Assembly: GCA_947446815.1 (NCBI GenBank)
Contig: CANFGT010000001.1
Span: forward strand, 1 to 64,000
Direction of reading: 5' to 3'
From: Acidimicrobiaceae bacterium
GTDB taxonomy: Bacteria > Actinomycetota > Acidimicrobiia > Acidimicrobiales > Ilumatobacteraceae
Length of the DNA: 64,000 nucleotides
The translations under genes were made by a program, and so were the position numbers. Position 1 is the first letter of the stretch. Each line of letters opens with the position of its first letter. This document shows positions 1-64,000 of this stretch, one piece after another. The notes below the pieces were generated by a model. The model saw nothing but the letters and a program-made list of their open reading frames with translations. It searched no databases and was not told the origin of the DNA.

Positions 1-2
1 GT

Positions 3-908
3 CTCGGTGATGATGGCGTGCGCATTTTGAAAAGTGTTGCTGTCACGAGCGGTATTCGTGATGCAGGTTCCGATGTGCAAGCAGGTGCCACTGTGTTTGA
101 ACCTGGCGTTGTTGTCACGCCAATGGTCGAAGGTGTTCTCAGCAGCATCAACGCACTGAAGGTGGCCGTGTATTGGAAGCCACGTATTGGTGTCATCTCC
201 ACCGGTGATGAATTAGTGGATGACGGCTCTCCGTTGCAGAAGGGTCAGATTCGCGAATCGAATCGCAAGATGTTGTTGCGACTGGTGGAAGAGGCGGGCG
301 CTGAAGCAATCGACCTTGGCATCATTCGCGACAACGAAGAAGATCTTGAGGACACGTTACGTAAGGCAACAAGTCGCGGCATGGTCGATGCGCTCATCTC
401 TAGTGGTGGCGTGAGCATGGGCGACTACGACGTGGTGAAAGCGGTGCTGGGTCGTATCGCAGAGATGCATTGGTTCCAGATTGCAATGAAGCCGGCGAAG
501 CCCTTTGCATTTGGCACGATGCCTGGCGTTGGTGGCAGCTCTGTTCCGATTTTTGGTTTGCCAGGGAACCCTGTGAGTTCGCTGATGAGTTTTGAACTCA
601 TTGCACGCCCGGCGATTCGCACAATGATGGGAGTCGCGCAACCATTCCGACCACGCATCGCAGCGATCGTTGATGAAGACGTGAAGCGCGGAGTGGACGG
701 CAAGACGCACTTCGACCGAGTACATGCGTATTGGAATACCGATGGGCGAGTGCACGTGCGCCGCACCGGCCCTCAGGGCAGTCATCAATTGGCATCCACT
801 GCGGTCGCAAACGCCATCATGGCTGTTCCCGATGGAACAGGTGTGAGCGCCGGCGACGAAGTGACCGTCACTTTCCTGGGCCCAGACGCTGGCCCTGTTG
901 CTGGATAA
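3..908 (+). CDS. moeA: Molybdopterin molybdenumtransferase MoeA / gephyrin-like protein (5' end outside the window)
   Basis: The reading frame is open to the window edge, so the N-terminus is missing. MoeA inserts molybdate into adenylylated molybdopterin, the last step of Mo-cofactor synthesis in the cytoplasm. The visible part holds the central MoCF-binding domain with ISTGDEL, SSGGVSMGDYD and FGLPGNPVSS motifs, followed by the C-terminal beta domain (domain IV). It starts a cluster with moaA and moaC. In corynebacteria a MoeA homologue (Glp) instead binds FtsZ and a membrane partner, GlpR. A GlpR-like gene lies 2.5 kb downstream, so a cell-division role is possible. Family assignment is firm; the division role is inference. 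Confidence 0.93.
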   Translation, partial: LGDDGVRILKSVAVTSGIRDAGSDVQAGATVFEPGVVVTPMVEGVLSSINALKVAVYWKPRIGVISTGDELVDDGSPLQKGQIRESNRKMLLRLVEEAGAEAIDLGIIRDNEEDLEDTLRKATSRGMVDALISSGGVSMGDYDVVKAVLGRIAEMHWFQIAMKPAKPFAFGTMPGVGGSSVPIFGLPGNPVSSLMSFELIARPAIRTMMGVAQPFRPRIAAIVDEDVKRGVDGKTHFDRVHAYWNTDGRVHVRRTGPQGSHQLASTAVANAIMAVPDGTGVSAGDEVTVTFLGPDAGPVAG

Positions 909-950
909 GGCACAAGTAGTCAAAACTTGACGACTGCGTAGGATTGCCAC

Positions 951-1949
951 GTGGACCTCATTGACCAGCACGGACGCACTGTGCGCGACCTGCGTATTTC
1001 GGTCACGGACCGCTGCAACTTCCGTTGCACGTATTGCATGCCCGCAGAGGGAATGACGTGGCTGGACCGGTCCGAAGTCCTCACATTCGAAGAGATTGAG
1101 CGTGTCTCTCGCATCTGTGTCGAACGTTTTGGTATCGATAGTTTGCGACTCACTGGTGGAGAGCCCACTGTGCGCGCGCATTTGCCACGCCTCATCACAC
1201 AACTTGCAGCTCTTCGCTTGGCCGATGGCTCCAAGCCGGATATCGCTCTCACTACGAACGGTGCAACGTTGCGCAACATCGCCGGCGAACTGCGCGATGC
1301 AGGTCTTGACCGCATCAACGTGAGCCTTGACAGTTTGAAGCCTGAACGGTTCCTTGCGATGACGCGCCGCGATGAACTTGCCAATGTTCTCGCGGGTATT
1401 GCTGAAGCGAAAGAAGCGGGCTTTGATCTCATCAAAGTGAATGCCGTTGTTGAACGCGGTGCGAACGATGATGAAGTTCTCGACATGGCTCGCTACGGAC
1501 GTGAAAACGACATCGAAGTGCGCTTCATCGAGTTCATGCCACTCGATGCATCGAATATCTGGGAGCGCAACAAGGTTGTGACCCAAGATGAAATCGTTGC
1601 TGCGATTTCTGCAGAGTTCCCACTGGAAATCATGCCCGCACGTGGCGCTGCTCCTGCAGACCGTTGGCGTTATCTCGATGGCAAGGGAACCGTTGGTGTC
1701 ATCCCAAGTGTCTCGAAGCCTTTCTGTGCCGACTGTGATCGCGTGCGCCTCACGAGTGATGGCCAGTTCCGCACATGTCTTTTTGCTACGGATGAATTCG
1801 ATCTTCGCGCACTGTTGCGCAATGGTGCAACAGATGACGAGATTGCACAACTGATCATCGATGCTGTGGGCACTAAGTGGGCCGGTCACCAGATCAATCA
1901 GGTGAACTTCATTCGTCCGAACCGTTCCATGAGTCAGATTGGTGGTTGA
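951..1949 (+). CDS. moaA: GTP 3',8-cyclase MoaA (radical SAM)
   Basis: MoaA converts GTP to 3',8-cyclo-GTP, the first step of molybdopterin synthesis. The radical-SAM cluster motif CX3CX2C is seen at C22, C26 and C29, followed by the SAM-binding LTGGEP segment. The second, C-terminal [4Fe-4S] cluster is given by CADC and a third Cys 14 residues later in the FRTCLF segment. The protein is 332 aa, normal for the family, and starts with GTG. The C-terminus ends in Gly-Gly (SQIGG), the tail whose peptide activates MoaA. It follows moeA by 42 nt and is 2 nt from the next gene, consistent with an operon. Confidence 0.96.
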   Translation: MDLIDQHGRTVRDLRISVTDRCNFRCTYCMPAEGMTWLDRSEVLTFEEIERVSRICVERFGIDSLRLTGGEPTVRAHLPRLITQLAALRLADGSKPDIALTTNGATLRNIAGELRDAGLDRINVSLDSLKPERFLAMTRRDELANVLAGIAEAKEAGFDLIKVNAVVERGANDDEVLDMARYGRENDIEVRFIEFMPLDASNIWERNKVVTQDEIVAAISAEFPLEIMPARGAAPADRWRYLDGKGTVGVIPSVSKPFCADCDRVRLTSDGQFRTCLFATDEFDLRALLRNGATDDEIAQLIIDAVGTKWAGHQINQVNFIRPNRSMSQIGG

Positions 1950-1951
1950 TC

Positions 1952-2749
1952 ATGTCTGTTGATGTCACGGGTGAACTTGCCAACCTCAATGTTCTCGTCG
2001 AAATCGATGGCCCTGTTGCCACAATGACCTTGAATCGCCCTCACAAGCGCAATGCCATCAAGATGGCCATGTGGGCCAGCATTGACGCGCACGTCACTGC
2101 ACTTGCTGCGAACCCAGAGGTGCGCGTTCTTGTCGTGCGTGGAGCCGGTGATCACTTCTGTGCGGGCGCAGACATCTCTGAGCTCACCAATGGCCCTAGT
2201 GGTGAATACGCCCGTATCAACTGGGCTGCCGAAGAAGCTCTTGCGAACTTCCCTGGACCGACCATTGCAATGATTCGCGGAAACTGCGTGGGCGGCGGCG
2301 TCTCTATCGCTAGCGCATGCGACATTCGGATTTCTGCCGACGATGCCATCTTCGGAATCACGCCGAGCAAGTTGGGCATTGTGTATCCAACGAATGCACT
2401 CGAACGTGCCGTGCGCATCCTTGGCGCTTCCGCTACAAAACACCTCATGTACACAGGGGAGCTCATTGATGCTGAACGTGCATTGCGCATTGGTCTCATC
2501 GATGAACTTCTCACCGTCGATGCACTGGAAACTAGAGTGGATGAACTAGTCGCCACAATCATCGATCGCTCTTCTCTCACTCAAGCTGCAAGCAAGGCGA
2601 TGATCGATGAAGTCATCCGTGACGGCAAAGTAAAGCCCGCCACCACACGCCATTGGGAAGACGAAATGAATAAGAGCGGCGAAGTGCGCGAAGGTGTTGC
2701 TGCCTTCCTTGCCAAGCGCCCTGTTCGCTGGCCGTGGAAGCGCAGTTAG
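1952..2749 (+). CDS. Enoyl-CoA hydratase/isomerase (crotonase) family protein
   Basis: A 265-aa crotonase-fold protein. The ATG at 1952 is chosen because it lies 2 nt after the moaA stop and gives the usual N-terminus; an earlier in-frame start would overlap moaA. The oxyanion-hole motif GADISEL and GNCVGGG are present. At the two positions where hydratases carry catalytic glutamates I see Pro (in TPSKLG) and His (in KHLMYTG), so hydration of enoyl-CoA is doubtful. Another crotonase reaction (isomerase, hydrolase or lyase) on a CoA thioester is possible. It sits between moaA and moaC, presumably by co-transcription rather than pathway logic. Confidence 0.85.
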   Translation: MSVDVTGELANLNVLVEIDGPVATMTLNRPHKRNAIKMAMWASIDAHVTALAANPEVRVLVVRGAGDHFCAGADISELTNGPSGEYARINWAAEEALANFPGPTIAMIRGNCVGGGVSIASACDIRISADDAIFGITPSKLGIVYPTNALERAVRILGASATKHLMYTGELIDAERALRIGLIDELLTVDALETRVDELVATIIDRSSLTQAASKAMIDEVIRDGKVKPATTRHWEDEMNKSGEVREGVAAFLAKRPVRWPWKRS

Positions 2750-2758
2750 GTTATTGCT

Positions 2759-3238
2759 GTGACTGAACCGACCTTTTCCCATCTCGACGACAAGGGCAAC
2801 GCCCACATGGTCGACGTTGGCGATAAGGCAGTCACGCGTCGCCGTGCCGTGGCTCGCGGTTCCATCACCATGGCTCCCGCAACATCAACTGCCATCGTCG
2901 CTGGCACGTTGCCAAAGGGCGATGTTCTCGCCACCGCTCGTATCGCCGGCATCCAAGCCGCCAAGCGCACCTCTGATCTCATTCCGTTATGCCACCCACT
3001 CATGCTCACCAAAGTTGCCGTCGAGTTGACGGTGGGCGAAGGCATCGTGAACATCGAAGCTGTTGTCGAAACGACTGGACAGACCGGTGTCGAGATGGAA
3101 GCGCTCACTGCATGTTCGGTTGCAGCTCTCACCCTCTACGACATGTGTAAGTCGGCCGACAAAGACATGGTCATCGGCGAGATTGCCTTGTGGGAGAAAT
3201 CGGGCGGACGCTCGGGCGAGTACAAAAAGTCCCTCTGA
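2759..3238 (+). CDS. moaC: Cyclic pyranopterin monophosphate synthase MoaC
   Basis: MoaC rearranges 3',8-cyclo-GTP to cyclic pyranopterin monophosphate, directly after MoaA. At 159 aa it has the normal length. Diagnostic segments are [13 protein letters not shown] near the N-terminus, LIPLCHPL and [21 protein letters not shown] with the C-terminal KSADKDM and GGRSG motifs. The start is GTG, 9 nt after the crotonase stop. MoaD, MoaE and MoaB are not in the window. Confidence 0.96.
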
Positions 3239-3387
3239 GGCCAATTTCAGGGTTTTGTCAAGGGATGTGAACATTGACCCACCCCGGAGAGTTTCCTTAT
3301 TTTGTAAGGGTTTGAAGGTGGTTTAGGGGCCGCGAGACCCCGTTTTGAGCCCCATAGCGCTGAATCGTTACTAGGCTTTCCCAAGTC
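3239..3387. promoter_or_regulatory. Intergenic region after moaC: weak terminator and candidate promoter
   Basis: A GGGG/CCCC stem (3326-3329 with 3338-3341) followed by GTTTTG could terminate the moa operon. Upstream of it TTGACC and TATTTT, separated by 18 nt, resemble a sigma-70 promoter that could drive the next gene. Both are by-eye calls without other support. Confidence 0.3.
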
Positions 3388-3987
3388 ATGAGCAAGCTCG
3401 TTCTACTCATAGTTGGCGCCATGTGGATGGCAGTCCTCCTTCCTCCTCTTTTGCGCTCCCGTTTCGACGGTGGAGCCGTTTCTTCTGTGTCCGACTTCAG
3501 CCGTCAGCTGCGCACGCTCCAACGCACGCAGTCACCGGTGGGTGCACCGCACGCAATGCGCGCAATGGCTCGTCCGTTAGCTCCGTCGCCACGTGCGCCT
3601 TATTCGCCAGGTCGCCCTCAGCAGCGTCAGGCTCCGATGCGTGCTCCTCAGCGTCCACGTCTCGTTGCATCCGACGGAATGATGGAGCCCACCGAGCAAC
3701 GTCACCGTCGCTCGCACCACACCGCAGAGCTTCCTCGTGCGCACTACGCCGCCGAGACCCAGTTCATGAATCCACGTGAAGTGGTTCGTCGCCGTCGCGT
3801 GAATGTTCTCTACGGCCTCGTTGCCGCAAATGCAGTGACCCTCTTTCTCGGTCTCACCACTGGCAGCACCGCAATGGTGTACATGTTCACGGTGGCATTC
3901 CTTGGCCTTGGCGCTTACTGCTACATCCTGGTGCAGTTGCGCAACCAGGAATACCTGCGTCGTTACTACGGCCAGCGCGCCGCGTAA
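3388..3987 (+). CDS. Membrane protein resembling GlpR, receptor of gephyrin-like Glp
   Basis: A 199-aa protein with an N-terminal transmembrane segment (about residues 4-21), a long Arg/Pro/Ser-rich, low-complexity cytoplasmic stretch (about 45-130), then RRRRVNVLYG and two more hydrophobic helices (about 137-190). This layout matches the uncharacterised membrane protein that follows moeA clusters in actinobacteria and, as I recall it, GlpR of Corynebacterium, which anchors the MoeA-like Glp at the septum. The link rests on architecture and neighbourhood, not on a sequence search. No enzyme motif is seen. Confidence 0.6.
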   Translation: MSKLVLLIVGAMWMAVLLPPLLRSRFDGGAVSSVSDFSRQLRTLQRTQSPVGAPHAMRAMARPLAPSPRAPYSPGRPQQRQAPMRAPQRPRLVASDGMMEPTEQRHRRSHHTAELPRAHYAAETQFMNPREVVRRRRVNVLYGLVAANAVTLFLGLTTGSTAMVYMFTVAFLGLGAYCYILVQLRNQEYLRRYYGQRAA

Positions 3988-4095
3988 TACGGCATCTTCC
4001 TCCTTTCGTCTGAGGGCAGCGCTCTACTTCGGAATGTGACGGATGGCAACCCCTCTCGTATGCTTTGGTACTCCCATCACCGAAGAGGAACTCCC

Positions 4096-5808
4096 ATGCC
4101 ACTGTCCTGGATCGAAGCACAAGACAAAATTCTGAGCCCTGGTTCTGGAACTCCATTCGAATTGGAACCAGCCAACGTTCTTGGTGTTGAAATGGAAGTG
4201 TTCAAGCACGCTCCAAAGAACTTGGCACTGATCTTGCAGGGCGCACGTGCCCATGGCGACAAGACATTCCTTCTCTATGAAGGCGAGCGCTACACATTTG
4301 GCCGCGTCATGGATGAGGTTGATGGACTCGCGCACTTATTGGTGAACAAGTACGGCGTGAAGAAGGGTGACCGCGTTGCAGTTGCCATGCGTAACTTCCC
4401 CGAGTGGATCATCGCGTTCGCAGCAATTATTTCTGTTGGCGCAGTCAACGTCTCGTTCAATGCATGGTGGACAGAAGACGAAATGGATTTCGCACTCAAG
4501 GACTGCGGTGCAAAAGTTCTCGTCGCCGACCAACAGCGCATTGACACTGCACATCATTCATGTCGTGCACTCGGCATCAAGATGCTCATCGTTCGTCCTG
4601 AGACCGAAGTCGGTCCGGATATTGATGACTGGGCAAATGAAGTCAAGAGCGGTCTCGGACCACTTGTAGCCGACATTGATCCTGATGACGACTGCACCAT
4701 TCTTTACACCTCGGGTACGACTGGTCGCCCCAAGGGTGCTGTAAGCACCCACCGTGCCGTGGTGAGTTCTCTGATGGCATTTGCCGCGCGCAACGGCGTG
4801 TTGGCGCTTGCGTCTGATCCAGAACCTGTCGACCCCAACGATCCGGTGTTCGACACATCGTTCATTCTCATCGTGCCTCTCTTCCACGTGACGGGTTGCG
4901 TGCCTGTGATGCTGAGCTGCTTTATGGCCGGCCTCAAGCTCGTCATCATGTACAAGTGGGACGCTGGTAAGGCATTGCCCATCATCCAGGACGAGCGCAT
5001 CACGAACTTCGTTGGTGTGCCAACACAGAGCTGGGACTTGGTGAACCATCCTGACTTCGAGAAGTACGACACCACATCGTTGAAGGCAGTGGGCGGCGGC
5101 GGTGCACCAGCACCAGCAGCACTTGTTGACAAGGTTGCAAAGAGCATCAAGAAAGGTGGCCCACAGTTGGGCTACGGCATGACAGAGACCAACGCATTTG
5201 GTCCTGGCAACTTGGGCAAGTTCTACCTTGAGCGTCCTACCTCAACAGGTCGCGCCATTCGCCCCATGGGCGTGCAGGTGTGGGACCCAGCAACCAAAGA
5301 AGTTCTTGGCGTGGGCGAGTACGGCGAAATCATGATGTCGGGCCCGATGCTCATTCGTGGTTACTGGAATCGTCCAGATGCAACTGCAGAATCAATCGAA
5401 AATGGTTGGCTGCATACCGGCGACGGTGGCTACATCGACGAAGAAGGCTTCTTGTTCATCAAGGACCGCATCAAGGACATGATCCTTCGTGGTGGAGAGA
5501 ACGTGTTCTGCTCCGAGGTCGAAGGTTCGATCTACGAGCATCCGGCAGTACATGAAGCTGCAGTCTTTGGTGTTCCTCACGAGCGTCTTGGTGAAGAGGT
5601 CGCTGTTGCCATCAAGGTGCGCGATGGTGCATCACTCACCGCTGAAGATCTGTGGAAGTTCCTCGACGGCAAGATTTCGTCGTTCAAGGTTCCGAACCAC
5701 GTGGTCGTCATGAATGAAGATTTGCCACGTAACGCTGCAGGAAAGTTCTTGAAGACGGCACTTCGCGATCAAGTCGCAAGTGGCGCACTCACACCAACTT
5801 CCCGCTAG
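4096..5808 (+). CDS. Long-chain fatty-acid--CoA ligase family protein (AMP-binding)
   Basis: A 570-aa ANL-superfamily enzyme that activates a carboxylic acid as acyl-AMP and then acyl-CoA. The ATG at 4096 is preferred over an upstream in-frame start because a GAGGAA ribosome site lies 7 nt before it. The P-loop YTSGTTGRPKGA, the GYGMTE motif, TGDGGYIDEEG, the hinge DRIKDMIL and the C-terminal lysine motif NAAGKFLK are all present. The substrate is not readable from sequence. The gene stands alone; a convergent MFS gene overlaps its last 4 nt. Confidence 0.92.
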   Translation: MPLSWIEAQDKILSPGSGTPFELEPANVLGVEMEVFKHAPKNLALILQGARAHGDKTFLLYEGERYTFGRVMDEVDGLAHLLVNKYGVKKGDRVAVAMRNFPEWIIAFAAIISVGAVNVSFNAWWTEDEMDFALKDCGAKVLVADQQRIDTAHHSCRALGIKMLIVRPETEVGPDIDDWANEVKSGLGPLVADIDPDDDCTILYTSGTTGRPKGAVSTHRAVVSSLMAFAARNGVLALASDPEPVDPNDPVFDTSFILIVPLFHVTGCVPVMLSCFMAGLKLVIMYKWDAGKALPIIQDERITNFVGVPTQSWDLVNHPDFEKYDTTSLKAVGGGGAPAPAALVDKVAKSIKKGGPQLGYGMTETNAFGPGNLGKFYLERPTSTGRAIRPMGVQVWDPATKEVLGVGEYGEIMMSGPMLIRGYWNRPDATAESIENGWLHTGDGGYIDEEGFLFIKDRIKDMILRGGENVFCSEVEGSIYEHPAVHEAAVFGVPHERLGEEVAVAIKVRDGASLTAEDLWKFLDGKISSFKVPNHVVVMNEDLPRNAAGKFLKTALRDQVASGALTPTSR

Positions 5809-7028
5809 TTGTTGCGCTCCTCCGGGGGGCGAACATCTTTAAACATACGAAGCAATAGCAAGTCATACGTGATCTTGCAGATTGCGCAGATGATCAGAGG
5901 CCAGCCGAATGTGGAGTGGTCGAGCATCCATCCTGCTGCAATCGGCGGCAATGCCGATGCAAGGCTTCGTGGAACATTCGTAATGCTGGCTGCAGCTGCA
6001 CGCTCGGCGGGCGCGACGACTGCCATCACGTAACTTGTGCGCACGGGTACGTCCATCTGGCTGAGCAGTCCGCGCAGAATGAATAGCGACATCGCAACCC
6101 ATACGTTTGGCGCGAGAGCAACGAGAATCAGCAACACGCTGGCAGGAATGTGCGTAAACACCATCGTGCGTACAAGGCCGATGCGTTCTGCGATCTTCAC
6201 TGCGGCAAGTGATGAAAATGCCGCAACGGTGCCGGCAGCAAAGAACACAGTGCCGAGCGTTTCCATCGAGAGTCCGAACTTATGGAAGACCCACAATGCG
6301 AAGATGGCTTGAGTTGCAAAGCCTCCTCCCATTGAATCCAAACTGAATAATGCAGAGAGTTTGAACACGATGCTGCGCGATGCAGGGCTGAGCGCCGAGT
6401 CTGATTTTGAAGCGCGAATACGTGACTTTGCAGATAGTCGTGAGTATGCGAATAACAGAATGAACCCCGCGAGACCATAGATAACGAAGGCTGCTTGGCG
6501 CCCCGACTGTTCTGCGTGATGGAAGTGACGTGCGATGAGAACGGGAAGACCTGCGCAGAGCGCACCAAGTGAACCCACCAAACTTGCGGTCAGTGCATAA
6601 CGGGCAAACAGACTGGTGCGTTCCGTCGCGTTGACATTGTCGGCCAACAGTGATTGCTCTAAGGGTAAGAACGGGCTGACATCGCCGGCGCTCGGATTCA
6701 TGGTGGTGATGATGCCGATAATGACGAGCAATAAGAATGACTTTGAGAGCCCGAAGGCGACTCCCGTGGTGATCATGATCCATGATGCAATGGAGAGCAG
6801 ACGTGCCGGGTCGAAGCGATGCGCAACATATCCGGTGATGAGCGTGAGGACTGCTGAACCCAATAACGATGCAGCGACAACGGTGCCGATCTTGACGCCG
6901 CTAAACCCGAGATGTTCTAAGTACGCAGGGAGAACAACGAATGCAATGCCATCAACAAACGCACGGATGGCACGCGTGAAGACGAGGATGCGCGCATCAC
7001 GGGTTGCAGTTGTCGGAAGAAGTGCGAT
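5805..7028 (-). CDS. Major facilitator superfamily transporter, start codon unclear
   Basis: Twelve-helix MFS carrier of unknown substrate. The first standard start in frame is TTG at 6863, but the frame upstream encodes a typical MFS beginning (FTRAIRAFVDGIAFVVLPAY, then YLEHLGFSG), so helix 1 lies before it. Between that segment and the in-frame stop at about 7052 I find no ATG, GTG or TTG. The coordinate given uses an ATC at 7028 next to the end of the preceding aminopeptidase gene as a placeholder. A rare start codon, coupling to the upstream gene or a base substitution are all possible. Confidence 0.75.
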   Translation of the reverse strand: MALLPTTATRDARILVFTRAIRAFVDGIAFVVLPAYLEHLGFSGVKIGTVVAASLLGSAVLTLITGYVAHRFDPARLLSIASWIMITTGVAFGLSKSFLLLVIIGIITTMNPSAGDVSPFLPLEQSLLADNVNATERTSLFARYALTASLVGSLGALCAGLPVLIARHFHHAEQSGRQAAFVIYGLAGFILLFAYSRLSAKSRIRASKSDSALSPASRSIVFKLSALFSLDSMGGGFATQAIFALWVFHKFGLSMETLGTVFFAAGTVAAFSSLAAVKIAERIGLVRTMVFTHIPASVLLILVALAPNVWVAMSLFILRGLLSQMDVPVRTSYVMAVVAPAERAAAASITNVPRSLASALPPIAAGWMLDHSTFGWPLIICAICKITYDLLLLRMFKDVRPPEERNN

Positions 7029-7029
7029 A

Positions 7030-9558
7030 TTACGACTGTAATGCTGACTTCAGCGCTGAGGACTCACGGGAGCGCAAAGCCACGTTGACTCGCTGGCGTT
7101 CGAGAACTTGTTCCAACGTCTTCACCGCCTGTGGGATCGGATGCTCGGTGAAGAATGCACCAATTTGGGTTTCGTGTGCAGGTGTATTGAGCGTTGTCAC
7201 GGAACTCACCATGCGAACAATGGTGTTGCCGGGGAATTTCTCGTTTGCATACGACCAGTTTTTCTGTGCAGCCGCCCAGGCGATGTCACCGTGGTACTTG
7301 TTCGCAATGGCACGTGTGATGAGGAAGGGAGCATCCTGGCTCTTCACATCATCAGAGAATGCAAGTGCACAGGTGCGGTTCATCAGTTCTGCATCATCAA
7401 ACTCGGCTAGTGCGTACAACATCCGAATGCGATCTTGTGGAGTGCTGGGCTCTCGGAAACGACCTAAGAACCATTCGTAATCCTGCGCATCACCTGTTGC
7501 TGCGACAACGTTGGTCGCTGCTGCAACAAGTTCTGGTTCTGTCGTTGCATTGTTGAAGAGAATTTCACGTGCTCGGGTCTGGGAAGATTCGTCCGCACCC
7601 AAAACAGCAAGGGTGGACAGCAAGAGCCCACGCAGCTTTGCAGTGAGTTCGGGCTCGCCCGCCACAGGCTCCGCACCCAATCGTGCGTACGCAGGTGAAA
7701 CAAGATTGCGAATGAAAGCGCTGTACGGCGCCATCTCGTCACGGTTCAACATACGACCAAGTCCGACGAGGCCCTTGTTGAGGGCTTGCCAGACAGCGAG
7801 GTCTGTTTCGTCGGTGAAGTTCTGAGCGAACGCCATGAACCGATCTGCACTGACTGCGCCAGCAACGACTGCGTTCCACGCATCATCCACCAAGTTGTAT
7901 CGCTCGAGTGTGGTGAGGCTCCGAAGAGTGTCGCCCGAGATGCGTGTCATGAGATCAGCGGAGTATTCAACGCGGAAGTAACCAGAACCGCCTGCATTGA
8001 CAACAACAACAACATCGGCGGGATTCTTCATTGCAATGCGAATGTCATCACCTTCGAGAAGAATCTTTTGTGTTGTATTACCGACACGCACATGCACGGG
8101 AATAATCCACATTGTTGTGTCGGGCTGATTGTCAAAGGTGAATTGACGCTGCGACAACACAAGATCAGAACCATCAATCCGCACAGATACCAGTGGATAG
8201 CCGGCTTGCCAGATCCATGAATCCATCAATTGTCGTACGGGAACCATCTCGCCGCCATCGGTGGATACGACATATTCAATCGCATCCCACAGATCATTCG
8301 TTTCGGTGTTTCCGAATGAATGCTTGGTGAGATAGTGGCTCACGCCAGCACGGAAACGATCAGGGCCGAGATACTGCTCCAACATGCGCAACAGTGCGCC
8401 GCCCTTTTGATACGTGAGCACGTCGAACATGCCATCTGCATCAGCAGGGGATTCGACTGGGAATTCAACAGTGCGTGTGGAGTGCAGCGAGTCGACGTCA
8501 AATGCAGCACTTCGATCCAAGCCAAACGAAGTCCACATCGACCATTGCGGTGCGAAGGCATCGGTAGCTGCAACTTCCATAAACGTTGCGAATGCTTCGT
8601 TGAGCCAGATGCCATTCCACCAACGCATGGTGACCAGATCGCCGAACCACATATGTGCAAGTTCATGTGCAACCACTGCAGCAACAAGTTCTTGTTCCAC
8701 TTGTGTGGATGTAGCGGGGTCAACCAGCAGTAACACTTCACGGAACGTGATGCAGCCAAGGTTTTCCATTGCGCCAGCGGCGAAGTCGGGGAGTGCGAGC
8801 AGGTCACACTTATCTCCGGGGTAGGGAATTCCGTAGTAGTTCTGGAACCACTCAAGAGCGAATGCACCAATCTTCAAACCGAACTCTGTGAGATGGCTTT
8901 TGCCAGGTACGTGAATGAGTCGTAATGCGATATCGCCCACCATCACGGTGTCTGTGGCTTCTAATGGCCCAACAACAAATGCCACCAAATAGGTGGACAT
9001 GATCATTGTGTCGGCGAACCATGCACGGGTAGTGCCATTGCCAAGTTCTTCACGACGAATCTCACGACTGTTTGATACAGCCATGAGATCATCGGCGAAT
9101 GTGAGGTCGATGGCAAAGACAGCTTTGAAGTCAGGTTCATCGAAGCAAGGAAATGCACGACGGCAGTCAGTGGATTGCATTTGCGTCGTGGCAATCGTGC
9201 GGGTCTTGCCTGAATCATCAACGAAGGTGGAGCGATAGAAACCACGCAACTTGTCATTGAGGATGCCGGTGAAAGAAATCTCGATAGTGATGGGGCCAGA
9301 AGCAATGGCGGCATCGATGACAAGACGTTCAAGCTCTTCGTTCAACGAATACGCGGCTGCTGTTCCGTTCACTGTGACGGAATGAATTTGCAGCTCAATC
9401 GCATTGAGCACAATTTCGCTGGCGGCTTCGACGGCATCTGCCGTGATGGAGACCGACCCAGTGAACGATGCGTTCTCGAGGTCGGGCACTAGCGAGACCT
9501 GGTATCGCGTCGGAAGAACGGCACGGGGCAAGCGATAAGGACTATTGAGGTGACTCAC
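7030..9558 (-). CDS. pepN: Aminopeptidase N, M1 family zinc metallopeptidase
   Basis: An 842-aa cytoplasmic exopeptidase that removes N-terminal residues from peptides. The substrate-binding GAMEN motif is at residues 262-266, the zinc site HExxH at H298-E299-H302 and the third ligand glutamate in NEAF (E321). The C-terminal half is the helical ERAP1-like domain. Length agrees with actinobacterial PepN. The start is GTG. The stop is immediately followed by the MFS frame. Confidence 0.96.
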   Translation of the reverse strand: MSHLNSPYRLPRAVLPTRYQVSLVPDLENASFTGSVSITADAVEAASEIVLNAIELQIHSVTVNGTAAAYSLNEELERLVIDAAIASGPITIEISFTGILNDKLRGFYRSTFVDDSGKTRTIATTQMQSTDCRRAFPCFDEPDFKAVFAIDLTFADDLMAVSNSREIRREELGNGTTRAWFADTMIMSTYLVAFVVGPLEATDTVMVGDIALRLIHVPGKSHLTEFGLKIGAFALEWFQNYYGIPYPGDKCDLLALPDFAAGAMENLGCITFREVLLLVDPATSTQVEQELVAAVVAHELAHMWFGDLVTMRWWNGIWLNEAFATFMEVAATDAFAPQWSMWTSFGLDRSAAFDVDSLHSTRTVEFPVESPADADGMFDVLTYQKGGALLRMLEQYLGPDRFRAGVSHYLTKHSFGNTETNDLWDAIEYVVSTDGGEMVPVRQLMDSWIWQAGYPLVSVRIDGSDLVLSQRQFTFDNQPDTTMWIIPVHVRVGNTTQKILLEGDDIRIAMKNPADVVVVVNAGGSGYFRVEYSADLMTRISGDTLRSLTTLERYNLVDDAWNAVVAGAVSADRFMAFAQNFTDETDLAVWQALNKGLVGLGRMLNRDEMAPYSAFIRNLVSPAYARLGAEPVAGEPELTAKLRGLLLSTLAVLGADESSQTRAREILFNNATTEPELVAAATNVVAATGDAQDYEWFLGRFREPSTPQDRIRMLYALAEFDDAELMNRTCALAFSDDVKSQDAPFLITRAIANKYHGDIAWAAAQKNWSYANEKFPGNTIVRMVSSVTTLNTPAHETQIGAFFTEHPIPQAVKTLEQVLERQRVNVALRSRESSALKSALQS

Positions 9559-9574
9559 GCAATAAAGGCTAACG

Positions 9575-10645
9575 GTGGGGCCAACACGACTACCGTTGGA
9601 AACCGTGCCACGCAGTCATCCCTTCACCGCCCACATTCCCGCTCTCACCAATAAAGAGGGCATCCAGTACGACGTTGTTGGCGTCGGCAATGCACTTGTC
9701 GACATGATCGCCATGGTGGACGATGCATTCCTCGGTGCAAATGACATGGTCAAGGGCTCAATGGCTCTCATTGAAACCGACCGCGCAGTAGAGCTGACCA
9801 CCGCTGTTGGGCAGTCCACGCGGACCAGCGGTGGCTCTGGCGCCAACACCTTGGCTGGCATTGCCAGTCTTGGCGGCGATGTTGCGTTTATTGGCAAAGT
9901 GTCGAACGACGACTTGGGGCGCGAATTCGCTTCCGACATGTCTTCAATTGGTGTGGATTTCCGTAGTGGCGGCGCAGCATCGGATACCCCAACCGGGCGA
10001 TGCATCATTGCGGTCACTCCCGATGCGCAACGCACGATGAATACATACCTCGGTGTATCCACGCTCTTGTCGTTTGACGATTTAGATGCAGACATCATTG
10101 GCGCTGGTGCCATTTTGTATCTCGAGGGCTACTTGTTTGATCGTGATGAAGCCAAGCAGGCCTTCCGCAATGCCGCCGCGATCGCACACGCACAGGGTCG
10201 CGTTGTTGCTCTTACGCTCAGTGACTCTTTCTGCGTTGATCGTCACCGTGCAGACTTCCAGGCTTTGGTGCGCGATGAGATCGACCTGTTGTTCGCTAAC
10301 GAAGATGAACTCAAGTCTCTGTATGAAGTCTCTGACTTTGACGAGGGCGTGCAATTGTTGCGCCGCGATTGTCACATTGCGGCAGTGACTCGTAGCGAGA
10401 AGGGTTCGGTCGTCGTGACACGCGATGACATTCATGCAGTTCCCGCAGCGCCAGTTGCTCAGGTCGTTGATACCACTGGTGCGGGAGATCTCTTCGCAGC
10501 CGGATTCCTTCGCGGTCTCACGCAAGGCAAAGACCTCACAAGCTGTGCCCGCATTGGTGCTATCGCAGCTGCTGAAGTGATCTCACATGTTGGACCTCGT
10601 CCGTTGGTCTCTCTTGAGAGTCTTCTGCCTGACGACCTCAAATAA
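9575..10645 (+). CDS. Adenosine kinase-like PfkB family sugar kinase
   Basis: A PfkB/ribokinase-fold kinase of about 345-356 aa. It shows the N-terminal GNALVDM strand, the GGSGANT substrate-binding loop and the C-terminal DTTGAGD motif with the catalytic Asp. Similarity in length and in MNTYLGVS suggests the adenosine-kinase-like subgroup, which phosphorylates adenosine or a related nucleoside. The start is uncertain: GTG at 9575 or 9605 are both in frame, and the conserved part begins near IQYDVVGVGN. It is divergent from pepN, with only 16 nt between the starts. Confidence 0.88.
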   Translation: MGPTRLPLETVPRSHPFTAHIPALTNKEGIQYDVVGVGNALVDMIAMVDDAFLGANDMVKGSMALIETDRAVELTTAVGQSTRTSGGSGANTLAGIASLGGDVAFIGKVSNDDLGREFASDMSSIGVDFRSGGAASDTPTGRCIIAVTPDAQRTMNTYLGVSTLLSFDDLDADIIGAGAILYLEGYLFDRDEAKQAFRNAAAIAHAQGRVVALTLSDSFCVDRHRADFQALVRDEIDLLFANEDELKSLYEVSDFDEGVQLLRRDCHIAAVTRSEKGSVVVTRDDIHAVPAAPVAQVVDTTGAGDLFAAGFLRGLTQGKDLTSCARIGAIAAAEVISHVGPRPLVSLESLLPDDLK

Positions 10646-10662
10646 CCCTTACGCTTACTGGT

Positions 10663-11046
10663 ATGAGTGACACAACAGGCCTCACAGTTCTCGGTCAATC
10701 TGTGCAACATGCCATTGCGCATGTTGAAGTTTTTCCTGCACCGGCAAATATTTCATCGGTCTCATTTGAGTCCGATGAGTTGCAATCATTCTGCCCCGTT
10801 ACAGGTCAGCCAGATATTTCAACAGTTGTCATTGAGTACGTACCGAACAAGCACTGCATTGAATCGAAGAGTTTGAAGTTGTACTTGTGGGGATTCCGCG
10901 ACCGCGCAGTATTCGCCGAAGCACTCGCTGCAGAAATTGCCGGTGAAGTGATGACAACTGCGAAGCCGAAGAGCGTGCGTGTTGTGCTGACTCAGCATCC
11001 ACGTGGTGGCATCACCATTACTGCAGTTTCTGAACTCACTGCCTAA
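10663..11046 (+). CDS. queF: NADPH-dependent 7-cyano-7-deazaguanine (preQ0) reductase QueF
   Basis: A 127-aa unimodular QueF that reduces preQ0 to preQ1 for queuosine in tRNA. The catalytic Cys is C44 in FCPVTGQPD, with the partner Asp at D51. The NADPH-contact motif ESKSLKLYLWGFRD follows at E67. ATG start. No queC, queD or queE is present in the window, so preQ0 must be supplied by genes elsewhere or by uptake. Confidence 0.95.
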   Translation: MSDTTGLTVLGQSVQHAIAHVEVFPAPANISSVSFESDELQSFCPVTGQPDISTVVIEYVPNKHCIESKSLKLYLWGFRDRAVFAEALAAEIAGEVMTTAKPKSVRVVLTQHPRGGITITAVSELTA

Positions 11047-11072
11047 GTAAGTGTGGGGCGTGAGCCCCGCGA

Positions 11073-11852
11073 TTACATCTTGCGACCGCGCTCCATGATT
11101 TTTGCGCGACGTTCTGCGACCTTCTTGGGGTCAAACTGTGCCTTGCGCCATTCAGCGCCCACTGCTGATTCGTGTTCCCATTTCTCCATCTCTTGTGCAT
11201 GTGTGGCATAGGTGGAACGAATTTGGCGAACACCATCTTGTTCATTGCCGATGATGTCGAGTGCAATCTGACGGGTGAACGGGATGAGGTCTGCGTGCGG
11301 AACAACATGATTGACAAGACCGAACGCCAATGCTTCTTCGGCCAGCATGAAGTTGCCTGTAAAGCTCATCTCACGCGCACGACGCACGCCAATGGACTGC
11401 GGCAACAACACGGTGAGACCCCAGCCGGGCATGATGCCCACGCGTGAGTGTGTGTCGCCAAACTTTGCGTGCTCAGACGCAATGAGGAAGTCGCAATTGA
11501 GCGCGAGCTCGAAGCCTCCCGTGATGGCCACGCCGTTGACCGCGCCGATGAGTGGCTTGGAGATCTTCGGAAAAGGTCCGCGCACACCAGTGGAGTTCAC
11601 ACTGCCGTCGGCACCTGTGCCGCCGAGGTTCCCTGCGGTATCGCCCAATTCTTTGAGGTCCAGACCAGCACAGAATGCGGGGTCGGTGCCCGTGAGGATG
11701 AGCACGTCCACGTTGTCGTCAGCATCAGCCTTCAGCATGAGCTGAGGGAGCAGTTGCAGTACCTCGCTGCTGAGAGCGTTGCGGGCTGCGGGACGGTTGA
11801 AGGTGATGGTGGCGATACGGTCGCTCACCTCGTACAAAATCACATCGGACAT
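11073..11852 (-). CDS. Crotonase/enoyl-CoA hydratase family protein
   Basis: A 259-aa crotonase with the oxyanion-hole motif CAGLDLKEL and GAVNGVAITGGFEL. At the first catalytic glutamate position of hydratases there is a His (THSRVG); the second glutamate position (REMSFTG) is kept. It is divergent from the next crotonase gene (starts 60 nt apart), and the two share the family but not close sequence. The reaction on the CoA thioester cannot be fixed from sequence. Confidence 0.88.
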   Translation of the reverse strand: MSDVILYEVSDRIATITFNRPAARNALSSEVLQLLPQLMLKADADDNVDVLILTGTDPAFCAGLDLKELGDTAGNLGGTGADGSVNSTGVRGPFPKISKPLIGAVNGVAITGGFELALNCDFLIASEHAKFGDTHSRVGIMPGWGLTVLLPQSIGVRRAREMSFTGNFMLAEEALAFGLVNHVVPHADLIPFTRQIALDIIGNEQDGVRQIRSTYATHAQEMEKWEHESAVGAEWRKAQFDPKKVAERRAKIMERGRKM

Positions 11853-11912
11853 GGCCCCACCGTAGGCGACTGGGGGATGAGCAGCCGAAGCCGGTGTGCG
11901 AAACTTGGAACC

Positions 11913-12668
11913 ATGAGTCTTGTCACTGTGACCGTTACTGACGGCGTCGCCACCCTCACCCTGAACAACCCCGATGAGCGCAACACGCTCACCGCTCCGA
12001 TGGTCGATGAGATCATTGCGGCGATGGACCGGATCGAGGGAGATCCGAATATCGGTGCTCTTGTCGTTACGGGAACCGCACCTGCATTCTGTGCTGGTGC
12101 AAACCTTGGCAACTTGGCCGAAGCAACCGGCGAAAGCCTTGGGGTTATCTACGAAGGTTTCTTGCGCATCGCACGTAGCCCGTTACCCACGATCGCTGCA
12201 GTGAATGGCGCAGCAGTTGGTGCAGGCATGAACCTCGCACTTGGTTGCGATATTCGTATTGCCGCTCGACGTGCAAAGTTTGATACTCGCTTCTTACAGA
12301 TTGGTATTCACCCCGGTGGTGGACACACATGGATGCTTCGTCGCATCGCGGGTCCTCAGGCTGCGTTTGCCACAGTTGTGTTTGGCGAAATTCTCGATGG
12401 CGCCGAAGCAGAACGTGTTGGCCTTGCATGGAAATGCGTCGACGATGATCAACTGTTGATCGAGGCGCAGAAACTTGCTGCGCGAGCCGCAGACATTCCA
12501 CGCCCATTGTTGGAGAGTGTGAAAAAGACAATCCAAGACATGGCCGATGTGGATAATCATCCTGATGCTGTCAAGCGTGAGTTGGAACCACAATTGTGGA
12601 GCACTCGTCAGCCCTGGTTTGCTGAGCGCCTGAAGGCGTTGCAAAACAAAATTTCTTCGAAGAAGTAA
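11913..12668 (+). CDS. Enoyl-CoA hydratase/isomerase family protein
   Basis: A 251-aa crotonase. The ATG at 11913 is chosen because the protein there begins with the family's typical first strand (SLVTVTVTDGVATLTLNNP); the upstream extension of the frame is antisense to the neighbouring crotonase gene. CAGANLGNLAE and NGAAVGAGMNLA form the oxyanion hole. Both usual catalytic glutamates appear replaced (Phe in RFLQIG, Ala in FATVVFG), so a reaction other than hydration is likely. Confidence 0.87.
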   Translation: MSLVTVTVTDGVATLTLNNPDERNTLTAPMVDEIIAAMDRIEGDPNIGALVVTGTAPAFCAGANLGNLAEATGESLGVIYEGFLRIARSPLPTIAAVNGAAVGAGMNLALGCDIRIAARRAKFDTRFLQIGIHPGGGHTWMLRRIAGPQAAFATVVFGEILDGAEAERVGLAWKCVDDDQLLIEAQKLAARAADIPRPLLESVKKTIQDMADVDNHPDAVKRELEPQLWSTRQPWFAERLKALQNKISSKK

Positions 12669-12723
12669 TACCTCTCTCGGTGTCCCACGTCCTTCGTACA
12701 AGTCACCGTTAGCCTCAGTTCTT

Positions 12724-14202
12724 GTGAGGAAAGTTTGTCGTGCACTGATTGCGGGTGTACTCGTTTTCCCTGTCATTGCCGCAACAGGTGCAGCATCAGC
12801 ACCGCTTCCCGCACCGTGGCACCTTGATCGCATCAACCAGGCTCGTCTCCCGCTTGACGCAAACGTTTCGATGGGTGCACTCACGGGTGCCGGTATTGAT
12901 ATCTACATCGTGGACTCTGGTGTGCTCGCATCACATGAACAATTTGGTGGGCGAGTCTTCCCCGGAGTTGATATTCCTTCGAGCCTCGGTAATTCCGTTG
13001 TGAACCCACCATCATCAGATTGCGACGGTCACGGGACGCATGTCTCCGCCCTTGCGGCTGGTTCGACGGTGGGTGTTGCGACTGCCGCCCGCATTATTGC
13101 TGTACGCGTTTTGGATTGTGAGGGAGGTGGCAACGTAGGAGATGTTGTTGCCGCATTGCGGTGGATTCGTTCACACCACAAATCGGGCGTTGCTGCAGTT
13201 GTCAATCTCAGTTTGGGTGTCGACCTTGGAGACGATGGGACAACAATTGATACAGAGGTGACTGCGCTGATTGAAGACGGAGTGGTTGTCACAGTCGCAG
13301 CAGGCAATGGCGACGGAAATGCATCTCCATTGAATGCGTGTGACATTGCGCCAGGCGATGTGTCGCGAGCACTAACAATTGGTGCAAGCACAAACATTGA
13401 CGCAGCTGCGTCGTATTCCAATTTCGGCCCCTGCGTTGACTTATTTGCACCTGGTGGCAGCAGCACGCGTCAAATTCAATCAGCGTGGTACACATCTCCT
13501 ACGTCGTATGACTACGACATCGGTACTTCAATGGCATCGCCGTTGGTGGCTGGGTATGCAGCGCTTCTGGCGCAACAGCAGCCCGGTTTATGTGCAGATC
13601 AGATCTCACGCGCAATCGTTTCGCGTGCTACACCAAATGTTCTGACAGGGGTGGGGCCAACAACTGCGAACAAATTGCTGTTCATCGATACAACTCCTAT
13701 AACGCCAGAAACTCCGGGTCAACCATCGCACGTCATCACGACGGTGGAGAATTCATCTGTTGTTGTGAGTTGGAATGCACCCTGTGACGGGGGGTCGCCT
13801 ATCACGAATACAACAGTGGCATTGTTGCGCAAAGGAAAAGTGTTGCAGCGCAAGACTGTGGCTCCTGGAACAACTGCGGTGCGCTTTACAAAAGTGAAGA
13901 ACGGATTTTCGTATCAAGTTGTTGTGAAATCAGAGAACGTATTGGGTGAAGGCGTTGCCACACATCGCTTGTCCACAGCTGCAGTACGTGCGTTGCGAGT
14001 GGGGTTGCGTGCGGTACCAACTGCCGTTGCAACGTTTGGTGGCAACCTGACGTTGTTGTGGAACATATCGAGCTCATCGCGATCCGTGTGCAAAATCATC
14101 GCTGGACAGGTTCGGTTTCTTCGGGCTGGCACCTGCAAAGTGGGTCTTCGTACGTATGCCGGCACCGACCCTGTGGTGCGCAAACTTCGCGTTTCTCGTT
14201 AG
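12724..14202 (+). CDS. Secreted subtilisin-like serine protease (S8) with FN3 and Cys-pair C-terminal domain
   Basis: A 492-aa exported protease. Residues 1-26 are a signal peptide (cleavage likely after GAASA). The catalytic triad is D64 (YIVDSG), H103 (DGHGTH) and S269 (GTSMASP), with oxyanion N195 (AAGNG). Residues of about 325-410 form a fibronectin-III domain. The last about 70 residues carry two Cys in a pattern (SVCKI, then AGTCKV) also found at the end of the delta-60 repeat protein at 56.8-58.1 kb. The start is GTG. It has a lone transcription unit and probably acts outside the cell on proteins or peptides. Confidence 0.93.
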   Translation: MRKVCRALIAGVLVFPVIAATGAASAPLPAPWHLDRINQARLPLDANVSMGALTGAGIDIYIVDSGVLASHEQFGGRVFPGVDIPSSLGNSVVNPPSSDCDGHGTHVSALAAGSTVGVATAARIIAVRVLDCEGGGNVGDVVAALRWIRSHHKSGVAAVVNLSLGVDLGDDGTTIDTEVTALIEDGVVVTVAAGNGDGNASPLNACDIAPGDVSRALTIGASTNIDAAASYSNFGPCVDLFAPGGSSTRQIQSAWYTSPTSYDYDIGTSMASPLVAGYAALLAQQQPGLCADQISRAIVSRATPNVLTGVGPTTANKLLFIDTTPITPETPGQPSHVITTVENSSVVVSWNAPCDGGSPITNTTVALLRKGKVLQRKTVAPGTTAVRFTKVKNGFSYQVVVKSENVLGEGVATHRLSTAAVRALRVGLRAVPTAVATFGGNLTLLWNISSSSRSVCKIIAGQVRFLRAGTCKVGLRTYAGTDPVVRKLRVSR

Positions 14203-14337
14203 ATCGCCCACGTAATTCTTAGACCGAAAGTGCGGGAGAAAAATCTCTCAAAAAGTGCTTCACAAACCTGAAGTCGAGGAGTACCTTTCGAAGAAGGGAA
14301 CCACTTTGGAGTCCTCGGACTCCGGAAGGAGGCGGCG

Positions 14338-14646
14338 ATGAGTCAACGTCACCGCAATCAGGACCTCGCGCCAGCACCGCGAGCCGACTTGAGGGCTCAC
14401 GCCCACAATGAGCGGCATCGAGTGCATAGCGAGTTGCACCTAGCTGTAGGGGCCGTACAACACGGCACTGAACCGCTAGATGTAAATGAGCCAGGTTTGG
14501 CATGGAAGCCAGTGCACCATCATGATGCTGAAATCGGAAAGGCCAAGAGCCGCCGTCAGCCTCTGAAGCATTGGAAGACCAAGGACTGGAAGCGTCGAAA
14601 AGATGTTCGTCGCGCTCGTGCGCAAGCGTGGAATTCGCTGGCCTAA
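14338..14646 (+). CDS. Small basic protein of unknown function
   Basis: A 102-aa protein with a His-rich middle and a strongly basic C-terminal third (KSRRQPLKHWKTKDWKRRK), suggesting nucleic-acid or ribosome contact. I do not recognise a family. Support for it being real comes from a very strong ribosome site, GGAAGGAGG, 6 nt before the ATG, and from a GGAGTC/GACTCC hairpin with a CTCG loop just upstream of that site. It converges with rimJ and overlaps its end by 4 nt. Confidence 0.6.
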   Translation: MSQRHRNQDLAPAPRADLRAHAHNERHRVHSELHLAVGAVQHGTEPLDVNEPGLAWKPVHHHDAEIGKAKSRRQPLKHWKTKDWKRRKDVRRARAQAWNSLA

Positions 14647-15269
14647 GCCAGCCAATCTTTGATTAATTGCTCGCTCTGGTCGTTCCATTCTTCAATGGTG
14701 AAGCCATAGCGAACGTGGTCTTCCCACGCGCCATTGATCTCTAAGAAGCGCTGAGCGATTCCTTCTTCGCGAAGGTGCAATTTCTCTACAACACGGCGTG
14801 AGTTGCTGTTGCGCGGAATGATGCAGATTTCTAAGCGATGAAGATTGAGCTCTTCAAATGCAAACTGTGCGAGAACAACGATGGACTCTGACATCAGTGA
14901 ACGTCCGGCACGAGCGCGATCAATCCAGTAGCCAATGGTGGCCGACTGCATAGCGCCACGAACCACATTGTTCAGATTGATTTCCCCTGCAAAGGTTCCG
15001 TCGACAAAGATGCCGAATGCATATTGGCTACCGGCCAAACGTTCGCGATCGCGAGAACCGCAACGGGCAGCAAATACTTCTCGATTTGTCTCAGGGTCTG
15101 GATGATGGGGGAGTCGAATGGGCTCCCATTGACTCAGCCATTCTCCATTCCGCTTGCGTACTTCGCTCCAGGCATTGAAATCTTGTGGCACTAGTGGCCG
15201 CAGCACCACACGGCGTCCGTACAGACGTAGGCCCACACTTGATGGACGTGCTGGGTGCATGGCGGTCAT
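14643..15269 (-). CDS. rimJ: RimJ/RimL-type GNAT N-acetyltransferase
   Basis: A 208-aa GNAT acetyltransferase of the RimJ type, which acetylates protein N-termini (ribosomal protein bS/uS5 in E. coli). It shows LRPLVPQDFNAW at the N-terminus, the GEINLNNVVRGAMQSATIGYWID core and the acetyl-CoA region RAGRSLMSES, ending with the NSRRVVEKLHLREEG motif. ATG start overlapping the ppx stop by 4 nt (ATGA), so translation is coupled. RimJ near moeA is common in actinobacteria. Confidence 0.9.
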   Translation of the reverse strand: MTAMHPARPSSVGLRLYGRRVVLRPLVPQDFNAWSEVRKRNGEWLSQWEPIRLPHHPDPETNREVFAARCGSRDRERLAGSQYAFGIFVDGTFAGEINLNNVVRGAMQSATIGYWIDRARAGRSLMSESIVVLAQFAFEELNLHRLEICIIPRNSNSRRVVEKLHLREEGIAQRFLEINGAWEDHVRYGFTIEEWNDQSEQLIKDWLA

Positions 15270-16177
15270 GGTTTCAGTCTTTCACGAGCTGCAATTCCAT
15301 CAAGAAGTGAACGAGTAGAAACAACGATTTCATCAAGGCGTAAGCGACGCATCGTGGCGACCAAAATGCAGCATCCTGCGACAATGATGTCGGCACGGTC
15401 TGCAGGTAGTCCGGGGTTCAACACGCGCTGTGCCAATGGTTCTGTTGCGAGCGTGCGAAAGACATCTTCGGCTGCATCGCGAGTGAGTACAAAACCGTGA
15501 AGTGATCCTTCATCAAATGATGCAAGACCAATTTCGACAGCGGCGATGGTGACGATGGTGCCCGCAACGCCGATAGCCCGAGCGGGAATATTGGTTGCGG
15601 GGATGTTGCGCTGAATTTCTTCGATTTCATCTGCAACGGCCCCAATGAGATTTGTGAGATCTTCTGGTCGGGGGATATCTGTTGTGATGTGCGATGCCGT
15701 TCCGGTCACGGAACCGAACGGAATGCTCGCTGACATTTCTGCATCGATAACACCAACAGTGAACTCGGTGCTTCCTCCGCCGATGTCAATGACGAGTTGT
15801 GGTGCGATCACTTCAGGGAGGTTTGTCAATGCTCCGCGGAATGCAAAGGTCGCTTCGTCTTTTTCAGAGAGAATCTCCACCGTGATTCCCGTGCGTGCTG
15901 TGACGGCATCGATGAATTGTTGAGTATTGCTGGCACGACGACATGCAGCAGTGCCAGTAATCACGACATGCGACACGCCGTGTTGCTCTGCAACCGCAAT
16001 ATGCGATGCGATGGTGTCAACCGTGCGTTCGATTGCAGCAGTGCTCAACGTGCCGTCTTGATGCAACGTTTCGCCGAGGCGAGTTGTGGCGATGACGCGC
16101 GCTAGGTCATTCCCGTTGCTGTCTTGTACTAACAAGTTGGTGGAATTGGTTCCAACATCAATGACTGCAATATTCAT
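15266..16177 (-). CDS. ppx: Ppx/GppA exopolyphosphatase family protein
   Basis: A 303-aa ASKHA-fold phosphatase acting on polyphosphate or (p)ppGpp. The first phosphate loop is DVGTNSTNLLV (residues 7-17) and the second is DIGGGSTEF. This is the short, single-domain actinobacterial form. It overlaps the DUF501 gene by 4 nt upstream and rimJ downstream. In most actinobacteria it directly follows eno, ftsB and DUF501; here eno and ftsB are 11 kb away. Confidence 0.93.
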   Translation of the reverse strand: MNIAVIDVGTNSTNLLVQDSNGNDLARVIATTRLGETLHQDGTLSTAAIERTVDTIASHIAVAEQHGVSHVVITGTAACRRASNTQQFIDAVTARTGITVEILSEKDEATFAFRGALTNLPEVIAPQLVIDIGGGSTEFTVGVIDAEMSASIPFGSVTGTASHITTDIPRPEDLTNLIGAVADEIEEIQRNIPATNIPARAIGVAGTIVTIAAVEIGLASFDEGSLHGFVLTRDAAEDVFRTLATEPLAQRVLNPGLPADRADIIVAGCCILVATMRRLRLDEIVVSTRSLLDGIAARERLKP

Positions 16178-16662
16178 ATGCGGGCTGCTCTCGTTGCGCC
16201 ACGTGCATCAAGTTGTTCGGCGACCCATTGGCCCACGGCGTCCTCGCCGCCAGCAAGCCAGTGAGCGAGGTGTGCGTGTAAGCATTTCACTCCACGACGT
16301 GTTCCGCCTACACCACCGCTCGGCCGATGACCGGTGTGTGACGTGGGAATCAATGCATCTCGTCGTGCGCCATACGAAACATGAATGGCGTCAATGGCTT
16401 CCAGTCCGATGAGTGCTTCGACTTCATCGACTGCACCGTCGGATTCCAATGTGCTGACGGCATGCACTTCGCTGCTTCCCACGAGCCAATACAACGTGGG
16501 CATCGGCGTGCCGTCTTCAAGCAGAGGAGCATTCAGAAGAACGACAGGTTCGCCATTTAATGCACGCACCACCACACGGAATTCACCTTGGGGGACGCGT
16601 CCAATTAAGCGGGTGACGGCTTCGACATCGTCGACCGAAGGCGCATCGCCGCTGAGCAGCAT
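16174..16662 (-). CDS. DUF501 family protein
   Basis: A 162-aa cytoplasmic protein of the DUF501 family, of unknown function. Characteristic segments are GRVPQGEFRVVVRALNG, PMPTLYWLVG and the C-terminal GGVGGTRRGVKCLHAHLAHW. The family is nearly always found between ftsB and ppx in actinobacteria. Here it keeps ppx but has lost ftsB and eno as neighbours, with the cox cluster in their place. Confidence 0.9.
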   Translation of the reverse strand: MLLSGDAPSVDDVEAVTRLIGRVPQGEFRVVVRALNGEPVVLLNAPLLEDGTPMPTLYWLVGSSEVHAVSTLESDGAVDEVEALIGLEAIDAIHVSYGARRDALIPTSHTGHRPSGGVGGTRRGVKCLHAHLAHWLAGGEDAVGQWVAEQLDARGATRAARI

Positions 16663-16665
16663 TGA

Positions 16666-17352
16666 TTACTTAACGATGAACCAGATGACAACAGCAGCGA
16701 TGACCGCAATGACGGGCAATGCACGCTTCGCGATGACGCCTCGACTGATGGACAGCAAGTCGAGTGCCTCAGCCTCGGGGCCATCAATCTTGCGCACTGT
16801 TGGCTCGGCCGGAGAAGAAGTGGTTGTCTCTGCATGAGGTGCTTCGGCTGCATCTGTTGGGGAAGCAGGCGTCTCGGCTGCCGGAGCAGTCGCTGAAGTT
16901 GTGTCGCTGTTTGCGATCATCACATTCAGGTTGACAACGAACTGTGCAAGAAGCTTGTCGGAGATATCCGCCATAGCGCCGCGACCAAACTGTGCGACCT
17001 TGCCAGTAACGCTGAGGTCTGTGTTGACCGTGACTGATGTTGAAGTCTCAGTGAGTGCTGTGAGTTCTGCGGTAATGAGTGCAGATGCATTGCCCTTGCC
17101 GCCGATGTCACGACCTTCGCCCTTGAGAACCACCTTGTGAGCGACTTCATCGAACTCAACAAAACTCGCCTGGCCCTTGAACTGTGCCTGAATGGGGCCG
17201 ACCTTGACCTTGACAGCACCGCGGTAGACGTCGCCTTCGATCTCTTGCAATTGTGCGCCAGGGAGACATGGGGCGATGCGCTCCACATTGGTGAGGATGC
17301 GAAATGCATCGTCCACGGGTACTTCAACGGTGAATGCGTGGTTCAGATCCAT
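16666..17352 (-). CDS. coxG: CoxG family protein (SRPBCC fold, C-terminal membrane anchor)
   Basis: A 228-aa protein. Residues 1-145 are the carbon monoxide dehydrogenase subunit G (SRPBCC) domain, with CLPGAQLQ and KVKVGPIQAQFKG. An Ala/Pro/Thr-rich linker follows, and residues of about 209-226 are a C-terminal transmembrane helix. In Afipia (Oligotropha) carboxidovorans CoxG is needed to recruit CO dehydrogenase to the membrane. It overlaps the end of the mocA-like gene by 10 nt, and this places it in the cox maturation group. Confidence 0.92.
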   Translation of the reverse strand: MDLNHAFTVEVPVDDAFRILTNVERIAPCLPGAQLQEIEGDVYRGAVKVKVGPIQAQFKGQASFVEFDEVAHKVVLKGEGRDIGGKGNASALITAELTALTETSTSVTVNTDLSVTGKVAQFGRGAMADISDKLLAQFVVNLNVMIANSDTTSATAPAAETPASPTDAAEAPHAETTTSSPAEPTVRKIDGPEAEALDLLSISRGVIAKRALPVIAVIAAVVIWFIVK

Positions 17353-17921
17353 TTGGAAAGGTCCTCCGTGGTGTCAATGTCAGCAGAATTGCCTTTGCAG
17401 GCTACTTCCCGAACTAGTTCGGGGTGCAGGTGAATGAGAGTGCGCGCACCGACATCGGGGTCTGCGTCAATGGCGATGAAGAGGTCCCAGACATCGGATG
17501 TCAACTTCACGGGGTTGCCGCGAACTCCGTCATATGTTGCCAGCGCGATGGGGGAGTCAGCTTCTTCGACTAGTTGCCATGCCTGAGTGGGAATAAAGGG
17601 CTGGTCGCCGAGCCCAATCACGATGGACGTGAAGCCGTGGCTGCGGGCAAAATCAATGGCGGTGACAACCGAACTACGTTGACCCGTTTCCCAGGCGTCG
17701 TTATGCACCTCAGTGACATCGCCGAGAAGGCCCTCGAGTGCAACGGAGCCCGTTATGGCGATACACGCCCCAAAACCAGCCGAAACCATGGATGAAAGGG
17801 CATAGGAGACCACTGGAGCCCCATTCAGGGGGGCGAGAAGCTTGTGGGTGCCCGATAGGAAGCGGGAACCAGCACCAGCAACCAAAAGGACCCCAAGTGA
17901 GGTTCCGCGCGTGAAGGACAT
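17343..17921 (-). CDS. MobA-like nucleotidyltransferase (MocA/CoxI-type cofactor maturation)
   Basis: A 192-aa NTP transferase, probably joining CTP to molybdopterin to give the cytosine dinucleotide form used by xanthine-oxidase-family enzymes. The nucleotide-binding loop LLVAGAGSRFLSGTHKLL and the LGDQPF motif are clear; the latter carries the metal-binding Asp. Placement in the cox cluster next to coxG and near two xdhC genes supports cofactor maturation. ATG start. Confidence 0.88.
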   Translation of the reverse strand: MSFTRGTSLGVLLVAGAGSRFLSGTHKLLAPLNGAPVVSYALSSMVSAGFGACIAITGSVALEGLLGDVTEVHNDAWETGQRSSVVTAIDFARSHGFTSIVIGLGDQPFIPTQAWQLVEEADSPIALATYDGVRGNPVKLTSDVWDLFIAIDADPDVGARTLIHLHPELVREVACKGNSADIDTTEDLSKWI

Positions 17922-17940
17922 AAGTAATAGCCTGCCTTAA

Positions 17941-18630
17941 ATGTTCCGTGCCACCACCGTCCGACGTGCACTTGGTGCATTGGCCGTTGTGGCGTTCGCT
18001 TCCCAACCCATTGCAGTGATGGCGGCCACAAGCTCAGGAAGTTCTTCGAATATTGACACGTTGAAGATGCCGGGTAACCGCATTCGCCAACGCAATCCCA
18101 TTTCCGTGGCATCGATTGGTGCGCTCAATCTCATTCAACGCACGGAGAACATTGCCGACCCGTTGTATCTGGCATCTCGTCGAATTGTGTCGGATGCGGT
18201 TGCTGCGAAGTTGGGTATTGATGCTGTCGCTCTTGATAAAGCATGGACACGTGCTCCACGCGATCATCAGATTGCAGTACTTGCAGCATTGACACAACTA
18301 GATGTTCGGTACGTCGTAGGCAAAGAGTCTCCCTACGTGTACATGGATTGTTCGGGATTGATGTGGTACTCGTGGCGAACTGCCGGAGTTGATCTTCCGC
18401 GTCAAGCGCTGTCACAAATGGATCAACACATGCGTGTCAATCGAAAAGATGCAATCGCCGGTGACATTGCGGGCGAGGGTACTCACGTACAGATGTACCT
18501 CGGTGTTGGCAATGCAATGGTGCACGCTCCATTTGATCGCAAAACAGTTCGTTTGAAGATGATGTCTGAAGAACAAGCTGTGCGCGTGGTGTGGACGAAC
18601 CCCAGCCACATCGCAACGTATCGACTCTGA
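17941..18630 (+). CDS. Secreted NlpC/P60 family peptidase
   Basis: A 229-aa exported protein with a signal peptide (residues 1-28, ending VMAA). The C-terminal half is an NlpC/P60 papain-like domain with catalytic Cys C137 (MDCSGLMWYSW) and His H182 (GTHVQMYLG); H195 is near. Such enzymes cut gamma-D-Glu-diaminopimelate or similar bonds in peptidoglycan. It is on the opposite strand inside the cox cluster, probably an unrelated insertion. Confidence 0.9.
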   Translation: MFRATTVRRALGALAVVAFASQPIAVMAATSSGSSSNIDTLKMPGNRIRQRNPISVASIGALNLIQRTENIADPLYLASRRIVSDAVAAKLGIDAVALDKAWTRAPRDHQIAVLAALTQLDVRYVVGKESPYVYMDCSGLMWYSWRTAGVDLPRQALSQMDQHMRVNRKDAIAGDIAGEGTHVQMYLGVGNAMVHAPFDRKTVRLKMMSEEQAVRVVWTNPSHIATYRL

Positions 18631-18631
18631 G

Positions 18632-19432
18632 TTAGTGAATCGGGCCGTCGGTTGCACCCAATGAACGGGCCTCTCGTCCAGTCCGAGACGAGATAATTTC
18701 ACCAACAATCGAGATGGCCGTTTCTTCTGGTGTGCGGCCGCCCAGGTCAAGGCCAATCGGTGAATGAACTCGGTTCAATTGTTCGGGTGAAGTGATGCCC
18801 ACATCAGCAAGACGCTCCACGCGCTTCGCGTGTGTTTTGCGGCTGCCCATCACGCCGATGTATCCAACTTTTGTAGCGAGTGCACCAGCAATTGCAGGAA
18901 CATCAAACTTGGGATCATGCGTCAAGATGCAGACGGCATCACGAGGTCCGAGACGTTCGCCACGCTCTTCGAACATCGGAGTTGGCCAGGTCACGCGTAC
19001 TTCATCTGCCATTGGAAAGCGGCGACGGGTTGCAAAAATTTCGCGTGCATCACACACGATGACGTGGTAGCCGAGAATTTTTGCAACGCGGGCGAGAGCT
19101 GCGGTGAAGTCCACAGCGCCGAAAATCCACATCAGTGGAGGAGGAGAGAAGCTTTCAATGAACACACGCACGGTGTCGGTATCGATGAGGTCTTCTGGCG
19201 TCGATTGGCCCTGAGGGCCGTAATGACGAACAATCGTGCGCCCTGCTTCCAGCTCACCCATCGTGTCACGCGTGACAACTCGGTCGATGTCGTCATTGCC
19301 GAGAGTTCCACCGATAGCCCCTTCAGGCGTGACCACAAGAATCGCGCCGACATTTGGGCCCTCGATAATTGTGGCGAGAGCAACGGGAGAGTTGTCGCGC
19401 ACGTGCGAAGAGAAGGTCTCGTACGGAGTCAT
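18632..19432 (-). CDS. XdhC/CoxF family maturation protein, Rossmann part
   Basis: A 266-aa protein. The ATG at 19432 overlaps the stop of the preceding XdhC piece by one nt (TGATG), which fixes the start. The N-terminal third resembles the XdhC/CoxI domain; residues of about 115-250 form the XdhC Rossmann domain (MWIFGAVDFTAALARV, VGYIGVMGSRKTHAKR). XdhC binds Mo-cofactor, helps its sulfuration and hands it to the large subunit. It acts here presumably for CoxL. Confidence 0.9.
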   Translation of the reverse strand: MTPYETFSSHVRDNSPVALATIIEGPNVGAILVVTPEGAIGGTLGNDDIDRVVTRDTMGELEAGRTIVRHYGPQGQSTPEDLIDTDTVRVFIESFSPPPLMWIFGAVDFTAALARVAKILGYHVIVCDAREIFATRRRFPMADEVRVTWPTPMFEERGERLGPRDAVCILTHDPKFDVPAIAGALATKVGYIGVMGSRKTHAKRVERLADVGITSPEQLNRVHSPIGLDLGGRTPEETAISIVGEIISSRTGREARSLGATDGPIH

Positions 19433-19749
19433 CACCACTCCAGTGGCTGGATGAAGAGATGGATGATTCCACCACACGTGAGTCCGACTGCAAATGCATC
19501 GTCATCTGAGTATCCGAAAGTGACAACGCGGCTGAGTTGTTCGCCGGCAAGGATCGCGAGTGCTTCTGTGACAACAGCGCTTTCGACACAACCTCCGCTC
19601 ACAGAACCGATGACTTCGCCATCTTCATTGACTGCCATTGCGGCGCCAGCACCTCGTGGTCCAGAGCCTTGGATGTCAACAACGCGTGCCAGTGCGATGC
19701 GCTTGCCCGCATTTCGCCAGCGGTCGATGTCGTCAAGAAGTTCACGCAT
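19432..19749 (-). CDS. XdhC/CoxI N-terminal-domain protein
   Basis: A 105-aa protein made only of the XdhC_CoxI domain: RIALARVVDIQGSGPRGAGA, then GSVSGGCVESAVV with the conserved Cys and LTCGG near the end. It is translationally coupled to the following XdhC Rossmann protein, so the two probably work as a pair. Two-gene XdhC arrangements are typical of form II cox clusters. It overlaps the coxE end by 8 nt. Confidence 0.9.
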   Translation of the reverse strand: MRELLDDIDRWRNAGKRIALARVVDIQGSGPRGAGAAMAVNEDGEVIGSVSGGCVESAVVTEALAILAGEQLSRVVTFGYSDDDAFAVGLTCGGIIHLFIQPLEW

Positions 19750-20863
19750 GATTAATCACCCTAGTGAGATGTTCGAGGGCATCAAGAGAGTGTCCCTCAA
19801 CGAATTCGTCGACGAAGGGAAGCGCCGCAGCCATTCCCCGTGCAAGCGGTGCATAACCAGGGGTCACCTTCAGCGGATTCACCCAAACAACCCTGAAGGC
19901 AACGCGCTGCAGGCGAGACATCTGCTCGGCCAGAACAAGTGGGTCACCGCGGTCCCAGCCGTCGGACAGAATCACGACGATGGCGCCACGTGCCATGCCC
20001 CGTACGCCCCATTGGTCGTTGAACAAGCGCATCGTTTCGCCAAGGCGAGTTCCTCCGCTCCAGTCGCGCACTTGTTCGCCGGTGGCACGTAATGCTCGAT
20101 CAGGGTCTTTGCTGGAGAGCTCGCGAGTGACACGTGTGAGACGTGTGCCCAGTGTGAATGCTTCAACTCGTTGACGACCTGCAACGCCAGCGTGAACAAA
20201 CCGAACCAATGCACGCGCATACGGCTCCATGGATCCGCTGACGTCTAACAAAAAAACAATACGACGAGGCTTTGTGCCGTGTGTTGTCCATCGACGGCGC
20301 ATGGGTTCTCCCGCAGCGGCCAGTGATGCACGAACAGTGCGACGCATGTCGGGTCGACGACCACGGAAGCGAGTGGGTGTCGTGCGTAGGGATGGGCGTG
20401 GAGTTCCTGCAACGCGCAAGGATTCCATGAACTTTTGTGCGAGTCGCATTTCTTCGTCGTTGTAATCAGCGAAGTCTTTATCGCGCAACGTTTCGACACC
20501 AGAGAATCGCACGGTGATTGTTGGTTCGTCCGACGCATCAGCCTCGCCTTCGCCGGCACCATCTTCTTCGGTGTCGAGAGCGACGGTGATGTGTTGGGTT
20601 TCTTCAAGTGGGGCCGCAACGCTCTCGCGATGTTCCCAGAACACTGCAAATGCTTTGTCAAAAGTGGAGATATCTTCTGGGCGACGCACCAATGTGGAAC
20701 GACCAGCCCAATAAACAGCCGAACGATCTTCCACCCCCACTAATGCAAGTGCATTCATGAAGGTGAGAACTGAATCAAGTGGTGCAGGTATCTCCAACGA
20801 GCGAAGAACGCGTGCGAATCCAACAGCAAGTTGGTCGGCAGAGGACTCGACCGTATTGGACAT
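19742..20863 (-). CDS. coxE: CoxE, von Willebrand factor A domain protein
   Basis: A 373-aa VWA protein. The metal-ion-dependent adhesion site DVSGSME lies in the middle with the later T and D residues (GTRLGET, LSDGWD). The central linker is rich in Glu and Asp (EEDGAGEGEADASD). CoxE works with the AAA ATPase CoxD to convert the CO dehydrogenase active site to its sulfurated form. It is 2 nt downstream of coxD. Confidence 0.93.
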   Translation of the reverse strand: MSNTVESSADQLAVGFARVLRSLEIPAPLDSVLTFMNALALVGVEDRSAVYWAGRSTLVRRPEDISTFDKAFAVFWEHRESVAAPLEETQHITVALDTEEDGAGEGEADASDEPTITVRFSGVETLRDKDFADYNDEEMRLAQKFMESLRVAGTPRPSLRTTPTRFRGRRPDMRRTVRASLAAAGEPMRRRWTTHGTKPRRIVFLLDVSGSMEPYARALVRFVHAGVAGRQRVEAFTLGTRLTRVTRELSSKDPDRALRATGEQVRDWSGGTRLGETMRLFNDQWGVRGMARGAIVVILSDGWDRGDPLVLAEQMSRLQRVAFRVVWVNPLKVTPGYAPLARGMAAALPFVDEFVEGHSLDALEHLTRVINHA

Positions 20864-20865
20864 GA

Positions 20866-21789
20866 TTAGCCGTGCAGAAGGCCGCGGTCGAAGGCTTGTT
20901 GCACGATTGCGCCAATTCCGTGATCACGAACGCGACTCTGGTCTTCGCGATACTTCAGAACCGTGCCAAGCGTTTGTTCAATGACGGTTTCGTCTATCTG
21001 AGTAACACCCAAACGTCCAAGTGCTGTCGCCCAGTCGATTGTTTCTGCAACTCCGGGCGGCTTATACAAATTGATTCCACGCAGTGCTTCAACAGCACCT
21101 GCAACTTGACGAGCAAGAACATCGCCGGCTTCGGGGACTCGTAGCTGAACGATTGCAACTTCGCGATCAAAGGTGGGGTGCTCAACCCAGTGATACAAAC
21201 AACGACGCTTCAACGCATCATGCACATCGCGCGTGCGGTTTGACGTGAGAATCACAATCGGTGGAGTTTGTGCACGGAATGTTCCAATTTCGGGAACCGT
21301 GACTTGGAAGTCCGACAACACTTCGAGGAGATACGCCTCAAACTCATCGTCGGCACGATCAATTTCATCGATGAGCAATACAGGGCGCTTGCCATCTGCT
21401 TGGTCGATCGCGCGAAGGATGGCGCGCTTCAGAAGAAAGCGCTCGTCATAGAGCTGACCCTCAAGTGCTTCAGTATTTGAACGGCTGGCTTCTCCGCTGG
21501 CCTCTGCAGCGCGGAGATGTAATAGCTGACGGGAATAGTCCCAGTCGTACACCGCTTGGGATGCATCAATACCTTCGTAACACTGCAGTCGAATTAACTC
21601 GGCATCTTGCCAGCGGGCAATGGTCTTGGCTAGTTCTGTCTTTCCGACGCCAGCTTCTCCTTCAAGAAAAAGCGGACGACCCAACGAGAGGGAGAGGAAC
21701 ACAGCAGTAGCAAGGCCCTCATCGGCCAAGTATCCGTTCGCGGCAAGCGCAGCGGAAACTTCTTGCGGAGTGGTGGGCTGGATAGGCAC
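20866..21789 (-). CDS. coxD: CoxD, MoxR-family AAA+ ATPase
   Basis: A 307-aa MoxR-type chaperone ATPase. Walker A is GEAGVGKTE, Walker B LLIDEIDRADDEFE, and sensor 1 ILTSNRTRD. It partners with CoxE in maturing the molybdenum hydroxylase. GTG start, 61 nt from the divergent SDR gene start, so the promoter of the coxDE-xdhC genes is probably in that gap. Confidence 0.93.
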   Translation of the reverse strand: MPIQPTTPQEVSAALAANGYLADEGLATAVFLSLSLGRPLFLEGEAGVGKTELAKTIARWQDAELIRLQCYEGIDASQAVYDWDYSRQLLHLRAAEASGEASRSNTEALEGQLYDERFLLKRAILRAIDQADGKRPVLLIDEIDRADDEFEAYLLEVLSDFQVTVPEIGTFRAQTPPIVILTSNRTRDVHDALKRRCLYHWVEHPTFDREVAIVQLRVPEAGDVLARQVAGAVEALRGINLYKPPGVAETIDWATALGRLGVTQIDETVIEQTLGTVLKYREDQSRVRDHGIGAIVQQAFDRGLLHG

Positions 21790-21849
21790 CCCTAGAGCGT
21801 AGGGCTATGGGCAACGAGAGCACTACACGAGGCTCAGTAAGGTGTCGCC

Positions 21850-22596
21850 ATGGACTTGGGATTACAGGGAAGAACCGCTGCAATCGCTGCAGGAACAGCT
21901 GGCTTGGGCCTGGCGTCTGCCACGGCGTTAGCTGCCGAGGGTGTTCGTGTCGTGGTGTGCGGGCGAGATGAGGCGCGACTGAATAATGCGCTGCACATCA
22001 TTGGACATAACGCAGAAGGTTTTGTATGCGATGTGTCGACAGATGTGGGTGGCCGGGAATTCGCTGAGCATGCGATCGAAACTCTGGGAAGTGTTGACAT
22101 CTTGATAGCCAATGGTGGGGGTCCGCCTCCTGGCGGTTTTGAACACACACCAGAAAGTGCGTATCTCGATGCATTGCAGAAAAACCTGCTGTCAGTAGTT
22201 GCGATGTGTCAGGTTGCGGTGCCGCCGATGCAACAACGAGGATGGGGCCGAGTCCTCGCCATCACGTCTGTTTCCGTGCGTCAACCCATTGCGAATTTGA
22301 TTTTGTCAAACACCGCTCGCGCTGGCGTCACAGGATTTTTGAAGACACTTGCTCGTGAAGTCGCAGGTGACGGAGTAACGGTGAACAGTATTCAGCCCGG
22401 CACGCATGCAACTGATCGCATCACGCAGCTCTATGGCGATAATCCTGATGCAAAGGCAATGGGTATCCCAACAGGAGTTATCGGCGATGCATCTGACTTT
22501 GGACACGTCGCGGCCTTCATGTGCAGTGAATATGCAAAGTTCATGACAGGTGTTCAGTTACATGTCGACGGTGGCGCTTACGCCGGTCTGTTGTAA
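21850..22596 (+). CDS. Short-chain dehydrogenase/reductase family protein with altered active site
   Basis: A 248-aa Rossmann protein with a GTAGLGLA cofactor loop, CDVS and IANGGGPPPGG segments, and the C-terminal VDGGAYAGLL typical of FabG-like SDRs. The catalytic Ser is present (S140), but Tyr and Lys of YxxxK are replaced by S153 and R157 (SNTAR). A subgroup of SDRs annotated as 3-oxoacyl-ACP reductases shares this; whether it reduces anything is unknown. It is followed after 9 nt by a Dabb gene. Confidence 0.85.
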   Translation: MDLGLQGRTAAIAAGTAGLGLASATALAAEGVRVVVCGRDEARLNNALHIIGHNAEGFVCDVSTDVGGREFAEHAIETLGSVDILIANGGGPPPGGFEHTPESAYLDALQKNLLSVVAMCQVAVPPMQQRGWGRVLAITSVSVRQPIANLILSNTARAGVTGFLKTLAREVAGDGVTVNSIQPGTHATDRITQLYGDNPDAKAMGIPTGVIGDASDFGHVAAFMCSEYAKFMTGVQLHVDGGAYAGLL

Positions 22597-22605
22597 GTTC
22601 ACATC

Positions 22606-22899
22606 ATGATTCATCACATAGTTCTCTTTACGTGGAACGATTCCGTTCCTGCTGGTCATGCCGAGTTCGCACAAAAGGAACTTCAGGCGTATGCCGCAAC
22701 GTTGAAGGGATTGGTGTCGTATCACTGTGGCCCCGATGCAGGGCATACACAAGGTGCAGCAGATTTCGCCGTCAGTGCAATTTTCGAAAGCGTCGAAGAC
22801 TGGCATGCGTATGACACAGCCGATGAACACAATCGAATTCGTCGTGAAGTGTTTGGCCCATATGTAGGCGAACGCAAAGTAATTCAGTTCAACGTCTGA
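22606..22899 (+). CDS. Dabb (stress-responsive A/B barrel) domain protein
   Basis: A 97-aa dimeric alpha/beta-barrel protein with the family's beginning HHIVLFTWNDS and the DWHAYDTADEHNRIR segment. Substrate unknown; such proteins are small monooxygenase- or isomerase-like. It probably forms an operon with the SDR gene 9 nt upstream. Its last 16 nt overlap the end of the convergent PAP2 gene. Confidence 0.85.
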   Translation: MIHHIVLFTWNDSVPAGHAEFAQKELQAYAATLKGLVSYHCGPDAGHTQGAADFAVSAIFESVEDWHAYDTADEHNRIRREVFGPYVGERKVIQFNV

Positions 22900-23798
22900 G
22901 AAATCTGCGCATCTTTGCGCGCTTCCCACACGTTGGCGATCTTCCACGCGAGAAGAACGGTGGCCCAACCCATGATGGTGTCGATGGCCCAGTGTTCGCC
23001 GAAATAGACGAGTGTGAATGCCATCGCCAACGGATAAGCGAGCGCAACGTTGCGAATCCATCGTGGTTTATTGCGTGTGAACCAGAGAGCGACAAGTAAT
23101 GCCATTCCTGCATGAAGCGAAGGCATCGCTGCTACCGAATTCAGAACGGCTGCGCCGCGATCGAGAGTCTTTGACACTGTCTTCAGGTGTAGCTCCCACC
23201 AGCCACGACCGGTAATGCGATACACCGGCTTGGTGTATCCCTTCTCGGCGGCCATCCATGGTGGTGCGGTAGGGAACACAATGAAACTTGCAACTGCGAT
23301 GTACAAGGTGAGCGAGAATCGTCGTACGTACCGAAGCCACTCTTCGCGATTGCGCATGCGCAGCATTGCAAGTGGCAATACAGGCAACACGAAGTGCATC
23401 ATGTAAATAATCGACCCACCCACGTCGTACCAACGCACGTCGTCATGGAGGAGCCATGATTGAAGCCAAACATTGGGGTCGCGACCGAAAAAGATGAAGC
23501 GGTCAATGTTTCGCGGGATTGTGTAGTTGACCCCGATGCCGAGTTCGTCTGCGGACCCTCGGCTGTAGTCATAAATCATGTAGATGACAACGAGGACAAG
23601 CCAGTCGCGCACCATCAGTCGTACTTCGTCACGGGTACGTCCAATGCTGGAAAGCCCAAATGCAACCAACATCCACAACAAGACCGCGATGCGGTCAACA
23701 GGGATGCCGTGATTAATCAGACTCCAGAAAAAGGCGCCACCATAGAGCGATAAAAGAACCTTGCGGACAACAACGATGGATTCCGCCTGTTCTGTCAT
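22884..23798 (-). CDS. PAP2 superfamily membrane phosphatase / lipid head-group transferase
   Basis: A 304-aa polytopic membrane protein. PAP2 motifs are visible: AAMPSLHAG (His in motif 2) and YFGEHWAIDTIMGW (motif 3). The layout, with about six helices and a long region before the motifs, resembles the Aur1/Ipt1-like (inositol phosphorylceramide synthase-like) branch, so it may move phospho-head groups between lipids. It is 14 nt downstream of coxM, yet a functional link to CO oxidation is not evident. Confidence 0.85.
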   Translation of the reverse strand: MTEQAESIVVVRKVLLSLYGGAFFWSLINHGIPVDRIAVLLWMLVAFGLSSIGRTRDEVRLMVRDWLVLVVIYMIYDYSRGSADELGIGVNYTIPRNIDRFIFFGRDPNVWLQSWLLHDDVRWYDVGGSIIYMMHFVLPVLPLAMLRMRNREEWLRYVRRFSLTLYIAVASFIVFPTAPPWMAAEKGYTKPVYRITGRGWWELHLKTVSKTLDRGAAVLNSVAAMPSLHAGMALLVALWFTRNKPRWIRNVALAYPLAMAFTLVYFGEHWAIDTIMGWATVLLAWKIANVWEARKDAQISQTLN

Positions 23799-23812
23799 GT
23801 CATGAAGACGAA

Positions 23813-24637
23813 TTAGGCGTTAGTTGATTCAAGTGCGCGACGCACAAGAACTTTTGCGAGGTGCACTCGATACTCGGCGCTTGCGTTGAGGTCTGACTGT
23901 GGCTCGGCTTCTGATGCTGCAAGTTCTGCTGCTTCAGCGATGCTGGCACCACTGGCAATTGCCTGAGACACGCTGGACGCGAGAACCGGGACAGAACCCA
24001 TGTTGACGAGCGCAACGCCCGACTCATTGCCGCGCTTCCACGCTGCAACTCCGACGATGGCCCAATCTTGAGCACGGCGATTGAACTTCTGGAAGCCCCA
24101 TGTCGCGCCATTCATTTTAGGAACGCGAATTTCGGTCAACATTTCATCAGGAGCAAGAGCCGACTCAAGGAATCCAACGTAGAACTCGTTTGCAGGAATC
24201 TCGCGAACACCGTTCGGGCCTTGTACGACGTACGTAGCGCCGAGCGCAAGTGTTGTTGCGGGGAGATCGGATGCAGAGTCTGCGTGTGCGATGGATCCAC
24301 CAATGGTGCCGCGGTGGCGAACCTGTGGGTCACCAACATGGCTTGCTGCGTTAGCGAGCAATGGAACATGCTGCAAAACGATGGGGGACTTCTCAACGTC
24401 CATGTGGCGTGTGAGTGCGCCGATCGCGATGTGGTCACCGGCGTCGCGAATGTACGAGAGGTCAGTGATGCGAGCGATATCGACAAGTACTGCAGGCTGT
24501 GCAAGGCGAAGCTTCATGAGTGGCAACAAACTGTGGCCACCAGCGAGGAACTTTGCGTCCTCGCCGTATTCGCCGACGAGAGCAATTGCTTCGGCAGCGG
24601 AAGATGCGCGCTTGTAATCAAATGGTGCGGGGATCAT
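23813..24637 (-). CDS. coxM: CO dehydrogenase-like medium subunit (FAD-binding)
   Basis: A 274-aa FAD-binding subunit of a molybdenum hydroxylase. FAD motifs are at A32-G-G-H-S36 and T111-I-G-G114, the same numbering as in characterised CoxM. It passes electrons from the [2Fe-2S] subunit to FAD. It is 10 nt after coxS in the order L-S-M, and the cluster has no other dehydrogenase. Confidence 0.95.
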   Translation of the reverse strand: MIPAPFDYKRASSAAEAIALVGEYGEDAKFLAGGHSLLPLMKLRLAQPAVLVDIARITDLSYIRDAGDHIAIGALTRHMDVEKSPIVLQHVPLLANAASHVGDPQVRHRGTIGGSIAHADSASDLPATTLALGATYVVQGPNGVREIPANEFYVGFLESALAPDEMLTEIRVPKMNGATWGFQKFNRRAQDWAIVGVAAWKRGNESGVALVNMGSVPVLASSVSQAIASGASIAEAAELAASEAEPQSDLNASAEYRVHLAKVLVRRALESTNA

Positions 24638-24647
24638 CGGGTGCTCC

Positions 24648-25106
24648 TTACTTTGCCTGTGCTGCAGCCAGCACGGACTTCACGATGTTGTGGTAACCGG
24701 TGCAACGGCAAAGGTTGCCTTCGAGACCGATGCGAACTTCTTCTTCGGTGGGGTTTGGATTTTCCTTCAGCAAGCTGATGGAAGCCATGACCATTCCTGG
24801 TGTGCAGTATCCGCATTGCAAACCATGGTTCTCCATGAAGGCAGTTTGCATTGGATGCATGACACCATCTTTTGCCAAGCCTTCGATGGTGGTGACTTCG
24901 CAACCATCGGCCTGTGCGGCGAGCATTGTGCAGCTCTTGACTGATTCACCGTTCACGTGCAGAGAACATGCGCCGCAGCTAGAGGTGTCGCAACCGATGT
25001 TGGTTCCGGTGAGTCCGAGAGTGTCGCGCACGTACTGCACAAGCAATGTGCGTGGCTCTACTTCGCTCTCGTGTGTTTTTCCGTTGACGGTGATGGTGAC
25101 CTTCAT
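24648..25106 (-). CDS. coxS: CO dehydrogenase-like small subunit (two [2Fe-2S])
   Basis: A 152-aa iron-sulfur subunit. The plant-ferredoxin-type cluster is bound by C39, C44, C47 and C59; the C-terminal cluster by C98, C101, C133 and C135 (CGYC and CRC). It carries electrons from the Mo site to FAD. It lies between coxL (42 nt) and coxM (10 nt). Confidence 0.96.
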
Positions 25107-25148
25107 GGTGGGTTCCTTCTACTTGTGTCGTTCTGTGATGTGAATGTG

Positions 25149-27434
25149 TTAGCAGGCCTGCTGGATGGCAGACCAGACGCGTTCGGCGGTTGTTGGCATA
25201 TCGATGTGGCGCACACCAAGGTGTGACACTGCGTCGATGACAGCTGATTGAAGTGCAGGTGTGGAACCAATCGTTCCAGATTCACCGATGCCCTTTGCGC
25301 CAATCAAGTTGTTCGGCGTTGGTGTTTCCATATGGATGACCGTCACGCTTGGCATTTCGGCTGCCGAGATAAAGGCGTAGTCCGCAAGGTTTGATGTGAT
25401 GGGGTTGCCATCATCGTCGTAGCGAACTTCTTCCAACAGGGCTTGTGCTGCACCTTGTGCGACACCGCCGTGAATCTGACCTTCAAGCAACATCGGGTTG
25501 AGGACTGTGCCTGCGTCATCACATGCGTAGTGCGCAATGTGAGTGACCTTGCCTGTTTCGATATCAACTTCAACGATGCCAACGTGGGCGCCGAAGGGGA
25601 ATGTTGGCCCAGCAACACCGATGACATCAGAGTGAACAAGTCCACCTGTTGCTTTTTCTGCAATGGCAAGGTCAGCCCATGTCTTTGACACGGCTGGAGT
25701 ACCTGCAACGTGGAAGATGCCTTTGTCCTTGTCGAGAACGATGTCTGCTTCGTTGGCTTCCAAGAGGCGAGCCGCAACAGATTTCGCTTTCTCTGCGAGA
25801 GTTCCGGCAACGGAGTACACGGCATTGCCGCCCTGTTGTAATGAACGGGAACCCATTGTGCCAGTACCGACAGGAACAAGATCGGTATCGCCCCAGATGA
25901 GCTCGATCTTGTCCATTGGGATGCCGGTCTGTTCGCTGGCCAACATTGACCAGGAAGTGTCGTGGCCCTGACCATGAGGAGAAGTTCCGGTGTAGATGCG
26001 AGCGCTTCCGTCCTCAATGACTTCAACTTTGGCGGATTCGCCAGTGCCCACTCCGCCGGTGATTTCGACATACACGCTGACTCCAATGCCCAATTGCTTT
26101 GATGCATTGTTCGCGCGACGCTCAGCCTGCTTCTTGCGCCATCCGGCGTAGTCAGAAGCCTCAAGCGCGCGATTCAGTGATTCTTCGTAGTTACCCACGT
26201 CGTATGTACCGCCGATTGCTGTGGTGTGTGGTTCCATGAACTTCGGAATGAGGTTCAAGCGACGAACTTCAGCGGCGTCTTTCCCGATCTCTGCAGCGAA
26301 CATGTCCATTGCACGTTCGATAGCAGCCGTTGCTTCTGGACGACCAGCGCCACGATATGCAACGGTGGGCGTGGTATTCGTGACGACAGAAGTTGTGCGG
26401 CATTCAATATTTAGAATTGCATAAACACCCGAGGACATCGGACGTGTCATGAATGGAGCCAAGATGGTTCCCATATCAACCCATGCGCCAGAGTCTTGAA
26501 ATGCGTGGAGTTGGTAGTGCGTGACTTTGCCATCGCGTGATCCGCCGATGGTGATGTACTGCAACTGTGCGCGACCGTGACCGAGGCCCACCATTGACTC
26601 GCTGCGTGTTTCACGCCAGCGGACAGGGCGACCCACGCGCTTGGCAACAACACCAAGAAGAAGGTCTTCGGGATAGGTGCCAATTTTCGCACCGAATCCG
26701 CCACCGACGTCAGGAGTCTTGACGTGCACTTGAGCAACATCGACGCCATTGGCTGCAGCAATAGGTTCTGGTGCACCTTGTGCATGTTGTGTTGAAAGCC
26801 ACTGAGTCAGGCGTCCATCGGGACCCCATGCTGCAGCAGCACCGCGAACTTCGAGCGGGCATGGTGCTACTCGTTGATTGATGTAGCGACCTTTGACGAC
26901 CACTTCACATCCGGCAAAGTAGTTATCGCCGGTGTTCTCAGGCACACCAAGAGCTGTGGTGTCGAAGACAACGTTGCTTCCACACGCGTCGTAAATGAGA
27001 GTGGTGCTTGCCATTGCTTGTTCCACATCAATGAGCGATTCAAGAATGTCGTAATCAACGATGATTGCTTCTGAAGCATCTTCGCCTTGCTCGCGAGTTT
27101 CGCTCACGATGATCGCGAGTGGCTCGCCGACGTAGCGCACTTTGTCCATCGCAAGAAGAGTGCGAGTCGCCATCGGATTGAACGCAGATGGTTTTGGCTC
27201 TAGCCCAAGGTCTGCACCAGTGAAGACTGCGATGATGCCTGGCATTGACGCCGCATCAGATGTATCGATCGAAAGGATGCGACCATGAGCAACACTGCTT
27301 CGTGCATAGGTGACATGCGCAGCGTTTTGCAACAACGGCTCATCAAGAAGGTCGTCGACGTACTTACCGCCGGTAGTGAGAAACTTCGGATCTTCTTTTC
27401 GAAGAACTCGGTTACCAAGAATGCTTCCGCCCAT
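25149..27434 (-). CDS. coxL: Form II CO dehydrogenase-like large subunit (Mo hydroxylase)
   Basis: A 761-aa molybdenum-binding subunit of the xanthine-oxidase family. The ATG at 27434 has a GGGGG ribosome site 7 nt before it; the longer frame is antisense to ftsB. The active-site loop reads AYRGAGR (359-365), the form II signature, not the AYRCSFR of true CO dehydrogenase, and the catalytic Glu is E718 (GIGESG). The substrate is therefore uncertain: form II enzymes are predicted to oxidise CO weakly or other aldehydes and heterocycles. It needs the Mo-cofactor made by moaA/moaC/moeA. Confidence 0.93.
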   Translation of the reverse strand: MGGSILGNRVLRKEDPKFLTTGGKYVDDLLDEPLLQNAAHVTYARSSVAHGRILSIDTSDAASMPGIIAVFTGADLGLEPKPSAFNPMATRTLLAMDKVRYVGEPLAIIVSETREQGEDASEAIIVDYDILESLIDVEQAMASTTLIYDACGSNVVFDTTALGVPENTGDNYFAGCEVVVKGRYINQRVAPCPLEVRGAAAAWGPDGRLTQWLSTQHAQGAPEPIAAANGVDVAQVHVKTPDVGGGFGAKIGTYPEDLLLGVVAKRVGRPVRWRETRSESMVGLGHGRAQLQYITIGGSRDGKVTHYQLHAFQDSGAWVDMGTILAPFMTRPMSSGVYAILNIECRTTSVVTNTTPTVAYRGAGRPEATAAIERAMDMFAAEIGKDAAEVRRLNLIPKFMEPHTTAIGGTYDVGNYEESLNRALEASDYAGWRKKQAERRANNASKQLGIGVSVYVEITGGVGTGESAKVEVIEDGSARIYTGTSPHGQGHDTSWSMLASEQTGIPMDKIELIWGDTDLVPVGTGTMGSRSLQQGGNAVYSVAGTLAEKAKSVAARLLEANEADIVLDKDKGIFHVAGTPAVSKTWADLAIAEKATGGLVHSDVIGVAGPTFPFGAHVGIVEVDIETGKVTHIAHYACDDAGTVLNPMLLEGQIHGGVAQGAAQALLEEVRYDDDGNPITSNLADYAFISAAEMPSVTVIHMETPTPNNLIGAKGIGESGTIGSTPALQSAVIDAVSHLGVRHIDMPTTAERVWSAIQQAC

Positions 27435-27519
27435 CAGATTCCCCCTGGCTAGTGCCGTTGATGTACAGGAGACACTAGCCACGAAAGGGCAGATGCCGAA
27501 AGGGGAGAGATTGCGGGGT
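27435..27519 (-). promoter_or_regulatory. coxL leader with 9-bp inverted repeat before the ribosome site
   Basis: Between the ftsB stop and coxL there is a perfect inverted repeat TGGCTAGTG/CACTAGCCA (27446-27454 and 27473-27481), arms 18 nt apart, ending directly next to the GGGGG ribosome site of coxL. It could be a regulator-binding site or an RNA hairpin that hides the ribosome site. A separate GGGTC/GACCC hairpin covers the ftsB stop codon and may end the eno-ftsB transcript. Confidence 0.5.
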
Positions 27520-28017
27520 CTAGTGACCCAGTGGCGACAGCGCACCACCGGAGGCTTGGGCGACTTGTGTGCGTACCCGCACGATGTCTGAGACCAGGGT
27601 GTACGGCCATGTCTGAGGCAAATCCGTCGGAAGAGCAGGCATTTTCACAAGGGACAACCGTTGCTCACCAGGCAATACGTACCCCAACAGGGTGCGTGCA
27701 GCATTGCGAATGCCCTCTGGTGTTGAAAGTGCATTGACCTCAATCTGCAATTGCTCGTTGGCATCGGCCAGGGTCTCGAATTCGGTCGTTTTGGCATCAA
27801 GAGCTTTGCTCTGTGCGCGGTAATCACGCAACGGGAAGATGATGAACGAGAACAAGGCAGCGAGCGCAACGGAAGAACCGAGGATTTTGACCATCCACGA
27901 AGAAATTTGGTGACGACCGATGCGGGCATCCTCAGGAGTAGGACGCGAAAAAGAACTAGTGATGTCCCGTGTGCGCTGTTTTGCGCGGGTCACTGGGGTC
28001 TTGGTGCGTGGGGCCAC
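27520..28017 (-). CDS. ftsB: Septum formation initiator FtsB/DivIC
   Basis: A 165-aa single-pass membrane protein. A basic cytoplasmic N-terminus is followed by a transmembrane helix (about 42-62), then a coiled coil (YRAQSKALDAKTTEFETLAD) and the conserved RTLLGYVLPGE segment. It joins FtsL and FtsQ in the divisome. GTG start. It follows eno, as in other actinobacteria, but DUF501 and ppx no longer follow it. Confidence 0.9.
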   Translation of the reverse strand: MAPRTKTPVTRAKQRTRDITSSFSRPTPEDARIGRHQISSWMVKILGSSVALAALFSFIIFPLRDYRAQSKALDAKTTEFETLADANEQLQIEVNALSTPEGIRNAARTLLGYVLPGEQRLSLVKMPALPTDLPQTWPYTLVSDIVRVRTQVAQASGGALSPLGH

Positions 28018-28073
28018 TTATCTATTGTGCCGTGTGTGAGGTGCGCCATCGTGGCACACGAACATCAGTTCGC

Positions 28074-30809
<2,736 letters not shown>

Positions 30810-30810
<1 letters not shown>

Positions 30811-31727
30811 TAGGAAATCTTTGAGGTCGCGCCAACCCATGTGCCATAGATGGAGTTGAGCGAAATCTTTGACGTAGCCATAAATCCGGCGAGCAGTGCA
30901 GAACCGATGTTCTCAGAAAGAACTGATGACACGGAACCTTTCACTTCGTTGTACGGATGGCTAAGGATGATGTGCCAGCCGAACTTGGTCTTCACGGGAC
31001 CTGTCGGAACTCCGGGTTTTACAGCAATTGCGCCCACCAAGAAGTCGCCATCAAAACTTTGCTGCAAAGATTCGAGGGTGCTGCAGGCTTCTTCGCCATT
31101 GGCGAGAGAACCACCAGAGGTTTTTGCACCGGGCTCAATTGACTTTTCCTTTGCGACGTCAGCAAATTTTGCGCCGCCATCAAGTTGCTGCAACGCCTTG
31201 TCGGCCTGTGCTTTTGTCTTTACAAGAATGTGGCTGAGGCACAACACCCCGGCAGATGCAGGTGATGAGTTGTACAGCTTCTCAATCGCGCTCGCCGATG
31301 GAGCCTTCATGGAAGAAGTTGTGAGCGAGGCAACGTTGAGGTTTACCAATAGATCTTGCAGTGGCTTTGGATACGACGGGAAGTTTGCGTCGGCGGAAGC
31401 CTGTTGCAGCACCTTCGCACGATCAGCAGCAGTTTCCGTGAGGTTGTACTTCTTGATGAACTGTAAGTACGCCTGGTACTTGATCATGACTTGCAGCACG
31501 GGTGTTATATCTGTCTTTGCGACGGTGCCGTTCTGCTTTGTGATTTGGCCGGCGGTGACAAGAACATCGACTACTTTATTGAGTTCGGTCTTTGAGTAAC
31601 CCTTACCGTTCACCGTAAAAGCATCAGAAGAGGAGGTCACCAGCGAGGAGGATCCACATGCAGTGAGGCCAAGCGTGCTGGCGGTGAGAAGAGGAAGAAA
31701 ACGGCGGGCGAAGGATGTCTTGGTCAC
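30810..31727 (-). CDS. PpiC-type peptidyl-prolyl isomerase lipoprotein (SurA/PrsA-like)
   Basis: A 305-aa exported lipoprotein. The lipobox LTAC places the lipidated Cys near residue 24 after a signal peptide. A SurA N-terminal-like helical part follows (residues 38-130), then a parvulin domain (LCLSHILVKTKAQADKAL, GGSLANGEE, VKTKFGWHIIL). It helps fold proteins outside the membrane. GTG start. It lies 9 nt after mfd, and its stop overlaps the mazG start. Confidence 0.9.
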
Positions 31728-31736
31728 CCTTAGACC

Positions 31737-34700
31737 TTAGTGGTCAGAGGGCTCGAAGAGCTCCCGCAACAGATCTGTGAGTACTGCTGTGGGGTTGGCG
31801 CCGCGCTTGATGGGCACCAACAGAAGTCCCGATTGCTCTTTGAATGTGGACCCAGATGCAAGTCGGCGCAACATCATGGTTTGGCTTGCACGTAGCTCTA
31901 CAGGGCTAATCCGTGCTTCGTTACCGTTCGTCATGATTTCTGTGATGCCGATGCGGATGCATTCCACGCGAAGCGCACCGACGGCAATGAGTGACTGCGC
32001 TGGCGCAGGAAGTGGGCCAAAACGATCACGCCATTCGTTTTCAATCTCAGACAATTCCTGTGCGGTGCGCACGGTGGCAAGTTTGCGGTACGCCTCGAGA
32101 CGTAAATCTTCGCTTGGTACGTAATCGTCGGGGAGGTACGCATCAACGGAGATATCAACCTTGATCTCTGTCACTTCTTCGGTGCGCTCGCCCTTCATCT
32201 CGGACACTGCCTCAGTCACCATCTGGCAATAGAGGTCGTATCCAACAGCAGCAATGTGTCCGCTTTGCGCTTCGCCTAATAAGTTGCCCGCTCCACGAAT
32301 TTCAAGGTCTCGCATTGCAATCTTGAAACCACTACCAAGCTCTGTTGCTTCGCCAATCGTCTTCAGACGTTCGTAGGCATCCTCTGACAAAACTTTGTCG
32401 CGAGGGTGAAATAGATATGCGTATGCACGCTGACCACTACGTCCAACACGTCCGCGCAACTGATGCATTTGTCCGAGTCCGAGAAGATCAGCACGTTCTA
32501 CAACAAGTGTGTTCACGGTTGGCATGTCAATGCCACTCTCGATGATTGTGGTGCAGACGAGGACGTCATACTGGCCTTCCCAGAAGTCCAACACGATTTG
32601 TTCAAGTTGTGTTTCATCCATCTGACCGTGTGCGACTGCAACACGTGCCTCTGGAACCCACTCGCGTAGCTCTGCTGCGCGTTCTTCAATGGACTGCACG
32701 CGGTTATGTACCCAGAACACTTGGCCCTCGCGCAATAGTTCGCGACGGATTGCTTCGATTGCGACTTGTTCGCTTTGCTCGCCGACATAGGTGAGGATTG
32801 GCTGACGTTCTGCTGGTGGTGTTTGCAGTAGCGACAGATCTCGAATGCCGACGAGGCTCATTTCGAGAGTTCGTGGGATTGGTGTTGCAGACATCGACAG
32901 CACGTCGACGTTTGTCTTCATGCGCTTCATCGCCTCTTTGTGTTGCACACCGAAGCGTTGTTCTTCGTCGACAACAAGCAGACCAAGGTTCTTGAACTCC
33001 ACGCTCTCTTGCAGCAAACGATGTGTTCCGATGACGCAATCAATCTCGCCTGTCTTGAGACCTGCAATGACTTTCTTTGCTTCGCGCGCCGTGAGGAAAC
33101 GTGACAGCACCTCCACCTTGATTGGATATCCAGCAAAACGCTCCGAGAAGGTGTTGCCGTGCTGGGTGGCAAGCAATGTGGTGGGAACAAGGACGGCGAC
33201 TTGCGTGCCATCTTGGATTGCTTTGAAAGCGGCACGTACCGCAACTTCTGTTTTGCCGAATCCAACGTCGCCACACACCAAGCGATCCATTGGAATATCG
33301 CGTTCCATGTCTTCTTTGATGGACTCGATGGCAGTTAATTGGTCTGGAGTCTCCACAAACGGAAATGCAGATTCCATCTCGCTCTGCCACGGAGTATCAG
33401 GAGGGAATGCATGGCCCTTTGCGCTGACACGACGTTGATACAGCACAACAAGTTCTTGTGCGACTTCGCGGACTGCAGAACGTACTCTTGATTTGGCTCG
33501 TGCAAAGTCACTTCCACCCATGCGGTGCAGCGATGGTGCTTCTCCACCCACGTATTGACGAATGACTCCGATTTGTTCGGTGGGGACATAGAGCTTGTCG
33601 CCACCCTTGTAGGCGATTAGCAAGTAGTCACGTTCAACTCCGCCGATGGTGCGTTTCACCATTCCCTCGTACTTGCCGACACCGTGGTGTGCGTGCACCA
33701 CGTACCCGCCGGGCTGCAAATCCTCGAACACGGTCGTCGAGGACTTGCCGCGTGAAGGTTTGGTTCGACGTGTTCGGCGTCGACCGCTGAGGTCTGACTC
33801 CGTGATAATTGCGACTTTGGAGTTGGGCAAAGAAACGCCATGTGATTGTGGTGCCCACGTCACCCACGCTCCAGGTCGTGCAAGCGTGTCTGCATCTTGT
33901 GTTGCAGAGAAATCAACGCCATGTGTGCGCATGAGTTCCACAAGTCGAGCAACGGATTCGTTGGTGTCCGCTGCAACGATGATGCTCCACTTTTCAGAGA
34001 GCATCTCATTGAGACGACGCGCAACAGAAGTGGGGTCATGAACAATGGTTCCCCAACTAGAGGCGGGGACAGTAGGTCCGTCAACGCTTTCAGCACTGGG
34101 TACTAGCGAAATCGTAGGAACACGTTGATCACCTGAGAGAAGTCGATCCGTGTTGACATGGAGACGAGGGAAAGCAACATTGGCATCTCGTGCCCACGAC
34201 GTGGCAAGTGCACGCGCAAGATCGTCTTCCTCTGCGAGGAGGTCATTGGCGCGGTCGCTCATGCGACGTGGCTCAATCATGATGATCAGTGCATCGTCAC
34301 CAATGTGGTCGGTGAGAAGTTCGTCATGGCTCGTTAGCCATGGCAGCCAACTTTCCATGCCATCAAAAATTTGACCTTCGGATAACCGTTCCCATTGCTC
34401 GCGACCCCAGGGCTCCGTTGCCACGAGTGTGGCGGCTTTTTCTTTCACGCCGTCTACATAGAGCAGCTCGCGCGCAGGAAAGATGAGCGTCGTCGCAAGA
34501 TCATCTGTACTGCGCTGATCAGAGATGGTGAAGCGAGTGAGACGATCAATCTCATCGCCCCACATATCAACACGCACTGGCTCGGAATCTGTCGCAGGGA
34601 AGATGTCAACAATTGCGCCGCGACGCGCAAACTCTCCGCGATGCTCCACCACTGTCTCGCGCCGATAGCCAAAGTGCACCAGTTGTTCGCATAGTTGATC

Positions 34701-35168
34701 AATGTCCACTGTGGTGCCGACAGAGATGCGAATTGGATCAGTGCTCGTGGTGCCCGGCGCAAGTTTCTGTAGCAACGCGCGTGTGCCCGCAACGATGACG
34801 GTGGGGCATTCTTCTTCGTTACGTAAGCGCCACATCGTGCGCATGCGTGCACCCATGGTGTGGACGGCGGGGCTCACTCTTTCAAACGGCAGTGTTTCCC
34901 ATGCGGGGAAGAGCTCGACCGATGATTCACCAAGGAACGACACAAGGTCATCGGCAACTTCTTGGGCCATCGTTCCTGTTGGTGTGGCCACGATGATGGG
35001 TCGACGACTATTTGCACGGGCAATACCTGCAAGCACTGCAGCACGTGCCGATTCAGGAACGGCAATGACTGCGTTACGGGAACCAGCGATTGCATCAATA
35101 CCTGGTTCGTGCGAAACGATGGCAGCAAGTGACTCAAGTGGTGGGTGGAAGTCGGTGTTGTCGCTCAC
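31737..35168 (-). CDS. mfd: Transcription-repair coupling factor Mfd
   Basis: A 1143-aa ATPase that removes RNA polymerase stalled at DNA lesions and recruits UvrA. The UvrB-like N-terminal part, the RNA-polymerase-binding domain (GGYVVHAHHGVGKYEGM) and the RecG-like translocase (GDVGFGKTEVA Walker A, DEEQRFG) are seen in order, followed by the C-terminal TRCF domain. GTG start overlapping the pth stop (GTGA). Full length. Confidence 0.98.
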   Translation of the reverse strand: MSDNTDFHPPLESLAAIVSHEPGIDAIAGSRNAVIAVPESARAAVLAGIARANSRRPIIVATPTGTMAQEVADDLVSFLGESSVELFPAWETLPFERVSPAVHTMGARMRTMWRLRNEEECPTVIVAGTRALLQKLAPGTTSTDPIRISVGTTVDIDQLCEQLVHFGYRRETVVEHRGEFARRGAIVDIFPATDSEPVRVDMWGDEIDRLTRFTISDQRSTDDLATTLIFPARELLYVDGVKEKAATLVATEPWGREQWERLSEGQIFDGMESWLPWLTSHDELLTDHIGDDALIIMIEPRRMSDRANDLLAEEDDLARALATSWARDANVAFPRLHVNTDRLLSGDQRVPTISLVPSAESVDGPTVPASSWGTIVHDPTSVARRLNEMLSEKWSIIVAADTNESVARLVELMRTHGVDFSATQDADTLARPGAWVTWAPQSHGVSLPNSKVAIITESDLSGRRRTRRTKPSRGKSSTTVFEDLQPGGYVVHAHHGVGKYEGMVKRTIGGVERDYLLIAYKGGDKLYVPTEQIGVIRQYVGGEAPSLHRMGGSDFARAKSRVRSAVREVAQELVVLYQRRVSAKGHAFPPDTPWQSEMESAFPFVETPDQLTAIESIKEDMERDIPMDRLVCGDVGFGKTEVAVRAAFKAIQDGTQVAVLVPTTLLATQHGNTFSERFAGYPIKVEVLSRFLTAREAKKVIAGLKTGEIDCVIGTHRLLQESVEFKNLGLLVVDEEQRFGVQHKEAMKRMKTNVDVLSMSATPIPRTLEMSLVGIRDLSLLQTPPAERQPILTYVGEQSEQVAIEAIRRELLREGQVFWVHNRVQSIEERAAELREWVPEARVAVAHGQMDETQLEQIVLDFWEGQYDVLVCTTIIESGIDMPTVNTLVVERADLLGLGQMHQLRGRVGRSGQRAYAYLFHPRDKVLSEDAYERLKTIGEATELGSGFKIAMRDLEIRGAGNLLGEAQSGHIAAVGYDLYCQMVTEAVSEMKGERTEEVTEIKVDISVDAYLPDDYVPSEDLRLEAYRKLATVRTAQELSEIENEWRDRFGPLPAPAQSLIAVGALRVECIRIGITEIMTNGNEARISPVELRASQTMMLRRLASGSTFKEQSGLLLVPIKRGANPTAVLTDLLRELFEPSDH

Positions 35169-35734
35169 CGTGCGTTGTACTCCCGCATGGCAGCGTCGAG
35201 ACCTTCTTGCATTATGCGTTCAATTGCATCACAGGCAGTTTCAACTGCGATGTCGAGAATCTTTCGTTCTGCTGCAGGGATGGATGACAACACGTGGTCG
35301 GCACCTTGTTCCTTTGAAGATGGCTTGCCAACTCCAATACGTACGCGCATGTAGTCATTGGTGCCGATGTGTTGAGAAATTGACTTAAGCCCGTTGTGCC
35401 CAGCAAGTCCGCCACCCATTTTTAGTTTCACTGCACCAGGTTCAAGATCAAGTTCATCGTGGATGACAATGATGTTGGCAGCGGGGATTTTGTAACGACG
35501 CGCAATTGGGCCGACTGCTTCGCCGGAGTCATTCATCCATGTCGTCGGAACGGCAAGTACCACTGCATGGTCGCCGATGCGAGTTTCAACAACCTGTGCA
35601 CGGTCGCGACCAAGCTTTAATGAAACATAAAGACGTTGCGCAAGCAGTTCAATTGCATCAGTGCCCACGTTGTGTCGAGTGCGGGCGTACTTCTTGCCTG
35701 GATTACCAAGGCCAACAATCAACGTGCGTTGCAT
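35165..35734 (-). CDS. pth: Peptidyl-tRNA hydrolase
   Basis: Recycles tRNA by cutting peptidyl-tRNA released from ribosomes. Conserved motifs: GLGNPGKKYARTRHNVG with catalytic His and Asn, PTTWMNDSGEAV, HDELDLEPG and GGGLAGHNGLKS. The ATG at 35734 gives the normal 189-aa protein; an ATG at 35767 in the same frame would add 11 residues. It lies between rplY and mfd, as in many actinobacteria. Confidence 0.96.
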   Translation of the reverse strand: MQRTLIVGLGNPGKKYARTRHNVGTDAIELLAQRLYVSLKLGRDRAQVVETRIGDHAVVLAVPTTWMNDSGEAVGPIARRYKIPAANIIVIHDELDLEPGAVKLKMGGGLAGHNGLKSISQHIGTNDYMRVRIGVGKPSSKEQGADHVLSSIPAAERKILDIAVETACDAIERIMQEGLDAAMREYNAR

Positions 35735-35805
35735 ATCGCCCGAACGAGGTTCAGAGCGGCGCAACATGACTGGTCAGATGTGATGACGACCCGTAGGCCG
35801 CTAGA

Positions 35806-36420
35806 TCAAGCTTCTGGTGCTGCTTCGCCTGCGGCAGCAGCCTGAGCAGCTTCTGTTGCAGCGCGAGAGATAAGAACAGTTGCCACTGGCATGTCGGGAT
35901 CACCAGTTGGCACGACGCCGGAAGGGAACTTGATGTCACCCAAGCGAATGACGCTGTCTGTTGCCATCTCGGAGATGTCAATTGCGATCTCGTTCGGCAC
36001 GTTTGCAGGAGTGGTGCGAACTTCAATCGTGTCCACTGATGGGTCAACAAGGCCGCCAGCAGAAACAACTGCCTTGGCTGTTCCGACGAGAACGACAGGA
36101 ACATGCATGGTGATCTGCTCGGTGAGGTCGATCTGGATGAAGTCGATGTGCGCAACGTTGCGACGCACTGGGTGACGCTGCAGTTCCTTGATGACGGCGC
36201 TGTAGTTCTTGCCATCAACATTGAGCGTGAGGATGGTGTTCTGACCAGCAGGACCAGAGATTGCAACGCGAAGATCGCGGCGCACCACGGTGAGAGAGAT
36301 GGGCTCCATGCCATGTCCGTAAAGGACTGCAGGAATGCGATCGGCGGCGCGGAGACGACGGGAAGCTGCGCTACCTGTTTCGCGGCCTAATTCGGCGGAG
36401 AGAGTTGCTGTATTCGACAC
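35806..36420 (-). CDS. rplY: Large ribosomal subunit protein bL25 (CTC form)
   Basis: A 204-aa protein binding 5S rRNA, with the L25 domain (about residues 5-95: GRETGSAASRRLRAADRIPAVLYG) and the CTC-type beta domain. The tail is Ala-rich. The start is taken as GTG at 36420 from the family's N-terminus (SNTATLSAELG); the nearest purine-rich ribosome-site candidate, GAAGGAAG, is unusually far (about 24 nt) upstream. Confidence 0.93.
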   Translation of the reverse strand: MSNTATLSAELGRETGSAASRRLRAADRIPAVLYGHGMEPISLTVVRRDLRVAISGPAGQNTILTLNVDGKNYSAVIKELQRHPVRRNVAHIDFIQIDLTEQITMHVPVVLVGTAKAVVSAGGLVDPSVDTIEVRTTPANVPNEIAIDISEMATDSVIRLGDIKFPSGVVPTGDPDMPVATVLISRAATEAAQAAAAGEAAPEA

Positions 36421-36483
36421 GGTTAGCGAGTCTATGCCCGCTTCCTTCAACTGCCACACGGGAAGGAGCAAATGGGGTCGAAT

Positions 36484-36503
36484 TCAGGGGTTCGAGCCCC
36501 TGA
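36484..36503 (-). terminator. Hairpin between prs and rplY
   Basis: A perfect 7-bp stem (TCAGGGG/CCCCTGA) with a 6-nt loop starts 8 nt after the prs stop. No U tract follows, so it may be a processing or attenuation hairpin in the prs-rplY transcript rather than a full terminator. Its plus-strand image resembles a tRNA T-arm, but no tRNA can be built around it. Confidence 0.4.
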
Positions 36504-36511
36504 CATGGTTC

Positions 36512-37519
36512 TCAGGACTGATTTTCGCCGTTGAAGAGTTCCGAGACGCTGGTCTCGTCAAAGACGGCTGCGAGGGCATCGGCGATGATTTTGGCCACGG
36601 AAAGGACCTCGACCTTGTCAAACATCTTGTCCTCGGCGAGGGGCAGTGTGTTGGTGAGAACCACTCGAGTAATCGGTGAGTTGGCAAGGCGCTCGACGGC
36701 GGGGTCGGACAACACGCCGTGAGTGGCCATTGCCCACACTTCTTTTGCACCGCGGTCGAGGAGAAGTTCCGCTGCGGAACAGATAGTGCCGCCGGTGTCG
36801 ATCATGTCGTCGGTGAGGATGCAGAGTCGGCCTTCGATATCGCCGATGACTTCTTTTGCAATCGCAACATTCTGCGTGCCCTTTGGTCGGCGCTTGTTGA
36901 TGAACGCAACGTCGGCGTTCTTGTCAGACAAGTGCTGCGCGAAACGTTCAGCAACTTTCACGCGACCTGCATCGGGAGAAACGATGACGAGATCTTGTTC
37001 TGCATGTTGACGGACATATTGCTCAAGAACGGGAAGTGCAGTGAGGTGATCAACAGGGCCCGAGAAAAAACCTTGAATCTGGCTGCTGTGCAAGTCAATA
37101 GAAACCATGCGCGATGCACCTGCAGCTTTAAACATGTCTGCAACAAGTCGAGCGGTGATGGGCTCGCGTCCTTCTGCTTTGCGATCTTGGCGGGCGTATC
37201 CGTAGAACGGGCACACAGCAGTAATGCGCTTTGCTGATGCGCGCTGTGCAGCATCAATCATGATGAGTTGTTCCATGATGCTGTCGTTGATGGAACCAGC
37301 ATCCGTACCGAAGTGTGACTGCATCACAAACACATCGCCTCCGCGAATGCTGTCTGAGAAACGTGGACGTATTTCACCGTTAGCGAACTGCACAACGTTT
37401 GCATCGCCCAAAGCAATGTCGAGGTGACCAGCAACTTCTTCGGCAAGTGACGGATGTGTCCGTCCTGTGAAAAGCGACAAGCGCTTTGTGGTGACCTTTT
37501 CCATGGAACGGGTGTTCAT
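36512..37519 (-). CDS. prs: Ribose-phosphate pyrophosphokinase (PRPP synthase)
   Basis: Makes PRPP from ribose 5-phosphate and ATP. Seen are NGEIRPRFSDSIRGGDVFV, the flexible loop region YARQDRKAEGREP, DLHSSQIQGFF and the PRPP-binding loop ILTDDMIDTGGT. Length 335 aa, or 330 aa from an internal ATG at 37504. It follows tRNA-Gln; glmU, which often precedes prs in actinobacteria, is absent here. Confidence 0.97.
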   Translation of the reverse strand: MNTRSMEKVTTKRLSLFTGRTHPSLAEEVAGHLDIALGDANVVQFANGEIRPRFSDSIRGGDVFVMQSHFGTDAGSINDSIMEQLIMIDAAQRASAKRITAVCPFYGYARQDRKAEGREPITARLVADMFKAAGASRMVSIDLHSSQIQGFFSGPVDHLTALPVLEQYVRQHAEQDLVIVSPDAGRVKVAERFAQHLSDKNADVAFINKRRPKGTQNVAIAKEVIGDIEGRLCILTDDMIDTGGTICSAAELLLDRGAKEVWAMATHGVLSDPAVERLANSPITRVVLTNTLPLAEDKMFDKVEVLSVAKIIADALAAVFDETSVSELFNGENQS

Positions 37520-37602
37520 GAATTACAAGTGTAGAACGCTGGGGCGCTGAGCCCATTGGCCACTGAATGGCCGCGTGAAGTTGTGGCTTCTAAAAAGCCC
37601 CA
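37520..37602 (-). promoter_or_regulatory. Spacer between tRNA-Gln and prs
   Basis: On the minus strand a GGCTT/AAGCC hairpin lies just after the tRNA 3' end and a GGCCA/TGGCC hairpin follows. TACACT near the prs start could be a -10 box. The tRNA and prs may be processed from one transcript. Confidence 0.3.
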
Positions 37603-37677
37603 TGGTTCCGGGAAGAGGACTCGAACCCCTATTAACGGGACCAAAACCCGCTGTCCTGCCAATTGAACGATCCCGGA
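37603..37677 (-). tRNA. tRNA-Gln (anticodon TTG)
   Basis: A 75-nt cloverleaf read on the minus strand. The acceptor stem is TCCGGGA/TCCCGGA, the anticodon stem GCGGG/CCCGT with loop TTTTGGT (anticodon TTG), and the T-arm AGGGG/CCTCT around TTCGAGT. The discriminator base is A and the 3' CCA is encoded. Precedes prs. Confidence 0.95.
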
Positions 37678-37740
37678 AGGAAGTATTAACGGTAGCGGAT
37701 TTTCTTTTTTCTCCATTGTCCCGATAGGTTCATATGCCTT

Positions 37741-37833
37741 ATGGGTTCTCTGATCAAGAAGCGTCGCAAGCGCATGCGCAAAAAGAAGCACAAGAAGATG
37801 CTTCGTCGCACGCGCCACCAGCGTCGCAAGTAG
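37741..37833 (+). CDS. Ribosomal protein bS22 (AURKAIP1/COX24-like, 30 aa)
   Basis: A 30-codon gene. The peptide reads MGSLIKKRRKRMRKKK onward with LLRRT-like MLRRTRHQRRK at the end, matching the tiny, highly basic actinobacterial small-subunit protein bS22 described from mycobacterial ribosomes (usual form near 33 aa). No ribosome-site sequence precedes the ATG, so translation from a short leader is likely. It is followed by a strong hairpin at 37861. Confidence 0.9.
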   Translation: MGSLIKKRRKRMRKKKHKKMLRRTRHQRRK

Positions 37834-37855
37834 CACTACAACTACACGTACAAAA

Positions 37856-38602
37856 TCATGCAACGCGTCCCGCATCGGGGCGCGTTGTCGTGTGTACCAC
37901 CCGAAGTCCGGCCACCTGCTGAGAGATGTCGGGGAGATGCCCGTTGACGAACCAGGTAGCTCCAGAGCCCGCCAATAAAGGCGTTTGGCCACTGGCGGCG
38001 GCAATTCGGTCCCGCCATTGCGCAAGCTCTGGAACAGCGGTCAATGCAGCTGGCTCAAGGTCATTTCCGTGGGGTCCGCTTGGCCCACCGAGGGCATCCC
38101 AGGTCTTGTAGACGAGCGGCGTTGAGACATGGACGGGCGGAATCAGAAGCGTGATATCGCGAGTTTGATGGGGAAGGGGCTGAATAATTTCGCCAATTCC
38201 TGAGACTCGAGCCCGTCCACCCGTGAGCGAAAAGGGGATATCGGCGCCGATCTTGGCCGCAGCGAAGGTGTCCGTGAATCCTGCCCAGCGAAGAATCGCT
38301 GCCGCGTCTGTTGAGCCGCCGCCAAGTCCGCCACCATGTGGAATGTTTTTGGTGATGTGCACATGAGCAGTGCGCCCGGTGAGGACGAGTGCTTTGTGAA
38401 CGAGGTTCGATTCATCATTGGGGATGCCATCTGCGAAGGGGCCATCGACTGTGATTTTTGTGGTGCTTGCTTCTGTGATGGTGATGATGTCGGCGATATC
38501 GAGCGCCACCATCTCTGCATTAATGAGGTGATAACCGTCTTCGCGAACGCCAGTGACTGAAAGTGTCAACGTGAGTTTCGCTGGCGCTTCGAGTGTGATC
38601 AC
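37856..38602 (-). CDS. ispE: 4-diphosphocytidyl-2-C-methyl-D-erythritol kinase
   Basis: A 248-aa GHMP kinase of the MEP isoprenoid pathway. N-terminal APAKLTLTLSVTGVREDGYH and the ATP loop GGGLGGGSTDAAA are diagnostic. It is shorter than the usual 280-310 aa. GTG start overlapping the rsmA stop (GTGA), the classical rsmA-ispE pairing. Confidence 0.95.
   Translation of the reverse strand: MITLEAPAKLTLTLSVTGVREDGYHLINAEMVALDIADIITITEASTTKITVDGPFADGIPNDESNLVHKALVLTGRTAHVHITKNIPHGGGLGGGSTDAAAILRWAGFTDTFAAAKIGADIPFSLTGGRARVSGIGEIIQPLPHQTRDITLLIPPVHVSTPLVYKTWDALGGPSGPHGNDLEPAALTAVPELAQWRDRIAAASGQTPLLAGSGATWFVNGHLPDISQQVAGLRVVHTTTRPDAGRVA
37861..37887. terminator. Strong hairpin between bS22 and ispE
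   Basis: CAACGCG/CGCGTTG arms, extended by a T-G pair and inner CCC/GGG, give about 11 bp with a 5-nt loop. It lies 27 nt after the bS22 stop and within the last codons of the convergent ispE. It is well placed to end both transcripts, although the T-rich tail is poor. Confidence 0.55.
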
Positions 38603-39429
38603 TGACCAACTCCGTTGACGATACGCGCTAGTCGCATCCAGTCGTGCACCGAAAGTTCTTCTGCACGCGCCGTCGGAACAATGTCTGCTTCTTCAAATTG
38701 TTCGGGAGTGACGCGGCCGGCAAGCGAGCCGCGCAGCATCTTGCGACGCTTTGCAAATCCCATGCGAACCAATGAAAACAGTTCTTTTTGGTTGATGTCA
38801 GCATCAATCGGCTGTGCATGTCGAACAATTTCAACAAGTGCAGAATCAACGTTTGGTTTCGGGAGAAAAACTGTTGGAGGCACAATGCCAGCAATGCGTG
38901 CTGTTGCATGGAATGCAACTTTGACACTGAGTGCGCCGTATGCCTCGGTGGAAGGAGAAGCACAGAATCGTTCACCCACTTCTTTTTGCACCATGACCAA
39001 CATGCGTTGCACTTGTGGCACAAAGTCAAGAACATCGGCGACGAGCGGAGTGGCCACGTTGTATGGCAGGTTGGCGACGAGAGCCCATTGATCGCCGCCT
39101 GCAAGAAGTTCATTCCAGTTCAACTTCATTGCATCGGCATGAACAATGGTGATGTTGTCGATGGGGTCAACGTTTTCGCGCAGAAGTGGAATGAGATTGT
39201 CGTCCACTTCGACTGCTGTGACCTGAGCGCCTGTTTCCGCAAGAGCAAGTGTGAGAGAACCTAGGCCCGCACCAATTTCAAGTACGTGTCCGTGGTTGTC
39301 AACGTTTGCAAGGCGTGCAATCTTTCGCACCGTGTTGGCATCCACAACAAAGTTCTGGCCGAGCGCTCGTTTTGCACGAAGGCCTGCGCCTTCGAGCTGG
39401 CGTGATGCGTCAGACCGAGAAAGTGTCAC
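38599..39429 (-). CDS. rsmA: 16S rRNA dimethyladenosine transferase RsmA/KsgA
   Basis: A 276-aa SAM-dependent enzyme that dimethylates A1518 and A1519 of 16S rRNA. Seen: ALGQNFVVDANTV, motif I LEIGAGLGSLT, NLPYN (motif IV) and MVQKEVGERF. GTG start overlapping the upstream gene's stop (GTGA). Confidence 0.97.
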   Translation of the reverse strand: MTLSRSDASRQLEGAGLRAKRALGQNFVVDANTVRKIARLANVDNHGHVLEIGAGLGSLTLALAETGAQVTAVEVDDNLIPLLRENVDPIDNITIVHADAMKLNWNELLAGGDQWALVANLPYNVATPLVADVLDFVPQVQRMLVMVQKEVGERFCASPSTEAYGALSVKVAFHATARIAGIVPPTVFLPKPNVDSALVEIVRHAQPIDADINQKELFSLVRMGFAKRRKMLRGSLAGRVTPEQFEEADIVPTARAEELSVHDWMRLARIVNGVGQ

Positions 39430-39929
39430 CAGGTCAACTCAACTGCAAGCGGTGCATCTAAAAGTTCTGCAATGGATTCGAACACGGCTGTATTCATAAT
39501 GATTCCGAAGGTGCCAGAGGTGGGGCCGATGTTGATGTTGAGGCACTTCACTTTGTGGCCATTGTTCAAATTCAGAACCGTGACTGTGGCGCCAAGGGGT
39601 GCAACAGTCGTTGCACAACCAGTCTTTGCAGAGTTCGGGAATCGCTTAAAAGAAGCACTCACTCGGGCTATTTGGCCATCGTTATCAGCGGGATACGCAA
39701 TTTGACCCGAGCCATTGGGGTCCTGGCTGACAGGGCCTTCAAGGTTCGCCGGTGCATCGGCAGTTCCGTCGCCGGAAAGACCAAGGTCATACGTGGTGGT
39801 AGTGGCTTTGATTGTCTCGGCCGCAGAGCTTGACGAGCGACCACCCATCATGAAGAGGAGCGGAATCAACACCGCGGTGGCGATGATGGCGACCGTCATG
39901 CGGTTCTTGTCGAAACGGGTGAAATCCAT
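39426..39929 (-). CDS. Membrane-anchored RlpA-like double-psi beta-barrel protein
   Basis: A 167-aa protein with an N-terminal transmembrane segment (about 11-29), a Ser/Thr/Gly-rich spacer, then a C-terminal domain of about 80 residues resembling RlpA DPBB domains (GATVTVLNLNNGHKVKC, then GIIMNTAVFESIA). The catalytic-type Asp of canonical DPBBs is not obvious. The gene sits between tatD and rsmA, where most actinobacteria carry rpfB, so it may be a reduced cell-wall protein in that slot. Domain assignment is by eye. Confidence 0.65.
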   Translation of the reverse strand: MDFTRFDKNRMTVAIIATAVLIPLLFMMGGRSSSSAAETIKATTTTYDLGLSGDGTADAPANLEGPVSQDPNGSGQIAYPADNDGQIARVSASFKRFPNSAKTGCATTVAPLGATVTVLNLNNGHKVKCLNINIGPTSGTFGIIMNTAVFESIAELLDAPLAVELTW

Positions 39930-39933
39930 CTAC

Positions 39934-40707
39934 CTATGAATGTATGCGGGGAAACGCACGAAGAGCGTTCGCTGTGGTGCGAACTGCGAAATCTGCGGCA
40001 TCGTGGCCACGAAGATCAGCTATCGCAGTGCCCACAATGCCCACATGGGCAGGTTCATTCGGGCGACCCCGGTGAGGAACAGGTGCAAGAAATGGACTGT
40101 CGGTCTCCACGAGGATGCGGTCAATGGGGCATAACTCGGCTGCCTCGCGCAGTTCAGTGGCGTTCTTAAACGTGACGATGCCACTAAAACTGAGATAGGC
40201 GCCACGATCAAGACACGCACGCGCTTCGTCGGGTCCGCCAGTGAAGCAATGAATGATTGTGTTTTCTGGCATACCTTCTGCATCAAGAACATCAAAGGTG
40301 TCTTGCCATGCATCTCGCGTGTGAATCACGAGGGTGAGATTGTGTTCCTTCGCCAGTGCAATTTGTTCTGCAAAGACTGGCATCTGAATATCTCGTGGTG
40401 AATGTTCGTAGTAATAGTCAAGACCGCATTCACCGATGCCAACAACGCGTGGCTGTGAAATAAAAGGAACGATGGAAGCGACACCTTGGGTTGCATCGTG
40501 CGGATGTAAGCCGATTGTTGCCCACACATCGTCGTGACGTGAAGCAATGTTCAGTGCATCTGTGCACGTTTGCGCATCGCAGCCGATGACAACGAAACGT
40601 TCGACGCCTGCTTCACGCGCGCGAATCAATGATTCGTCTGAGCCAAATGCCATTTTGTCGTCATGAATATGGCAGTGGGTATCTGTCCACCCTGTGGCGT
40701 GACTCAT
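39934..40707 (-). CDS. tatD: TatD family metal-dependent hydrolase
   Basis: A 257-aa metallo-dependent DNase-type hydrolase. The ATG at 40707 gives MSHATGWTDTHCHIHD, the expected beginning; the longer frame is antisense to metG. Metal-binding residues lie in THCHIH, GECGLDYYY, VIHTRD and ETDSPFLAP. It sits between metG and the DPBB gene in the standard metG-tatD-rsmA order. Confidence 0.95.
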   Translation of the reverse strand: MSHATGWTDTHCHIHDDKMAFGSDESLIRAREAGVERFVVIGCDAQTCTDALNIASRHDDVWATIGLHPHDATQGVASIVPFISQPRVVGIGECGLDYYYEHSPRDIQMPVFAEQIALAKEHNLTLVIHTRDAWQDTFDVLDAEGMPENTIIHCFTGGPDEARACLDRGAYLSFSGIVTFKNATELREAAELCPIDRILVETDSPFLAPVPHRGRPNEPAHVGIVGTAIADLRGHDAADFAVRTTANALRAFPRIHS

Positions 40708-40718
40708 ACGAAATGTTC

Positions 40719-42227
40719 CTAAGCCAGGGTGCGACGTGGGAAGAGCGGGTCGCCCTTTTCTACGGGATGACCGGCGATGTATTGACCCCATGAAGTGTCT
40801 GTTGCGATGCGGCACTCTTCGATGTTTGTTGTCATGCCAATACGGCGCCAGATCTCGCGAGCGGTGTCAGGGATGGCGGGGAAGGCGAGAATTGTGACAA
40901 TGCGCAACGCTTCAAGTGCATCACCCATCACGGAATCAACAAGCGGTCCTGTTTCGACTTTCCAGGGTTCATTATTTTCGAGGTGAGCATTGGTTGCACG
41001 AATAAGTTGCCACGTGGCTTCGAGCGCTCGTGATGGCTGCACCACTTCCCAATGTTCAATGGTTTCCTTCACAGATTGCGCTGCGATGGGTGCAAGTGGA
41101 CTATCTGGCGATGGCGCAGTGCCAAGACCTTCGCACTTCTTGCCGACAACGGTTGCAACACGTGCAGCAAGGTTGCCCAAGTTATTTGCAAGATCGGAGT
41201 TGTATCGACTGATGAGGCCCTCGTAGGTGAAATCACCGTCGTTGCCGTAGCCCGTGTCAGACAAAACGTAATAACGGAAGCCATCGACACCGATTTCATC
41301 AACAAGTTCAAGTGGGTTCACAACGTTGCCGGATGTCTTTGACATCTTTTCGCCGCCAACAAGTAACCAACCGCCTACAGCCCAGCCCTTTGGCGGTTCG
41401 ATGCCGGCAGACATGAGCATTGCGGGCCAGTAGACGTTATGGAATCGAATGATGTCTTTGCCGATGATGTGATGGTTAACAGGCCACCACTTATTGAACA
41501 TTTCATCGTCGCTGCCGTATCCGATCGCTGTGATGTAGTTGGCCAATGCGTCAAACCACACATATGCCACATGTGACTTGTCGAATGGAAGTGGGATTCC
41601 CCATGTGAGTGTCTTGCGGCTCACGGAGAAATCTTGCAGACCCTGCTTGATGAATCCGAGGACTTCATTGACGCGATGGTCTGGCACAACGGCACCCGGA
41701 TGCGATGAGTAGAAATCAATGAGGCGCTGTTCGAAACGTGAGAGACGGAAGAAATAGTTCTCCTCTTCGACGTGCTCTACAGGGCGCTTGTGAACAGGGC
41801 AGTTGCCGTTGTCGAGTTCGTCCTCGGTGAAGTACGCCTCGCACGGTACGCAATAAAGACCGCTGTATTTATCGAGTTCGATATCTCCGGCATCAAAACA
41901 CGCGTGGAGAAGTTTTTCGACACCAGCACGATGACGTGGTTCCGTCGTACGAATGAAGTCATCATTCGAGATGTTGAGGCGCTGCCATGCTTCTTGGAAA
42001 AGTGGCGCGATGGAGTCGGTGAATTCTTGTGGTGTGGTGCCAGCGGCATCGGCTGCCTGCTGGATCTTGAGGCCATGTTCATCAGTGCCCGTGAGGAAAT
42101 GCACGTCATCACCCAGCAGGCGATGCCAACGCGCGAGGGCGTCAGCAACGATGGTGCTGTACGCATGACCAAGATGTGGTCGCGCGTTGACGTAATAGAT
42201 AGGAGTGGTGATGTAGTACGTGCCCAC
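40719..42227 (-). CDS. metG: Methionyl-tRNA synthetase
   Basis: A 502-aa class I synthetase without the C-terminal dimerisation domain. HIGH-like signature is HLGHAYS (N-terminal), and KMSKTSGN is the KMSKS motif. The insert shows a partly lost zinc knuckle (CVPC followed by CPVH instead of a second CXXC). GTG start. Confidence 0.97.
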   Translation of the reverse strand: MGTYYITTPIYYVNARPHLGHAYSTIVADALARWHRLLGDDVHFLTGTDEHGLKIQQAADAAGTTPQEFTDSIAPLFQEAWQRLNISNDDFIRTTEPRHRAGVEKLLHACFDAGDIELDKYSGLYCVPCEAYFTEDELDNGNCPVHKRPVEHVEEENYFFRLSRFEQRLIDFYSSHPGAVVPDHRVNEVLGFIKQGLQDFSVSRKTLTWGIPLPFDKSHVAYVWFDALANYITAIGYGSDDEMFNKWWPVNHHIIGKDIIRFHNVYWPAMLMSAGIEPPKGWAVGGWLLVGGEKMSKTSGNVVNPLELVDEIGVDGFRYYVLSDTGYGNDGDFTYEGLISRYNSDLANNLGNLAARVATVVGKKCEGLGTAPSPDSPLAPIAAQSVKETIEHWEVVQPSRALEATWQLIRATNAHLENNEPWKVETGPLVDSVMGDALEALRIVTILAFPAIPDTAREIWRRIGMTTNIEECRIATDTSWGQYIAGHPVEKGDPLFPRRTLA

Positions 42228-42301
42228 TCGTTCAGGCTACGGGACAGCGGGTGCCCGTCGTCGGTTCGTTTTCAATACGTCAACTTTCGTACGCTTCACT
42301 A

Positions 42302-43120
42302 ATGCCCTTTGAGTTCGATATCGCGACTGCAGCCACTTCTCTTGGTAACGGTCTGTACGACACTCCGATTCAAGAGCGGTGGAATATCGGGCCTGGCATC
42401 GCGAACGGTGGCTACTTGCTTGCTTTGGCAGCAAATGCCATGCGTGAGGAGTGCGGCCGCGCACATCCGTTGACGCTGACAGCGCATTATCTGTCACCGG
42501 GAGTTGAAGGACCGGCACAAACTCAGACTGCTGTCGTCAAATCGGGACGCCGAATTGCAACCATGACGGGGTCGCTCACAAGTGGTGGCAAAGAAATCAT
42601 TCGCGTTCTTGGATCATTTGGTGATCTTGATGCGAATGAAGGTGCGCAATACAACGACCTCACACCTCCCGATATGCCTGCGTATGACGAGATTCCAAAG
42701 CGTAAATCAAATCCGGACATGCCTCCTGGTTTGCACTCTCGTTTGGATTCACGTATGCATCCCGAAGACGCTTTTGTGATGTCGGGGCTTTCTGGTGCCA
42801 TCCACACCGGCAAGCCATTGATGCGCACGTACTTTGCATTCGCAGATGGTCGTGACGTCGACACTCTCGGATTGTTGCTTGCATCTGATGCTGGTCCGCC
42901 GGTTGTTTTCAACTTGTACGGACTCATCGGTTGGGCACCAACTGTGGAACTCACCGTCCATGTGCGCGCTGTGCCGGCGCCTGGACCGATTGCTTGTCGC
43001 TTTTATAGCAACGTGGTGCAGGGCGGATTCTTTGAAGAGAATGGCGAGATGTGGGACTCCACAGGTCGCTTGGTGGCGATGAGCCGTCAGTTAGCGCTTT
43101 CGCCCTTGCCGCAGGCCTAA
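42302..43120 (+). CDS. Acyl-CoA thioesterase-like double hot-dog protein
   Basis: A 272-aa protein of the thioesterase superfamily (4HBT_3/TesB-like). The ATG at 42302 is chosen because it follows the metG promoter gap and the conserved part begins with FEFDIATAATSLG. NGGYLLALAANAM and HYLSPGVEGPA mark the first hot-dog fold. It would hydrolyse an acyl-CoA. Its last 30 nt overlap the end of the convergent HAD gene. Confidence 0.85.
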   Translation: MPFEFDIATAATSLGNGLYDTPIQERWNIGPGIANGGYLLALAANAMREECGRAHPLTLTAHYLSPGVEGPAQTQTAVVKSGRRIATMTGSLTSGGKEIIRVLGSFGDLDANEGAQYNDLTPPDMPAYDEIPKRKSNPDMPPGLHSRLDSRMHPEDAFVMSGLSGAIHTGKPLMRTYFAFADGRDVDTLGLLLASDAGPPVVFNLYGLIGWAPTVELTVHVRAVPAPGPIACRFYSNVVQGGFFEENGEMWDSTGRLVAMSRQLALSPLPQA

Positions 43121-43861
43121 GGAATACGTCAACAACATTGCAACCACTGCTGCGGTGATTGTTGACGAACGGCGGATCAACATTTTTGATCGTTGCGCAA
43201 AGATAACGACGGGCCATCCGCGTGAACGCGAGAGTGTGGCAAGTTCTGCATCAGGGTTGACTGCGACTGCATTGCCGACAATCTCCATCATCGGAAGATC
43301 GCTCATTGAGTCGGAATATGACCACGAGTTGGTCAAATCAATACCGCGTTCTGTTGCAAGTGCGGTAATCGCTTCTGCCTTCCCTTCGCCGTAACAGAAC
43401 GGACCATCGAGACGACCGGTGTATACGCCGTTATCGACTTCACCTTTGGTGCCGATGCCACCAGTCATGCCAAGCGCAATTGCCAGCGGTTCCACAAGTT
43501 CAATTGGTGAGGCGGAAACAATCCATGTTTCGCGACCTGCAGCATGGTGCTGATCGAGTAGCGCACGAGCTTCGGGGCGAATAAGACCGAGAAGCTCTGG
43601 AAGAACAAGTTCATTGAGTCCGACTAGGTCTGCCTGATTCATTCCACCGACGCGCGACAAAATGCGGTCACGCACACTGTGGCTGCTCTCGTCACTGGAA
43701 CCGAAGAATTGAAATTTGAGGGCGCGTACAACATCGGGAAGGAAGTCTTGAATGCGGATGTAGCCGGCATCGCGCGCAGCACGTGCGAACACAAACGCGG
43801 ACGAGCCCGCGATGAGCGTGCGGTCAAGGTCAAAAAATGCTGCGGTGCGTTGCTGGCTCAT
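43091..43861 (-). CDS. HAD-IB family phosphatase with C-terminal membrane segment
   Basis: A 256-aa HAD hydrolase of the SerB-like type IB. Motif I is FFDLDRTLIAGS, motif II VSASP, and motif IV YSDSMSDLPM. A hydrophobic segment (about 232-248) may anchor it to the membrane. Substrate unknown; related proteins are annotated as acyl-phosphate or lysophosphatidate phosphatases. ATGA overlap with the rsmI stop. Confidence 0.88.
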   Translation of the reverse strand: MSQQRTAAFFDLDRTLIAGSSAFVFARAARDAGYIRIQDFLPDVVRALKFQFFGSSDESSHSVRDRILSRVGGMNQADLVGLNELVLPELLGLIRPEARALLDQHHAAGRETWIVSASPIELVEPLAIALGMTGGIGTKGEVDNGVYTGRLDGPFCYGEGKAEAITALATERGIDLTNSWSYSDSMSDLPMMEIVGNAVAVNPDAELATLSRSRGWPVVIFAQRSKMLIRRSSTITAAVVAMLLTYSLGLRQGRKR

Positions 43862-44718
43862 GATCCCACTGCGATTGCATATACGCGCTTACGTGCGACT
43901 CCGAATGCTGCTGTCACTTCATCAATTGCATCGCGCTTGCTAAGACCATTTGCGGTACGTGCAGCAAGTTCACGAACAATTTCCTCATCTGTTACTTCTA
44001 CTTCGGAATTGAGCGCCGGCGCAATGACAATTGCGTACTCTCCGCGTGGGGCAACAGTTTGTGAGTGCTTCACAGCTTCTGCAAGAGAGCCGCGCCACAC
44101 TTCTTCGTGCATTTTGGTGAGTTCGCGCGTTAACGCGACACGGCGATCTTCGCCACAGGTAGCCGCAAGGTCGACCAAGGTCTTTTCCAACCGATGGGGT
44201 GCCTCATACAAAACGGTGGTGCGACGTTCGCGAGCTACTTCGGTGAGTCGTTCACGACGTTCAGCACCACTGCGAGGCAGGAATCCATCAAATGCGATTC
44301 GGTCAGTGGGAAGGCCACTGATTGTTGCGGCAACAACGAAGGCAACAGGTCCTGGTGTTGCATGCACGGGGTGCCCAGCTGCAACTGCGGCGCGTACTAA
44401 ACGTTCGCCCGGGTCGCTAATGGCAGGCGTGCCCGCATCGCTAATCACTGCGACCACTTCATTCGCCGAGAGCAACATCAACACTTCTTCAATGGCATCG
44501 TGCTCGGTGTGATCGTTTGTCACGATGAGACGTTCCGGCGTGACGTTCATGCGCTTCAACAATGAACCACTGTGGCGAGTGTCTTCGCAGCAAATTACTT
44601 TTGCTGCACGCAAGACAGAGACAGCGCGAGGGGAGATGTCGTCCAAGTTGCCGATGGGGGTTGCAACGAGCCAGAGACCAGCATGCACGATGGAGGAAAC
44701 ATCATCACTGTTCGACAT
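43858..44718 (-). CDS. rsmI: 16S rRNA 2'-O-ribose C1402 methyltransferase RsmI
   Basis: A 286-aa SAM-dependent methyltransferase of the tetrapyrrole-methylase fold. It begins LWLVATPIGNLDDISPRAV and contains CCEDTRHSGSLL, SDAGTPAISDPG and LYEAPHRLEKTL, all typical of RsmI. It overlaps the DUF192 gene by 14 nt upstream. Confidence 0.97.
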   Translation of the reverse strand: MSNSDDVSSIVHAGLWLVATPIGNLDDISPRAVSVLRAAKVICCEDTRHSGSLLKRMNVTPERLIVTNDHTEHDAIEEVLMLLSANEVVAVISDAGTPAISDPGERLVRAAVAAGHPVHATPGPVAFVVAATISGLPTDRIAFDGFLPRSGAERRERLTEVARERRTTVLYEAPHRLEKTLVDLAATCGEDRRVALTRELTKMHEEVWRGSLAEAVKHSQTVAPRGEYAIVIAPALNSEVEVTDEEIVRELAARTANGLSKRDAIDEVTAAFGVARKRVYAIAVGS

Positions 44719-45058
44719 GTCGTACTTCCAATGGGTTGCCGGCGCTTAAGTTCCAGCGCTCAAATGAACCTGCAGCTGCTTCAACGACGAGATGACACCG
44801 GCGATTATTCGGACCAACGCGCCACGGCTTCATTGTTTCTACTTCCAGCACAACGCCTTCAGCTGAAATGTATGCGACATCAATAGGCACTTTCATGCCG
44901 ATGGTGTGCACCCATGAGCACGGTTGCAAAACAAGTGGTTGTTCAACAGAAGTAACGCCAATCAGTCCGCGTCGGCGATCGGTGCGTGAAGTGGCAAGTT
45001 GTGCTGCGGCGAGCACCCGACCTTCACTCACGAGCCAGACGGGTTCCATGGCTGTCAT
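44705..45058 (-). CDS. DUF192 family protein
   Basis: A 117-aa small protein of the DUF192 family, with the family's RRRGLIGVTS start, the CSWVHTIGMKVPIDVAYI core and ETMKPWRVGPN. Function unknown. It is 2 nt after ychF and overlaps rsmI, so these three genes form one transcript. Confidence 0.88.
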   Translation of the reverse strand: MTAMEPVWLVSEGRVLAAAQLATSRTDRRRGLIGVTSVEQPLVLQPCSWVHTIGMKVPIDVAYISAEGVVLEVETMKPWRVGPNNRRCHLVVEAAAGSFERWNLSAGNPLEVRHVEQ

Positions 45059-45060
45059 GG

Positions 45061-46158
45061 TTACACGTTAAAGCGGAATTCGGTGACGTCTCCGTCGATG
45101 AATTCATAATCCTTGCCTTCGGAACGCAACTTGCCCACGTCCTTTGCGGCATTCCATGAGCCCAATTCGACAAGTTCATCCCAGTGGATGACTTCGGCGC
45201 GAATGAATCCACGCTGGATGTCGGAGTGAATCTTTCCGGCGCAGACAGGAGCTTTGTCGCCTGCGTGGAATGTCCATGCACGAGTTTCCTTCTCGCCTGT
45301 CGTGAAGTACGTACGCAAACCAAGCACGTGATACGCCGAACGCACCATCTTGGTGAGAGCACCTTCGCCAAGGCCAAGTGCTTCGAGCATCTCTGCACGA
45401 TCCTCGTCAGACAACTGCGCGGCTTCGGCTTCGATTTGCACGCTCATGCCGAGAACTTCAATCTCATGTTCCTGACGCGAGCCAGGGGGGCAGAGCTCTG
45501 AACGAACACGAGCTTCCATTGCAGGAATCGTGTCGAGTTCATTTTCGCCGACGTTGACAACAGCCAACACGCGGCGGTTGGTCAGCAAGAAATGCGGTGC
45601 AAGCTCTTCGCGATCTGCAACAGAGAGTGCGGATCGGTAAATGGGAGTTCCTTCAGCAAGAACGTCGTAGGCACGTTGCAACAGTGCAGCCTCTTCTTGG
45701 TTGCCCTTGTCGACACGCGCCGTCTTCTTCACGCGGTTGAGGCGGGTCTCCACAGTTTCAAGGTCGGCAAGTGCGAGTTCAAGCTCCACAACGCGGAGAT
45801 GCTCGAGCGGATCATCGGGACCAGGAACGTCATCATCTTTGAAAGCACGAAGCACATAAACAATGGCATCGACTTCACGAATGTTGGCGAGGAACTTGTT
45901 GCCGAGACCTTCACCCTTGGACGCGCCTTCAACGAGACCGCCAATGTCGACCACCTGGACGGCGGCATGGACGATGCTCTTGGTCTTCGACATCTCGGAG
46001 AGTTGGAGGAGGCGGTTGTCGGGCACCTTGGCCACACCAATGTTGGGGTCCTTCGTGGCGAAGGCATAGGGGGCAGCCAGAGCTCCACCGCCGGTGAGGG
46101 CGTTGTAGAGCGAGGACTTACCTGCGTTGGGGAGACCGACGAGACCGAAACATTCCAT
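45061..46158 (-). CDS. ychF: Ribosome-binding ATPase YchF/EngD
   Basis: A 365-aa Obg-family ATPase. The ATG at 46158 gives the usual MECFGLVGLPNAGKSS beginning; an upstream TTG would only add 12 residues. G1 is GLPNAGKSS, G3 DIGGL, with the coiled-coil insert and the C-terminal TGS-like domain (YFTTGEKETRAWT, GKIHSDIQRGFIRAEV). It is believed to bind 70S ribosomes. Confidence 0.97.
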   Translation of the reverse strand: MECFGLVGLPNAGKSSLYNALTGGGALAAPYAFATKDPNIGVAKVPDNRLLQLSEMSKTKSIVHAAVQVVDIGGLVEGASKGEGLGNKFLANIREVDAIVYVLRAFKDDDVPGPDDPLEHLRVVELELALADLETVETRLNRVKKTARVDKGNQEEAALLQRAYDVLAEGTPIYRSALSVADREELAPHFLLTNRRVLAVVNVGENELDTIPAMEARVRSELCPPGSRQEHEIEVLGMSVQIEAEAAQLSDEDRAEMLEALGLGEGALTKMVRSAYHVLGLRTYFTTGEKETRAWTFHAGDKAPVCAGKIHSDIQRGFIRAEVIHWDELVELGSWNAAKDVGKLRSEGKDYEFIDGDVTEFRFNV

Positions 46159-46249
46159 GAGAGGTATGACGCTACCCTTGAAGGGAGTAGCCAAACCCGT
46201 GTGGGATATGGGAGGGGTAATTGTTACTATGGCGGTAGTGCAAATAGCC

Positions 46250-46265
46250 CCGGCTCGCCTGCCGG
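46250..46265 (+). promoter_or_regulatory. Small hairpin in the sufB leader
   Basis: CCGGC/GCCGG, 5 bp with a 6-nt loop, about 16 nt before the AAAGGAC ribosome site of sufB. No SufR gene is next to the operon and I do not see a clear iron-responsive operator. Confidence 0.25.
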
Positions 46266-46291
46266 ACTAGTACGACAAAAGGACACTCCCT

Positions 46292-47692
46292 GTGACTTCG
46301 TTCGATCTTGACCTCAGTAAGTACAGCCTCGGATGGAGCGACGAAGTCGAATATGCCTTCGCCCCTGAAAAAGGCCTCTCCGACCGTGTGGTCGAGCAGA
46401 TTTCCTGGTGGAAGGGTGAGCCAAAGTGGATGACCGAATACCGCATGCGCAGCCTCGGCATCTTTGATCGCAAGCCAATGGCGCCTTGGTTCGCCAACAA
46501 CATGCCAGATATCGACTTCCAGGACATCTTCTATTACCTGAAGCCTGCAACGGCACAGGTGGACGAATGGGATGACTTGCCCGAGCAAATGAAGCTCACA
46601 TACGAGAAGTTGGGCATTCCAGAAGCAGAGCGCAAGTACCTCGCCGGTGTCACCGCCCAGTACGAATCAGAAGTGGTGTTCCACCGCAACCGTGAAGACC
46701 TTGAAGCACAAGGCATTTTGTTCTGCGACATGGACACCGCCTTGCGCGAGTACCCCGACCTTGTGAAGCAGTACTTCGGCAGCGTGATTCCTCCTGCTGA
46801 CAACAAGTTCTCCGCACTCAACACCGCAGTGTGGTCCGGTGGATCATTCATCTACGTACCACCAGGCGTTGAATGTGAAATGCCATTGCAGGCGTACTTC
46901 CGTATTAACTCGGAGAACGCTGGTCAGTTCGAGCGCACGCTCATCATTGCTGACGAAGGTTCAAAGGTTCACTACATCGAAGGTTGCTCTGCGCCGGTGT
47001 ACACCAGCGATTCTTTGCACTCTGCTGTTGTTGAAATTGTTGTGAAGCCATCGGCTCACGTGACGTACACAACGATTCAGAACTGGTCGCCAAACGTGTA
47101 CAACTTGGTCACCAAGCGTGCTCGTGTTGAAGCAGAAGGCCATATGGAATGGATTGATGGCAACATCGGTTCCAAGCTCACCATGAAGTACCCAAGCGTG
47201 TACTTGGTGGGTCCAAAGGCCACAGGCGAAGTGTTGTCGGTTGCGTATGCAGGCGCCGGCCAGCATCAAGATGCTGGCGCAAAGATGGTGCACGCAGCAC
47301 CCGAGACCTCTTCAAAGATTGTTTCGAAGTCCATCAGCAAGGACGGCGGCATCACCGCTTACCGCGGACTTGTTCGTGTCGAAGAAGGCGCATACGGATG
47401 TAAGAGCCACGTGCAATGCGATGCTTTGATTCTTGATGGTGAGAGCGAAAGCCGCACATTCCCATACATGGAAGTGGGCGAGAAGGACGCAGAGATCGGT
47501 CACGAAGCAACCGTTTCGAAGATCGCTGATGAGCAGTTGTTCTATCTCATGAGCCGTGGTCTCACGCAAGAAGCCGCAATGAGCATGGTTGTCAACGGTT
47601 TCATTGAGCCCGTGACACGTACATTGCCCATGGAATACGCCGTGGAGTGGAGCCGCCTCATCGAATTGCAGATGGAAGGTTCCATCGGCTGA
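46292..47692 (+). CDS. sufB: Fe-S cluster assembly scaffold SufB
   Basis: A 466-aa core scaffold of the SUF system, which assembles Fe-S clusters with SufC and SufD. Recognised by the FYYLKP segment, [19 protein letters not shown], the IEGCSAP motif and the C-terminal [19 protein letters not shown] start behind AAAGGAC. First gene of the suf operon; no sufR precedes it. Confidence 0.97.
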
Positions 47693-47713
47693 TTTCGCCG
47701 ATGGGTTCTTGTC

Positions 47714-48049
47714 ATGCCGATGCGCACAGAGTGCAAGAACTACGAGAGCCGCACCTATGCAAATGGTGATGCAGTACGCAAGTGCAATCTCGATCTTGCT
47801 CCCGAAGCGCCATGGCGTTGTCCAGACCCATGCGAAGGGTATGCACGTCGGTTAGCCGATGTTGCGTGGGTGCATGGCAGTGCGATTGCACCGCCCACAC
47901 CGCCAGAAGTGCCTGGTTTAGATGATGGTTCCGCGGCTGCAGTACTGGATGCTGCGAGCGAAATCATTAACTCCATCAGTGCACAAACAATTGAAGAAGT
48001 CGTAGCCGAACAGTCGAAGAAGCGCCGTTGGTGGCGCAAGAAGAAGTAG
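47714..48049 (+). CDS. Small four-cysteine protein inside the suf operon
   Basis: A 111-aa protein of unknown function between sufB and sufD. The N-terminal 40 residues contain four Cys (C7, C24, C36, C40: CKNY, KCNL, RCPDPC), a likely metal- or Fe-S-binding site, and the C-terminus is basic (KKRRWWRKKK). It is 21 nt after sufB and 7 nt before sufD, so it is co-expressed. A role in Fe-S assembly is inferred from place and Cys content only. Confidence 0.75.
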   Translation: MPMRTECKNYESRTYANGDAVRKCNLDLAPEAPWRCPDPCEGYARRLADVAWVHGSAIAPPTPPEVPGLDDGSAAAVLDAASEIINSISAQTIEEVVAEQSKKRRWWRKKK

Positions 48050-48056
48050 CAGATTC

Positions 48057-49124
48057 ATGAATATAACCCCCACACTCCCCAGTACCGAAGAAGAGATCTG
48101 GCGATACAGCCGTATTGCCGAACTCGACTTGTCAGCGTTCGCAATTGCCACGGCACGTACCGAGACCATCGGTCTTGATGCAGTGCGTGTGAATGACTCG
48201 CTCGCCGGCATTGCAATGAATGGCACACCTGACGTGTTTGCCGAGCTCAATGCAGAGAACGCACAAACAATCTCATTGCGCATCCCCAAGGGTGTTGCCA
48301 TTGATGGCGTGATTGAGATCATCCATCACATCGAAGCTGATGGAATTGTTGCGTACCCACGTTTGGTAATTGATGCAGAACCAGAGAGCCAAGTCACAGT
48401 GGTGGAGCGTTTCGTATCTAACGACAGCGTGAAGTCTCTTGTTGTTCCTGTGCTTGAGATTCGTTCTGCAGCCAGTGCAAACGTGAACTATGTGGGCGTG
48501 AACCAATTGGGCTTGCGCACATGGATGATTGCGCATCAGCAGACACTCGGACTTCGCGACTCCAACACTCGTGTGAACACCATTGCTCTTGGCGGCGACT
48601 ACGCGCGCGTACGTGCTGAGGTTCGTTTGGTGGAATCTGGTGCGAACGCACAGCAGTTGGCTTTGTACTTCGCCAGCGGCACACAGATGCATGACTTCCG
48701 CACATTGCAGCGTCACGAAGCACCGCGCACGTACAGTGACTTGCTGTTCAAGGGCGCCGTTGGCGGCAGTGCACGTAGCGTGTACACCGGCCTCATTCGT
48801 ATCGAGAAGAACGCAGGTAAGTCGGAAGCATTCCAGACCAACCGCAACCTCACTCTTGGTGCAGGTGCATGGGCCGAGAGCGTGCCCAACCTTGAGATTG
48901 AAACCAACGAAGTGAAGTGCAGCCACGCCAGCACAGTTGGTTCCATCGATGAGGAACAGCGTTTCTATTTGGAGAGCCGCGGCATTGCGCCAGAAGTTGC
49001 TGAGCGCCTTGTGGTGTTCGGCTTCTTCAAGGATGTTCTTGATCGTTTGCCTAGCAATGTGGACACCACATCGCTTGAGGCTGAGATTGCAGAGAAGCTT
49101 CGTCGTGAAGAAGCAGCGCAATGA
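48057..49124 (+). CDS. sufD: Fe-S cluster assembly protein SufD
   Basis: A 355-aa SufBCD subunit of the beta-helix fold. Typical parts are the central Leu/Val-rich strands and the C-terminal VKCSHASTVGSIDEEQRFYLESRGI with the conserved His. It overlaps the Rieske gene by 4 nt (ATGA). Confidence 0.93.
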   Translation: MNITPTLPSTEEEIWRYSRIAELDLSAFAIATARTETIGLDAVRVNDSLAGIAMNGTPDVFAELNAENAQTISLRIPKGVAIDGVIEIIHHIEADGIVAYPRLVIDAEPESQVTVVERFVSNDSVKSLVVPVLEIRSAASANVNYVGVNQLGLRTWMIAHQQTLGLRDSNTRVNTIALGGDYARVRAEVRLVESGANAQQLALYFASGTQMHDFRTLQRHEAPRTYSDLLFKGAVGGSARSVYTGLIRIEKNAGKSEAFQTNRNLTLGAGAWAESVPNLEIETNEVKCSHASTVGSIDEEQRFYLESRGIAPEVAERLVVFGFFKDVLDRLPSNVDTTSLEAEIAEKLRREEAAQ

Positions 49125-49441
49125 GCGTCGTTGCAAAGTTTGATGAGCTGAAGTCGGGCGAAGCGCAGCGCGTAATGGTGGACGGCGCTGCTGTTGCACT
49201 TGTGCGCATTGATGATGAAGTCTTCGCGATTGCGGATATGTGCAGCCATGCAAATGTGTCGTTGTCGGAAGGAACTGTTCTGTGTGAGAACAAGCACATT
49301 GAGTGCTTTAAGCACGGCAGTGCTTTCAGTTTGGAAACAGGTATCCCCGATGCATTGCCTGCAACAAAGCCTGTTGCAGTGTTCTCCGCATCTGTTGTCG
49401 ATGGAAACGTCGTTGTTGAATCAAAGGACGGTGCGCAATGA
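49121..49441 (+). CDS. Rieske [2Fe-2S] ferredoxin
   Basis: A 106-aa Rieske protein of the NirD/biphenyl-dioxygenase ferredoxin type. The cluster ligands are C41 and H43 (MCSHA) and CFKH in the second loop. Its place between sufD and sufC with ATGA overlaps suggests it feeds electrons to, or is a client of, Fe-S assembly. This gene in the suf operon is a known actinobacterial feature. Confidence 0.93.
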   Translation: MSVVAKFDELKSGEAQRVMVDGAAVALVRIDDEVFAIADMCSHANVSLSEGTVLCENKHIECFKHGSAFSLETGIPDALPATKPVAVFSASVVDGNVVVESKDGAQ

Positions 49442-50163
49442 GCACACTGAAGATCACTGGCTTGACTGCTGAAGTCGCCGGCAAAGAAATCTTGAAGGGC
49501 ATCGACCTTGAACTGAATTCAGGTGAAGTGCACGCCATCATGGGACCGAACGGCGCCGGTAAGAGCACATTGTCTGCAGTCATCATGGGCAAGCCCGGAT
49601 ACACCGTCACTGGCGGTTCCGTCACTCTCGATGGTGTCGACATGCTTGCATTGCCTACATGGCAACGCGCCACTGCAGGCTTGCACCTCGTCATGCAGTA
49701 CCCCACAGAAGTGCCTGGTGTGCACGTGGATCAGGTGTTGGCAGAGGCTCTCAGTGCTCGTGGTCGTGACACCAAGGAAATGTCAGCACGCATTGCTGTG
49801 GAAGCCGGACGAATCAATTTTGATGCAAGTCTTGTTTCACGTGCAATGAACGTGGACCTTTCCGGTGGTGAGAAGAAGCGCAATGAGACATTGCAGCTCG
49901 GCATGTTGGAGCCAAAGTTTGCGATTCTTGACGAGTTGGACTCAGGTCTGGATATTGACGCACTTCGTGATTGTGCACGCCGTGTGGAAGCCGCAACTCA
50001 TGAGAACAACCTCGGTGTTCTTGCCATTACGCACTACGTGCGTTTGTTGGAAGAACTCAAGCCTGACGTGGTGCACATTCTTGCTGCAGGTCGCATCGTG
50101 AAGACAGGCGGCCCAGAGCTTGCCGACATTCTTGAGCGCGACGGTTACGCCGCTTTCGTCTGA
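49438..50163 (+). CDS. sufC: SUF system ATPase SufC
   Basis: A 241-aa ABC-type ATPase. Walker A is GPNGAGKST, the signature is LSGGEKKRNE, Walker B FAILDELDSGLDIDAL. It binds SufB and SufD. Last gene of the operon; sufS and sufU are not adjacent, so sulfur donor genes are elsewhere. Confidence 0.96.
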   Translation: MSTLKITGLTAEVAGKEILKGIDLELNSGEVHAIMGPNGAGKSTLSAVIMGKPGYTVTGGSVTLDGVDMLALPTWQRATAGLHLVMQYPTEVPGVHVDQVLAEALSARGRDTKEMSARIAVEAGRINFDASLVSRAMNVDLSGGEKKRNETLQLGMLEPKFAILDELDSGLDIDALRDCARRVEAATHENNLGVLAITHYVRLLEELKPDVVHILAAGRIVKTGGPELADILERDGYAAFV

Positions 50164-50168
50164 TGTGC

Positions 50169-50186
50169 TTGCGCTAGTTAGCGCAA
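50169..50186 (+). terminator. Terminator of the suf operon
   Basis: A TTGCGC/GCGCAA stem with a 6-nt loop begins 6 nt after the sufC stop and is followed by an AATTCTTC tail. Fits an intrinsic terminator of moderate strength. Confidence 0.5.
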
Positions 50187-50205
50187 AATTCTTCAGTCAT
50201 TCGAT

Positions 50206-50222
50206 AGACCTGTCATAGGTCT
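50206..50222 (+). promoter_or_regulatory. Perfect inverted repeat before the MFS gene (candidate operator)
   Basis: AGACCT and AGGTCT arms separated by 5 nt, 28 nt before the ATG of the MFS carrier. The size and symmetry fit a dimeric repressor site; the regulator is not known. Confidence 0.4.
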
Positions 50223-50250
50223 AGGGTGCCCTTTGGGAAGGGGGCTCCCA

Positions 50251-51495
50251 ATGACAACGTCAACAAATCGTGTGTATCTCGCTCGCGAGGGCAAATTCCC
50301 GGGCTGGTGGGTCGTTGGCGGGTGTTTCGCCGTTCTGTTCTTTGGCTCTTCGTTGGGCTTCTACGGAATGGGCGTTTACCTCAACGCTTTCTCGAAAGAG
50401 TTCGGCTGGAAGATTTCCTCGCTCTCTATCGCCACTACTTTCTTCTTTCTGATTGGTGGTTTGTGGAACGTCGTCGTTGCGCGGTTGATTGCAAAGTTTG
50501 ATGTTCGATACTTGATGTATGGCGGTGCTGTGGTGGGCGCGGGTGCGCTCTACATGCTGGGCCACGTCACAGAGAAGTGGCATTTGTTCGTGGTGTACGC
50601 AGTATTTGCTGTCGCGTGGTCGTCTAGCGGTCTCACTGCTGCTACTACCGTCGTGACGCGTTGGTTCCACGTGAAGCGTGCCTCCGCAATTGCTGCTGCT
50701 TCATCTGGCTTGTCAGTCGGCGGCATTCTCCTCACGCCATTCGTGAAGAAGTTGATTGACGCACAACACGTGAGTGGGGCAAGTATTTATCTCGCACTCA
50801 TTTGGCTCTTCGGCATGTCGATTCCGGCGTTCTTATTGATTCGTCCAGATCCTTTGGCTTTGAATTGGATGCCTGATGGTCAGCCAAAGCCCGAGAATCA
50901 CATAGTTGACTTACCTGGTGTACCGATGGCAGAAGCGATTCGCACGAAGTTCTTCTGGGTTGTGACGATTGGTTATGTCTTGGTGATGGGCTCACAAGTG
51001 GGGGCAATTCAGCAAATTGTGAAGTTGGTAGAGGAGCGGACAACTCCGGGCACTGCTGCGCTTGCGACGTCGGTGCTGTCGGGTGCAAGCGTGGTGTTCC
51101 GCCTTCTCGGTGGTCGCATCATTCCGAAGTTCCCTTTAGCCAAGTTCATGGTATTCATTGCTGCAGTGCAGGGATCGGCAATCGTCCTCATCGGTCAAAT
51201 GGAGAACACCATTCTGCTGTTCATTGCAATAGGTCTTTTCGGCGCAATGGTGGGCAACGTGCTCATGATGCAGTCATTGCTCCTTGCCCAGCGATTTGGT
51301 GTGAAGGATTACGCGCGTATCTCAGCACGATCTGGGCTTGTGAGTCTCACTGGTACCGCAATTGGCCCGATCTTGATTGGCAGTATTCGTGATGCTTCCG
51401 GCAACTACACGATGCCATATCTCGTTGCGGGTTGTATCTCTCTGGTGGGTGCACTGTTGTTCACAACAAGTGGACCAGCTGAAGTAGAGGACTAG
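50251..51495 (+). CDS. Major facilitator superfamily transporter
   Basis: A 414-aa twelve-helix carrier. The ATG at 50251 has a GGGAAGGGGG ribosome site upstream; a GTG in the same frame lies 18 nt earlier. FPGWWVVGGCFAVLFFG resembles the N-terminal helix of the oxalate/formate and monocarboxylate-like MFS group, so an organic-acid substrate is plausible but not proven. It overlaps the htpX end by 4 nt. Confidence 0.88.
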   Translation: MTTSTNRVYLAREGKFPGWWVVGGCFAVLFFGSSLGFYGMGVYLNAFSKEFGWKISSLSIATTFFFLIGGLWNVVVARLIAKFDVRYLMYGGAVVGAGALYMLGHVTEKWHLFVVYAVFAVAWSSSGLTAATTVVTRWFHVKRASAIAAASSGLSVGGILLTPFVKKLIDAQHVSGASIYLALIWLFGMSIPAFLLIRPDPLALNWMPDGQPKPENHIVDLPGVPMAEAIRTKFFWVVTIGYVLVMGSQVGAIQQIVKLVEERTTPGTAALATSVLSGASVVFRLLGGRIIPKFPLAKFMVFIAAVQGSAIVLIGQMENTILLFIAIGLFGAMVGNVLMMQSLLLAQRFGVKDYARISARSGLVSLTGTAIGPILIGSIRDASGNYTMPYLVAGCISLVGALLFTTSGPAEVED

Positions 51496-52361
51496 AACGT
51501 CATTTCGCGCAGTAGGCGAATGCGCTCTGCAGTTGCAGGGTGAGTCGAGAACAAACGAGAGACATCGAGTCCACTCTTTTTCGGCATCTCATTCAGCGGA
51601 TTGTGAATGTAGGCCTGCGCTTGTGCTGGTGCCACTTGCATCGGATGCTGTGCAGCCAAGACTTCAATCTTTTCTAGTGCACGTGCGAGCGGTTCGCCGT
51701 TTCGCAAAAGATCAGCAGCGCCACGGTCCGCTTCAAATTCACGACTACGACTGATGGCCATTTGCAGCAGACCCGCAGCCATTGGTGCAACAAGTGCAAC
51801 CAGTAACGCTCCCAGCGGATTTCCACGTTCGCGGTCGTCACGTCCACCGCTAAACATCGCGGAGAACATTGCCATTTGCGCAACTGCAGAGATAGCCGTC
51901 GCAATTGCAGCGGCAACAGAGCCAATAAGAATGTCACGATGACGAACGTGCATCAGTTCATGCGCCATGACGCCTTCGATTTCCTCGCGAGTCAGTGATT
52001 GCAACAAACCTCGTGTCGCGCACACCACTGCATTGTCTGGGTTGCGTCCTGTGGCAAATGCATTCGGTTGGTCGCTGGGGGAGACCGCTACGCGTGGCAT
52101 TGGGAGTCCTGCACGTTGTGACAGATCACGAATCATGCCGTAGAACTCTGGGTGATCTGCTTCGGTGATGACTTGGGCCTTTGCGGACCGTAAAGCAAGG
52201 TTGCCACTGTTCCAGTACGACCAACCAACGAAAGCAAAGGCAAAGATTGCACCAATCATGATGGAGCCACTGCTGCCACCTCCGAGTAGTGCAGCAATTG
52301 CAACGATGAGGCCGCCCATTGCGGCGAGAAGAACTGTTGTCTTTGCAGTATTTCTAAACAT
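51492..52361 (-). CDS. htpX: Membrane zinc metalloprotease HtpX (M48)
   Basis: A 289-aa membrane protease that degrades misfolded membrane proteins. Two hydrophobic helices (about 10-45) precede the zinc motif HELMHVRHRD. AREFEADRGA-like SREFEADRGA supplies the third ligand. Preceded by an AAGGAG ribosome site and only 10 nt behind the P-type ATPase gene, so it may share the Mn2+ riboswitch transcript. Confidence 0.95.
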   Translation of the reverse strand: MFRNTAKTTVLLAAMGGLIVAIAALLGGGSSGSIMIGAIFAFAFVGWSYWNSGNLALRSAKAQVITEADHPEFYGMIRDLSQRAGLPMPRVAVSPSDQPNAFATGRNPDNAVVCATRGLLQSLTREEIEGVMAHELMHVRHRDILIGSVAAAIATAISAVAQMAMFSAMFSGGRDDRERGNPLGALLVALVAPMAAGLLQMAISRSREFEADRGAADLLRNGEPLARALEKIEVLAAQHPMQVAPAQAQAYIHNPLNEMPKKSGLDVSRLFSTHPATAERIRLLREMTF

Positions 52362-52371
52362 GATGTGCTCC

Positions 52372-55137
52372 TTATTTATTTTTGTTTCGACGGATGACGA
52401 ACTTACGAATCTCTTCCACCCATAGAACTATTGATGCTGTTGTAATGCAGAGCATCCACTGTGTGAGCGTGAGCGGGTGGGTGTCGAACAAACGTCTCAT
52501 GAAGGGAATGATTGTCATTGCGATTTGTAGACCAATGACAAGAAAAAGTGACCACCATAAGTACTTGTTCGTCAGTGTCAATCGGCTGAACACGCTTCGT
52601 GATTCGCTTCGCACATTCAGAATATTGAAAAACTGAAAGAGGACAAAGGTGGTGATTGTGATTGTTCCAGCCGGAAGTTCCGCGTTCGTCGCTCCATGAT
52701 GTCCCGTATAAAACTGAATCAGAATGACAGTGCCAGCTGCCATGACTGCCGCACTGAGCACAACAGTGAACCACCGTTGCCGAGTGAGAATTGGCTCACC
52801 TTTGGGTCGAGGGCCTCGAGTCATCACTGAAGTTCCAACATGGTCGACACCGAGGGCCATTGCGGGGGGTCCGTCGATAATGATGTTGACCCACAGAATT
52901 GCAATAGCTGTGAGCGGTGCACGACCCATGATGTTGAAGACAGAGCAAGCAAGAAACATCATTGCGAATCCGATTGTGGTGCTTAGCTGGAAACGCACAA
53001 ACTTCACGATGTTGTCGTAGATAAGGCGTCCTTGTTCGACAGCACGCACGATGGTGGCAAAGTTGTCGTCGGTCAGCACCATGGTGGCAGCTTCTTTGGT
53101 GACCTCGGTGCCGTTTATGCCCATCGCGATGCCGATATCGGCTTTCTTTAGAGCGGGTGCATCATTCACGCCGTCACCCGTCATGGCCACAACATGACCA
53201 ATTCGTTGAAGCGCGGTGACTAGCCGAATTTTGTGGGCAGGGGAGACTCGCGCAAACACCGATGTTGTATCGAGTACTGCATCGAGATCATCGTCGCTCA
53301 TCGCTTCAATATCGACACCTGTTAGTGAGGTTCCCGTGAGTCCCAATTCAATAGCAATTGCTGTAGCGGTGATGGCATGGTCGCCGGTGATCATCTTGAC
53401 CTCGATGCCGGCTTGATGTGCCGTTGCGATTGCATCTCGAGCCTCTGGACGTGGCGGATCAATGATGCCAACGAGTGCAAGGAAAGTGAGTTCTTCAATG
53501 AGTGAAATCGGATCTTCGTCCGCAATTTCCCCCCATGCATCCAAATCAAAATCACGATGCGCTACCCCAAGCACGCGCAGTCCCTGCGATGCAAGGCGCT
53601 CGTTATGTGCATGAAGCTGTGGTGTGAGCACCGCGACGGGATCCGCAGCACCCGCTTCGTTGATGACGCGAGTTGATCGAGCCAATAAAACGTCTGGTGC
53701 GCCTTTGACGTAGACACGGACAATGTCGTTGCCCTCGTCTGTTGCTATCTGATGGAAAGTCGCCATGAATTTATGCGCGCTATCGAAAGGCACTTCGGCT
53801 ATTCGAGGTTTATCGTTTCGCAGTTCTGCAACGTCAATACCACCCTTCATTGCAAGAACGGTCAAAGCACCTTCTGTCGGGTCACCCACCAGTTCCCAAT
53901 CATTGTTCTCATTTAATCGAACAACGGAGTCGTTGCAGAGTGCCATCGGATACAGCGAAGTAATAAGAGCCAGTGGGTCGTCGCCGTGGAGAGATGTGAT
54001 TTTTCCGACGGGTGAATATCCCTCGCCAGTGATGTGGTGAGAACGGTTCATGTAGACGAGTTCTTTTGCCGTCATTTGGTTCAACGTGAGCGTGCCGGTT
54101 TTGTCGGAGCAAATAACGCTGGTGCATCCAAGAGTTTCCACACTGGCAAGGCGTTTGACAATCGCGTTTTGCTTTGCCATACGTGAAGTTCCAATGGCCA
54201 AGGTGACAGCAGTAACTGCGGGAAGCCCTTCGGGAATTGCAGCGGCCGCGAGTGCGACCGATGTGAGAAGCAATGCATCAATCTTTTCAGTCGTGATTGG
54301 TTCACCTGTGAACAAACCAATCAGGAAAACAACACCAACTATTACTCCAGCAAGAATCGCCAGCGAATGAGCGAGGGAATCCAATTGACTCTGAAGGGGA
54401 GTCTTCTCTGTCTCTGTGTCTTGCAAAAGTCCAGCAATGCGACCCATCTCGGTCGACATTCCTGTGGTGGTGACCACGAATTCACCGCGTCCGCGGGTCA
54501 CGGTGGTGTTCATGAACACAGCGCAATGACGATCGCCAATTGTGGAGTCCAAGGGCACCGCTTCAAGATTTTTGGTCGTTGCATGACTCTCGCCTGTGAG
54601 CGATGCCTCTTCCACTTCAAGATTCACTGCAGAGATCAACCGTCCATCCGCAGGAATCCGATCACCCGATTCCACAAGGACGACATCTCCAGGAACTATC
54701 TGGCTGGTGAGAACATTTTCGAGACCACCATTGCGACGAACTCTCGCCGACGTAGCGAGCATTTTCCGTAATGCATTGAGAGAAGCTTCTGCTTTGCTCT
54801 CTTGGATATATCCAATAGTCGCATTAATAAAGACCACGACGATGACAACAATTGCGGTCTTCAACTCATCAACGACGAGCAGACTTGCTACCGCTGCGAC
54901 GAGAAGAATCCCAGTGAGAAGATTGGTGAATTGACGAACGAATCGCCGCCACCGTGGAACACGAGCAGACTCAATCAGCTCGTTGGTGCGGAAAAGGGCG
55001 AGCCTTGTTGAGGCTTCTTCGGCGGAGAGCCCGGTGGCAGTCGAACGAACGGAGTTGAGAGCATCGTCGATGGAGAGGGCGTGTGAAGTTGCCGGATTCT
55101 CGGTCTGATTCTCGCGTACTGCGTGTGCAGGGGACAT
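52372..55137 (-). CDS. P-type cation ATPase (Ca2+/Mn2+ type)
   Basis: A 921-aa P2-type ATPase exporting a divalent cation. Order: actuator motif TGES, PEGLP in M4, phosphorylation site CSDKTGTLT, and TGDGVNDAPAL. It resembles PacL/PMR1-like Ca2+ pumps. The ATG at 55137 is preceded by a GAAGGA ribosome site 6 nt away; an upstream TTG in frame is less likely. A yybP-ykoY riboswitch precedes it, so Mn2+ is a likely substrate, as for the riboswitch-controlled ATPase YoaB of Lactococcus lactis. htpX follows. Confidence 0.93.
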   Translation of the reverse strand: MSPAHAVRENQTENPATSHALSIDDALNSVRSTATGLSAEEASTRLALFRTNELIESARVPRWRRFVRQFTNLLTGILLVAAVASLLVVDELKTAIVVIVVVFINATIGYIQESKAEASLNALRKMLATSARVRRNGGLENVLTSQIVPGDVVLVESGDRIPADGRLISAVNLEVEEASLTGESHATTKNLEAVPLDSTIGDRHCAVFMNTTVTRGRGEFVVTTTGMSTEMGRIAGLLQDTETEKTPLQSQLDSLAHSLAILAGVIVGVVFLIGLFTGEPITTEKIDALLLTSVALAAAAIPEGLPAVTAVTLAIGTSRMAKQNAIVKRLASVETLGCTSVICSDKTGTLTLNQMTAKELVYMNRSHHITGEGYSPVGKITSLHGDDPLALITSLYPMALCNDSVVRLNENNDWELVGDPTEGALTVLAMKGGIDVAELRNDKPRIAEVPFDSAHKFMATFHQIATDEGNDIVRVYVKGAPDVLLARSTRVINEAGAADPVAVLTPQLHAHNERLASQGLRVLGVAHRDFDLDAWGEIADEDPISLIEELTFLALVGIIDPPRPEARDAIATAHQAGIEVKMITGDHAITATAIAIELGLTGTSLTGVDIEAMSDDDLDAVLDTTSVFARVSPAHKIRLVTALQRIGHVVAMTGDGVNDAPALKKADIGIAMGINGTEVTKEAATMVLTDDNFATIVRAVEQGRLIYDNIVKFVRFQLSTTIGFAMMFLACSVFNIMGRAPLTAIAILWVNIIIDGPPAMALGVDHVGTSVMTRGPRPKGEPILTRQRWFTVVLSAAVMAAGTVILIQFYTGHHGATNAELPAGTITITTFVLFQFFNILNVRSESRSVFSRLTLTNKYLWWSLFLVIGLQIAMTIIPFMRRLFDTHPLTLTQWMLCITTASIVLWVEEIRKFVIRRNKNK

Positions 55138-55144
55138 CGGTTTT

Positions 55145-55262
55145 CCTTCGGCTTGCTCTGTTGCATTGCCGAAGGTCTCTCCCAACCCTTTCGGGTTTCC
55201 GTGCCGGGTTTTTACACCGTGATGACGACACTGGAATTAGTAGGGATACTCCCCCTCGTAAG
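55145..55262 (-). promoter_or_regulatory. yybP-ykoY family Mn2+ riboswitch and expression platform
   Basis: On the minus strand the 5' box GGGGGAGTA (near 55250), the centre GTGTCGTCATCAC with AAACCCGGCAC, and the 3' box GAGACCTTCG (near 55170) follow the order and wording of the yybP-ykoY consensus; a GAAA-capped AACCC/GGGTT hairpin is included. The 3' box CCUUCGGC (55168-55175) is perfectly complementary to GCCGAAGG (55145-55152), which contains the ribosome site of the ATPase. Metal binding would use CCUUCG in P1 and free the site, giving an on-switch. Confidence 0.82.
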
Positions 55263-55297
55263 AGAAAATCATAGGCGGTCTCTTAGTCTTCATAGGC

Positions 55298-55780
55298 ATG
55301 TCAGACGAGAAAATTCACCCCAATGTGGCAAAAGTGACAGATGCCGCCCGTGCGGCCGGCTTTGAGATTGAGGTGAAGAAATTTCCCGAAGGAACGAAGA
55401 CCGCACAAGATGCAGCAACGGCCATTGGTGTTTCAGTAGGGCAGATCGTGAAGAGCCTTGTCTTTGGTGTTGATGATGAAATCGTGATGGCATTGGTGAG
55501 CGGCTCCAACCAATTGGACGAGAAGAAACTTGCTGCGGCGGCCGGTGGGGCGAAGTGTAAGCGCGTTGATGCTGATGCAGTGCGTGAGGCGACGGGCTTT
55601 CCGATTGGCGGCGTGCCTCCCTTTGGTCACAGCACACAACTGCGCGTGTTCGTGGACCCGGACTTGTTGCAGTACGACGAAGTGTGGGCTGCTGCGGGAA
55701 CGTGGAACGACAACTTCGGTGCTGCACCGGCCGACATCGTGCGTGTTGCTGGTGGAGTAGTCACCGACCTGAAACGGTGA
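55298..55780 (+). CDS. ybaK: YbaK/ProX family aminoacyl-tRNA deacylase
   Basis: A 160-aa trans-editing domain that hydrolyses mischarged tRNA (Cys-tRNAPro or Ala-tRNAPro in relatives). It shows QIVKSLVFGVDD with the catalytic Lys, SGSNQLDEKKL and the GFPIGGVPPFGH loop. Its 3' 170 nt recur as fragments at 59.13 and 60.47 kb, see there. It may be a chimera of a resident 5' part and an incoming 3' part. Confidence 0.92.
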   Translation: MSDEKIHPNVAKVTDAARAAGFEIEVKKFPEGTKTAQDAATAIGVSVGQIVKSLVFGVDDEIVMALVSGSNQLDEKKLAAAAGGAKCKRVDADAVREATGFPIGGVPPFGHSTQLRVFVDPDLLQYDEVWAAAGTWNDNFGAAPADIVRVAGGVVTDLKR

Positions 55781-55823
55781 TGTCCCGAGATGGGTTGAAA
55801 CACCCCGTCCATATTGTTATTGC

Positions 55824-56498
55824 GTGACACCAAGAGGTAATCCAGTTCCCGACACACTGTTCGTATTCATTGACGAGTCAGGAAATTTCGATTTCTCAGA
55901 AAAGGGAACAGACCATTTTGTGATGGCCGGGGTAGCCGCCCTAGCGCCTCTTGATTCTGCTGCTGAAATGCAAGCTCTTCGCTACCAACTGTTGGCGGAA
56001 GGAAATGATATCTCAAGTTTTCATGCGGCCGAAGATCGACAGTTCATTCGAGACCGTGTCTTTCAAACATTTGAGTCAATCAAAAATGTGAAGGCTCACG
56101 CAATCTATGGCGACAAACACCGTGCCGCACCGCGATTGCAGTCAGATTCTCAAATTCATGCTCTCTTTGGCCAGGGATTGGTTAGGTATTTCCTACGCGT
56201 CTTTGATTCGTCCGACTACAAGAGAGTTGTAGTTGTGTTTGATCAGGCATTGACCAAGAAGAAGCAAGGCGATTTTCATGGGGTTATCAAGCCCGAATTG
56301 AAAGCTTTGCGGAAACCGTTTCGCATATATTTTCAAAAGATGGTTACTGACATGAACGGTCAAATTGCTGATTACGTTGCTTGGTCAAAGTTCGTTCAAT
56401 TGGAGAGAAGCGAACTTCGACCTTGGAGGAGTCTGACTTCTACGTTGCAACCAAGTGATTTCAACATCTTCCGAGATGGAAGAACGATCTACTACTGA
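55824..56498 (+). CDS. DUF3800 domain protein
   Basis: A 224-aa protein of the DUF3800 family. Typical are the N-terminal FVFIDESGNFDFS (residues 13-25), the Asp-containing VVVVFDQAL and the C-terminal DYVAWSKFVQLE. The acidic residues fit a predicted RNase-H-like nuclease fold; activity is unknown. It starts with GTG 7 nt after TATTGT and without a ribosome site, so the mRNA may be leaderless. A structured RNA on the opposite strand ends 16 nt from its stop. The base composition appears richer in A/T than in neighbouring genes. Confidence 0.85.
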   Translation: MTPRGNPVPDTLFVFIDESGNFDFSEKGTDHFVMAGVAALAPLDSAAEMQALRYQLLAEGNDISSFHAAEDRQFIRDRVFQTFESIKNVKAHAIYGDKHRAAPRLQSDSQIHALFGQGLVRYFLRVFDSSDYKRVVVVFDQALTKKKQGDFHGVIKPELKALRKPFRIYFQKMVTDMNGQIADYVAWSKFVQLERSELRPWRSLTSTLQPSDFNIFRDGRTIYY

Positions 56499-56513
56499 AG
56501 GCTAGAAATGCGA

Positions 56514-56567
56514 CCGCCCCGACTAGCTGTTTCCAGCAGAGCCCAGAGGCTCTTATCGTCGGGGCGG
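56514..56567 (-). ncRNA. Compact three-stem structured RNA next to DUF3800
   Basis: A perfect 10-bp outer stem (CCGCCCCGAC/GTCGGGGCGG) encloses two hairpins: AGAGCC/GGCTCT with loop TCTG and GCTG/CAGC with a GAAA tetraloop, read on the minus strand. The GNRA loop appears only in the minus orientation, which sets the strand. A near-consensus promoter (TTGAAT, 17 nt, TATCAT) lies at 56609-56581 and would start transcription about 7 nt before the outer stem. This fits the family of DUF3800-associated structured RNAs predicted by comparative genomics; function unknown. Confidence 0.75.
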
Positions 56568-56580
56568 AACCTTTGCACAA

Positions 56581-56609
56581 ATGATACACAGCGGGTGTGC
56601 AGCATTCAA
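56581..56609 (-). promoter_or_regulatory. Sigma-70-type promoter of the DUF3800-linked RNA
   Basis: Minus strand -35 TTGAAT (56609-56604) and -10 TATCAT (56586-56581) with a 17-nt spacer. The expected start is near 56574, 7 nt before the outer stem. Confidence 0.6.
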
Positions 56610-56670
56610 ACCAGTTGAAAATTTGGATGATTTCTTGGGACAAACTGGACTCATGCGGGGTCTTAACTAG

Positions 56671-56788
56671 GTGATGGAAGAAACGAGTCCCCACCACCGC
56701 AACGACGGCTTCGACGCTTTGATTGATGAGATCAGGGTGAAGTTGCTGCCGGCACTTGTGGCCAAGTGGGGAATCGAGGTCGGAAGCG
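56671..56788 (+). pseudogene. Possible gene remnant in the DUF3800 to repeat-protein gap
   Basis: The plus-strand frame begins MMEETSPHHRND and reads on with a plausible helical segment (GFDALIDEIRVKLLPALVAK), then runs into the antisense of the repeat-protein gene. It may be the start of a truncated gene. No homologue recognised; the rest of 56610-56788 holds nothing evident. Confidence 0.25.
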
Positions 56789-58108
56789 CTAGTTCACGAC
56801 GGGCACTGCCACCATCCGCGTCTTGGCACCAGTTTTTGTCTTCACCGTTATTGCGACCCGACACGTTCCCTTTTTGATCCCCTTCACTGCGGTGCCAGTG
56901 ACTCGACAAATAGTCTTCGATGATTTAGCCACCACCGCGGTCACTTTGGCGCCCGAAGGAACGGTCATTTTGCCAAAGACCGCAATAGATTTTAGTGTTG
57001 CAGCTTTTTTTCTACTCACTATTGGTGCCACCTTTGGTGCGACTGTGGTGGTTGTTGCTACGGCTGCGACTGTGGTGCTCGTCGAACTAGTTGAAGACGA
57101 AGATGGAGATGTGGCCGTCACCTCGTAACGCGCAACTGCAAAAACTGGTGGTCCAGCGACGCTAATTCTTCCAGCGACGACAATTTTTGAATCGCTTTGT
57201 ATCGCCACTGCACTACCAGTATCAAAGGAGCTTGTTCCGATGTCTGTTGTTACTTTGCCGTCGGTGTCGAAGGTGGTGTCGAGGGCACCTGTTGTGGTGT
57301 AGCGAATAACAGCGAAATCAGATGAGCTGGTTCCTGCGACGACAATTTTTGAATCGCTTTGGATTGCGACTGCGTTGGCGGTGTCGGTGGTGCTTGTTCC
57401 GATGTCTGTTGTTACTTTGCCATCGGTGTCGAAGGTGGTGTCGAGTGACCCGTCTGTGTTGTAGCGCGATGCAGCAAAATCTGTTGATGAGCCGGAAGTT
57501 CCGGCAACAACAATTTTTCCATCGCCTTGAATTGCGACTGCGTTTGCAGCGTCGGCGGTGCTTGTTCCGATGTCTGTTGTTACTTTGCCGTCGGTGTCGA
57601 AGGTGGTGTCGAGTGACCCGTCAGTGTTGTAACGCGCAACAGCGAAGTTTCCGCTATTGAGAGCCATGCCACCACTCCTCCCGGCGACGACAATTTTTCC
57701 GTCGCTTTGGATTGCGACTGCGTTGGCGGTGTCGGTGGTGCTTGTTCCGATGTCTGTGGTTACTTTGCCGTCGGTGTCGAAGGTGGTGTCGAGTGACCCG
57801 TCTGTGTTGTAGCGCACGATCTCGAAATTAGCCATGTCGTCACCAACGACGAGTATTTTTCCATTGCTCTGAATTGCAATGGCTTTACCTTCGTCACCAA
57901 CGGCGACGGCTGTGGTTACTTTGCCGTCGGTGTCGAAGGTGGTGTCGAGCGCGCCATCGGCAACAGCTGTGGCCATCGATGGGATGCTTGCAATGGCAGT
58001 TATCAATACGAAGGCGGTGGCGAGAACGCGCCTTCGATTTCTATCGGTGGCTTGGTCTCCGGAATGCGACCCCATTGATGTGGTGTGGTTTCGACGGATG
58101 GTGATCAT
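56789..58108 (-). CDS. Secreted delta-60 repeat protein with Ser/Thr linker and Cys-pair C-terminal domain
   Basis: A 439-aa exported protein. The ATG at 58108 gives a long signal peptide (hydrophobic part about residues 28-48, ending ATAVA). Five to six delta-60-type repeats follow, each with GSLDTTFDTDGKVTTDIGTS and NAVAIQSDGKIVVAG, likely a beta-propeller. Then comes a Ser/Thr-rich linker and a C-terminal domain with two Cys (KTICRV, GTCRV) like that of the subtilase at 12.7 kb. Function unknown; perhaps surface-attached. Divergent from tetR, with a palindrome between them. Confidence 0.85.
   Translation of the reverse strand: MITIRRNHTTSMGSHSGDQATDRNRRRVLATAFVLITAIASIPSMATAVADGALDTTFDTDGKVTTAVAVGDEGKAIAIQSNGKILVVGDDMANFEIVRYNTDGSLDTTFDTDGKVTTDIGTSTTDTANAVAIQSDGKIVVAGRSGGMALNSGNFAVARYNTDGSLDTTFDTDGKVTTDIGTSTADAANAVAIQGDGKIVVAGTSGSSTDFAASRYNTDGSLDTTFDTDGKVTTDIGTSTTDTANAVAIQSDSKIVVAGTSSSDFAVIRYTTTGALDTTFDTDGKVTTDIGTSSFDTGSAVAIQSDSKIVVAGRISVAGPPVFAVARYEVTATSPSSSSTSSTSTTVAAVATTTTVAPKVAPIVSRKKAATLKSIAVFGKMTVPSGAKVTAVVAKSSKTICRVTGTAVKGIKKGTCRVAITVKTKTGAKTRMVAVPVVN
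57236..57950. repeat. Tandem DNA repeats encoding delta-60 units
   Basis: The string TCGGTGTCGA with its flanks occurs at 57261, 57423, 57591, 57771 and 57927, periods of 162, 168, 180 and 156 nt. Neighbouring units are almost identical over the central 50-60 nt, which suggests recent expansion or gene conversion and possible length variation between strains. Confidence 0.9.
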
Positions 58109-58390
58109 TGTGTGCCCCTGTTTTCTATTGATTCTGCGACGGTGTGGCGCTTCGGATGTCCCTCGACTTGAGACAAGTAAAAACATACTATAAGTATGTA
58201 ACTAGAGTATGCCCATGTATTTCTTCAGGCGCTTTCGGTTGAGCCTCAGGCGCAAAGGGGGCCAGGGCCCCGAGGTAAGCGGTGGCTGGCCCCGAATGAT
58301 CTGGCCGTGCGGGACATTGGAATGCTTTTGAGACTGGTATTTTCCGGCGAGGGCTACCATGACGGTGGTGATGATTTCAGTCAATAGTGG
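58109..58390. promoter_or_regulatory. Intergenic region between repeat-protein and tetR genes
   Basis: Contains the ACATACT/AGTATGT palindrome (58183-58199, listed separately) and a strong GGGGCCAG/CTGGCCCC hairpin (58258-58265 with 58286-58293). No further coding frame is supported here. Confidence 0.6.
58183..58199. promoter_or_regulatory. Perfect palindrome, candidate TetR operator
   Basis: ACATACT and AGTATGT arms around a 3-nt ATA centre. It lies between the divergent repeat-protein and tetR genes; a further half-site-like AGAGTATG is at about 58204. Suited to a TetR dimer controlling both genes. Confidence 0.55.
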
Positions 58391-59038
58391 GTGGAAATGG
58401 TGATGCGGCAACGGCGTACCGGGGCCACCGTGCGACCAGACCACCCAACCAAACAGAGGCTCGTTGAAGTGGCTGCTCGCGAGATTGTTTCAGTCGGAGT
58501 TGAAAGAGTTCAACTTGATGTTGTTCTCGCCGAGGTCGGGGTGTCTAAGGGTGCGCTGTATCACCATTTCGGATCCCTCAATGACTTGTTGATTGCTGGA
58601 GTCCTTCACGCATTCGAAGAAAGCTTTCGTGAATCAGAATTGTGGACGATCTCGTTGCGGGATAATTGCCACTCGGCACAAGAGGTGCGCGATCAACTAC
58701 GTGAAGTCATCGCTGCATCGCAGACCCCTGAACGCAGATCCTTTCGATCGCTTCGTTTACACACGCTTTCGTTGGTACGTACTCAGCCCGACCTGGCCAG
58801 TAAAATTGCTGATCGCCAAGCGGAACTGACTGACCTGATGGCCGATGCCTGTCGCAAATTCCAAGAGCGTGGATGGTCTCGTCCAGGCATTGACCCTCAT
58901 GCGGTCGCCGTCTTGATTCAGGCAATGAACTTAGGGCGAATAGTTGATGACGTTGTGGAGGACAGTCGCCGAGTGGATCCGCAGTCGTGGATTGCCTTAT
59001 TCTCTGTCGTTCTTGACAGTTTTTTCATAACTGAATAA
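58391..59038 (+). CDS. TetR family transcriptional regulator
   Basis: A 215-aa repressor. The N-terminal helix-turn-helix (residues of about 22-65) reads TKQRLVEVAAREIVSVGVER and VGVSKGALYHHFGSLNDLL. The C-terminal ligand domain is of unknown specificity. Three in-frame starts are possible (GTG 58391, ATG 58397, ATG 58403); the last has the best spaced GGTGG ribosome site. It may control the divergent secreted-protein gene. Confidence 0.9.
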   Translation: MEMVMRQRRTGATVRPDHPTKQRLVEVAAREIVSVGVERVQLDVVLAEVGVSKGALYHHFGSLNDLLIAGVLHAFEESFRESELWTISLRDNCHSAQEVRDQLREVIAASQTPERRSFRSLRLHTLSLVRTQPDLASKIADRQAELTDLMADACRKFQERGWSRPGIDPHAVAVLIQAMNLGRIVDDVVEDSRRVDPQSWIALFSVVLDSFFITE

Positions 59039-59133
59039 CTTTTTCATTAGCAAATGTCAAAAGTTCATAAGCCACGGGCTGCGGTGATGACAGAATTGTC
59101 AGAAGTTGAAAATGAAAGAGTTGCCTAAACCAA

Positions 59134-59204
59134 TGGCGGCGTGCCTCCCTTTGGTCACAGCACATAGTTGCGCGTTGCTGGTGGTGTGGTCACCGACCCG
59201 AAAC
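59134..59204 (+). pseudogene. ybaK 3'-end fragment with internal deletion
   Basis: The segment repeats ybaK 55607 onward (GGCGGCGTGCCTCCC, then TTTGGTCACAGCACA) and then jumps from the TGCGCGT area to the GTTGCTGGTGG area, dropping about 100 nt. It keeps the direction of the intact gene. It is preceded by GAGTTGCCTAAACCAAT, also found (one base different or so) before the fragment at 60.47 kb. Confidence 0.85.
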
Positions 59205-59212
59205 TCACTTAA

Positions 59213-59689
59213 TCAAGTTCTGTCTGGTCGCGGTGTTCCTGGTTGCAATCGACGAGCGCCTGGACCTTCTGTGGACATTGCATCGTCGGGGTTCACCAAT
59301 TGACATCGCTGGAATGAAAGACACCCACACCCGATACAAGTAGATAAATCGTCGCGAACACGCACTAAGTATTCAATTTGGGCAGAGAGAACTTTGTGCC
59401 ACTGCTTGCCAACTTTCGCCCAGTCCGCTTCTTTCGGCGTACGTTTCAGCGGCAGTTCATCTAATGCTTCTTTGATATTGGCGAGGGGAATGCCAACTCG
59501 CTGAGATGCCCGAATAAATGCGAGACGACGAAGCACATCACGAGAAAACTGACGATGATTTCCGGCATTTCTCGTGCTGAAGATCAGGCCTTCGCGTTCA
59601 TAAAAATGGATGGCTGAAATGGTTACTCCGCTTCGCTCTGCAACTTGGCCAATGGGGAGTTGGTCAGTTGATTTCAAATGATGTGGCAT
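59213..59689 (-). CDS. soxR: Redox-sensing regulator SoxR (MerR family)
   Basis: A 158-aa regulator. The N-terminal MerR helix-turn-helix is QLPIGQVAERSGVTISAIHFYE. The [2Fe-2S] site CX2CXCX5C is present as CIGCGCLSFQRC near the C-terminus, diagnostic of SoxR. The ATG at 59689 is preferred to the TTG just before it. It is divergent from the YciI-like/PPOX genes, with a sox box in between, so it should activate them when redox-active compounds oxidise its cluster. Confidence 0.95.
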   Translation of the reverse strand: MPHHLKSTDQLPIGQVAERSGVTISAIHFYEREGLIFSTRNAGNHRQFSRDVLRRLAFIRASQRVGIPLANIKEALDELPLKRTPKEADWAKVGKQWHKVLSAQIEYLVRVRDDLSTCIGCGCLSFQRCQLVNPDDAMSTEGPGARRLQPGTPRPDRT

Positions 59690-59705
59690 CAAGACAGAGT
59701 AGTAC

Positions 59706-59736
59706 TTGACCTCAACTTAGGTTGAGGTGCTTTCAT
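59706..59736 (+). promoter_or_regulatory. SoxR-dependent promoter with perfect sox box
   Basis: Arms ACCTCAAC and GTTGAGGT (59709-59728, 4-nt centre TTAG) match the sox box core CCTCAA/TTGAGG. They sit between a -35 TTGACC (59706-59711) and a -10 TTTCAT (59731-59736) with the long 19-nt spacer of MerR-type promoters. It drives the plus-strand genes at 59766. Confidence 0.85.
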
Positions 59737-59765
59737 GGTGGAACCCCTACGAGATTGGATTCACA

Positions 59766-60050
59766 ATGGAAAAGTACATGGTTGTCTGCAAGTTCAAGCA
59801 AGGAACAGAGATGAGCGATGTTTATGCCGTCGTCGCCGAAGAGCAAGCAAAGGCAGCTGAACTTCAAGCTGCAGGAAAAATTGGAGCAATTCATTTAGCA
59901 ACGATTTCGCGGGGGACAGTTTTTATTGAGACGAATGCAGAAACTCTTGAAGAGGCAACTGCCATTATTCAGTCGTTACCAATGGCAATGTGGTGGGATA
60001 TCGATGTGTTTCCACTCTCGGCTCCAGGAAAACCAGGTGCAAACTCATGA
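59766..60050 (+). CDS. YciI/muconolactone-isomerase-like small protein
   Basis: A 94-aa dimeric alpha/beta-barrel protein. The ATG at 59766 is chosen as it begins MEKYMVVCKFKQGTE, the first strand; an upstream TTG in frame overlaps the promoter. The C-terminal SLPMAMWWDIDVFPL resembles muconolactone isomerase and YciI relatives. Substrate unknown. First gene behind the sox box, overlapping the next by 4 nt. Confidence 0.8.
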   Translation: MEKYMVVCKFKQGTEMSDVYAVVAEEQAKAAELQAAGKIGAIHLATISRGTVFIETNAETLEEATAIIQSLPMAMWWDIDVFPLSAPGKPGANS

Positions 60051-60433
60051 GCGCATTTACCGTTGCCGAATTGGAATATCTCACCACTCAACCATTGATG
60101 CGGTTTGCATCTGCTTCGGAATCTGGACGTCCAGATGTAGCGCCCGTTGTATTTGAAGTTGATGGCTCCGACATTGTCACCGCGGGATTCGATATCACGC
60201 ACACGGTTCGATACAAAAACATTCAATCGAATCCACGAGTCTCGGTAGTCGTTGATGATCTTGCGTCAGTCAATCCATGGTCGCCACGAGGTATCAAAAT
60301 CACAGGCACAGCTGTCATTGAAGAGTTCGAAGGGTCACCGAGGTTTCGTATTTCTCCTGAAGTGATCATTAGTTGGGCGATCAACGACACGACACCCGGC
60401 ATTCCAAAAATGGAACGTCGCAAGGTTGGCTAG
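60047..60433 (+). CDS. PPOX-class F420-dependent oxidoreductase-like protein
   Basis: A 128-aa split-barrel flavin/F420-binding protein of the PPOX class. The ATG at 60047 overlaps the preceding stop (ATGA). The core shows MRFASASESGRPDVAPVVFEVDG and the RYKNIQSNPRVSVVVDDL segment. Such enzymes reduce quinones and other electrophiles with F420H2, suitable for a SoxR target. Confidence 0.85.
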   Translation: MSAFTVAELEYLTTQPLMRFASASESGRPDVAPVVFEVDGSDIVTAGFDITHTVRYKNIQSNPRVSVVVDDLASVNPWSPRGIKITGTAVIEEFEGSPRFRISPEVIISWAINDTTPGIPKMERRKVG

Positions 60434-60470
60434 AGGCATAATGCTTCAAAGGGTTGCATAAACCAATAGT

Positions 60471-60644
60471 GGCGTGCCTCCCTTTGGTCACACAACTCAA
60501 CTGCGTGTGTTCGTCGATCCGGACTTGTTGCAGTACGACGAAGTGTGGGCTGCGGCGGGAACGTGGAACGACAACTTCGGTGCGAACCCGAATGACATCG
60601 TGCGTGTTGCTGGTGGCGTCTTTACTGACCTGAAGCGCTCGTGA
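60471..60644 (+). pseudogene. ybaK 3'-end fragment (about 57 codons, open frame)
   Basis: An open segment GVPPFGHTTQLRVFVD onward to DLKRS and a TGA. By eye about 20 mismatches in 170 nt from the intact ybaK, mostly synonymous, so it comes from a related gene that was under selection rather than from a fresh copy. No 5' part is present. It is preceded by GGGTTGCATAAACCAAT, like the fragment at 59.13 kb. Confidence 0.9.
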
Positions 60645-60681
60645 CGATGTCTAAAATTGCCGCTTACTTTGGAGGGAAATT

Positions 60682-61047
60682 ATGAAGGTTGGATATGTGG
60701 TGCTGTATGTCACTGACGAGGCTTCGTGTCTGCGTTTCTGGACCGAACAGGTCGGAATGGTCGAGAAGGGCCGTAAACAAGCGGGTCAGTTCTCCATCGT
60801 TCAGGTCGGATTCGCCGGACAGGACTTTGCCTTCGAATTGGTTCCACTTGCACTGATGCAGAACAACCCCGACGGACTCGATCTTGCGACGCCATCAATT
60901 GCGTTCCGAGTTGACGATCTCGCTGCCACCCGCGACGCGCTTGTGGCGAAGGGTGTACAGGCAACCGAACTGGGTCAACATCCGGGCATCGCGTCATTTG
61001 CGTTCCCGGACAATGAAGGTCGCTGGTTCGCAGTCGTTGAGGCCTGA
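60682..61047 (+). CDS. VOC family protein (glyoxalase/dioxygenase fold)
   Basis: A 121-aa vicinal-oxygen-chelate protein. The family's pattern is seen in KVGYVVLYVTDEASCLRFW at the start and the closing FAFPDNEGRWFAVVEA with a metal-type Glu. A strong GGAGGGAAATT ribosome site precedes the ATG. Substrate unknown, perhaps a resistance or detoxification protein in this redox gene group. Confidence 0.88.
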   Translation: MKVGYVVLYVTDEASCLRFWTEQVGMVEKGRKQAGQFSIVQVGFAGQDFAFELVPLALMQNNPDGLDLATPSIAFRVDDLAATRDALVAKGVQATELGQHPGIASFAFPDNEGRWFAVVEA

Positions 61048-61160
61048 CCATCCTCTGACCAGCATTGCAATGGTCGCAGCCCACGTTCCACGGACTACGG
61101 TCAATAACTCACGTTCTTTGCGGTAGCAATGGACGTCACAACTCGAGAAGGAAAACGAAA

Positions 61161-61802
61161 ATGGCAATGAAGACTTTGACTGACATTTTGGGATGGCGCT
61201 ACGCCACAAAGAAAATGAATCCTTCGACTCCGGTCCCTCAAGAAAAAGTCGAGGCAATTGTCGAAGCCGTTCGTATGGCCCCGACATCCAGCGGTCTGCA
61301 ACCGTTTGAGCTATTCGTTATTACGAATAATGAACTTCGAGCCGAGATCGCAAAAGCTGCGAATAACCAGGCTCAAGTCACCGATGGTTCTCATCTTCTT
61401 GTTTTCGCTGCATGGGACAACTACACCGCTGAGCGAATTGACGAGGTTGTTCAACTGACCGTCGACGCCCGTGGCGACTTGCCCACATTGCGCGGATACT
61501 TCGACTTCCTGAAGGCCAACTATGTGCCGCGTGATCCAGAGATTAACTACGCACACGCTGCCCGCCAGACCTACATCGCGTTGGGATTCGCATTGATGGC
61601 CGCTGCTGAGCAGGAAGTCGACAGCACACCCATCGAGGGCTTTAATCCTGATGCTGTTGACACCATTCTTGGATTGCGTGAGCGTGGATTGCGTTCCGTC
61701 GTATTGATGCCATTGGGCTATCGCGACATGGAAGGCGATTGGTTGTTGCCAATGCCGAAAGTTCGCAAGTCCCGCGCAGCCATGGTCACAGATTTGGCAT
61801 AA
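61161..61802 (+). CDS. Nitroreductase family protein
   Basis: A 213-aa FMN-dependent nitroreductase (NfsB-like). The ATG at 61161, after GAGAAGGAAAA, is selected over an upstream in-frame start. FMN-binding features are RYATKKMNP near residue 13, RMAPTSSGLQPF, and the C-terminal LMPLGYRDMEGDW. Likely reduces quinones or nitroaromatics with NAD(P)H. Confidence 0.92.
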   Translation: MAMKTLTDILGWRYATKKMNPSTPVPQEKVEAIVEAVRMAPTSSGLQPFELFVITNNELRAEIAKAANNQAQVTDGSHLLVFAAWDNYTAERIDEVVQLTVDARGDLPTLRGYFDFLKANYVPRDPEINYAHAARQTYIALGFALMAAAEQEVDSTPIEGFNPDAVDTILGLRERGLRSVVLMPLGYRDMEGDWLLPMPKVRKSRAAMVTDLA

Positions 61803-61822
61803 GTCAGTCGGAAGGTTTCACT

Positions 61823-62227
61823 GTGAAACAGAAACTGTCGCTGATCACGCTTGGTGTCGTAGATATTGAACGATCTGTTCGTTTCTATGAATCTCTAGGT
61901 TGGGTGTCAGTAGCCCGGAACATAGGTGATGACGTGGCATTCTTCGAGATGGGCGGGGTACACCTGTCGTTGTTTGGCCGTGATGACCTAGCTGCAGAAA
62001 CAGGAATTCCACCTGCTGCTTCAGCAAGGTCATCCTCATTCACGCTTGCGCACAATGAGCCATCAGAAGCAGAAGTTGATCGTGCTTTTGAAGAGTTTCT
62101 TTTAGCTGGAGCAACCGAAGTGAAACGCCCGGCACCCACCGCGTGGGGTGGTTACTCCGGGTACGTCGCTGACCCCGATGGACACCTTTGGGAAGTCGCA
62201 TTCAACCCGTTCAGCGATTGGACTTAA
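61823..62227 (+). CDS. VOC family protein
   Basis: A 134-aa VOC protein. The GTG at 61823 is taken since GGAAGG lies 8 nt before it and the first strand KLSLITLGVVDIERSVRFYE begins there; a longer frame overlaps the nitroreductase gene. The metal-type residues are in YVADPDGHLWEVAFNP. Substrate unknown. It overlaps the end of the convergent gene by 4 nt. Confidence 0.87.
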   Translation: MKQKLSLITLGVVDIERSVRFYESLGWVSVARNIGDDVAFFEMGGVHLSLFGRDDLAAETGIPPAASARSSSFTLAHNEPSEAEVDRAFEEFLLAGATEVKRPAPTAWGGYSGYVADPDGHLWEVAFNPFSDWT

Positions 62228-62583
62228 TCGCCCCACATGGCTGATACGTCCGTCACCCACATCTTGAGTGGATGTGATGAGTAGCCAAGGGTTTTCAAAA
62301 AGAGTTCAGCTTCCTTCTGGCCAATGCTCGCAGCAGTTTCAGCACCTTCCGATGTGCGTACTTCATAACGAAGATTGAAGAACAACACCCTCTCGTCGTA
62401 GGTGAATGTTCCCTCAGCGGTGTGTGCCGATTTGAAAATGTCGTGCTCCGGCTGAGCTTTCAACAAGTACGAGCGCGATTGTTCGCTGAGATCTTTGAAT
62501 CGACCACGCGCAGTGACTCGGTAGACGCGTTCAAAACTCACACAATGAAGTGTATGACTTTTGGCAAATTTAATTCTGTTCAT
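62224..62583 (-). CDS. Unknown small protein, DUF6204-like
   Basis: A 119-aa protein. YRVTARGRFKDLSEQSRSYL and the EHDIFKSAHTAEGTFTYDERVLFFNLRYEV stretch recall a family of unknown actinobacterial proteins (DUF6204); this is by memory and uncertain. It overlaps the zinc-ribbon gene by 14 nt, so the two are translated from one mRNA behind the SAM-like riboswitch. Confidence 0.65.
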   Translation of the reverse strand: MNRIKFAKSHTLHCVSFERVYRVTARGRFKDLSEQSRSYLLKAQPEHDIFKSAHTAEGTFTYDERVLFFNLRYEVRTSEGAETAASIGQKEAELFLKTLGYSSHPLKMWVTDVSAMWGD

Positions 62584-63070
62584 CTATTTCTGCATCTGAA
62601 TCATTGAGAGTGACGGGATAGCTGCCGCCGAGGCAGAAGATGAGGTCTCTCTCAATGTCGCTCGCTTCACCTGTGCGGACGTATGGCTCAGTACCCTGGG
62701 GTGCGTGAGGTGTGCAATACAGCTCTTGAGCGATCACGTTCCCCTCATCGTCAAGACGCGTCGCGACGAATCGAGAATCCGCCCGACAAGAAACGCATTG
62801 CTTGAAGCCCGCTTTCCAAATGTGCATCCAATGCCGTTCCTCAACAATCCAGCGCTGTCCTTCGCGCCGTCGAGAATTGAGCAGTGCTATGACGTCGTCT
62901 CCGTGTGGATCGCAATGAAAGTGCATTTCCTGATTGAGGCCATCATCATCAATCAAACTTGTCATATAGGTGGCATGTGCCGTGCAGTATTCGCACGCAA
63001 TAACTTCGGACGGATTGGCAGCACTCCAATGCCGCATTGCTGTCCTGATTTTCCATTGGTATTTGTCCAT
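62570..63070 (-). CDS. Protein with two identically spaced zinc ribbons
   Basis: A 166-aa protein of unknown function. Two copies of CX2C-X23-CX2H are visible: C26, C29, C53, H56 and C92, C95, C119, H122. The identical 66-residue offset points to internal duplication. No enzyme motif is seen; a zinc-binding nucleic-acid or protein contact role is possible. ATG start with an AGAGGA ribosome site, located 20 nt after the riboswitch P1 stem. Confidence 0.78.
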   Translation of the reverse strand: MDKYQWKIRTAMRHWSAANPSEVIACEYCTAHATYMTSLIDDDGLNQEMHFHCDPHGDDVIALLNSRRREGQRWIVEERHWMHIWKAGFKQCVSCRADSRFVATRLDDEGNVIAQELYCTPHAPQGTEPYVRTGEASDIERDLIFCLGGSYPVTLNDSDAEIDEQN

Positions 63071-63090
63071 GACTGATTCCTCTTGGTGAG

Positions 63091-63200
63091 GACATCAGAG
63101 GCCCGGATGTTTGCGCAATGCGCCTCATCCCCTTGCGGGTAGCACCGTGGCCGGGTGGCTCGGTTGCTGGGTCTCCATGGGGGAGACCTCTCTTGATGTC
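63091..63200 (-). promoter_or_regulatory. SAM-I/SAM-IV-like riboswitch candidate
   Basis: On the minus strand a 10-bp P1 with one bulged A (GACATCA..GAG with CTCTGATGTC) closes a junction with P2 (GGTCTCC/GGAGACC), P3 holding GCAACC and CGGTGCTA, and P4 with a GCAA tetraloop followed by GATGAGG. CAAGAG, GCAACC, GGTGCTA and GATGAG are the boxes of the S-box/SAM-I clan; the short P2 without kink-turn fits the SAM-I/IV variant. The 3' strand CCTCT can also pair with the ribosome site AGAGG. Gene below: the zinc-ribbon protein. Confidence 0.65.
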
Positions 63201-63285
63201 GTTGTCACCGTAACGCACGGGTGGGTCACGGTTGGAGAAATATCTAATGTGGTCTGTGTCGTAATGGACGGACGGGAGAAAATTC

Positions 63286-63852
63286 ATGGGCAAGGAATTT
63301 CGGAAAGCAACTGCAGAGGATTTGTCTCTCATTTGCACGACATTTGCTCGATCCTTTTGGGATGACCCCGTGATGCGATGGCTCTTTCCCGACGATGATG
63401 TCTTTCGTGGCGGAACAGCGATGCAAGGTTTCTTCCAGCGAGTGATGGCATACGACTGCACATTGGTCACGCCTGATGTTGCTGCATTCTCGATGTGGAT
63501 TCCACCGACACGACCCGAGTTGGACGTAGACACCGGTCCAAGCGAACCACCATCAGATGAGATGCTCGCGAAGTTCATTGCACTGCGGGAGGCGCTTGTT
63601 GCAAATACTCCGGACGAAGATCACTGGTACCTGCAGATGGTCGGAACGCACCCAGATTGGCAGCGTCGCGGCATCGGGTCCACTTTGATTCGCGAAGGGC
63701 TTACTTGGGCCGCACGAGAAGGTGTGCCTGCATATCTGGAAACAGAAACGTTTGAGAATGTTGCGTACTACAGACACCTTGGTTTTGAAGTGCGCACCGA
63801 ATGGGATGTGGCTGCGGGCGGACCACATATGTGGGGCATGTGGCATCCTTGA
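63286..63852 (+). CDS. GNAT family N-acetyltransferase
   Basis: A 188-aa acetyltransferase. The acetyl-CoA loop is HPDWQRRGIGSTLIREG, followed by FENVAYYRHLGFEV typical of GNATs. Residues 1-60 resemble the type that begins RKATAEDLSLICTTFARSF. Substrate unknown. Ribosome site GGGAGAAA 6 nt before the ATG. It is divergent from the riboswitch-controlled gene. Confidence 0.9.
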   Translation: MGKEFRKATAEDLSLICTTFARSFWDDPVMRWLFPDDDVFRGGTAMQGFFQRVMAYDCTLVTPDVAAFSMWIPPTRPELDVDTGPSEPPSDEMLAKFIALREALVANTPDEDHWYLQMVGTHPDWQRRGIGSTLIREGLTWAAREGVPAYLETETFENVAYYRHLGFEVRTEWDVAAGGPHMWGMWHP

Positions 63853-63855
63853 GTC

Positions 63856-64000
63856 ATGGATAACGAGCGAGACAACGTCACTCCAATGAGTGCACGCACA
63901 ACGGTACGCCGTGGTGCGAATCGTGCGGAATACAGGCTGGAAGAGATGCATGAGATTCTTCGTGCTGGTTCTGTTGCTCACGTCGGAGTCATCACAGAAG
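63856..64000 (+). CDS. Pyridoxamine 5'-phosphate oxidase family protein (3' end outside the window)
   Basis: The first 48 codons begin MDNERDNVTPMSARTTV and continue RRGANRAEYRLEEMHEIL, then AGSVAHVGVITE, the N-terminal part of flavin-nucleotide-binding PPOX proteins. Starts 3 nt after the GNAT stop, so the pair is likely co-transcribed. Truncated by the window edge. Confidence 0.75.
   Translation, partial: MDNERDNVTPMSARTTVRRGANRAEYRLEEMHEILRAGSVAHVGVITE

Follow-up and report, generated by a model that had tools for sequence, protein, structure and literature searches.

A conserved, strand-specific RNA structure was shown, by comparison of sequences, to travel with one clade of DUF3800 genes across bacterial phyla and mobile elements. 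In the window, that is, the whole stretch of 64,000 nt of Acidimicrobiaceae DNA that was analysed, a DUF3800 gene with a GTG start (nt 55824–56498, plus strand), encoding 224 aa and a predicted RNase-HII-fold nuclease according to a Pfam match, an AlphaFold2 model and a 19-protein alignment, faced a structured RNA at nt 56511–56575 on the minus strand. As judged from sequence, it is very nearly certain that the DUF3800 gene and the RNA form a pair. RNA motifs linked to DUF3800 were reportedly named by Weinberg and colleagues in 2017, and to our knowledge they have remained orphan motifs with no role assigned since then. The locus adds to them an RNA class whose position and strand are fixed and whose promoters recur, together with a partner of predicted nuclease fold and, in several loci, defence-like neighbours, and it turns an orphan motif into a simple question, namely whether the RNA binds and silences, or arms, a nuclease.

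Structure, strand and promoter of the RNA

Two covariance models were used, R1 built from five loci (the window, L009, L010, L011 and L012) and R2 built from 20 R1 matches. The window RNA scored 91 bits with R1 and 84.4 bits with R2, both models including the window sequence; its 5′-end was predicted near nt 56574–56575, and its 3′-end was located 12 nt from the DUF3800 stop codon, the RNA being convergent to the gene. RNAs of this class would be about 65–75 nt long. As the initial annotation had described, a 54-nt element with a perfect 10-bp closing stem and two inner hairpins was present. It covers nt 56514–56567 and starts 15 nt past the stop codon, and the RNA folded as a three-way junction consisting of this closing helix and the two hairpins. 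On the minus strand, the conserved single-stranded 5′ leader CAAAGGTT (nt 56568–56575) was followed by the 5′ arm of helix 1, CCGCCCCGAC (nt 56558–56567), which pairs with the 3′ arm GTCGGGGCGG (nt 56514–56523). Between the two arms were junction J1/2, GATA (nt 56554–56557), the helix 2 hairpin AGAGCC-tctg-GGCTCT (nt 56538–56553), the helix 3 hairpin GCTG-gaaa-CAGC (nt 56526–56537) and junction J3/1, TA (nt 56524–56525). Helices 1 and 2 were assigned from fold and covariation, helix 3 from fold and alignment, and the leader and junctions from alignment; the two A positions of J1/2 and the whole of J3/1 were invariant in 20 of 20 RNAs. The GNRA-type GAAA loop pointed out earlier was indeed present in the window, on the minus strand only, but is not a conserved feature: the helix 3 loop varied in sequence and length among the 20 aligned RNAs, and a GAAA loop was for that reason discarded as a signature of the class.

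The alignment, A3, comprised 20 RNA sequences that were fitted to the R1 structure and thus lean towards it. Standard pairs were formed in 97.9% of its 386 cells. Covariation in homologous loci, which had been put forward as a check on the element, was strong, 14 of 20 pairs being altered on both sides; the covariation score was 0.504, compared with 0.200 in shuffles, none of the 500 reaching it, and with a maximum of 0.117 in slid-partner controls. When RNAalifold was rerun on A3, 20 pairs were returned in identical columns. The leader had the form AAAsGU, with AAA and GU retained in 17 of 18 RNAs, and strongly variable unpaired positions were confined, in the 20 RNAs, to the hairpin loops, mainly that of helix 3.

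The 54-nt element had a folding energy of -36.5 kcal/mol (z -4.9) when read as the minus strand and of -35.2 kcal/mol (z -6.4) when read as the plus strand, and in neither case did any of 200 shuffles reach the same stability; stability alone therefore cannot tell which is the RNA strand. Three signs identified the minus strand. First, 378 of the 386 alignment cells formed standard pairs on the RNA (minus) strand versus 356 on the opposite strand, a difference due to G-U pairs. Second, 10 of 24 loci had a U-run (at least 5 T in 6 nt, within 22 nt past the stem) on the RNA strand, and no locus had one on the DUF3800 strand. Third, promoters were located upstream of the RNA. In the window, a -35 element, TTGAAT (nt 56604–56609, minus strand), and a -10 element, TATCAT (nt 56581–56586, minus strand), were separated by a 17-nt spacer, and this candidate promoter (nt 56609–56581), proposed initially to drive the element, was sigma70-like, with a score that no shuffle of the 60 nt before the RNA, out of 200, equalled. 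By a sigma70 matrix, with a wider search range allowed in four loci, promoters before the RNA outscored at least 95% of shuffles in 13 of 23 loci and were unremarkable (more than 20% of shuffles as good) in eight.

In the window RNA itself only 4 of 6 nt after the stem were T; the U-run after the stem in some relatives suggests that these have an intrinsic terminator of their own near the DUF3800 stop codon. A plain intrinsic terminator of DUF3800 was rejected as a candidate on the count of 0 of 24 loci with a U-run on the DUF3800 strand. The possibility raised earlier that the hairpin is only a terminator ran against two results, the invariance of the junction bases and the restriction of U-runs to the RNA strand. 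More broadly, an element that only controls expression, as a terminator or as a convergent antisense transcript limiting the DUF3800 mRNA, would agree with the convergent position at the stop codon and with the RNA-strand U-run past the closing stem in 10 of 24 loci. This explanation is nevertheless improbable, given the lack of U-runs on the DUF3800 strand, the invariant or nearly invariant junction and leader bases, the covariation of all three helices and the small overlap with the gene, the gap between RNA and DUF3800 end ranging from -16 to +68 nt when the frameshifted L010 is left out.

Occurrence of the RNA and limits of the clade

The DUF3800 protein was found in five of 221 genomes of the window's family, one copy being at a contig end and one frameshifted, and in two of 397 genomes drawn from the order, the window's own included. 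The first four relatives with downstream sequence (L009, L010, L011 and L012), actinobacterial assemblies including an Acidimicrobiaceae and a Nanopelagicales, all carried the element just past the gene with 73–94% identity by blastn. Protein searches matched 3 phage and 3 plasmid records, of which one phage and two plasmids were examined: R1 scored 68.7 bits on Gordonia phage Kenna, where the RNA overlaps the DUF3800 stop codon by 3 nt, 54.9 bits on a plasmid of Phaeobacter encoding a DUF3800 protein 29% identical to that of the window, and 44.6 bits on a Ruegeria megaplasmid. Further protein searches for DUF3800 relatives gave no new records. For the viral contigs, a first protein scan found no DUF3800 relative and an alignment-based scan found 17; on the contigs of the viral collection found in this way by protein alignment, R1 matches were located at the same place. 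A pattern scan for the RNA core across the viral contigs had given no match, as the pattern suited only the nearest relatives, and the covariance model later found the RNA there. A whole-genome search with R1 revealed the RNA beside DUF3800 in two more actinobacterial lineages (L039 and L040).

Altogether, the RNA was at the expected place and on the expected strand in 25 of 25 distinct clade loci with downstream sequence, comprising the five from which R1 was built, the two found through the RNA (L039 and L040) and 18 found through the protein, independently of the model. The candidate RNA-protein pair of the initial annotation was thereby upheld, the RNA being convergent at the stop codon in all 18 model-independent loci (15 clear, 3 weak). 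R1 gave E < 0.001 in 22 of the 25; weak matches were those in L017 (R1 E 0.29, R2 E 0.0024), L074 (R1 E 0.52, R2 E 0.02) and L072 (R1 E 0.064, not reported by R2). The count of 25 excluded L067 and L079, where the contig ends before the RNA, L016, where it ends within the gene, the duplicates L003–L008, L013–L015, L020–L023 and L089–L091, and DUF3800 genes of other clades (the second DUF3800 of L039, and L092–L100); L064 was counted once with L018, and L081 and L082 once with L068 and L070. With other clades included, RNA of the window's class accompanied 25 of the 35 DUF3800 loci seen. The carriers were a Gordonia phage, Rhodobacterales plasmids, viral contigs and actinobacterial genomes; by these sequence matches, the RNA class occurs in two bacterial phyla as well as on phages and plasmids.

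A profile search of 396 genomes of the phylum detected DUF3800 in 12, with the window's RNA class in three of the 12 and absent from the other nine loci (L092–L100). DUF3800-V was convergent beside the DUF3800 end in L095, L096, L098 and L099, i.e. in four of the 11 phylum loci scanned with Rfam, and no Rfam family was assigned beside the gene in L092, L093, L094 and L097. The genes of L092 and L093 were free of internal stops yet had no assigned RNA, and that of L100 was broken. Within the window's clade, every DUF3800 gene observed with sequence beyond its end was accompanied by the RNA.

The RNA was also met where an intact DUF3800 gene is missing. Five R1 matches of at least 33 bits were obtained in the phylum, three adjoining DUF3800 and two not. 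The RNA of L041 (nt 227–289, minus strand) had a well-paired stem, with no DUF3800 in the preceding 226 nt; that of L042 (nt 1501–1564, minus strand; R1 33.8 bits, R2 44.2 bits) had an imperfect stem, with no DUF3800 in the 3-kb locus. By eye, a HicB-like ORF and an integrase-like ORF flanked the latter. In these two matches the element stands without DUF3800, a point against the two-part module favoured below. Broken DUF3800 genes were found in L010, L077, L085, L086, L098 and L100; the RNA was retained beside the frameshifted gene of L010, as were RNAs of Rfam types at L085, L086 and L098. The remaining matches were weak, 15 of 19 in the family (at most 31.7 bits) and 18 of 23 rows in the phylum (at most 25.2 bits). 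No DUF3800 ORF of at least 80 aa was detected by the DUF3800 profile in L024–L038 or L041–L059, and the weak matches were on that ground taken as chance; the one in L024 sits within a long ORF.

The DUF3800 protein and possible roles of the RNA

The window protein matched Pfam PF12686 over residues 13–188 with 44 bits, above the cut-off of 21, and was basic (pI 9.0), not acidic as initially described. Its AlphaFold2 model, computed from the 19-protein alignment, had a mean pLDDT of 90.1; RNase HII (1eke_B) was the only PDB match to the model below E 0.001 (E 3.1e-6, TM 0.57), and a sequence-level search of PDB chains gave no good match, the best E being 0.47. The protein is thus predicted, from its modelled structure, to be a nuclease of the RNase HII fold. 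Among the 19 aligned relatives, with identities to the window protein as low as 20%, D17, E18, H67, K98, Q180 and D183 were invariant (19 of 19). The acidic residue D140 was replaced by A in six of 19, making catalysis uncertain in part of the clade. The DE pair (D17 and E18), at the end of strand 1, is reminiscent of the DE.G motif of RNase HII. The PADLOC model DUF3800_VII, which represents the effector of type VII retrons, was the nearest defence model for the clade; it matched seven of the eight proteins given, the window protein weakly (E 5e-6). The one left unmatched was the second DUF3800 of L039, for which two candidate-defence models gave matches.

No DUF3800 family of Rfam was detected at the gathering threshold in the whole window, nor at E ≤10 in 501 nt of it, so that the check with these models suggested earlier gave no match for the window RNA. 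Likewise, no DUF3800 family matched at E ≤1 over the RNA of the window's class in L018, L019, L039, L040 and L041, none was detected at the gathering threshold in 17 viral loci, and none over the RNA in L090 and L091; L009–L012, L017 and L083 were left out of the Rfam scans. The relation to DUF3800 RNA motifs proposed initially nevertheless held in kind. DUF3800-IX (RF02968), compared by eye, has the same architecture as the window RNA, with a long closing stem, a three-way junction, a 4-nt J1/2 starting GA, a 2-nt J3/1 UA, and hairpins of 7 bp and 5 bp. It differs in that its Rfam model misses the window RNA and the scanned relatives and does not include the leader AAAsGU, and in that its partner in L039 belongs to a DUF3800 subfamily other than the window's. 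Although the junction is alike, the window RNA was not filed as a member of DUF3800-IX, since the model does not match. Similarly, DUF3800-V (RF02964) is convergent and adjoins the DUF3800 end, but differs in sequence and has a longer model (96 positions). In the DUF3800 full-text passages seen, from a search with most subscription journals outside it, no description of the window's RNA class was met. We read the window RNA as a new class of an already known kind of DUF3800 RNA, missed by the Rfam models where they were scanned.

In L039 the second DUF3800 gene (ORF nt 2136–2753) had a convergent DUF3800-IX RNA at nt 2761–2831, 4 nt past its stop codon. In L094 and L097, DUF3800 was followed by an opposite-strand, junction-like fold ending in a U-run, with no Rfam family at cut-off; these folds are perhaps more unnamed DUF3800 RNA classes. 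These observations suggest that many DUF3800 genes have an RNA convergent to them, the RNA class being specific to a clade of the protein.

The reading we tentatively favour is that of a two-part module, made of the RNase-HII-fold DUF3800 protein and a small RNA transcribed towards the gene from its own promoter. The protein would bind the three-way-junction RNA, which is the simplest account of an RNA that keeps its fold and its junction bases, has recurring promoters and stays with one clade across phyla. In the least certain steps, the RNA may hold the nuclease inactive as long as the cell is healthy, with release upon infection or when the module is lost, as in abortive infection by RNA antitoxins. 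Restraint of the nuclease by the RNA, by analogy with such antitoxins, is plausible though short of probable. It is favoured by the toxin or abortive-infection setting and by RNAs that outlast broken or missing DUF3800 genes, the reverse never being seen in the clade. This asymmetry of loss is a weak sign, as an RNA of 65 nt offers mutation only a tenth of the target that the gene does, frameshifts in assemblies can be errors, and in the wider family L092 and L093 have their genes without an assigned RNA.

RNA-antitoxin loci have as hallmarks tandem repeats upstream of the toxin and in the same operon, and the absence of these at the DUF3800 pair argues against restraint. In type III toxin-antitoxin systems (ToxIN), a nuclease is likewise combined with a small structured RNA, and the pair described here is also found on mobile DNA. 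ToxI is made of repeats and lies upstream of the toxin. The pair was not assigned to the type III layout of upstream tandem repeats in an operon, the RNA being a single unit, convergent, downstream and with its own promoter.

The main rival to restraint, and a rather unlikely one, is that the RNA is a positive cofactor which, like crRNA or omega RNA, would give structure, sensing or specificity to a ribonucleoprotein effector. The predicted RNase-H-type fold, the invariant junction bases and the conserved 5′ leader agree with it, as does the link of DUF3800 to Cas12a2 as well as to loci of types VI-F and V-A2 in published work (PMC10910872, PMC12669027), whose authors also point to DUF3800-linked ncRNAs and describe for another DUF3800 domain an AlphaFold2-predicted RNase H fold with catalytic rearrangement. 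The accessory proteins of V-A2 and VI-F loci share the domain of the window protein and are described as having the RNase H fold; the window DUF3800 differs in adjoining its own RNA, and no CRISPR gene was noticed there in an analysis aimed at the pair itself. Against a cofactor, the RNA has no long variable single-stranded guide segment, its strongly variable unpaired positions being the hairpin loops, and 10 of 24 loci have a U-run behind the stem, close to the stop codon, so that a guide copied from the adjacent DNA would not be expected in these. The helix 3 loop, up to 13 alignment columns, is the sole candidate for a variable guide segment. A guide RNA of the OMEGA or CRISPR-like type, one of the options offered by the initial annotation, is accordingly disfavoured, no variable unpaired segment besides hairpin loops being present in 20 RNAs. 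A cofactor or a sensor would account just as well for the conserved bases of the leader and junctions.

If restraint holds, the module would be a broadly distributed RNA-controlled toxin, carried also by phages and plasmids. Extension of this reading to DUF3800 in general, as RNase-HII-like nucleases each with a convergent structured RNA as dedicated inhibitor, is possible but doubtful; were it true, DUF3800 would represent a large abortive-infection class with many RNA types (the window's, DUF3800-V, DUF3800-IX and those of L094 and L097), its modules inserted in type I restriction loci, prophage immunity regions and gene-cassette arrays.

Genomic setting

In L068 and L069, two contigs of the viral collection, the pair was located inside the hsdS-hsdR interval of type I restriction genes, preceded there by an extra gene that had no Pfam family in L068 and was an NYN-domain gene in L069. 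It came after AAA_15 and Mrr_cat genes in L070, overlapped the end of a tyrosine integrase gene in L071 and that of an HTH_3 gene in L065, and in L066 overlapped a gene in the matching position, which was not family-scanned, the Pfam scan of neighbours having covered five viral-collection loci. In Gordonia phage Kenna, the pair overlapped the annotated immunity repressor gene. Such positions, in a restriction interval or at an integrase or repressor gene, are typical of defence genes. The defence or mobile setting proposed initially was thus found in several loci, with restriction genes, repressors and integrases, and the neighbours in several loci point to, without proving, a role in phage defence.

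Directly upstream of the DUF3800 gene in the window was a ybaK-like aminoacyl-tRNA editing gene (nt 55298–55780, plus strand), and the gene array around the locus has the 3′-end of this gene as its repeat. The module stood 47–59 nt behind a copy of the ybaK-like 3′-end in the window, L013 and L014, and in L011 it came after a full-length ybaK-like gene. The last 167 bp of the gene recurred as direct repeats at nt 55610–55776 and 60471–60637 (88%) of the window, with a partial copy at nt 59115–59204; seven copies 0.5–5 kb apart were present in L014 and three in L013. The sequence GTTGCCTAAACCAA, with at most one change, preceded nine of 11 displaced copies. The units between the repeats were small and, by eye, GNAT-, PhzF-, VOC- and HicBA-like, and a MerR-YCII-like trio was common to the window and L014 in different order. 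With the units judged by eye, the whole may be regarded as an integron-like cassette array in which the repeat is the 3′-end of a gene. The 167-bp repeat occurred in 21 of 32 genomes of the genus, in nine of them with 2–5 copies; DUF3800 was seen in two, and the junction pattern of the array in six of the 32. The window's own genome (91% complete) encoded two tyrosine recombinases, XerC/D-like by eye.

The mobile settings, the predicted nuclease fold and the cassette-like array behind the ybaK 3′-end are what would be expected if DUF3800 belonged to a selfish mobile element and had the RNA or its DNA as substrate, the fold marking one end. That explanation is highly improbable in view of the promoters and RNA-strand U-runs that recur across loci, the array repeats, which are another sequence and mostly occur in genomes of the genus not showing DUF3800, and the lack of a second copy of the element flanking the gene. 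A repeated or transposon-end element was rejected as a candidate since the window's own genome has one copy of the element, the sole other match there being of 17 nt (E 1.34).

Beyond the RNA, the start of a gene was observed at nt 56671–56788 (plus strand), the L013 counterpart of which is a 176-aa ORF resembling, by eye, an ECF sigma factor. Similarity of the window to L010 stopped at nt 56788, beside a DUF5122 gene. A SAM-I/IV riboswitch was detected at nt 63097–63204 on the minus strand of the window, scoring 57.1 bits against a cut-off of 41.1.
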